35,591 bases of DNA. Origin: Sphingobacteriaceae bacterium (GTDB lineage: Bacteria > Bacteroidota > Bacteroidia > Sphingobacteriales > Sphingobacteriaceae). The DNA is taken from NCBI GenBank assembly GCA_019751895.1, contig JAIEMU010000138.1:1-35591 (forward strand). The letters are read 5' to 3'. Below, piece after piece: positions 1 through 35,591 of this stretch. The position numbers were made by a program, and so were the translations under genes. The notes below the pieces were generated by a model. It saw only the letters and a program-made list of their open reading frames with translations, did no database searches and was not told the origin of the DNA. Positions within the stretch are counted from its first letter, which is position 1; every line of letters starts with the position of its first letter.

Positions 1-2
1 AA

Positions 3-65
3 AAAATGGATAAAATAGATCTGCCAAGTCTCATTACTTTGGTAAATGACTACAACGGCGGATAA
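3..65 (+). CDS. C-terminal fragment of an upstream CDS (truncated by window start), product unknown
   Basis: Open frame reading ...KMDKIDLPSLITLVNDYNGG* ending in TAA at 63-65, followed directly by a terminator hairpin. Confidence 0.4.
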   Translation, partial: KMDKIDLPSLITLVNDYNGG

Positions 66-66
66 A

Positions 67-104
67 AAAAATTCTCCTATTCGAATAGTGAATAGGAGAA
101 TTTT
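67..104. terminator. Bidirectional terminator hairpin between convergent genes
   Basis: Inverted repeat AAAATTCTCCTATTC ... GAATAGGAGAATTTT with A/T tails. Confidence 0.75.
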
Positions 105-110
105 AATTTC

Positions 111-1583
111 TTAATATGCTCTTGCGAACAAAACTCTTTGAATAGAGGGTTTTCCCGTTAAGATACAAAACCCATCTTCTAATTTATTGTCTAATGGAAT
201 GCATCTAATGGTTGCTTTGGTTTCGTCTTTAATTCTTTTTTCTGTTTCGGCAGTGCCATCCCAGTGGGCAGAAATAAAACCAGCTTTACCGTCTAGCAGT
301 TGTTTAAACTCTTCGTAAGAATTTGCTTCTGTAATGTGCGCCGCTCTATAATCACTCGCTTTTTTGTAAATATTATTTTGAATTTCTTCTAATAAATTTT
401 CAATATAATTGGCTAATCCCTCTTGTGGAACGGTAAATTTTTCTTTGGTGTCTCTTCTCGCCAATTCAACCGTGCCATTTTGCATATCTCTTGCGCCAAT
501 TGCCAAACGAATAGGCACTCCTTTTAATTCGTATTCAGCAAATTTAAAACCAGGTCTTTGGCTCTCTCTATCGTCAAATTTTACAGAAACGCCCATTTTT
601 TTAAGCTCAACAATTAATGTATCTACATAATTGCGTGTATTTTGTAAATCCTCAGCATCTTTATAAACGGGTACAATAACCACTTGAATAGGCGCTAATT
701 TTGGTGGCAATACCAAGCCAGAATCATCGCTATGCGCCATAATCAAAGCGCCGATTAAACGGGTTGAAACTCCCCAAGAAGTAGCCCAAACATGTTCTAA
801 CTTGCCTTCTTTGCTTGTAAATTTCACATCAAAAGCTTTGGCAAAGTTTTGCCCCAAAAAGTGTGACGTTCCTGCCTGCAAAGCTTTTCCATCTTGCATC
901 AAAGCTTCAATGCAATAGGTGTCTAAAGCACCAGCAAAACGTTCGGTAGGTGTTTTTTTCCCTTTCACAACAGGCAGTCCCATCCAGTTTTCAGCAAAAT
1001 CAGCATACACATCCAACATTCTTTCGGTTTCTTCTATGGCTTCTTGCGAAGTTGCGTGGGCGGTATGTCCTTCTTGCCACAAAAATTCAGCAGTACGCAA
1101 AAACAAACGCGTTCGCATTTCCCAACGCACTACATTTGCCCATTGATTCACCAAAATTGGCAAATCTCTATACGATTCAATCCAGCCTCTATACGTATTC
1201 CAAATAATGGTTTCAGAAGTTGGACGAACAATTAATTCTTCTTCTAATTTGGCATCCTCATCCACAATAATATTTCCATTGCCATCATTTTTTAAACGAT
1301 AGTGGGTTACTACTGCACATTCCGTAGCAAAACCATCTACGTGAGAGGCTTCTTTAGAAAAATATGACTTCGGGATGAATAATGGGAAATAGGCATTGCT
1401 GTGTCCTGTATCTTTAAATTTTTGATCCAAAACAGCCTGCATTTTCTCCCATATTGAGTATCCATAAGGTTTTATCACCATACATCCTCTAACAGATGAA
1501 TGTTCTGCTAAATCAGCTTTAAGAACAATATCATTGTACCACTGCGAATAATCCTCTTCTTTACTTGTGATGCCTTTACTCAT
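111..1583 (-). CDS. proS: Prolyl-tRNA synthetase (short, archaeal/eukaryote-like type)
   Basis: Class II aaRS motifs ([61 protein letters not shown]). The start is probably the internal Met ([18 protein letters not shown]), not the upstream Met of the 1646 ORF. Confidence 0.96.
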
Positions 1584-1690
1584 AATTTTATTGAAATAAT
1601 TTTTGTTTACCTTTGTTGTATAATTAATGAGGACAAATTTATACATTTATACCTACATATTTTAATCACAGTTCGTAAAACGTTACAATC

Positions 1691-2686
1691 ATGAAAACCA
1701 ACGCCCTAAAAGTTGCTGCATTAATTGTTTTTAGCACGCTACTGTATTCTTGTGATGTGTCAAGATTAGCACAACAAAACACTGACGATGACGTGTATAA
1801 CACGAAAGCCGAAAGGATTGTCTATACACCACCTAAAAGAGACACCACCCGAACCAATTACATCACCACCGAGCCTTATTATGAAGCGGAGGAGATTGTT
1901 TATACCACAAGATTTAATCGTTTTAATGAGCCTGTTCGCAGAAGATACAATAATTTCTACTACGACAACAATCTATACAGTAGTTTTTATAGCGATTTTG
2001 ATTTTGGCGTAGGTTTATCCTTCGATATTTACAATCCCTATCGTTTTATACAGCCTTTGTATTATTACGATAATTTTTGGTCGTATAGACCAAATTACTG
2101 GAATCCATATTTCAACAATAGTTTTTGGTCATATAGAAACAATTATTGGGGTCCTTATTCTTATTACGATAATTATTGGGGTGGTGGATTTTATGGTAAT
2201 AATTATTGGGGCGGTGGATTTTATGGTAATAACTTTTGGGGAGGCGGGTTTTATGGAAACAATTATTGGGGAGGTGGATTTTATGGCAACAATTATTGGG
2301 GCCGCGGCTTCAACAACTATTACCGCAATCCAAACTATGGCGCTAGACCAAGCAGAGGTTCAGAAAATACGCTATACAATTCCAATCAAAACAATGGCTA
2401 TTACAATGGAGGAAGAGGCAGCAGAAGCGAAAATTACAATCCAAACAATCAGGATGTAGGACGCCCAAGCAGAACGGGATATGTACCTGAACGAGAAGCC
2501 ATACCAAATAACAGAAGAAGCGACGACAATACCCGCAGCAACAACTACGAAAGACCAAGCAGAGAAGGCAATGCCCCAACTCGTGACAGTCGCCCAAGTT
2601 ATACCCCTAGCAACAGCGGAGGTTCTTCAGGTGGCGCAAGATCATCGGGCGGAGGCGGAGGCGGAAGACCTTCCAGAGGTGGATAA
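1691..2686 (+). CDS. Tyr/Asn/Gly-rich repeat lipoprotein, function unknown
   Basis: Signal peptide with lipobox LYSC, NYWGGGFYGN repeats, low-complexity Ser/Gly/Arg-rich C-terminus. Confidence 0.75.
   Translation: MKTNALKVAALIVFSTLLYSCDVSRLAQQNTDDDVYNTKAERIVYTPPKRDTTRTNYITTEPYYEAEEIVYTTRFNRFNEPVRRRYNNFYYDNNLYSSFYSDFDFGVGLSFDIYNPYRFIQPLYYYDNFWSYRPNYWNPYFNNSFWSYRNNYWGPYSYYDNYWGGGFYGNNYWGGGFYGNNFWGGGFYGNNYWGGGFYGNNYWGRGFNNYYRNPNYGARPSRGSENTLYNSNQNNGYYNGGRGSRSENYNPNNQDVGRPSRTGYVPEREAIPNNRRSDDNTRSNNYERPSREGNAPTRDSRPSYTPSNSGGSSGGARSSGGGGGGRPSRGG
2171..2317 (+). repeat. In-frame 30-bp tandem repeat (four full units plus a partial fifth) encoding NYWGGGFYGN
   Basis: Units begin at 2171, 2201, 2231, 2261 and 2291: aattattggggtggtggattttatggtaat and variants. 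Confidence 0.9.
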
Positions 2687-2721
2687 ATTTTAAAATCAAT
2701 TAAATTCAATACAACAATCAG

Positions 2722-4251
2722 ATGAAAAAAATTAGCCTTACATTATTAGTTGCTACTTTTGGTTTCAGTGCAACAACTTTCGCACAATACGCAGGCGATG
2801 CCTTGCGTTTTTCGCAAACCAATTATGGTAGCAATGCCCGTTTTAAAGCCATGGGAAATGCCCAAGTGGGCGTAGGTGGCGATATGAGTTCGATGAGTGC
2901 CAACCCTGCAGGTTTGGGCTTGATGACCAAATCAGATTTTAGCTTAACCCCTGAATTTAACAGCGCCAACGCTCAATCAACTTTCTTGGGCGAACAAAGC
3001 GACAACAGCAGATTGAAACTAAACTTCAATCAAATTGGTGCTGCATTTTACTTACCAATGTTTACCTCAAGTAAAAGAAAACCAGGTTCAGACGAAATTA
3101 TTAGCTTTGTGTTTGGTTTGGGATACAACCGAAACAACGATTTTAATATCGAAAACTACCATTCGGGAACTAATTACAGTAATTCTATTAATAATTACTT
3201 TGCAGAATTAGGAGGTAGTACCACACCAAACACCTTACCTACAGATGGTGAGCGTCGCCTTGCAAGACCCGCTTTTGATGATTACAATATAAATTATGAT
3301 GCCACAAATGCAAAATATACTTCAGGTATAAATACAAAAGAAGGAGTATTACAATCAAGAAATGACAGAAAAAGTGGTGGAACTTCAGAATTTAACATTT
3401 CAAGCGCATTGAATTTAGGTAATCAGCTTTATTTTGGTTTAAGTTTGGGTATTGTGAGTGTAAGATACAGAAGTGAGGCTAGCTATGAAGAAAATGGATG
3501 GGCGAATAGGTACAACGACAAAGGGGTTCAACTAGCGGATGTGAAATACAATTCATTTTACAATCAAACACAAGAAACCAGGGGCTCGGGTGTGAATTTG
3601 AAACTTGGGGTAATGTATAAACCTGCGCCTTTTTTTAGAGTGGGTGCTACCCTACACACGCCATCTTGGATACAAATAACCGATTCTTACACCGAAGGTT
3701 TAGACAATACCAAAACACAAGATGGATCCGCCTATTCTCAAATTTATGATTTTGAGTATGCAATTACCACGCCTTTAAAAGCCTCTTTAGGTACAAGTTT
3801 TATCATTGGCAACAGTGCCATCATCAGTGCCGATGTGGATTATGTAGATTATTCGATGATAAACTTTTCTAGGTCGGCTGCTGCCGAACAAACCCTTAAT
3901 ATTGATGTAAATACCATCAATAAAAACAACAAAGAAGTAAGAGATAAATATACGGGAGCGATGAACTATCGTGTAGGTGGTGAATACAAAATCAACCAAT
4001 TTAGTGTGCGTATGGGTTATGGATTGAATGGTAGTCCGTATAAAAACGATGGCAGTGGTTATTTTGACACACAAATTTACAGTGGAGGTTTGGGTTATCG
4101 ATTTGGGGATTATTATTTAGACCTTACTTATCAACAAGTAAAAAACAAAACCAATTATAGCACTTATACTTTGAGCGACAATAGTCACCCAGTAGCTACT
4201 TTTGCGAACACATTTAACAATACCTTTTTAACCTTTGGGGTGAAATTTTAA
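2722..4251 (+). CDS. Outer-membrane beta-barrel protein, OmpP1/FadL-like
   Basis: Signal peptide; DALRFSQTNYGSNARFKAMGNAQVGVGGDMSSMSANPAGLGLM is typical of the Bacteroidota OmpP1/FadL/TodX-like family; terminal aromatic residue (LTFGVKF). Confidence 0.8.
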   Translation: MKKISLTLLVATFGFSATTFAQYAGDALRFSQTNYGSNARFKAMGNAQVGVGGDMSSMSANPAGLGLMTKSDFSLTPEFNSANAQSTFLGEQSDNSRLKLNFNQIGAAFYLPMFTSSKRKPGSDEIISFVFGLGYNRNNDFNIENYHSGTNYSNSINNYFAELGGSTTPNTLPTDGERRLARPAFDDYNINYDATNAKYTSGINTKEGVLQSRNDRKSGGTSEFNISSALNLGNQLYFGLSLGIVSVRYRSEASYEENGWANRYNDKGVQLADVKYNSFYNQTQETRGSGVNLKLGVMYKPAPFFRVGATLHTPSWIQITDSYTEGLDNTKTQDGSAYSQIYDFEYAITTPLKASLGTSFIIGNSAIISADVDYVDYSMINFSRSAAAEQTLNIDVNTINKNNKEVRDKYTGAMNYRVGGEYKINQFSVRMGYGLNGSPYKNDGSGYFDTQIYSGGLGYRFGDYYLDLTYQQVKNKTNYSTYTLSDNSHPVATFANTFNNTFLTFGVKF

Positions 4252-4271
4252 ATCCCTAAATCTAAAAAACC

Positions 4272-4314
4272 AAATCGGGCTATCTTTATTGAAAAGGTAG
4301 CCCGATTTTTTTGG
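4272..4314. terminator. Terminator hairpin between convergent genes
   Basis: AAATCGGGCTA ... TAGCCCGATTTTTTT. Confidence 0.75.
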
Positions 4315-4322
4315 TTTAAAAA

Positions 4323-4805
4323 TTAGCTTTTAGTTTTTCGCCTGAGGTAGGTATCTGCAAAAACCAAAGCCAATACCACATCAAAAAACATAAACAGGTA
4401 TAAAAATATTGGGTTGCTTATCTTTTGAAATCCTATTTTTGGGAAATCGATATTCAAACCTAAATTTGAGGCTTTAATGCTGGTTTTAGAAAGCGAATAA
4501 GCCAACATTAAAACAATAGAAAGCACAAAAAAACCTGCAATGGCATAAATCAATTGCGTATTAATTTTGGTTTTCATCACCTTAGGGCTCATTTCTAAGT
4601 TTACCTTTTCCATCACATTTCTGGTAAACGACATCGAGGGTTCTTCCAAATCATCCGTTTCGAGCATTTTTTGCAAAGCACTCAACTCGGCATATAAAGC
4701 CGCATAATCGGCATTTAAACTGATTTTTAATTCAATTTCTAATTTCTCATTTGCCGTACAATTACCATCTAGGTAATCCCACAGTTGTTCTTCTATCGTT
4801 TTCAT
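4323..4805 (-). CDS. Putative membrane anti-sigma factor partner of the upstream ECF sigma gene
   Basis: ATGA overlap with the sigma gene stop; small protein with soluble N-terminal region (LWDYLDGNCTANEKLEIELKISLN) and two predicted TM helices. Confidence 0.65.
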   Translation of the reverse strand: MKTIEEQLWDYLDGNCTANEKLEIELKISLNADYAALYAELSALQKMLETDDLEEPSMSFTRNVMEKVNLEMSPKVMKTKINTQLIYAIAGFFVLSIVLMLAYSLSKTSIKASNLGLNIDFPKIGFQKISNPIFLYLFMFFDVVLALVFADTYLRRKTKS

Positions 4806-5386
4806 ATTAAACAATTTACTTCCTCTTGCAACAAATGTTGCAATTTATCTTTTAAGCGATGTCTGGCTCTATGCAATTTTACTTTTACGGTATTGCTTTC
4901 CATGTTCAAAGCTTGTGCTATTTCTTCCAAACTTTGTTCGCCTTTGTAAAACAAGGTAATAATGGCGGCATCATCGGGCAGCAGCATTTCGATGGCTTGA
5001 TTGAGATAAACGTGATTGCTTTTTTTATCCAAATCGTCGGCACTGAAAGATGAAATGTGGTTTTCTAATTGTAAAACCGATGTTTCATCGTCTATCGATT
5101 GGGTCTCTACTCTTTTTTTTCTTAAAAATGTCATCGCTGTGGTGTAGGTAATTGTGTAAAGCCAGGTTGTAAACTTTGCAGTTTGTTTAAACGTTCCCAA
5201 AGCTCGATAAGCTTTCACAAAACAATCTTGCGCTATTTCTTCGGCATCTTCACGGTTGCGTGCAAATTTTAAAGCCAAGGTAAACACAAACCGCTGATGG
5301 CGTTTTACCAAAACATTGTATAGCTGAGTTTCGCCCAACAACACTCGGTTAATAATTTCTACATCTGTTTGTATATTTTGCTGCAT
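4802..5386 (-). CDS. ECF-type RNA polymerase sigma factor (sigma-70 family)
   Basis: Region 2 (NREDAEEIAQDCFVKAYRALGTFKQTAKFTTWLYTITYTTAMTFLRKKR) and region 4 (FYKGEQSLEEIAQALNMESNTVKVKLHRARHRLKDKL). Confidence 0.93.
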   Translation of the reverse strand: MQQNIQTDVEIINRVLLGETQLYNVLVKRHQRFVFTLALKFARNREDAEEIAQDCFVKAYRALGTFKQTAKFTTWLYTITYTTAMTFLRKKRVETQSIDDETSVLQLENHISSFSADDLDKKSNHVYLNQAIEMLLPDDAAIITLFYKGEQSLEEIAQALNMESNTVKVKLHRARHRLKDKLQHLLQEEVNCLI

Positions 5387-5395
5387 TCTGCCCTT

Positions 5396-5424
5396 TATGA
5401 CTACCCTTGAATTTAAAAGGTTAC
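5396..5424 (-). promoter_or_regulatory. Candidate ECF-sigma promoter (autoregulatory) upstream of the sigma gene
   Basis: Minus strand: GTAAC-CTTTTAAATTCAAGGGTA-GTCATA; same -35/-10 elements and 18-nt spacing as the site upstream of the TonB receptor at 18829. Confidence 0.55.
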
Positions 5425-5498
5425 AACACGAAAGGTAAATAAAAGATTTATTTCTTTTTTAATTTCCCAATTCTATTTACAATTGGTTATTTTGCACC

Positions 5499-6650
5499 AT
5501 GCAATTCAAAAAAATACTTGGTCAAGAAAATATTAAACAACAACTTATCAAAACGGTTGAAGAAAACAGAGTTTCACACGCTCAATTGTTTCTTTCGCCT
5601 GAAGGTTGCGGTGCTTTTCCCTTAGCGGTTGCCTATGCGCAGTATATCAATTGCCTACAAAAAACCAATGACGACAGCTGTGGCGAATGCAGCAATTGCC
5701 GAAAATACGAAAAATACATTCACCCTGATTTGCATTTTTCATTTCCATTTTATGCCAAGCACAAAGAAGATACCGCCGAACTTTATATAGAAGAATGGCG
5801 AAATATGTTGCTCGAAAATCCTTATTTCGATTTAAATACTTGGCGTTCGCAAATCAACCCTGAGAAAAGCAAGCAAGCCAACATCAATATTTCGGAATGC
5901 CATAGCATTATCAAAAAACTAAGCTACAAAGCATTTGAGGCAGAAACCAAAGTGCTGATTATGTGGCTACCCGAATATTTAGATAGCCAAGGAAATGCCT
6001 TGCTAAAAATTATTGAGGAACCGCCTGCCAACACGCTTTTTATTTTGGTGGCCAACAACCAAGAAAAAGTATTGTCAACCCTGTTGTCGAGAACACAAAT
6101 AGTAAAAATAAAAGCCTTGCCCAACGAGGTCATCAGTAATTATTTGATGGCAGAAAAATCGTTGGAAGAAGCCGAAGCGCATCAATATAGTTTTTTGGCG
6201 GATGGCAATTTGGTAGAAGCCGAACGATTGGTGCTACACATGGAAGACAAAAGCGCCGACCTATTCACCAATTGGTTGCGTTTGGGTTATGGTAACAAAG
6301 TAACAGACATGATTGCCTTTACGGATGAAATGTCCAGCTGGGGAAGAGAAGGACAAAAAAATTTTTTACGCTATGGAATTAATTTTTTACGTGAGTGTAG
6401 CTTACTGCTCAATGGCGTAGAAGAAATGGTAAAATTACCGCCTAACATACTCGAAACCGCCAAAAAGCTAACTACACATGTGCTTACCCAAAACATGATT
6501 AATGCTTTGGTAATTGAATTAGAAAGCGCACATTACCACGTTGAAAGAAATGCAAACCCAAAAATATTATTTTTAGATGTATCTTTACAGCTGGTAAAAA
6601 TAATTAAATTTAAAACGTTCCCGAAAGGGACTCAATATATACTCGATTAA
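5499..6650 (+). CDS. holB: DNA polymerase III subunit delta'
   Basis: LGQENIKQQLIKTVEENRVSHAQLFLSPEGCGAFPLAVAYAQYINC, zinc-binding CGECSNCRKYEKYIHPDLHF, EPPANTLFILVANNQEKVLSTLLSRTQ. Confidence 0.93.
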   Translation: MQFKKILGQENIKQQLIKTVEENRVSHAQLFLSPEGCGAFPLAVAYAQYINCLQKTNDDSCGECSNCRKYEKYIHPDLHFSFPFYAKHKEDTAELYIEEWRNMLLENPYFDLNTWRSQINPEKSKQANINISECHSIIKKLSYKAFEAETKVLIMWLPEYLDSQGNALLKIIEEPPANTLFILVANNQEKVLSTLLSRTQIVKIKALPNEVISNYLMAEKSLEEAEAHQYSFLADGNLVEAERLVLHMEDKSADLFTNWLRLGYGNKVTDMIAFTDEMSSWGREGQKNFLRYGINFLRECSLLLNGVEEMVKLPPNILETAKKLTTHVLTQNMINALVIELESAHYHVERNANPKILFLDVSLQLVKIIKFKTFPKGTQYILD

Positions 6651-6651
6651 T

Positions 6652-7971
6652 ATGGGATGTGGAAGTTGTTCCTCAGGCGGTGGATGTGCCCCTGCAGGTT
6701 GTAAAAGTAATGGTTCTTGTTTAACTGGCGGTTGCCAAAAAATGGAAGTTCACGATTGGCTTTCAAATTTGGATATGCCTACAAACTATACCGCTTTTAA
6801 TATCGTAGAAGTAAAATTTAAAGGTGCAAGAAAAGAGTTTTTTGTAAATACAGAAAATATCTATTTAGAAATAGGCGAATTAGTAGCCGTAGAAGGCCCT
6901 TCGGGAGGTTACGATGTAGGGCACGTTTCGCTTACTGGCGAATTGGTGCGTACACAAATGAAACGCTACAAAACATCTTTAGCGCAAGTAACCCGCAAAA
7001 TTTATAGAAAAGCTACCGAACTAGACGTAAGCAAATGGAAATTAGCCAAAGACCTAGAATGGGAAACCATGCACAAAGCTAGAACTTTGGCCTTAGAACT
7101 GCGCTTATCCATGAAAATTAGTGACGTAGATTATCAAGGCGACAAAACCAAAGCCATCTTTTTTTATACTGCCGATGGACGTGTAGATTTTAGAGAATTG
7201 ATTAAAAGATTGGGCGAAAGTTTCCGCATTAGAATAGAAATGCGCCAAATTGGAATGCGTCAAGAAGCTGGCAGACTAGGCGGAATAGGCTCTTGTGGGC
7301 GAGAATTGTGTTGTTCTACTTGGTTGACCAATTTTAAAACCGTTTCGACCGCAGCAGCGAGATACCAAAATTTATCGCTCAATACCTTGAAACTTGCAGG
7401 GCAGTGCGGAAAGCTAAAATGTTGTTTGAATTATGAATTAGACACTTATTTGGATGCCTTAAAAGACATTCCTGAAAAGGTGGGTTCTTTGCTTACTCAA
7501 TTTGGAGTGGCGAGACACCAAAAAACCGATATCTTCAAAAAAATAATGTGGTTTAGCTATGCCAATCAAGAAGATTGGATTCCTTTGCATGCCGACCGTG
7601 TAAAAGAAATTATGGCAATGAACAAAAAAGGCGAAAAACCGCTTAATTTGAAAGATGAAGCCGCAGAAATTAAACATGCTACCATCGTTGAAAAAATTCC
7701 TGATTATGAAAATGTGGTTGGACAAGACAGTTTAACACGTTTGGACGATAAAAACCGTAATAAAAATAAAAATAACCGCAATCATAAAAACAAAAACAAC
7801 GCAAACAGAGGCGAAAGACCAAACCCTAGCGAAGGAGCAAAAAACAACAACCCTACTGCGGAAAAAACAAACGAAAATGCGGCACCTCGTCCTGCCAACA
7901 AAAAAAATAAAAACCGTAATAAAAAGAAACCAACAAATAAACCCAATGAAAATCCCGTTGTTAGTTCTTAA
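6652..7971 (+). CDS. ricT: PSP1-domain protein, RicT/YaaT-like, with Cys-rich N-terminus and Lys/Asn-rich C-terminal tail
   Basis: RIEMRQIGMRQEAGRLGGIGSCGRELCCSTWL ... LAGQCGKLKCCLNYE is the PSP1/RicT signature; located directly after holB. Confidence 0.9.
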   Translation: MGCGSCSSGGGCAPAGCKSNGSCLTGGCQKMEVHDWLSNLDMPTNYTAFNIVEVKFKGARKEFFVNTENIYLEIGELVAVEGPSGGYDVGHVSLTGELVRTQMKRYKTSLAQVTRKIYRKATELDVSKWKLAKDLEWETMHKARTLALELRLSMKISDVDYQGDKTKAIFFYTADGRVDFRELIKRLGESFRIRIEMRQIGMRQEAGRLGGIGSCGRELCCSTWLTNFKTVSTAAARYQNLSLNTLKLAGQCGKLKCCLNYELDTYLDALKDIPEKVGSLLTQFGVARHQKTDIFKKIMWFSYANQEDWIPLHADRVKEIMAMNKKGEKPLNLKDEAAEIKHATIVEKIPDYENVVGQDSLTRLDDKNRNKNKNNRNHKNKNNANRGERPNPSEGAKNNNPTAEKTNENAAPRPANKKNKNRNKKKPTNKPNENPVVSS

Positions 7972-8425
7972 AAAATCGATTTTAGTATTGCTTATGGCTT
8001 GTACATTTTTAAGTTGTACAAACAATCAACACGCATTTGTGACCAAAGATTTTGCCAACGGCAATTGGAATTATGCGAATAAAGTTTTGCTTACCGCCAA
8101 CATTGCGGACGTGAGCAAAAGCTACAATGTATGCGTAACCTTTCGCCATAGCAATCAATATCTTTACTCAAATATCTTTGTGATGTTTCACATAAGGGCT
8201 GCTAATCAGCATTTGTATAAAAGAGTAGAATATACTTTGACGCATCCCGATGGAGAATGGACAGGCAATGGCTCGGGAGATTTGTTTACCGATACTTTTT
8301 TATTGTTGAAAAACTATAAATTCAAAAAAGCAGGGAACTATACCTTTGAAATTGTACAGGATATGCGTGACAATCCCTTAGTGGGGATGAGTGATGTAAA
8401 TCTATTTATTGAAGTAAATAAATAA
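7946..8425 (+). CDS. gldH: Gliding motility-associated lipoprotein GldH
   Basis: MKIPLLVLKKSILVLLMACTFLSCTNNQ lipobox; NVCVTFRHSNQYLYSNIFVMFHI...RVEYTLTHPDGEWTGNGSGDLFT matches the GldH pattern; ATG at 7946 overlaps the ricT 3' end by 26 nt. Confidence 0.82.
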   Translation: MKIPLLVLKKSILVLLMACTFLSCTNNQHAFVTKDFANGNWNYANKVLLTANIADVSKSYNVCVTFRHSNQYLYSNIFVMFHIRAANQHLYKRVEYTLTHPDGEWTGNGSGDLFTDTFLLLKNYKFKKAGNYTFEIVQDMRDNPLVGMSDVNLFIEVNK

Positions 8426-8441
8426 AAAATATTACCCATAA

Positions 8442-8476
8442 AAAAAGGCGATGAAAAATGTTTTCATCGCCTTTTT
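8442..8476. terminator. Bidirectional terminator hairpin
   Basis: AAAAAGGCGATGAAAA atg TTTTCATCGCCTTTTT. Confidence 0.8.
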
Positions 8477-8492
8477 GCTTTTCATCAAAAGC

Positions 8493-9479
8493 TTATTTTT
8501 TGATATACATTACTTCTTTCACAGCTTTTACTACTTTATCTGCATTTGGCAAACTAGCGGCAATAAGCGTTGGTGCATACGGCAAAGGCACATCTGCACA
8601 AGTGATGCGCAATACCGGTGCATCTAAATAATCAAACGCATTTTTTTGTACATTAAAAGCAATCTCTGAAGAGATAGAAGCCAATGGCCAAGCCTCTTCA
8701 ACAATTACCAAACGATTTGTTTTTTTCACCGATTCGATGATGGTTGCATAATCAATTGGGCGAACAGTACGCAAATCGATTACTTCAACATTGATGCCTT
8801 CTTTGGTTAATTCTTCAACCGCAGGTGCAACCACACGTGACAACATTTTACCAAAAGAAACAATGGTTACATCGGTTCCTTGTTTGGTTACATTGGCTTT
8901 GCCAATTGGCAAATAATATTCTTCTTCAGGCACATGACCTTTATCACCATACATCACTTCACTTTCCATGAAAATGATTGGGTCTGGATCGATAATCGCT
9001 TGTTTAAGCAATCCTTTAGCGTCGTAAGGCGTTGAAGGAATTACTACTTTTAAACCTGGGCAATTGGCAAACCAATTCTCAAAGTTTTGAGAGTGTTGCG
9101 CACCTAATTGACCTGCATTTCCAGTTGGACCACGGAAAACAATTGGACAAGAAAACTGACCGCCACTCATCGATAAAACTTTGGCTGCTGCATTGATAAT
9201 TTGGTCGATGGCAACCAACGAAAAGTTGAAAGTCATAAACTCAACTATTGGCAATAAGCCATTCATAGCCGCACCTACGCCAATACCTGCAAAACCTAAT
9301 TCGGCAATCGGGGTGTCGATAACGCGTTTGTCGCCAAACTCATCTAACATTCCTTGACTTACTTTATAGGCACCATTGTATTGTGCAACTTCTTCGCCCA
9401 TTAAAAAAACGTTTTCATTTTTGCGCATTTCTTCGCTTAATGCTTCACGTAGGGCTTCTCTAAATTGTATTTCTCTCAT
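8493..9479 (-). CDS. pdhB: Pyruvate dehydrogenase complex E1 component, beta subunit
   Basis: MREIQFREALREALSEEMRKNENVFLMGEEVAQYNGAYKVSQGMLDEFGDKRVIDTPIAELGFAGIGVGAAMNGLLPIVEFMTFNF. Confidence 0.95.
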   Translation of the reverse strand: MREIQFREALREALSEEMRKNENVFLMGEEVAQYNGAYKVSQGMLDEFGDKRVIDTPIAELGFAGIGVGAAMNGLLPIVEFMTFNFSLVAIDQIINAAAKVLSMSGGQFSCPIVFRGPTGNAGQLGAQHSQNFENWFANCPGLKVVIPSTPYDAKGLLKQAIIDPDPIIFMESEVMYGDKGHVPEEEYYLPIGKANVTKQGTDVTIVSFGKMLSRVVAPAVEELTKEGINVEVIDLRTVRPIDYATIIESVKKTNRLVIVEEAWPLASISSEIAFNVQKNAFDYLDAPVLRITCADVPLPYAPTLIAASLPNADKVVKAVKEVMYIKK

Positions 9480-9569
9480 CGTTGGGTTTAAAAAAATTAC
9501 TTCGGCAAATATAACTATTGTAGCGGAAATAAAAAGCCTGATTTTAAATAGATATTTATCCCTAAAAGA

Positions 9570-12488
9570 TTAATGCCCACTTAAAACTAAATAAGGCGAA
9601 TAGTTTAAGTTTTGGTTTATTTCCGTTGATTGAAAAGGAATGTCTTTGTTAAACAATTCGGCGAGGCTTTGTTGCACAAAAATGCTAAATTCTTCTTTTT
9701 GGCTTGCCAAAAATTCGCTTTCCAAAACCGTGCTTTTTCGATTTATAGATTCTACAAACTTTGTTCCCTCTTTTTCAATCATTTTTATAATGTATAAATT
9801 GGGTTCTACCTCCTTTTTTCCCTTTACTTGTTCATAAATGTGGGTATAAAGCATGGTTTGCACAAAAGCTTTGTTGAGTTTACCTAATTCTGGATTAAAC
9901 ATATCCGCTATGGGTGCATATTTAAGCGAATCACTTCCTGTTTTGTAATCTACAATTCTCGTGATGCCGTTTATTTTGTCTATTCTATCTATTGTTCCCT
10001 TTAGACGAATGTTTTTTTTGACGCCATTTACTTCAAATTCAAAACTTGTTTCTAAATTTTCCTCCAATCCTATAATTTCAAATGGTGCTATCTTTTCATC
10101 GTAGTTTAAATAAATTTCTACATACTTCTTCAAAATCTCAAAAACCAACAATTGCCTTCCTTTTAGTTCATCGGTTTTGTTTTCGTCTTCAAAAATGGTG
10201 TGGTTGTAGGCTTTTTTGCAAAGCGAGGGAATGTTTTTATGGGCGGCTTTAATTCTTTCGGCGGTGATGATTGGATTTTTTGATTTCAAATCTTCGTAAA
10301 TTTTTTGCATTACATAATGCAGCATCGTGCCTAAAGAGTTTGCTTCAACTTTTTTCTGTATCGTTTTGGGTTCTTCTATTTTTGCGATGTAGCGGTAATA
10401 AAACTGCAAAGGACAATTGAGATAACTGGTGAAAGCCGAGGGTGAAAGGCTAATTTCTCCGTTCAAATACTTATCCAATCGCTCCATCACTTCTGTTGTT
10501 TTCTCTACCATCGAAACCTCTTTGGCTTTTACGCTAAGTTCTTGCTGTTGCTGAAAATACTTGAAATTACAACCGCTTTCATATTCCAATTGATGCAAAA
10601 ACCTGCTTGGTTCGCCTGTCGTATTGTTGTCTTGTTGGGCATTATACACCAAGGTTATGTTTTTTGAGCGTTGCAACAATCGATAAAACATATAAGCCGA
10701 AATGGCGTTTTGATTTTCTAAAACGGGCAAGCCATACGCCCTTCTGATGCCATCGGGAATGAAGGTGTTGGCGGCATTGGCTTGTGGCAAAATCCCTTCG
10801 TTGATACCCAAAACATACAATTGTTCAAAATCTAGGTTTCTGCTTTCCAGCAATCCCATTACTTGTATGCCGTTTAAGGGCTCGCCTGCCAAGGGCACAG
10901 CAATAGATTTTAAAACTTTCTGAATCAAGGATAGCACAAAGGATTTGGATATTTTTTGCGTCACTTGCTCGTCCTGTTTCAAGAATTTATCTACATGTTC
11001 GGTCAATGCATCTTCCAATTTGTTTAATTCTTTTATCGCTGCTGCCAACAATTCGGCATCGGTTTGTTTCAAAACGTTTGCAGTTTGCTGTTGTTCAAAA
11101 ACTTGGCTTAAAACATTTTTAAGTTTTTGCGGTGCGTCACTTGCTTGGCAAATGGGCGTGAAAAACAATTCAAACATTCCACCTTGGGCTTGCAATTTAG
11201 CTAAAGAAACTTCTACGGATTGTGCTTTGAGCATGCTATTGCTAAAAACATCTTTCTCTTTTTCGCTAATAAGGATTAATGGGTGCGCCAAAAAGGCGTC
11301 CACTTCGTTAAAATTTACGCTTTGTTTGTCTTTTGTATTAAGCTGAGCTTGGGTGCTGAGCCACAAATCGACTAAACCATAAACCGAGGAGGCTACCAAG
11401 GCATAGCCCATGGTGACATTGAGGTTGACCTTGATTTCTTTTTGCGATTCGTCTTCATAATGGGTGGGAATGGTTTGTAAAACGGGCAAAAGCAAACTTT
11501 CGTCTGCCAAAACAATGCCTATTTTACCTATTCCATCGGCTTGTTTGTGGTTTAAATAGTCGTTTTTTAGTTCTTCATGAATGATTTTGGCTTGCGCAAC
11601 TTGCCCTTGTGCTTTATAAACATTGATGGTTTTCGTTTCCGATTGGATATAGGCTTTACTTTCGCCTAGGGCATTGATAAGTTTGTTTTGGTTAAGATTT
11701 TGACGCATAAAAAGCCCCGCTTCTTGGTTGATATCGTCCATATAATACACATCGGTATCGAAATAAAAGACGGCAACACCTTCGTTTTGCCATTTTTCAA
11801 ACAGTTTTTTCTCCGTTTTGCTCAATGCATTGAAGCCTACAAAAATTAATTTATCAAATTTCTTATAAAAATCGTTTGGAGTGCTTGCCAATTGGCGATA
11901 CAAATTTCCGACAGTGCTTCGCTCGCTTTGCGCTAGTTTGGCATGAAATTTTTGATACAATAAAGGCATTCGGCGCCACATTTGTATAAATTGTTCTTGT
12001 TGATTTTTATGTTTCCCTTCGGAATAAGACGCCCAAAAATTGGTTAAAAATGTTTTTTGATCGTCGGTAAGGTAGTCAAATTGGGCATCTATCTGAGCAA
12101 TGTCTTCCAATTCCTTAAACAAATCGTTTACCGCTACCAAATCGTTGTCTATTTGCGCAAAATCACTCAAAATGGTGCTGGCAAGCGGGTAAAACTTTGC
12201 CAAATCAAATGGTTTTTTCCCTTCGGAAAGCAACAATTCGTTGTAAACACTGTAAAGTGTAAAAAATTGCGTGAGCGAATCGGCAGTTTTTAGGCTGCTC
12301 GACAATTGAAAAAACGTTTGAATGGTATAAAAAGAAGGACTCCAAAATGGCTTTTGCAATACATTAGCCAAATGCTTTTGTAAATAGGCAGCAGGTCGTT
12401 TGTTGTTGAATATTACGGCACAGTTTTGCAAGTTCTCGCCATATTTGGCAATGATATCTTCGGCTACTTCTTCTAAAAATGGTTTCAT
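9570..12488 (-). CDS. AddB-like protein with C-terminal PD-(D/E)XK nuclease domain
   Basis: YLNCPLQFYYRYIAKIEEP ... GTIDRIDKINGITRIVDYKTGSDSLKY nuclease motif; adjacent to the AddA-like helicase. Confidence 0.85.
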   Translation of the reverse strand: MKPFLEEVAEDIIAKYGENLQNCAVIFNNKRPAAYLQKHLANVLQKPFWSPSFYTIQTFFQLSSSLKTADSLTQFFTLYSVYNELLLSEGKKPFDLAKFYPLASTILSDFAQIDNDLVAVNDLFKELEDIAQIDAQFDYLTDDQKTFLTNFWASYSEGKHKNQQEQFIQMWRRMPLLYQKFHAKLAQSERSTVGNLYRQLASTPNDFYKKFDKLIFVGFNALSKTEKKLFEKWQNEGVAVFYFDTDVYYMDDINQEAGLFMRQNLNQNKLINALGESKAYIQSETKTINVYKAQGQVAQAKIIHEELKNDYLNHKQADGIGKIGIVLADESLLLPVLQTIPTHYEDESQKEIKVNLNVTMGYALVASSVYGLVDLWLSTQAQLNTKDKQSVNFNEVDAFLAHPLILISEKEKDVFSNSMLKAQSVEVSLAKLQAQGGMFELFFTPICQASDAPQKLKNVLSQVFEQQQTANVLKQTDAELLAAAIKELNKLEDALTEHVDKFLKQDEQVTQKISKSFVLSLIQKVLKSIAVPLAGEPLNGIQVMGLLESRNLDFEQLYVLGINEGILPQANAANTFIPDGIRRAYGLPVLENQNAISAYMFYRLLQRSKNITLVYNAQQDNNTTGEPSRFLHQLEYESGCNFKYFQQQQELSVKAKEVSMVEKTTEVMERLDKYLNGEISLSPSAFTSYLNCPLQFYYRYIAKIEEPKTIQKKVEANSLGTMLHYVMQKIYEDLKSKNPIITAERIKAAHKNIPSLCKKAYNHTIFEDENKTDELKGRQLLVFEILKKYVEIYLNYDEKIAPFEIIGLEENLETSFEFEVNGVKKNIRLKGTIDRIDKINGITRIVDYKTGSDSLKYAPIADMFNPELGKLNKAFVQTMLYTHIYEQVKGKKEVEPNLYIIKMIEKEGTKFVESINRKSTVLESEFLASQKEEFSIFVQQSLAELFNKDIPFQSTEINQNLNYSPYLVLSGH

Positions 12489-12609
12489 AAAGGATTTTGT
12501 GTGTATAAACCAAACATTGCTTTGGCTATTTGTGAATTATAATAGATTTTTTGTGAGCGAACATGAATAAAATAGAGGCTAGAAAACGCTTTGTGTAAGT
12601 GCAATTTGA

Positions 12610-15600
12610 TTAAACTTTTTTCAAATGGTTGTTAATCGCATAAAACAAATAGGTTTCTATATTTTGGTAGCCCATTTGACTTAATAACTGTTTATAGTGA
12701 TCTATTTGTTCAATATGTTTGTCGCTTTCGGCTTGTGTAAATTTATAATCTAACACAATTACGCCATCTTTGGTAATCAACACCATATCAGGGCGGTAGG
12801 TTTTGCCATCGGCGGCCACAATGCTTTGTTCGATGAGGGTTTGTTGGCTTTTTGCCATCAGCTGTTGCAATTCTGGATGTTTCAATACAGCTAAGACTTG
12901 TTTTTTCAAATCATTTATTTCCTCAATGTGTATTTCTCCATCTTCGTGCATTCGGTCTAATAAACTATCTATGTCGGATATTTGCTGGGTTTTCGCCAAA
13001 ATATCGTGCAATAGCGTTCCCATTCTACCAAATGCATTGGGATTTATCAAATCTATATTTCTGCTTTTTAGGTTGGCGTCAAACAAGGTGTTTAATCGCT
13101 TGCTGGTTGGGTAAACTAGGAGATTTCGGACTTCAGTATTAGACTTTTCTTGTTTTTTTTCTTCACTTTCTATCACTTCACCTGCTAAAAAGGAATTATT
13201 TTCATCGAAAATTAAATCCGACTTCAATAAATCGCCGATATTGGTTAATGTTTCTTTCTTTTTTTTCGCTATGTTGATATAAATATAGTCAATAGCCCGA
13301 GTGCTTGCCACATACAAGGTATTCAGGGCGTCCATGTAGCAATCTAATTTTTCTTTAAAGTAATCTTTTTGAAACTTCGAGTCTTGCAATGTTCTTGTGT
13401 AGGCAATGGGTATGCTTTTTAGCGCTTTGTATTGCGAATTTTCGGCATCAAACCAAACCATTGTATTGGGTTTTCTATCTAATATCCAATTTGCAAACGG
13501 AACAAATACGGCTCTAAATGCCAAACCTTTTGATTTGTGGATGGTCATCACCTGCACCGCATTGCTACTATCGGCTATTGGCAATGTTTTGTTGTCGCCC
13601 TCCTCTTGCCAATAATTTAAAAAATAAACAATTCCTTTTTCTCCCTGTCGGAAAAAATTCCCTACAATATCTCTAAAAGCAAACAAATAAGGCAGGTGAT
13701 GGCTTTGTTTGTCTAACTCAAAACTTGTCATCAATTTTTCAACCAATTCAGGTAAAGGCAATTGTTTCCATTTTTGCCAATCTTTACAAAAGGTTGTTGG
13801 CAAAAATTCATTGAGATTTTCGATTTTTTTGCTTTTCAAATCTAAATACTCGACTCCCTTTATCTTTTTATTTTGCAGAGCGGCATGCAAAGCAATGCAA
13901 TTTGCCTTGTAGAGGGTGTTGTTTTGGTCTATGCCTACCATCATTTGCAAAATATTGATTAGTAATTTTACGGCATCGTTGTTGCTTATCATCAAAGCAT
14001 CGCCCGAAAGGACATCAATTTCGTTTTGCAACAAAAAATCTACCGCCAAACTGGCATCGGCGTTGCCCCGCACCAATACGCACATATCTTTTAGGGCATA
14101 ATGGTGGTTTTTGGTCAAATTATTTATCTCGTCTAGCATTTTGTGCAACGAAATTTCCTTAAAACCATCACCTTCTTGGTCATTGTCATTTTCAGTCAAT
14201 AAATTTACCTGCACTTTCCCACCTTTTAGGGTACTTTTGTGTGTGTTTTGATGCGATTGGCTATATACATCGGGTATCAATTGATTAAATTGGTTTTCCT
14301 CCCACCAATTGGTCAGTTCCGTGTTGTTCAAGGCTATAATATCCTCATTTAGATGCTCTTGTAGCAAAACGGGTAGATTTGCAAATATTTTATTGTTAAA
14401 ATTTATAATTTCTTCGCTACTGCGGTAGTTTTCTTCCAAGCTATCGGGTTGCACATGGTAAGCACCAATGTCATTTTTTGCCTGTTGGTGCAAAATATTA
14501 GCATCACCACCTCGCCATCTGTATATCGACTGCTTGGTATCGCCTACAATAAGGTGGTCTATCAGTTTTCCATTGTGCTCGGCAATGCTATTGCTCAATA
14601 AAGATTTAAAACTTTGCCATTGACTGCCAGAGGTATCCTGAAATTCATCAAACAAAAAATTGCGGTAGCGGTTGCCCATCTTTTCCCATATAAAAGAGGG
14701 ATTTTGGTCGGCATCATCGGTTATTCCTTGCAATAATCTTTGTGCATCGCTGATTAATAAGTTTTCGTTTTCTTCTCTATATGTTTTTAATAGCAAAGCA
14801 ATTTCTTGGATTAAACGTAAATAATACACATTTTTCTTAAAAGCAATGGCGGTAACATAATCGGCTAGGTTGTTTTGATAGTTTTCTATCAGTTTTTTTA
14901 GTGCGGGGTTAAGATGATTATAAAAATCCTCGTCTTGCTTGCCTTTGTTAAACCAAGTTTCAATATTATCTACTTTTTCGATGAGTTTTGCAACTAGATT
15001 TAAGTCTCCGTTTTCAATTTGTTTAAGTTTCATTAAAGAAGATTTCTCTCCTTGTTTAATATCTTTAATGTTGTAGGTTAAATTTTCTAGTATTTTCGCT
15101 GCTTTTGCGCCTTCTTCGGAAATTTTTCGTTCAAATTCTTTAATCGTTTGGTTGGTTTTAGCCAATAAGTCTTTAAAAAAAGCATCAATATCTCCAGTTT
15201 CAGCAATTTTGTTGAGCGCATCTTCAAAATCTTGGTATCCTTCCTTAAATATTTCGCCTGTTAATTCTAATAAATGCTTATTGTAATCCCATTTATTGCC
15301 TTCGTCAATTTTTTCTATCGATAAATCTACTATCCACTGCAATATTTCGGGTTTATTGGTCAATTCCTCGTGAAGTTTCTCCACCAAATCAACTTTTATC
15401 TTGTCATAATTCATTTCTATGCCATAACCGCTCTCCAAACCGAGCTCAAAAGCAAAACTTCGCACCACTTTTTGCACAAAACCATCAATCGTTTGGATAG
15501 AAAATCGACTATAATCGTGTAATATCTTTCTATAAATCGTATCTGCCTTTTCGTCTAGCGATTTATAATCATAAACCCCTTCATAATGCGCCAACACCCT

Positions 15601-15828
15601 ATCTCGATAGCCATCATATTTACTATTGCCTTCGGCAAAACCTTTTAACACTTCTAATATTCTGCTTTTCATCTCCTCCGTTGCCTTGTTGGTAAAAGTT
15701 ACCGCCAAAATATCTCTATATTTTGTGTCGCTACTAAAGAGTAAGGTAAGGTAATGAACGGTAAGACTGAAAGTTTTGCCCGACCCTGCCGAGGCTTGTA
15801 ATATTTTAAGCGGTTTTTGTGGTGTCAT
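12610..15828 (-). CDS. AddA/RecB-like UvrD-family helicase-nuclease
   Basis: Walker A QASAGSGKTF, DEFQDTSGSQW, VGDTKQSIYRWRGGD, VMTIHKSKGLAFRAVFVPF, YVASTRAIDYIYI, C-terminal nuclease motif RPDMVLITKDGVIVLDYKF. The likely start is the internal MTPQKPLKILQ. Confidence 0.93.
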   Translation of the reverse strand: MTPQKPLKILQASAGSGKTFSLTVHYLTLLFSSDTKYRDILAVTFTNKATEEMKSRILEVLKGFAEGNSKYDGYRDRVLAHYEGVYDYKSLDEKADTIYRKILHDYSRFSIQTIDGFVQKVVRSFAFELGLESGYGIEMNYDKIKVDLVEKLHEELTNKPEILQWIVDLSIEKIDEGNKWDYNKHLLELTGEIFKEGYQDFEDALNKIAETGDIDAFFKDLLAKTNQTIKEFERKISEEGAKAAKILENLTYNIKDIKQGEKSSLMKLKQIENGDLNLVAKLIEKVDNIETWFNKGKQDEDFYNHLNPALKKLIENYQNNLADYVTAIAFKKNVYYLRLIQEIALLLKTYREENENLLISDAQRLLQGITDDADQNPSFIWEKMGNRYRNFLFDEFQDTSGSQWQSFKSLLSNSIAEHNGKLIDHLIVGDTKQSIYRWRGGDANILHQQAKNDIGAYHVQPDSLEENYRSSEEIINFNNKIFANLPVLLQEHLNEDIIALNNTELTNWWEENQFNQLIPDVYSQSHQNTHKSTLKGGKVQVNLLTENDNDQEGDGFKEISLHKMLDEINNLTKNHHYALKDMCVLVRGNADASLAVDFLLQNEIDVLSGDALMISNNDAVKLLINILQMMVGIDQNNTLYKANCIALHAALQNKKIKGVEYLDLKSKKIENLNEFLPTTFCKDWQKWKQLPLPELVEKLMTSFELDKQSHHLPYLFAFRDIVGNFFRQGEKGIVYFLNYWQEEGDNKTLPIADSSNAVQVMTIHKSKGLAFRAVFVPFANWILDRKPNTMVWFDAENSQYKALKSIPIAYTRTLQDSKFQKDYFKEKLDCYMDALNTLYVASTRAIDYIYINIAKKKKETLTNIGDLLKSDLIFDENNSFLAGEVIESEEKKQEKSNTEVRNLLVYPTSKRLNTLFDANLKSRNIDLINPNAFGRMGTLLHDILAKTQQISDIDSLLDRMHEDGEIHIEEINDLKKQVLAVLKHPELQQLMAKSQQTLIEQSIVAADGKTYRPDMVLITKDGVIVLDYKFTQAESDKHIEQIDHYKQLLSQMGYQNIETYLFYAINNHLKKV

Positions 15829-15950
15829 CTTTAAAGAAATTGAATTTGATTGTATGAATAGGGCAAAGATAATCTTTGAATACGACAACGAGCGTCGTTT
15901 GAATTTTAACGGTAATAATTACATTTGTTATGGTTATTTCCAAATTTCAT

Positions 15951-16107
15951 AATAATACCACCACCTTCGGGATTGGATTTGTATGGCTTTTATAAACAAT
16001 AACATTGATATAATTGTTTCCAAACTATAAGCCCAAAGGGCTGACATTATTCTAAATTACAACAATCAAACACTTCAGTAACCCCGAAGGGGTGTTATTA
16101 TTTCTCA
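15951..16107. repeat. Composite REP-like element, left copy (~155 bp, three hairpin units: one +, two -)
   Basis: Nearly identical to 16698-16855 (a few substitutions and 1-nt indels); carries units at 15951-15976 (+), 16029-16051 (-), 16081-16102 (-). Confidence 0.9.
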
Positions 16108-16562
16108 TTCCATTCAAACAAATAGGTCTCATTATATTCAATTTCAAATTTTTGCAAAAAATCCACATATTCTTCTTTAAACGTTTTTTTATGATGATGT
16201 TGTTCTTGATTGAGGATGTAATTATAAACCTGCTCTATTTGTGAATGTGCATACGAAAAAGCACCATAACCTTCTTGCCACGAAAACTTACCTCTCACAA
16301 GTTTTTTGTCGTTGATAAATTTACTCGAATTATTTTTAATGTCTCTAACTAAATCTGAGAGTGCCATTGAAGGTTTTAAACCAACAAAAATGTGAATATG
16401 GTCAGACACCCCGTTTACGATAATTGATTTATGCCCTTTATTTGTGATGATTCCTGAGATATATTTGTACAATTCTTCTTTCCACGCTTTAGCAATAAGG
16501 TTTTCTCGTCCTTTTACGGCAAAAACAATTTGAATGTATAATTGTGAATATGTACCAGCCAT
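16098..16562 (-). CDS. IS200/IS605-like Y1 (HUH) transposase, probable REP-associated tyrosine transposase (RAYT)
   Basis: 154 aa single-domain protein: HUH motif SDHIHIFVGLKPS, catalytic Tyr region IEQVYNYILNQEQHHHKKTF; embedded in a REP-like hairpin array. Confidence 0.88.
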   Translation of the reverse strand: MAGTYSQLYIQIVFAVKGRENLIAKAWKEELYKYISGIITNKGHKSIIVNGVSDHIHIFVGLKPSMALSDLVRDIKNNSSKFINDKKLVRGKFSWQEGYGAFSYAHSQIEQVYNYILNQEQHHHKKTFKEEYVDFLQKFEIEYNETYLFEWNEK

Positions 16563-16576
16563 AATTATAATTTTTA

Positions 16577-16697
16577 TACCACCACCTTCGGGATTGATTG
16601 CTATAATAATACCATCCCTTCGGGATTGGGTTTTGTCTTTATAATTCTATAATAATATCATCCCTTCGGGATTAGATTTTGTCTTTCTTAATTCTAT
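16577..16697 (+). repeat. Tandem REP-like hairpin units U2-U4 upstream of the transposase gene
   Basis: taccaccaccttcgggattg (16577), aataataccatcccttcgggattgg (16605), aataatatcatcccttcgggattag (16651); 46-47 bp spacing continuing into the unit at 16698. Confidence 0.85.
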
Positions 16698-16855
16698 AAT
16701 AATATCATCCCTTCGGGATTGGATTTGTATGGCTTTTATAAACAATAACGTTGATATAATTGTTTCCAAACTATAAGCCCAAAGGGCTGACATTATTCTA
16801 ATATTACAACAATCAAACACTTCCGTAACCCCGAAGGGGTGTTATTATTCCTCAT
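16698..16855. repeat. Composite REP-like element, right copy (~155 bp)
   Basis: Second copy of 15951-16107; units at 16698-16723 (+), 16775-16797 (-), 16828-16849 (-). Confidence 0.9.
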
Positions 16856-16888
16856 ACTATCCTCAGGAAGTTCTATTTTAAAGTTTAA

Positions 16889-18595
16889 TTACCCTCCGTC
16901 TCCATATTTAAAAATCGACCCCACACTAACGGGCATTTTACCTGTTGCTTCCAATTCATTTTTAAAGGCTCTTGCCGCAGCTTTTTGCATAAATTCTTCT
17001 TTTTGGTAAGCAATTAACAAAGCTTTGCTGTTTTCGATACCTTTTAGATTAACAAGGTTGTAAGGATTAGCAAAAAGGGCAAAAACTGTATTTTTTCGGC
17101 TTTTTTGTTCTATAAAATTAAGAATTTCAGCATTAAAAGTTAATTTGTTTGCAGGGCGACTACGATTATCGTGTATGCCGACGATTAATTGTGTTTTAGA
17201 ACCCATTTCCATTAATATTTTATCAAAATCAGCCGTTGTAGATTTATTATCTAAACTAAAAATTGTAGAATTTCTAAAATATTGTCTCAATTCGGTTTGA
17301 AATAAAGTGGTATCGGCTACACCAAGGCTCACAATTACTGTTTTTTCATTGGGATTTAAGCTTTTTATATAGTCCTTTCCTCTTAAAATGGTCATCGAGG
17401 CATCGGCAAGTTCTTGTCTTAAAGTTAAACTTTCAGCGCTGTTTACCTCTTCATATACGTTGCTTTCGTTTGTGCGCTTGTTTTTGTGCAAACCCGCCCA
17501 ATATTTGGCTTTCAACACCTTTTTCACGCTTTCGTCTATCCTTTCGATGCTAATTTCGTCTTTTCGTATGGCTTTTTTCACCAATTTAATAGCTCTTTTA
17601 CTATCTTCGGAAAGTTCCAAGATATCGTTCCCTGCTTTTAATGCCATTACATCGGCAGTGCCTTCAGGAAAAAACTTTACAACGCCTTTCATGTCCATAG
17701 CGTCCGAGATAATGAGTCCTTTAAAATTCAAATCTCTTTTTAAAATGTCGGTTACAATTATTTTAGACAAGGTTGAAGGTAAATTTGCTGTGGTGTCTAA
17801 CTGCGGAATATTCATATGTGCCACCATCACCCCTGCGGCTCCTTTTTTAATCAACTCTTTAAACGGATACATCTCCAAACTATCTAATCTTGATTTAGAA
17901 AAAGGCAATTTTGGCAAATCATAATGCGAATCTACATCGGTATCTCCATGTCCAGGAAAATGTTTGATGCTAACCAACAATCCTCCATCTTGCATTCCCT
18001 TTAAATAAGCCGTACCCTTTTCGGCAACATTAAATTTGTTTTCACCAAACGAACGGTAATTGATAACAGGGTTGTTGGCATTGTTGTTTATATCCACATC
18101 GGGTGCCAAATTGAGATGCATACCCATTCTTTTATAATCTTTTGCTACCGCCAAGCCCATTTTATAAATCAATTGATTGTTTTGTATAGCGCCCAATGCC
18201 ATTTGATAAGGAAAACTAATGGCACTATCTAAGCGCATGCCCAAACCCCACTCTCCATCTGAGGAAATGATTAAAGGGGTTTTGGAAATTTCCTGAAAAC
18301 GATTGGTCAAGGCTACTTGACGACCTGGGCCGCCCTGAAAAAACACGACTCCTCCCAATTTTTGTTTTTTAATCACCTTAACTAAGGAATCTTCGTAGTT
18401 TTTATCTTGATTTGTTTTTGCCCTGACAAAAAACAATTGCGCTATCTTTTGTTTTTTACTCAATGTATTAAATACCGAATCTACCCACTTAGGGTTGTCA
18501 TTTAAACTTTCGATATAACTTTTTTGTTGCGCCTCGGCCGAAAAACTTGTTGCCAATAAAAGAAAGGAAACAATTGATAAATACTTCGATTTCAT
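16889..18595 (-). CDS. Glycoside hydrolase family 3 protein, beta-N-acetylhexosaminidase-like (NagZ-type N-terminal domain)
   Basis: KHFPGHGDTDVDSHYDLP, GVMVAHMNIPQLD, LIISDAMDMKGV; signal peptide; C-terminal GH3_C-like region. Confidence 0.9.
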   Translation of the reverse strand: MKSKYLSIVSFLLLATSFSAEAQQKSYIESLNDNPKWVDSVFNTLSKKQKIAQLFFVRAKTNQDKNYEDSLVKVIKKQKLGGVVFFQGGPGRQVALTNRFQEISKTPLIISSDGEWGLGMRLDSAISFPYQMALGAIQNNQLIYKMGLAVAKDYKRMGMHLNLAPDVDINNNANNPVINYRSFGENKFNVAEKGTAYLKGMQDGGLLVSIKHFPGHGDTDVDSHYDLPKLPFSKSRLDSLEMYPFKELIKKGAAGVMVAHMNIPQLDTTANLPSTLSKIIVTDILKRDLNFKGLIISDAMDMKGVVKFFPEGTADVMALKAGNDILELSEDSKRAIKLVKKAIRKDEISIERIDESVKKVLKAKYWAGLHKNKRTNESNVYEEVNSAESLTLRQELADASMTILRGKDYIKSLNPNEKTVIVSLGVADTTLFQTELRQYFRNSTIFSLDNKSTTADFDKILMEMGSKTQLIVGIHDNRSRPANKLTFNAEILNFIEQKSRKNTVFALFANPYNLVNLKGIENSKALLIAYQKEEFMQKAAARAFKNELEATGKMPVSVGSIFKYGDGG

Positions 18596-18669
18596 ATAGG
18601 TAAATGATTATTTGTTGCGCCCAAATTAAGCAAAAAATCAAGAAATAATTTTTTTTTTTTAAACCCTGC

Positions 18670-18698
18670 GTAACTTTTTAGCACTTGCTCTCGTCTTA
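18670..18698 (+). promoter_or_regulatory. Candidate ECF-sigma promoter for the TonB-dependent receptor gene
   Basis: GTAAC-TTTTTAGCACTTGCTCTC-GTCTTA; same architecture and 18-nt spacing as 5396-5424 (-). Confidence 0.55.
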
Positions 18699-18828
18699 AC
18701 TTCAACTAAAACAAATAAAAAGGCTTGTCCTTTTTCAACAAAACTTATGAAGGGGATTTTATGCGTAGATTAAAATACGTTTAAAACCGAACAATTCACA
18801 TTTTCAAACACCTTCAAAAACACAAAAA

Positions 18829-21255
18829 ATGAGAAAATTTTACTTTTTAAGCCTAATGATGGCTTTACTTGTCAGCTTATCGGCAGCTGCAAAAAAAACA
18901 AATTCCATAACAGGAACAATAAAGGACGAGTCTAAAAACGGAATAGAAAACTTAGCCGTTTTTTTATACCAAGCAAGCGATGCTGCTCTCGTTAAAACTT
19001 CAATTACTGACAAATCTGGTCAGTTTTCGTTCTCAAACGTAAAAAATGGACAATACTTTATAAAAGTAAGCAGCCTTAATCACGAAGAGCATAAAAGTGA
19101 AATTATTTCAATAGAAAACAATGCCGCACTTGTAAATGAAATTATCTTGAAATCAAAATCTAAAAGTTTAAATCAAGTAAATATTGTGGCGAAAAAACCT
19201 TTCGTAGAACGAAAAGTAGATAAAACCGTAGTAAATGTGGAAGGTAGCAGTGTGGCAGTAGGCGCTACGGCTTTAGAATTGTTGCAAAAAGCCCCAGGCA
19301 TTAGCGTAGATCAAAACGATAATATTTCGATGCAAGGAAAACAAGGTGTGTTGATACAAATAGACGGAAAAATGACCTACATGAGTGGTGCCGATGTGAC
19401 CAATTTATTGAAAAATATGCAAAGTTCAGAAATTCAAACCATTGAATTAATGACCAATCCGTCTTCAAAATATGATGCCTCAGGCAATTCGGGCATTATC
19501 AATATCAAAACCAAAAAAGGAAAAAGTTTGGGCACAAATGGAAGTGTGAACGCAGGCGTAGGTTATGGAAAGTTTTGGAGAGCAAATAGTGGCGTAAATT
19601 TCAACAACAGAAGCGAAAACACAAACGTGTTTGGTAGTTTCAATTCTGCTTACAACAAGGGTTTTCAAACTATTGATATTGATAGAATTGCCAACGGCAC
19701 GCCAAACACTTATTTTATGCAAAAAAGTGAATTGATAAACACCCGAACTAGCAATAATTTTAAAATTGGCACAGATTATTTTATTAACAAAAACAATACC
19801 CTTGGCTTCTTGGTAAACGGTTTTATAAATCAAGGTAAGGAAAACATTGGCAGTACGACCCAAATTGGTCCTGCTTTCAATAGTTTTGATTCTTTTATTT
19901 CATCTGAAAATAATGGGAAAAGAAAGTTTCAAAATATGGCCTACAACTTGAATTACAAATCTGTTTTGGATACTTTGGGTCAAGAAATTTCGGTAGATGT
20001 GGATTATGCTAAATACAATGGCAATGAAAAAATGGACTTAAAAAATCAATTTTATTTGGCAAATGGAGCGAATAATCAACCTGATGTTTTGCTTAACAAC
20101 GATACGCCTAGCGATATTGACATCAAATCATTTAAGATAGACTATATTTTACCGCTAAATAAAACCCTAAAGTTTGAAGCTGGAGTAAAAAGCAGTTGGG
20201 TAAAAACAGATAATGAATTAATCGCTACCCAGTTAAAAGACAATGCTTGGCAAAATGTAACGAGCCGAAGTAATCACTTTATTTACGACGAAAATGTAAA
20301 TGCTGCTTATGCAAATTTGAGTAAAGAATTTAAAACTACAAAGTTACAAATTGGTTTGAGAGCCGAAAACACCGCCTCAAAAGGAAATTTGATTACAACC
20401 GACAATGTGGTAAAAAGAAATTATCTTGACTTTTTCCCTAGCTTGTTTGTAAGTCAAAAATTATCTGAACACAATCAAATGAGTTTTTCGTACAGCCGTC
20501 GTTTGGATAGACCTGATTATGATGCCTTGAATCCTTTTATAGAATATTTAGACCAATATACTTATCAAAAAGGAAATCCTTTCCTAAATCCTCAATACAC
20601 CCATAATTTTGAATTGAATTATACTTTTTACGATGCTTATTCGCTTACCTTGGGTTATAGCAAGGTCAACGATGTCATCACAGAAGTGATTTTGCCCGAC
20701 CACAGTACCAAATCATTGTTTGCTACGAAGAAAAACCTTGCTCAAAACACTAATTTTAACGTAAACCTAAATTTCCCAATAGAAGTAACCAAATGGTGGA
20801 ATTTCAACAATGACATCAACGTATTTTATCTTGGTTTTAAAAGCCCTAACCTAGAAGGTGTAGATTTGAACACGGGCAAAACATCCTATCAAATAAAATC
20901 TCAACACTCGTTTACCATTATGCCTGGTTTAAGTGCTGAATTGAACGGAAGTTATGAATCTCCTTTGGTTTATGGAACTTTAAGCTTAAAGTCGAGACAA
21001 AGCATTGATGCAGGTTTGAATAAAAGCTTATGGAAGAAAAGCGCTACTTTAAAAGTTACTTTAAATGACGTATTTAATACTTTGGAACAAAACCTTGACA
21101 GTTCATACCCAGGATTGAGCTACAGTTTGCACCAAAAAAGAAACACCCAAATGATTCGTGTTGCTTTTACCTATCGTTTTGGAAATAAAGACGTAAAAGC
21201 TGCCCGTCGCCGTTCGAATGGTTCGGATAGTGAACAAGGAAGGTTGAAAAGCTAG
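18829..21255 (+). CDS. TonB-dependent outer-membrane receptor with CarboxypepD_reg-like N-terminal domain (OMP beta-barrel family)
   Basis: SITGTIKDESKNGIENLAVFLYQASD...; plug VVNVEGSSVAVGATALELLQKAPGISVDQNDNISMQGKQGVLIQIDGKMTYMSGADVTNLLKNMQSSEIQTIELMTNPSSKYDASGNSGIINIKTKKG; YSRRLDRPDYDALNPFI. Confidence 0.92.
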   Translation: MRKFYFLSLMMALLVSLSAAAKKTNSITGTIKDESKNGIENLAVFLYQASDAALVKTSITDKSGQFSFSNVKNGQYFIKVSSLNHEEHKSEIISIENNAALVNEIILKSKSKSLNQVNIVAKKPFVERKVDKTVVNVEGSSVAVGATALELLQKAPGISVDQNDNISMQGKQGVLIQIDGKMTYMSGADVTNLLKNMQSSEIQTIELMTNPSSKYDASGNSGIINIKTKKGKSLGTNGSVNAGVGYGKFWRANSGVNFNNRSENTNVFGSFNSAYNKGFQTIDIDRIANGTPNTYFMQKSELINTRTSNNFKIGTDYFINKNNTLGFLVNGFINQGKENIGSTTQIGPAFNSFDSFISSENNGKRKFQNMAYNLNYKSVLDTLGQEISVDVDYAKYNGNEKMDLKNQFYLANGANNQPDVLLNNDTPSDIDIKSFKIDYILPLNKTLKFEAGVKSSWVKTDNELIATQLKDNAWQNVTSRSNHFIYDENVNAAYANLSKEFKTTKLQIGLRAENTASKGNLITTDNVVKRNYLDFFPSLFVSQKLSEHNQMSFSYSRRLDRPDYDALNPFIEYLDQYTYQKGNPFLNPQYTHNFELNYTFYDAYSLTLGYSKVNDVITEVILPDHSTKSLFATKKNLAQNTNFNVNLNFPIEVTKWWNFNNDINVFYLGFKSPNLEGVDLNTGKTSYQIKSQHSFTIMPGLSAELNGSYESPLVYGTLSLKSRQSIDAGLNKSLWKKSATLKVTLNDVFNTLEQNLDSSYPGLSYSLHQKRNTQMIRVAFTYRFGNKDVKAARRRSNGSDSEQGRLKS

Positions 21256-21265
21256 TTTTTTAAAC

Positions 21266-21303
21266 AAAAAATCCCTCGAAAAATATTTTTCGAGGGATTT
21301 TTT
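21266..21303. terminator. Bidirectional terminator hairpin
   Basis: AAAAAATCCCTCGAAAAATATTTTTCGAGGGATTTTTT. Confidence 0.85.
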
Positions 21304-21314
21304 GTTGTTTAGTT

Positions 21315-22826
21315 TTAAGCCCCAAAGGCTAAAATTGCTTTTTCAATTCTTTGTTGGGTTTCTTTAGCGCCTAGCATTACTGCTATATCAAAAACACCGG
21401 GACCAAACTTACCACCCACCAACATCACTCGCAAAGGCAACATCAACTCACCTGGTTTAAATTGATGTGTTTCGGCTAAAGCCTTAAATTTTTCTTCCAT
21501 CTCTACTGCCGAAAGCTCAGACGTTAAGACTTCGCAGAAAGAAGTAAAAAATATTGCTTTTTCGCTTGTCCATTTTGGTTGAACCGATGGCAGATCATAT
21601 TCAATTGGCGCTACAAAAAAGTAAATCGATTGCGTTACAAAGTCATTCAGTACAAAACAACGCTCTTTAATCAAATTCATTACCTTGTGCAACAAATCAT
21701 CGTTGGCAAGTTCCACTTTTTGTGCAGCAAAAATACTTTTTACCGTAGGCAATAGCACTTCAGTTGGTGTTTTTTTAATCCATTCGTGGTTATACCATTT
21801 TGCTTTTTCAAAGTCAAATTTTGCCCCAGCCTTGCTAATTCTTTCTAAGGAGAAACGCTCAACTAATTCGGCAAGGGTAAAGATTTCTTTTTCTGTTCCA
21901 TCGTTCCAACCCAACATAGCAAGAATATTTACGAAGGCTTCAGGCAAAAATCCCAATTCATCAAATCCTTTTGTAGTTTCATTGGTTTTTGGGTCTGTCC
22001 AACTTTGTGCATACACAGGAAATCCCAATCTATCGCCGTCTCTTTTACTTAATTTTCCGTGTCCGTCAGGTTTCAATATCAAAGGCAAATGCGCCCAATG
22101 CGGCATTTGATCTTCCCAACCCAAATATTGCCACAACAAAACATGTATCGGCGCTGACGGCAACCATTCCTCACCTCTAAAAGCGTGGGTAATTTCCATC
22201 GCACAGTCATCTACCACTACCGCCAAATGGTAGGTTGGCATTTTATCTGCCTTTAATAATACTTTATCGTCTACCAAATTGGTTTCAAAACTCACGTCTC
22301 CACGAATCAAATCGTGAAAATAAACCGTTTCGTTTTCTGGCATTTTGATACGCACCACATGTGGCGTGTTGTTTGCTAAAAGTTCGGTTACTTCCTCAGC
22401 AGATAAGGTTAAGCTGTTGCGCATTTGGTTGCGTGTAGCTTGTCCGTATAAAAAATTAGGTACTTCTTTTCGCTTACTATCTAATTCTTCGGGTGTATCA
22501 AAAGCATAATAAGCGTATCCGTCTTCAATCAATTGAAGGGCATATTTTTCATAGCTTGCTTTACGTTCGCTTTGTCGATAGGGACCAAATTCACCTGGGT
22601 TTTCAGGGCTTTCATCTGGAGAAATACCGCACCATTTCAAACAATTTGCGATGTATTCTTCTGCACCAGCAACAAAACGCGTTTGATCGGTATCTTCAAT
22701 TCTCAATACAAAAGTGCCACCATGTTTTTTGGCAAATAAATAATTGAATAACGCGGTTCTTACACCGCCCAAATGCAACCCTCCCGTTGGGCTTGGCGCA
22801 AATCTTACTCTTACTTTCTTGTTCAT
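21315..22826 (-). CDS. gltX: Glutamate--tRNA ligase
   Basis: RFAPSPTGGLHLGGVRTALFNYLFAKKHGGTFVLRIEDTDQTR; KLSKR motif (HGKLSKRDGDRLGFP). Confidence 0.97.
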   Translation of the reverse strand: MNKKVRVRFAPSPTGGLHLGGVRTALFNYLFAKKHGGTFVLRIEDTDQTRFVAGAEEYIANCLKWCGISPDESPENPGEFGPYRQSERKASYEKYALQLIEDGYAYYAFDTPEELDSKRKEVPNFLYGQATRNQMRNSLTLSAEEVTELLANNTPHVVRIKMPENETVYFHDLIRGDVSFETNLVDDKVLLKADKMPTYHLAVVVDDCAMEITHAFRGEEWLPSAPIHVLLWQYLGWEDQMPHWAHLPLILKPDGHGKLSKRDGDRLGFPVYAQSWTDPKTNETTKGFDELGFLPEAFVNILAMLGWNDGTEKEIFTLAELVERFSLERISKAGAKFDFEKAKWYNHEWIKKTPTEVLLPTVKSIFAAQKVELANDDLLHKVMNLIKERCFVLNDFVTQSIYFFVAPIEYDLPSVQPKWTSEKAIFFTSFCEVLTSELSAVEMEEKFKALAETHQFKPGELMLPLRVMLVGGKFGPGVFDIAVMLGAKETQQRIEKAILAFGA

Positions 22827-22905
22827 ATTTTACAAAGATATATTTTTTACGCTTTTTACATTTCAATATTGTACATTAGAGTCAAAAAAATAATCTTTTT
22901 CATTT

Positions 22906-23418
22906 ATGAATGCACCTACTAAATTAGAATACCCTACTTGGGCAGAAACCTACATTTCAAAAGTTTTAGGAGACGTTTTTGAGCTACTAGAAACACAAAT
23001 TACAACTTTATCTATACTTTTTAATAAAAACATAGATAAAGCTGATTATGCTTACGCTGAAAAAAAATGGACTTTAAAGCAAATGTTAGGGCATATTATC
23101 GACACTGAACGCATTTTAGTTTATCGACTTTTGTCTATTGCCAGAAACGAAAAACAGACACTTATCAGTTTTGACGAAGATGCTTATGTGGTTTACGGAA
23201 AGTTTGAAAAAAGAGACTTTACGGAGCTCATCAACGAATTTGTTGCACTACGAAAGTCAAATATTTTCCTATTCAAATCGCTAGACGAAGAACAACTAAA
23301 CCGTGTCGGTTCATTATCTGAAAACAGAAAAATTAGCGCAAAAGCGATGCTATTTGTTGTAGCCGGACACGTCAATCATCACTTACAAATATTAAACGAA
23401 AGATATGAATTGGTTTAA
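22906..23418 (+). CDS. DinB-family (DfsB/YfiT-like) four-helix protein
   Basis: KWTLKQMLGHIIDTERILVYRLLSIARNEKQTLISFDEDAYV ... VAGHVNHHLQILNERY; conserved metal-site histidines. Confidence 0.9.
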   Translation: MNAPTKLEYPTWAETYISKVLGDVFELLETQITTLSILFNKNIDKADYAYAEKKWTLKQMLGHIIDTERILVYRLLSIARNEKQTLISFDEDAYVVYGKFEKRDFTELINEFVALRKSNIFLFKSLDEEQLNRVGSLSENRKISAKAMLFVVAGHVNHHLQILNERYELV

Positions 23419-23830
23419 ACCCGTTACCGTTGAAGAAATCAACAACCGCCCAACCAACCACATTGGCACTGTGTTGGGAATTAAATTTACCGACATCGGT
23501 GAAGATTTTATCACAGCAACGATGCCCGTTGATGAACGAACGCACCAACCTGCGGGTATTTTACATGGCGGCGCTTCGGTGGTGCTTGCCGAAACCTTGG
23601 GCAGCATCGCTTCTTATTTGCTCATCGACCCAGATAAATTTATCGCCGTAGGTTTGGAAGTAAACGCCAATCATTTGCGTCCCGTAAGTTCGGGCTTGGT
23701 AACTGGCATTTGCAAACCTTTGCATATTGGTGCTAAAACACATGTATGGGAAATAAAAATCTATACCGATAAAAACAAAATGAGCTGCATCAGTCGATTG
23801 ACCGTAGCTATTTTGCCAAAAACAAGCTAA
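23405..23830 (+). CDS. Hotdog-fold thioesterase (PaaI/YdiI-like)
   Basis: MPVDERTHQPAGILHGGASVVLAETLGSIASYLLIDPDKFIAVGLEVNANHLRPV; overlaps the dinB-like gene by 14 nt. Confidence 0.93.
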   Translation: MNWFKPVTVEEINNRPTNHIGTVLGIKFTDIGEDFITATMPVDERTHQPAGILHGGASVVLAETLGSIASYLLIDPDKFIAVGLEVNANHLRPVSSGLVTGICKPLHIGAKTHVWEIKIYTDKNKMSCISRLTVAILPKTS

Positions 23831-23832
23831 AA

Positions 23833-23869
23833 AAACGGCTGCGCTTGACAACACAAGCACAGCCGTTTT
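23833..23869. terminator. Terminator hairpin
   Basis: AAAACGGCTGcGCTTG ... CAAGCaCAGCCGTTTT. Confidence 0.75.
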
Positions 23870-23888
23870 AAAAATTAAAATCTTCGGA

Positions 23889-24254
23889 CTATTTCTCCAT
23901 CCATTTTTTCTCTACCAAGTAAGAAATAATTAAGCCTGCGCCACCCATTAAGGTAATGAAGCCAAAGAAAATTGCAACCTGTTGCCCTTCTTCTGTTCCT
24001 GTTATCTCTTCACCAAACATCATTCTTGAAGTTACCATTGCCAACAACAAGCCCAATCCTACGCCTACAAATAGCAAGCCAAATTTCAAACTCCAAAACG
24101 GGCTCGGTGTTGGTTTTTTAATATCGGTGCTAATTCCAGGATTGATGCCTCGCTCAATCATAGCCATTTTTTCTTTGTTTGATAAATAACGAATGCCAAA
24201 CGCTAGGGCAAATGCCCCTAAGAAAATCATTATCGGAGTTAAATCTACTTCCAT
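23889..24254 (-). CDS. Small membrane protein, DUF6249-like
   Basis: Three predicted TM segments; AFGIRYLSNKEKMAMIERGINPGI pattern common in Bacteroidota. Confidence 0.65.
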   Translation of the reverse strand: MEVDLTPIMIFLGAFALAFGIRYLSNKEKMAMIERGINPGISTDIKKPTPSPFWSLKFGLLFVGVGLGLLLAMVTSRMMFGEEITGTEEGQQVAIFFGFITLMGGAGLIISYLVEKKWMEK

Positions 24255-24413
24255 CTTTTTTATGTTTTAAATTGTGAATAATTAATTTGTTTTATATCAC
24301 TATGACCCCCTCAAAACAAATGAGGTTACAGCCCAAGCATAAAAATTTTACAAACGCTAAAATTCTAATTCGCACAAGGCAAAAGGCTTCGATAAATAAA
24401 ACAATAATTTCTT

Positions 24414-24421
24414 ACATTTGT
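24414..24421 (+). promoter_or_regulatory. Bacteroidota-type -7 element (TAnnTTTG) upstream of lpdA
   Basis: TACATTTG 22 nt before the ATG at 24443; no convincing -33 element seen. Confidence 0.4.
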
Positions 24422-24442
24422 GGCACACAAAAAAATAATATT

Positions 24443-25849
24443 ATGCAATACGACGTAGTTGTTATAGGCTCGGGACCGGGCGGTTATGTAAGTGCCATTC
24501 GCTGTGCACAATTGGGATTAAAAACTTTAGTAATTGAAAAATATAAAACCTTTGGAGGCACTTGTCTAAATGTGGGTTGTATTCCTTCAAAAGCTTTATT
24601 AGACTCTTCGGAGCATTACCACAATGCAGCGCACAGCTTTGCTACACATGGTATCAACGTAAAGGATTTGAAAGTAGATATGCCACAAATGATTGCTCGT
24701 AAAGACGATGTCGTAGCACAAAATACAGCAGGCATTCAATATCTATTCAAAAAAAATAAGGTTGATAGCTTAGAAGGAGTAGGTTCGTTTGTAGATAAAA
24801 ACACCATCTTGGTGACCAAAGCAGATGGCAAAACAGAAACCATCAGCACCAAAAATGTAATCATTGCCACAGGCTCAAAACCAACTGCATTACCATTTTT
24901 ACCTATCGATAAAAAAAGAATTATTACCTCTACCGAGGCTTTAAACATTAAGGAAGTGCCAAAAACCATGGTGGTGATTGGTGGCGGTGTAATCGGTTTA
25001 GAGTTGGGTTCGGTTTATGCTCGTTTGGGTACCAAAGTTTCTGTTGTTGAATATTTACCTTCTATCATCGCTACTATGGATGCTAGTTTGGGTAAAGAAT
25101 TGCAAAGGGTTTTGAAAAAATCATTGGGCATGGAGTTTTACATGAACCACAAAGTAACTGGCGCAACTGCCAAAGGCAAAACCGTAACCGTGAATGCTGA
25201 AAATGCTAAAGGTGAAGCTGTAAGTTTAGAAGCCGATTATTGCATCGTTGCGGTGGGTCGTACGGCCTATACCGAAGGTTTAGGTTTAGAAAAAATTGGC
25301 ATCACCTTAGAAGAAAGAGGTAAAAAAATACCTGTAAACGCACATTTAGAAACCTCTGTAAAAGGTGTTTATGCCATTGGCGACGTGGTAGCGGGTGCTA
25401 TGCTAGCGCACAAAGCTGAGGATGAAGGTATTTTTGTTGCCGAAACCATTGCAGGACAAAAACCACATATTAATTATAACTTAATTCCTGGTGTAGTTTA
25501 CACTTGGCCAGAAGTTGCCTCAGTAGGAAAAACCGAAGAAGAATTGAAAGCGAGTGGAATTGCATTCAAAGCGGGTTCGTTTCCATTCAAAGCGAGTGGT
25601 AGAGCAAAAGCCAGCATGGATACCGATGGTTTTGTGAAAGTATTGGCAGATGCCAAAACAGATGAAATTTTAGGCGTTCACATGATTGGACCTCGTGTAG
25701 CTGACATGATTGCCGAAGCTGTAGTAGCGATGGAATTTAGAGCATCTGCCGAAGATATCGCTCGTATTTGCCATGCTCATCCAACTTTTACGGAAGCCTT
25801 GAAAGAAGCCGCCTTGGCTGCTACTGACAACAGAGCAATACATATTTAA
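24443..25849 (+). CDS. lpdA: Dihydrolipoyl dehydrogenase
   Basis: MQYDVVVIGSGPGGYVSAIRCAQLGLKTLVIEKYKTFGGTCLNVGCIPSKALL; C-terminal HAHPTFTEALKEAAL. Start is the ATG at 24443, not the 24287 ORF start. Confidence 0.97.
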   Translation: MQYDVVVIGSGPGGYVSAIRCAQLGLKTLVIEKYKTFGGTCLNVGCIPSKALLDSSEHYHNAAHSFATHGINVKDLKVDMPQMIARKDDVVAQNTAGIQYLFKKNKVDSLEGVGSFVDKNTILVTKADGKTETISTKNVIIATGSKPTALPFLPIDKKRIITSTEALNIKEVPKTMVVIGGGVIGLELGSVYARLGTKVSVVEYLPSIIATMDASLGKELQRVLKKSLGMEFYMNHKVTGATAKGKTVTVNAENAKGEAVSLEADYCIVAVGRTAYTEGLGLEKIGITLEERGKKIPVNAHLETSVKGVYAIGDVVAGAMLAHKAEDEGIFVAETIAGQKPHINYNLIPGVVYTWPEVASVGKTEEELKASGIAFKAGSFPFKASGRAKASMDTDGFVKVLADAKTDEILGVHMIGPRVADMIAEAVVAMEFRASAEDIARICHAHPTFTEALKEAALAATDNRAIHI

Positions 25850-25874
25850 CATTTCCGAGCAAAAAAAACCGACG

Positions 25875-25904
25875 AAAACCTGCAAGAAATTGCAGGTTTT
25901 TTTG
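25875..25904 (+). terminator. Rho-independent terminator after lpdA
   Basis: AAAACCTGCAagaaaTTGCAGGTTTTTTT. Confidence 0.8.
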
Positions 25905-25968
25905 TTTTGACACATTTTTTATTAGCTTTAAAAAGTTTAAACTATGCTAAACATTTTTTAAAAAAAAT

Positions 25969-27084
25969 ATGAATAAATATTCCTTATCCTTTTTGATGCT
26001 AATTGCGGTTGGTTTTTGTCAAGCACAATCTAAAAAACTAAACCTCGTGGTAGGCACTTACACCAACAACTGCCCAAGCAATGGGATTTACATTTATGAT
26101 TTCAATCCCACAACAGGAAATTTGACACTCAAAAATTCTGCTCAAAAAGCAAGTAATGCAAGTTATTTGAGCCTTTCGGCAGATCGTAAAAATCTTTATG
26201 CAGTAGAAGAAAATGGTGCAAACAGTGTGGTAAATGCTTTTGATTTCAATTCAAAAACAGGCAACCTAACTTTTAAAAACAAAGTTGAAGTTGGGCAAGA
26301 CCCTTGCTATTTAATCAACGATAGCAAAAATGTGATGACGGCAAATTACACGAGTGGAAGTGTTTCGGTAATTCGCAAAAACAGCCAAGGTGGTTTAGAA
26401 AAATTAATTCAAAATGCGCAACACCAAGGCAAAGGTGCTAGAACCGACCGACAAGAAAAGGCGCATACACACATGGTGGCTTTTTCGAACGACAAAAAAT
26501 ATGTTTTAGCCAACGATTTGGGAACAGACACCGTTTATGTATATCGCTATCAAGCTAATCATGAAAATAAACCTTTGGCCATTACGCACAAACTGGGTAT
26601 GAAATCAGGTAGTGGCCCTCGTCATTTAACCTTCAATAAAAAAGGAAATAGGGTTTATATTTTAAATGAACTTTCGGGCAAAATAGCGGTTTGTAGTTTT
26701 GAAAAAGGTCAACTGATTCAAAAAAATGAAATTTCAATCCTTCCACAAGGATACGAAGGCGATGACATCGGTTCGGCAGATATACACCTTTCGCCTGACG
26801 GAAAATTTTTATACGCCAGCAACCGAGGAAAGGCAAACACATTAGTCACTTTAAAAGTGCTTGCCAATGGAGATTTGAAACTCATTGACCAAATAAGCAC
26901 CGCAGGCATTGCACCTCGAAACTTTGCCCTTTCACCAAATGGAGACTTTTTGTTAGTTGCTAACCAAAGATCAAACGAAATCGTAACTTTTAAAAGAAAC
27001 CAACAAACTGGCTTGCTCACTGACACCAAAAAAAGAACGCAAATTTGTGCGCCTGTATGCCTATTATTTTCCCACATCAATTAA
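25969..27084 (+). CDS. Lactonase-family beta-propeller protein (6-phosphogluconolactonase/YbhE-like), secreted
   Basis: LVVGTYTNNCPSNGIYIYDFNPTTGNL ... GSGPRHLTFNKKGNRVYILNELSGKIAV ... APRNFALSPNGDFLLVANQRSNEIVTF. Confidence 0.92.
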   Translation: MNKYSLSFLMLIAVGFCQAQSKKLNLVVGTYTNNCPSNGIYIYDFNPTTGNLTLKNSAQKASNASYLSLSADRKNLYAVEENGANSVVNAFDFNSKTGNLTFKNKVEVGQDPCYLINDSKNVMTANYTSGSVSVIRKNSQGGLEKLIQNAQHQGKGARTDRQEKAHTHMVAFSNDKKYVLANDLGTDTVYVYRYQANHENKPLAITHKLGMKSGSGPRHLTFNKKGNRVYILNELSGKIAVCSFEKGQLIQKNEISILPQGYEGDDIGSADIHLSPDGKFLYASNRGKANTLVTLKVLANGDLKLIDQISTAGIAPRNFALSPNGDFLLVANQRSNEIVTFKRNQQTGLLTDTKKRTQICAPVCLLFSHIN

Positions 27085-27096
27085 AATATCAATCTT

Positions 27097-28755
27097 ATGA
27101 AAAAACCATTTTTAAGCGCCCTCATTTTACTTGCTTTTAGCGCTCTTAGCCATGCACAACTGATGGATGGTAAAAAAGCATTTACAAAAGCCGACACCTT
27201 AAGGGGAATGCTCACACCTTTGCGTACTTGTTACGACATCAATTACTACCATTTAGACGTAAAAATTGACCTAGAAAACAAAGGCGTAAGTGGCAGTAAT
27301 ACCTTTGAATTTACCGCTACACAAGATTTTACAAAATTACAATTCGACTTATTTGCCAATTTGGAAATAGATAAAATACTATACAAAGGCAAAAAAATAC
27401 CTTTTACTAGAGAGTTTGGAGCTGTTTTTGTTACTTTTCCAAAAGCCATTCGCCAACATACAAAAGATAAATTTACCGTTTTTTATCACGGACTGCCTCA
27501 AATAGCCAACAATCCACCTTGGGATGGTGGTTTTATTTTCAAAAAAGATAAAGCTGGAAATCCTTTTGTTTCGGTAGCCTGTCAAGGTTTAGGCGCAAGT
27601 GTGTGGTGGCCTACCAAAGACCATCAAAGCGACGAAGTGGATAGTATGTTGGTGAGCATTACCGTACCCAAAGATTTACAAGCCGTAGCCAATGGGCGAT
27701 TGAGAAACATCATGAACAAAAAAGAAGGGCAAAAGCAATACAATTGGTTTGTAAAAAATCCAATCAACAATTACAATATCGCTTTTTACATTGGAAAATA
27801 CGCCCATTGGAGCGACAAATATGAAGGTGAAAAAGGTGCTTTAGATTTGGACTTTTGGTCTTTAGCCGAAGATAGCGCTCTAGCCAAACCACATTGGGAT
27901 GCAGACACCAAGCCTATGCTAAAAGCTTTTGAACATTGGTTTGGCCCCTACCCTTTTTACGAAGATGGCTACAAATTGGTACAAGCACCTCATTTGGGCA
28001 TGGAACATCAAAGTGCCATTGCCTATGGCAATCAATTTAAAAAAGGATATTTAGGTAGAGATATGTCGGGCACAGGAGCAGGGTTAAAATGGGATTACAT
28101 CATCATTCACGAAACTGGACACGAATGGTTTGCCAACAACATCACCACCAAAGACATTGCCGATATGTGGGTTCACGAAGGTTTTACCACCTATTCGGAA
28201 GTTTTATTTACCGATTATACGCAAGGTAAAGAAGCAGGTGACAAATACCTAATTGGTTTGCGCAGAGGAATTGGCAACAAAAAAACAATTATCGGTACTT
28301 ATGATGTAAATGAAGAAGGCTCTGGCGATATGTATCCAAAAGGTGCTAATTTAATCCATATCATCCGCCAACTGATAAATGATGATGAAAAATTTAGAAA
28401 TTTACTTCGTGGATTAAACAAAACTTTTTATCACCAAACCACCACCACCCAAGCGGTAGAAGCCTACATCATTGCACAAACAGGATTGAAATTGGAAAAA
28501 ATATTTGACCAATACTTACGAAATATAAAAATACCTGTGCTCGAATATAAAATCGTCAACAACGAGCTCAATTATCGTTGGGTAAGCGATGTCGCAGATT
28601 TTGATATGCCGATAAAAGTTTCGATAAAAGAAGGCGAATATTCGTTTATTTATCCAAGCAATGATTGGAAAAAAACTGATTTATCACCTAACATTACCGC
28701 AGAAAATTTCAAAATAGATCCTAATTTTTATGTACAAACGAAAAGGGTAGATTAG
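27097..28755 (+). CDS. M1-family zinc metallopeptidase, secreted
   Basis: HETGHEWFANNITTKDIADMWVHEGFTTYSE (HEXXH-X18-E), signal peptide. Confidence 0.95.
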   Translation: MKKPFLSALILLAFSALSHAQLMDGKKAFTKADTLRGMLTPLRTCYDINYYHLDVKIDLENKGVSGSNTFEFTATQDFTKLQFDLFANLEIDKILYKGKKIPFTREFGAVFVTFPKAIRQHTKDKFTVFYHGLPQIANNPPWDGGFIFKKDKAGNPFVSVACQGLGASVWWPTKDHQSDEVDSMLVSITVPKDLQAVANGRLRNIMNKKEGQKQYNWFVKNPINNYNIAFYIGKYAHWSDKYEGEKGALDLDFWSLAEDSALAKPHWDADTKPMLKAFEHWFGPYPFYEDGYKLVQAPHLGMEHQSAIAYGNQFKKGYLGRDMSGTGAGLKWDYIIIHETGHEWFANNITTKDIADMWVHEGFTTYSEVLFTDYTQGKEAGDKYLIGLRRGIGNKKTIIGTYDVNEEGSGDMYPKGANLIHIIRQLINDDEKFRNLLRGLNKTFYHQTTTTQAVEAYIIAQTGLKLEKIFDQYLRNIKIPVLEYKIVNNELNYRWVSDVADFDMPIKVSIKEGEYSFIYPSNDWKKTDLSPNITAENFKIDPNFYVQTKRVD

Positions 28756-28812
28756 TCATGCAACATTTATTTAATTTAATTGTCTATTGACTGTATTTAA
28801 AAAAATAAGATT

Positions 28813-29529
28813 ATGAAAAAACTAATTCACTACCTAACCTTTGCCTTCATGCTGTTTTCTTTACACGCTTTCGCAAATGAAAAAAAATCAAATTCAGAAG
28901 AGCGTGAAGTTCGCGACTTTCATGGCGTGACCTCTCATGGGGCATTAAATGTAATTATTCAAATGGGTAGCACCGAAAGCTGCCGATTAGAAGGCGATGC
29001 CGAAGCAATTGCTGATTTGATTGTTGAGGTAAAAAAAGGAGAACTAATTATCCGACCAAAAACAGAACGTTTATGGAGAAGTCAATTCAAAGACTCAAAA
29101 GTTACCGCTTACATTACCGCAAAACAATTGCACAATTTGGTATTAAGTGGTTCGGGAGATATGAAAGTTAAAGGCGAAATAAATGCCACTAAAATAAATG
29201 TTGTATTAAGTGGCTCTGGGACTATTGAGCTTGAGAAAGCAGTAGATGTGAAAGAGTCAAATGTTGTTCTAAGTGGCTCAGGGAATGTCTCATTGAATGG
29301 AAAAACCGACAAAGCTAAAATTGTATTAAGTGGTTCAGGAACATTTGAAGGAAATGATTTTTCAATTGAAAATCTATCCGTGGTAGCAAGTGGATCAGGT
29401 AGTGTAAATGTAATTGTAAATCAAAAAATTAGTGCAGTTATTAGCGGTTCAGCGGTAGTAAACTACAAAGGAGATGCAAAAGTTGAGCAAACAAAAATGG
29501 GTTCAGGCAGCGTTAATAAAATACAGTAA
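28813..29529 (+). CDS. Head-GIN-domain protein (DUF2807)
   Basis: REVRDFHGVTSHGALNVIIQMGSTESCRLEGDAEAIADLIVEVKKGELIIRPK followed by repeated (V)LSGSG beta-helix turns. Confidence 0.92.
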   Translation: MKKLIHYLTFAFMLFSLHAFANEKKSNSEEREVRDFHGVTSHGALNVIIQMGSTESCRLEGDAEAIADLIVEVKKGELIIRPKTERLWRSQFKDSKVTAYITAKQLHNLVLSGSGDMKVKGEINATKINVVLSGSGTIELEKAVDVKESNVVLSGSGNVSLNGKTDKAKIVLSGSGTFEGNDFSIENLSVVASGSGSVNVIVNQKISAVISGSAVVNYKGDAKVEQTKMGSGSVNKIQ

Positions 29530-29549
29530 AACCTTTGAATATTTAAAAA

Positions 29550-29588
29550 TAAGCCGATAATTTAGCTAAATTATCGGCTTATTTTTTG
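29550..29588 (+). terminator. Rho-independent terminator after the DUF2807 gene
   Basis: AAGCCGATAATTTagcTAAATTATCGGCTTATTTTTT. Confidence 0.8.
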
Positions 29589-29609
29589 ACAATCCTAAAA
29601 AAACTATCA

Positions 29610-30635
29610 ATGATGCGTATTGGAAACGAAATATTATTTTTTTTAAGTGCTTTAGGTGCTTTTAATAGTACTATTTTGAGCGTATATTTTATATTTTTCA
29701 AAAAGAATAGAGCTATTTCTGATGTGTTTTTAGGAGGATTATTATTCGCATTGAGCATCCGAATTGGGAAATCGGTGTTTTTTTATTTCAATCCACAATT
29801 ATCTAAAACCTACCTACAAATTGGGTTGTCTGCTTGTTTTTTAATCGGTCCTTTCTTGTATTTTTTTGTAAAATCTAAACTTCAAAAACTCAATTATTCT
29901 TTTGCAAAGTATAGCATCTTTTTTCTAATTGCACTTATTAGTGTTTTTGGAATACTTTTTCCTTATACAGAAAACACCGAATTGTGGAGAGGAATAATTT
30001 ATAGAATAATCAATATTCAATGGCTTATTTTTATTTTATTATCCATTTATCACGCAAAATCTATTTTCAAAAAAACCATTACAAATCGATCTAAAATAAA
30101 CCACGATGAAATTTGGATATTGTCTATTATTTGTAGCGTTTTGATTATTTGGCTTTCCTATTTTTTTGCTAAATACACTTCATATATTTCTGGATCTTTA
30201 AGTTTTTCATTTAGTTTTTATGTTTTGTTCGTTGTGCTTTATCGCATAAATAGTAAAAAATTGACGCTAGTAAAAGAAAAATACACAAACAAAATAGATG
30301 AAAAATTAGCAAAAGAAATGCAAGAAAAAATTAACCTGCTTTTTGGAACGAAAAAAAGCTATACAAACCCCAACCTAACTTTACCCATCTTAGCAAAAGA
30401 ATTAACGGTTCGTCCTCATTTATTATCCCAATATATTAATGACAATTTGAACAAAAGTTTTTCTCAATTCATAAACGAATATAGAGTAGAGGAAGCAAAG
30501 AAATTATTAAAAAATAACGACCAACTAAAAATAGATGCCGTAGGAATGGAATGTGGATTTAATTCAAGCAGTACGTTTTATAGTACATTCAAAAAAATTA
30601 CAGGCACAACACCAGCAAACTATCAAAAAAGCTAA
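29610..30635 (+). CDS. Membrane-anchored AraC-family transcriptional regulator
   Basis: N-terminal multi-TM region; C-terminal HTH: LTLPILAKELTVRPHLLSQYINDNLNKSFSQFINEYRVEEAKKLL...DAVGMECGFNSSSTFYSTFKKITGTTPANYQKS. ATG at 29610 is preferred over the TTG at 29586. Confidence 0.88.
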   Translation: MMRIGNEILFFLSALGAFNSTILSVYFIFFKKNRAISDVFLGGLLFALSIRIGKSVFFYFNPQLSKTYLQIGLSACFLIGPFLYFFVKSKLQKLNYSFAKYSIFFLIALISVFGILFPYTENTELWRGIIYRIINIQWLIFILLSIYHAKSIFKKTITNRSKINHDEIWILSIICSVLIIWLSYFFAKYTSYISGSLSFSFSFYVLFVVLYRINSKKLTLVKEKYTNKIDEKLAKEMQEKINLLFGTKKSYTNPNLTLPILAKELTVRPHLLSQYINDNLNKSFSQFINEYRVEEAKKLLKNNDQLKIDAVGMECGFNSSSTFYSTFKKITGTTPANYQKS

Positions 30636-30750
30636 ATTCTACTCCTAGAATATACATTCGGACTTCTTTTTTATACATCAAGAATGATTTAAAACTCAAG
30701 CAAAGTACTTTTGTTTGAAAATTTAATTTAATCACTTAATTCAAAAAATT

Positions 30751-31866
30751 ATGTCTAAAATCTTTTTTGTAATCGTATTTACATTCCAATCTCTATTCTC
30801 TTTTTCGCAATCGGAACAACCCTTAATAGAGAAATGCCTTCAAAATTATCTTGATGGAACCTCATACAACAACCCCGACACCATTCGCAAAGCTTTTTAT
30901 CCCGAAGCTAATCTTTTTCTAAGTCACAAAGAAAAACCGCTATGGATAGTCCCTATTTCAGAATATGTCAAATGGTTTCAAAAAGGTGAGCCGGGAAAAT
31001 TTAATGGACGATTGGGTAAAATTATTTCTATCGAATTTTATAATGATATCGCGATAGCCAAAGCCGAAATTATAATGCCTGAAAAAAAACAAGAATACAT
31101 GGATATGTTTTTGCTAAAAAAAATTCAAGGAGAGTGGCAAATAATTAGCAAATCGGCGAGTAGTAAAATATCTAATAAATTAGGTAAAAAAATACTATTT
31201 ATTGTATCCAATGCTCATTTTCATGGGAAATCTACTATTGCGACAGGGAACAGCTTTGCTGAAATTATTAATGCTTACCACACTTTTATAAGTGCTGGAT
31301 ACACTGTTGATTTTGTAAGTCCCGAAGGCGGAAGTATCCCTTTAGCTTATATTAACACTTCTGATTCCTTGCAGAAACAGTATTTATATAATCCAGATTT
31401 TATGTATGCTGTTGGACACACCTTGAACCCTAAAAACATTGACTACAAAAATTACAAAGCGGTACATTATATCGGTGGCGGTAGTGCTATGTATGATGTT
31501 CCGGAAAACGAAGATATTCAACGAATTGCTTTACAGGTGTATGAAGAAAATAACGGAATAATCTCTTCGGTGTGCCACGGAACGGCGGGAATTGTTAATT
31601 TAAAAACCAAGGATGGAAAGTATTTGGTTCATGGAAAGAAAATAAGTGGCTATCCCGAATCATTTGAAAAAAAGGATAGCGAATATTTTAAACAATTTCC
31701 ATTCTTAATTCAGAAAACAATCGAAGAAAGGGGTGGAAATTTTAAGCATTCCGCACAAGATGTTCCACATGTGGAAACAGACGGCAGAGTGATTACTGGT
31801 CAAAATTACCAATCCTCTAGTGGTGTTGCACAAAAAATAATCGCATTTATTGAACATAATGAGTAA
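30751..31866 (+). CDS. DJ-1/PfpI-family protein with N-terminal NTF2-like (lumazine-binding-like) domain, secreted
   Basis: N-terminal signal peptide + CLQNYLDGTSYNNPDTIRKAFYPEANLFLSHKE...; C-terminal FVSPEGGSIPLAYINTSD ... GIISSVCHGTAGIVNLKTKDGKYLVHGKKISGYPESFE. Confidence 0.88.
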   Translation: MSKIFFVIVFTFQSLFSFSQSEQPLIEKCLQNYLDGTSYNNPDTIRKAFYPEANLFLSHKEKPLWIVPISEYVKWFQKGEPGKFNGRLGKIISIEFYNDIAIAKAEIIMPEKKQEYMDMFLLKKIQGEWQIISKSASSKISNKLGKKILFIVSNAHFHGKSTIATGNSFAEIINAYHTFISAGYTVDFVSPEGGSIPLAYINTSDSLQKQYLYNPDFMYAVGHTLNPKNIDYKNYKAVHYIGGGSAMYDVPENEDIQRIALQVYEENNGIISSVCHGTAGIVNLKTKDGKYLVHGKKISGYPESFEKKDSEYFKQFPFLIQKTIEERGGNFKHSAQDVPHVETDGRVITGQNYQSSSGVAQKIIAFIEHNE

Positions 31867-31900
31867 TTTATAGCAACCATATTTTAACCTCAAACTGTCC

Positions 31901-31985
31901 CTAGCGTTCCGCAAGCTCGCCTACGGACTTCCACCACGAAAAGAGGCAAATACACAAAAGGGCTTTTCGAAATCGAAAAGCCCTT
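31901..31985. repeat. ~86-bp direct repeat, copy A, ending in a terminator hairpin
   Basis: CTAGCGTTCCGCAAGCTCGCCTACGGACTTCCACC...AAAGGGCTTTTCGAAATCGAAAAGCCCTT; near-identical copy at 32618-32704. Confidence 0.92.
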
Positions 31986-32059
31986 AAAATTTCAAAAAAC
32001 AATTTCAAAAACAATTTTGAATAAAATAATTACGTATTTTTGAATAAAATCATATCATT

Positions 32060-32302
32060 ATGGATTTACAAACGCGAAAATTAGAGATTATAAAACATTT
32101 TTTAAATCTTCAAAACGAGGATATGATTGCTCGTGTTGAAAATTTACTAAAAAATGACCCTGAATTTTTCAAAAATAAATCTCTTGAACCTTTTACAGTG
32201 GATGAATTCAACACCAGAATTAACAAATCTCTTTCCGACTCTAAAAAAGACAATGGAATTGAAATAAATGCTTTGATTCAAGAAATTGAAAAATGGGACT
32301 AG
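32060..32302 (+). CDS. Antitoxin component of a ParE/RelE-type TA module
   Basis: 80-aa protein (MDLQTRKLEIIKHFLNLQNEDMIARVENLL...EIEKWD) whose stop overlaps the toxin start; typical layout for Bacteroidota TA pairs. Confidence 0.8.
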   Translation: MDLQTRKLEIIKHFLNLQNEDMIARVENLLKNDPEFFKNKSLEPFTVDEFNTRINKSLSDSKKDNGIEINALIQEIEKWD

Positions 32303-32610
32303 TCATATTTTGGACAAATTTTGCTAAAAATGAACTTAAAAACATTTACAAATACCACCAAAAATTTGCTTCAACAAGTATTGCAAAAAAGCTGGTATCA
32401 GAATTAGCCATTCAAACTAAAAGTCTATTCAATCTACCTGAAATAGGACAAATTGAAGTGCTATTAAAAAGTAAGCCGCAAAAATTCAGATATTTAATTC
32501 ACAAAAATTACAAAATTATTTATTGGACAAACATCAAAAAAAATCGAATTGAAATTGTTAATATTTTTGATTGCAGACAAAACCCAATTAAAATTACTCG
32601 AAATAAATAA
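32293..32610 (+). CDS. RelE/ParE-superfamily toxin
   Basis: VIFWTNFAKNELKNIYKYHQKFASTSIAKKLVSELAIQTKSLFNLPEIGQIEVLLKSKPQKFRYLIHKNYKIIYWTNIKKNRIEIVNIFDCRQNP. Confidence 0.88.
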   Translation: MGLVIFWTNFAKNELKNIYKYHQKFASTSIAKKLVSELAIQTKSLFNLPEIGQIEVLLKSKPQKFRYLIHKNYKIIYWTNIKKNRIEIVNIFDCRQNPIKITRNK

Positions 32611-32617
32611 ACTATCT

Positions 32618-32704
32618 CTAGCGTTCCGCAAGTTCGCCTACGGACTTCCACCAAAAAAAGAGGTTATAACACACAAAAGGGCTTTTCGAAATCGAAAAGC
32701 CCTT
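32618..32704. repeat. ~86-bp direct repeat, copy B, ending in the same terminator hairpin
   Basis: CTAGCGTTCCGCAAGTTCGCCTACGGACTTCCACC...AAAGGGCTTTTCGAAATCGAAAAGCCCTT. Confidence 0.92.
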
Positions 32705-32727
32705 TTTAAAACCTATTTAAACGCAAT

Positions 32728-33720
32728 TTAAACCATTGCTTTACGCACCAAATATTCCGCTATTTGTACTGCGTTAGTAGCTGCTCCTTTGCGCAAATTA
32801 TCTGCTACAATCCACATGTTGATGGTATTGGCCTGTGATTCGTCTCTACGAATACGACCCACAAAAACCTCATCTTTTTGATGTGCATCTTTAGGCATCG
32901 GGTATTTTAAATTTGTGGGATCATCTACCACCACAATACCTTCTGTTTTCGCTAATAAAGCACGAACTTCCGCCACATCAAAATCTTTCTTAAATTCTAT
33001 ATTTACCGACTCCGAGTGTCCTCCCATTACAGGAATACGCACCGTAGTTGCCGTTACAGCAATGCTATCGTCGCCCATAATTTTTTGGGTTTCTTTAATC
33101 ATTTTCATCTCCTCTTTGGTATAGCCATTCTCCACAAAGACATCAATTTGAGGAATTACGTTCAAGTCAATTTGATAAGGATAAGCCATCTCGCCATCAT
33201 GAATACCTTTGCGCTCGTTCATCATTTGTGTCACCGCTTTTACACCTGTTCCTGTTACCGACTGATAAGTAGAAACCACCACACGTTTAATGCCATACAC
33301 TTGGTGCAAAGGCTTCAAAGCCACCACCATTTGAATGGTTGAGCAATTTGGGTTGGCGATAATTTTATCGTTTACCGTCAACACATCTGCATTTACCTCT
33401 GGAACCACTAATTTTTTAGTCTCATCCATTCTCCATGCCGACGAATTGTCAATCACCGTAGTACCCACCTCCGCAAAGCGAGGCGCATGTGCCAAAGAAG
33501 TTCCTCCTCCTGCCGAAAACAAAGCAACATTTGGACGCATCGCAATCGCAGTATCCATGCTAACAATTGGATACTGCTTACCCTTAAACGAAATCATCTT
33601 ACCAACACTCTTTTCAGATGCCACAGGGATTAACTCGGTTAACGGAAAATTGCGCTCTTCCAATACTTTTAACATTTCGGTGCCTACCAAGCCGGTGGCA
33701 CCCACTACTGCTACTTTCAT
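32728..33720 (-). CDS. asd: Aspartate-semialdehyde dehydrogenase
   Basis: MKVAVVGATGLVGTEMLKVLEERNFPLTELIPVASEKSVGK; catalytic NPNCSTIQMVVALKPLH. Start is the internal Met at 33720. Confidence 0.96.
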   Translation of the reverse strand: MKVAVVGATGLVGTEMLKVLEERNFPLTELIPVASEKSVGKMISFKGKQYPIVSMDTAIAMRPNVALFSAGGGTSLAHAPRFAEVGTTVIDNSSAWRMDETKKLVVPEVNADVLTVNDKIIANPNCSTIQMVVALKPLHQVYGIKRVVVSTYQSVTGTGVKAVTQMMNERKGIHDGEMAYPYQIDLNVIPQIDVFVENGYTKEEMKMIKETQKIMGDDSIAVTATTVRIPVMGGHSESVNIEFKKDFDVAEVRALLAKTEGIVVVDDPTNLKYPMPKDAHQKDEVFVGRIRRDESQANTINMWIVADNLRKGAATNAVQIAEYLVRKAMV

Positions 33721-33755
33721 TTTGATTTTTAATTTTAATTTATGTAAATTCAAAT

Positions 33756-35591
33756 ATGAGAAAAATTGTTTTTGTTTTATGCTTTTTATTTGCAAAATGT
33801 TGTTTTTCACAATTAAACGACAATTTTTCAGATGCCGATTTCGTTCAAAATCCTATTTGGTTGGGTAATACTTCCTTTTTTACCATTAATGCTAATCAAC
33901 AACTCCAATCGGGAAACAGCTCTGTAGCGCAAACCATTTACTTATCCACCGAAAATCAACAAACCACAAATGCGCAATGGACATTTTTTGTTCAACTCAA
34001 TTTCGACCCCTCAACGAGCAATTTGACACGCATTTACCTTGCGTCTAATCAACAAGACCTAACTAGCGCTTTAAATGGTTATTTTATCCAAATTGGCGAA
34101 AATGGCGCTACCGACAGTTTTGATTTATTCAAACAAACTGGAACGAGTATTGTGAAAATTATTGATGGCGCTGCTAAAACGCGTGCAAATGCCAATGTTT
34201 TAAATGCAAACATCAAAGTAACAAGGGACGACACCGGAAAATGGGAACTTTACACCGATAACACGGGAGGGACAAACTACGTTCTCGAAGGCACCAGCAC
34301 CGACAACACCCACCTTAGCGCCAATTGGTTTGGCGTATATTGCAAATACACCGCAACCCGATCCAATGGATTTATTTTCGATAATTTCAGCATCACAGAA
34401 TTGGTCAGCGACACCACTCCGCCAACGCTAACCAATGCCAAAGCAATAGATGAAACTCATGTTGAAGTTACATTTTCAGAAGCATTAGACCTTAATTCTG
34501 CTTTGCTAACCAACAATTACAGCCTAACAAATTCCGTAGAAAAGCCGATAGAAATAAAAACCACCAGCCTACCCAATGTGTTTGTGCTTCGTTTTCAAAA
34601 TGCGCTCAACAGTGGCAATTATACGTTAGAAGTAAACCAAGTGAGCGATAAGAAATTAAATCCAATTCTCCCAAATAACCGTGTTTCTTTTTTTTATCTA
34701 CAACCCTACACCGCCCAAAAAGGCGACGTCATCATCAACGAAATATTCGCCGACCCTTCGCCTGTAATTGGCTTACCTGCTAGCGAATTTGTAGAATTAT
34801 GGAACACTACCGACAAATTTATTTCATTAAAAAATTGGAAATATAGCGACCAAAGTACCGCCTATACTTTTGCTGAGGTGATTTTAGAACCCAAACAATT
34901 GCTTGTTTTATGCCCTGTGGCGGATGTAAATTTATACAACTCTTTTGGCAAAACATTGGGATTATCGTCTTGGCCTAGCCTCAACAACGACAAAGATGTA
35001 TTGACCCTCAGCAATCCTCAATCTGAGGTCATTGACCAAGTGTCTTATGTGGATACTTGGTACAAAGACAGCAGCAAAAAATTAGGTGGCTACACTTTGG
35101 AGCTCATCAATCCAAAAAGTAAATGTGGGGGCGTTCAAAATTGGGCAGCAAGCAAAGCGCCTTTAGGCGGAACGCCCGCAACACAAAACTCGATTTACCT
35201 AGAAAACCAAAACACTGAAAAATTAAGCCTTAGCCAAACACAATACATCGACAGTAAAACCATTCAGCTACATTTTAACCAATCTATCGACAGCAGTACC
35301 GCAAATGTGTTGAACAATTTTACACTAAAACCTCATTTGGGAGCGCCTAGTTTGGTACAGATAGACGAAAATGATTTATCGCTAATTACCCTCAAATGGA
35401 ACTCCGAAATGCAAACCAATACCCAATACCAACTCGAAATAAAAAACATAGCCAATTGCGAAGGTGAATTGATGGAAACTGTTGTCAAACCCTTTTTTAG
35501 GATTGATTTCTACTCCGCCCAAAAAGGCGACGTCATCATCAACGAAATATTCGCCGACCCTTCGCCTGTAATTGGCTTACCTGCTAGCGAA
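33756..35591 (+). CDS. Secreted lamin-tail-domain (LTD) repeat protein with SbsA/Big-like domains, 3'-truncated by window end
   Basis: Signal peptide MRKIVFVLCFLFAKCCFSQ; open frame to the window end (absent from the ORF track because there is no stop); GDVIINEIFADPSPVIGLPASEFVELWNTTDKFISLKNWKYSD is an LTD signature. Confidence 0.85.
   Translation, partial: MRKIVFVLCFLFAKCCFSQLNDNFSDADFVQNPIWLGNTSFFTINANQQLQSGNSSVAQTIYLSTENQQTTNAQWTFFVQLNFDPSTSNLTRIYLASNQQDLTSALNGYFIQIGENGATDSFDLFKQTGTSIVKIIDGAAKTRANANVLNANIKVTRDDTGKWELYTDNTGGTNYVLEGTSTDNTHLSANWFGVYCKYTATRSNGFIFDNFSITELVSDTTPPTLTNAKAIDETHVEVTFSEALDLNSALLTNNYSLTNSVEKPIEIKTTSLPNVFVLRFQNALNSGNYTLEVNQVSDKKLNPILPNNRVSFFYLQPYTAQKGDVIINEIFADPSPVIGLPASEFVELWNTTDKFISLKNWKYSDQSTAYTFAEVILEPKQLLVLCPVADVNLYNSFGKTLGLSSWPSLNNDKDVLTLSNPQSEVIDQVSYVDTWYKDSSKKLGGYTLELINPKSKCGGVQNWAASKAPLGGTPATQNSIYLENQNTEKLSLSQTQYIDSKTIQLHFNQSIDSSTANVLNNFTLKPHLGAPSLVQIDENDLSLITLKWNSEMQTNTQYQLEIKNIANCEGELMETVVKPFFRIDFYSAQKGDVIINEIFADPSPVIGLPASE

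Follow-up and report, generated by a model that had tools for sequence, protein, structure and literature searches.

A probable REPtron-like module of an IS200-side Y1 transposase and its hairpin repeats in Bacteroidota

We analysed a stretch of 35,591 nucleotides from a Sphingobacteriaceae bacterium (contig JAIEMU010000138.1 of assembly GCA_019751895.1), which we call the window. Between a GH3 gene and a gene for an AddA-like helicase lies tnpA (16098..16562, minus strand), with an array of short hairpins on either side. It encodes a 154-aa single-domain Y1/HUH transposase of the subclass 1.2 type, with the motifs DHIH, WQ and YILNQEQHH. A preliminary description of this DNA had placed a Y1 gene of this length amid nine hairpin units, and indeed both the open reading frame and all nine positions are present, seven of the units being perfect and two degenerate. 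Each of the seven perfect units has a 5-bp stem and a 3-nt loop; the expectation from shuffling the 465 bp of non-coding array is 0.094 perfect hairpins, with a maximum of 2.

To the left of tnpA there are three units: a degenerate unit A' (15951..15974, plus strand; stem AATAATACCACCACCTTCGGGATT), a unit B with a perfect 5-bp stem (AATAATGTCAGCCCTTTGGGCTT; 16029..16051, minus strand, hairpin 16030-16042) and a unit C (AATAATAACACCCCTTCGGGGTT; 16080..16102, minus strand, hairpin 16081-16093), the foot of which overlaps the tnpA stop codon. On the right, the unit closest to the 5' end of the gene is again a degenerate A' (16572..16595, plus strand). It is followed by three A units on the plus strand, one with the sequence AATAATACCATCCCTTCGGGATT (16605..16627, hairpin 16614-16626) and two with the sequence AATAATATCATCCCTTCGGGATT (16651..16673, hairpin 16660-16672; 16698..16720, hairpin 16707-16719), and by second copies of B (16775..16797, hairpin 16776-16788) and C (16827..16849, hairpin 16828-16840), both on the minus strand. 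The array units are oriented, being inverted around tnpA. Furthermore, a direct duplication of about 150 bp is found on both sides of the gene, with a left copy (15964..16113, A'-linker-B-C) and a right copy (16710..16860, A-linker-B-C) that are 93-99% identical. The duplication, the orientation of the units and the overlap of the 3' foot with the stop codon had been overlooked before.

The two degenerate units (at about 15951 and 16577; ACCACCTTCGGGATT) scarcely fold. A near form of this sequence, CACCACCTTCGGGGTT, was found again in Pedobacter changchengzhani (locus L011). With two copies of ACCACCTTCGGGATT in the window and a similar sequence in P. changchengzhani, the broken stem may represent a variant that is conserved, and not decay.

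Next, we asked to which class the transposase belongs. The protein matches the Pfam family Y1_Tnp (1.1e-25) and the NCBIfam family of IS200/IS605 transposases (1.5e-19). Its catalytic motif is Y114-ILNQEQHH, in which the tyrosine, N117, Q118, H121 and H122 are invariant among 15 homologues. RAYT/TnpAREP proteins carry Y---NP, while Y---Q--HH is the signature of subclass 1.2, a sister group of the IS200 transposases (Quentin et al. 2018, PMC6006769). In the window protein the Y---NP of class 2 is absent and Y---Q--HH is found instead, and all three subclass 1.2 motifs (DH[IV]H, WQ and Y---Q--HH) are present. A profile of 47 homologues compared with the PDB found the ISDra2 and IS608 transposases (3.3e-10 and 1e-7), and TnpAREP was not among its matches. 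The same two proteins are the best structural matches (5.5e-8) of an AlphaFold2 model of the transposase (pLDDT 93); the E. coli REP transposase 4er8 ranks 30th (7.4e-5). The preliminary description had inferred a RAYT/REP-like system, with a still-mobile IS200-type element as an equal possibility. We rejected the assignment to RAYT, given that Y---NP is absent, that the hairpins have no GT[AG]G foot, and that both sequence and fold are nearer to IS608 and ISDra2. Judged by its sequence, the protein fits subclass 1.2 of Quentin 2018, and tnpA also shows the low copy number and the occurrence in Bacteroidota or Cyanobacteria by which that subclass is described.

There is one copy of tnpA in the window genome, where many near-identical copies had been named in advance as the mark of an ordinary insertion sequence, and the copies in other genomes are divergent rather than near-identical. 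The ratio dN/dS is 0.01-0.17 throughout (0.05-0.06 for the window gene against its nearest relatives), and therefore the enzyme is kept functional. Fold and residues match those of the IS200/IS605 family, and TnpA is predicted to cleave and join single strands as HUH-Y enzymes do. The window genome holds a second Y1 gene on another contig (L237; G000:C13:22091-22354), a divergent NHIH gene of class 2 (RAYT-like), beside which we did not find hairpin units of the tnpA kind.

To see what is common to such loci, we compared 80 homologous ones, mostly from Bacteroidota, together with some metagenome-assembled genomes (MAGs) labelled Ignavibacteria, Anaerolineales/Chloroflexi and Neomarinimicrobiota. 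At 80/80 of these loci, short G+C hairpins are found near the gene. Up to 150 bp from the gene their density is 9.9-11.2 per kb; past 600 bp it drops to about 1 per kb, and within the gene itself it is 0.11 per kb. Of 61 loci, 56 have their closest 5' unit inverted and 57 have their closest 3' unit in forward orientation. The consensus unit comprises an A/T-rich foot, a stem of 5 bp, a loop of 3 nt and a T; the foot consensus, CTATAATAATnTC, was derived from 230 A-type units and does not match GT[AG]G.

The outer stem pair is either A-T (A-type) or G-C (G-type). Complementarity of the stems is preserved where the bases vary: the second pair is complementary in 107/118 A-type cases, compared with 52 after shuffling, and the third pair in 69/73 G-type cases, compared with 34. 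When the stem type is mapped on the protein tree, it changes 3 times, as against 25.5 times in shuffles, none of which (0/500) gave as low a number. The window tnpA falls into a clade of 40 rows that is entirely A-type (support 98). Note that this match alone does not prove co-evolution, as gene and units are physically linked and shared descent contributes to it. Other subclass 1.2 lineages (L031, L036 and L239) have palindromes of greater length next to the gene (GCCCGCGGTTTAAACCGCGGGC, CCACGCCCTGAAGGGCGTGG and CCCGTGGTTGAAACCACGGG), and it may be that the whole of subclass 1.2 has cognate hairpins.

We then counted the units across genomes, using the reversed pattern as a control, which gave zero or near-zero matches. 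The window genome (G000) is a MAG of 2.3 Mb, 79.7% complete, that was assigned to the same genus as Pedobacter changchengzhani. All 7 of its consensus matches lie within the array, and neither the strict search nor a search with two mismatches found units elsewhere in this 79.7% complete MAG; the 4 additional two-mismatch matches are not hairpins. The idea that the array is the source of hairpins elsewhere in its own genome is therefore not supported by this assembly. In relatives, dispersed units are found: 56 in Dyadobacter sp., 13 in P. changchengzhani and 35-51 in Flavobacterium genomes. Among 60 relatives, the holders of a close A-type tnpA have 13 (G005), 27 (G037) and 17 (G058) A-type units, and the others have 0-2, except for G048 with 19. 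In G048 (L244, L246 and L247) the tnpA is just 53% identical and has no adjoining units; has the cognate tnpA been lost, or is it missing? P. changchengzhani also has tandem arrays of unit pairs with a period of 268-284 bp (L248 and L249; G005:C1:66400-68300 and C7:8700-10400), and tnpA was not found within these two stretches.

We also counted exact G-type units in 150 genomes of the genus Flavobacterium, where 56 genomes hold the gene and 80 are gene-less. Ten or more exact units occur in 19/56 gene-holders and in 0/80 gene-less genomes (Fisher p 5.6e-9, a value without correction for phylogeny), and the totals are 618 and 26 units, respectively. The preliminary description had counted units in genomes without any related Y1 gene as evidence against its reading; this applies only weakly, to 26/653 copies, and one genome, G088, lacks a Y1 gene and still carries 7 units. 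What it had proposed more generally, a REP-like system in Bacteroidota, holds: there is a low-copy transposase at each locus, with cognate hairpins and genome-wide dispersal in relatives.

Most of the dispersed Flavobacterium units are arranged as inverted doublets of a REPIN-like kind, which are polymorphic from one species to another. For example, Flavobacterium ginsenosidimutans (G078) has 17 neighbours at distances of up to 100 bp, of which 13 form inverted -/+ doublets, spaced mainly by 22-55 bp; random placement would give 0.05 neighbours. These doublets have a second, outer unit pair (CTATAAATATTTCGCTTCTCCGAAGCTT), so that the elements measure about 180 bp; the tnpA of this genome occupies the place of the central spacer of the doublets, and the layout is otherwise alike. 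Inverted doublets that are over-represented in intergenic DNA, as expected of REPINs, are thus found in relatives and are absent from the window genome. One doublet element (L120) occupies the same site in 9 species; at least 10 other species have the same two genes with no element between them. At the empty site in G133 the flanks are 94 and 97% identical. The left edge of the element follows directly after a terminator T-run; the right flank has diverged from the empty sites, and no target-site rule can be fixed from it. In four elements (L133, L134, L138 and L139) the units run 1-2-centre-rc2-rc1, which is the commoner form, rc2-rc1-spacer-1-2, circularly permuted, and such permuted doublets could be products of single-strand circle intermediates.

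The order GH3-AddA of the window is kept in other Pedobacter genomes, with or without a thioredoxin-like gene and always without tnpA at this place; in two of them the gap is only about 14-45 bp, and we found no syntenic tnpA at the window locus in other Pedobacter genomes. The module is therefore a lineage-specific arrival, which speaks against a domesticated gene inherited vertically at this locus. A-type tnpA genes, 80-89% identical, occupy unrelated loci, so the gene behaves partly like a mobile element. G-type genes, on the other hand, keep their synteny among Flavobacterium species and as far as Chryseobacterium. At three loci (L047, L055 and L059), in MAGs labelled Ignavibacteria, Flavobacteriaceae and Bacteroidetes, the tnpA genes are 90-93% identical and share common flanks; either a larger segment was recently transferred or the MAGs were mis-binned. 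Since the units in the window genome have multiplied only locally, including by the 150-bp duplication, the module there looks newly arrived or inactive. A comparable local concentration in Marinomonas REPtrons has been read as a recent arrival (Corneloup 2021, PMC8266576).

We conclude, with a probability of roughly 0.7, that this is a REPtron-like module in which a Y1/HUH transposase of the IS200 side (subclass 1.2) has its own cognate hairpin repeats, with REPIN-like dispersal in relatives. This reading builds on the architecture of the loci, the compensatory stems, the link between stem type and clade, the dispersal in relatives, the presence and absence of elements between species and the purifying selection. 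The biochemistry of IS608, ISDra2 and E. coli TnpAREP is established, and it is by analogy with them that TnpA would bind, cut and move its hairpins, that circular intermediates would form and that elements would be mobilised in trans. Two inverted units bracket tnpA. In such a scheme, a TnpA dimer would bind the hairpins while the DNA is single-stranded, probably on the template of the lagging strand. It would cut near the foot through Y114, with the HUH motif and Q118 holding the metal. Gene-free inverted doublets would be excised and then re-inserted in trans, where they would seed REPIN-like elements in intergenic regions, and tnpA itself would stay low-copy and rarely move.

Alternatively, tnpA could be an ordinary IS200-type insertion sequence with hairpin ends. 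In that case the array would be the debris of repeated insertion on the spot or of tandem duplication, and the units dispersed elsewhere would be dead ends of such elements. We regard this as unlikely. It would agree with the class 1 protein, with a lineage-specific insertion at the window locus and with A-type genes at unrelated loci across phyla. Against it, there is a single full copy in the genome and not many near-identical ones, and the ends are inverted (56/61 and 57/61), unlike those of IS608 and ISDra2, which are same-strand hairpins. Moreover, gene-free doublets in Flavobacterium far outnumber the copies of the gene, and the G-type clade shows strong purifying selection and conserved synteny.

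Could the hairpins instead be regulatory and act on tnpA as terminators, mRNA stabilisers or transcription insulators, rather than serve as substrates of the transposase? Hairpins close to genes of the IS200 type are known to restrict expression, and the units do adjoin genes and terminators. Yet their stems are not followed by a T-run, the conserved A/T foot is on one side only, the units are inverted around the gene and doublets also lie far from tnpA. The stem type goes with the clade of the transposase, and no known RNA family matched the units, the matches being chance ones below the threshold. We therefore consider a purely regulatory role very improbable. That the dispersed units belong to class 2 RAYT genes, among which the subclass 1.2 genes merely landed, is hardly credible: class 2 genes do co-occur in these genomes (including that on G000:C13) and atypical hairpins have been described near subclass 2.6 (Quentin 2018, PMC6006769), but the stretches that we fetched around class 2-type matches in the same genomes have no units next to the Y1 gene, whereas subclass 1.2 genes systematically have them.

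The REPtron-like module can be compared with several known systems. With the TnpAREP/RAYT REPtrons and their REPINs or BIMEs (Bertels & Rainey 2011, PMC3116915; Corneloup 2021, PMC8266576) it shares a low-copy Y1 gene between short hairpins, cognate inverted doublets that are dispersed (in relatives), strong purifying selection and a repeat abundance that is tied to the gene. It differs from them in its class 1 protein with Y---Q--HH, in the foot CTATAATAATnTC in place of GT[AG]G and in the window genome being without dispersal. Like IS200/IS605 elements such as IS608 and ISDra2, it has the fold, the catalytic motif and the nearest solved structures, and hairpin recognition is to be expected; unlike them, it has inverted hairpins, arrays of many units, a single gene copy and abundant gene-free doublets (in relatives), and it has no tnpB. 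TIRYTs and TIRtrons (Di Nocera 2013, PMC3733652) also have a Y1 gene between inverted terminal palindromes and some dispersed terminal repeats, but their proteins are RAYT-like (subclass 2.1 in Quentin 2018) and their TIRs are longer.

Lastly, there is subclass 1.2 itself, with which the window protein shares DHIH, WQ, Y---Q--HH, a length of about 150 aa, low copy number and a distribution mainly in Bacteroidota. This subclass was recorded as having "no" REP and as generally lacking terminal structures of the IS200 type (Quentin et al. 2018, PMC6006769). For the window lineage, the hairpins at 80/80 loci contradict this published absence, which is a described property of the subclass and not part of its definition; beside several other subclass 1.2 lineages there are hairpins of different kinds. 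In the openly readable papers we found no earlier description of such repeats, and Quentin 2018 is the sole relevant account among them.

If our reading is true, Bacteroidota own a large REP/REPIN-like system that is run by a branch of transposases recorded as repeat-less. The chances seem about even that REP/REPIN-type systems arose at least twice, once with the class 2 RAYTs and once in an independent class 1 branch in Bacteroidota and neighbouring phyla, with the permuted doublets as possible circle products. The A-type clade, mobile among loci and phyla, would then stand for the stage before, and the G-type clade, syntenic in Flavobacterium and Chryseobacterium, for the stage after; cultured hosts exist in Flavobacterium, Chryseobacterium, Pedobacter and Dyadobacter. 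A second origin, if true, would allow one to compare the routes by which transposases become low-copy caretakers of repeat populations.
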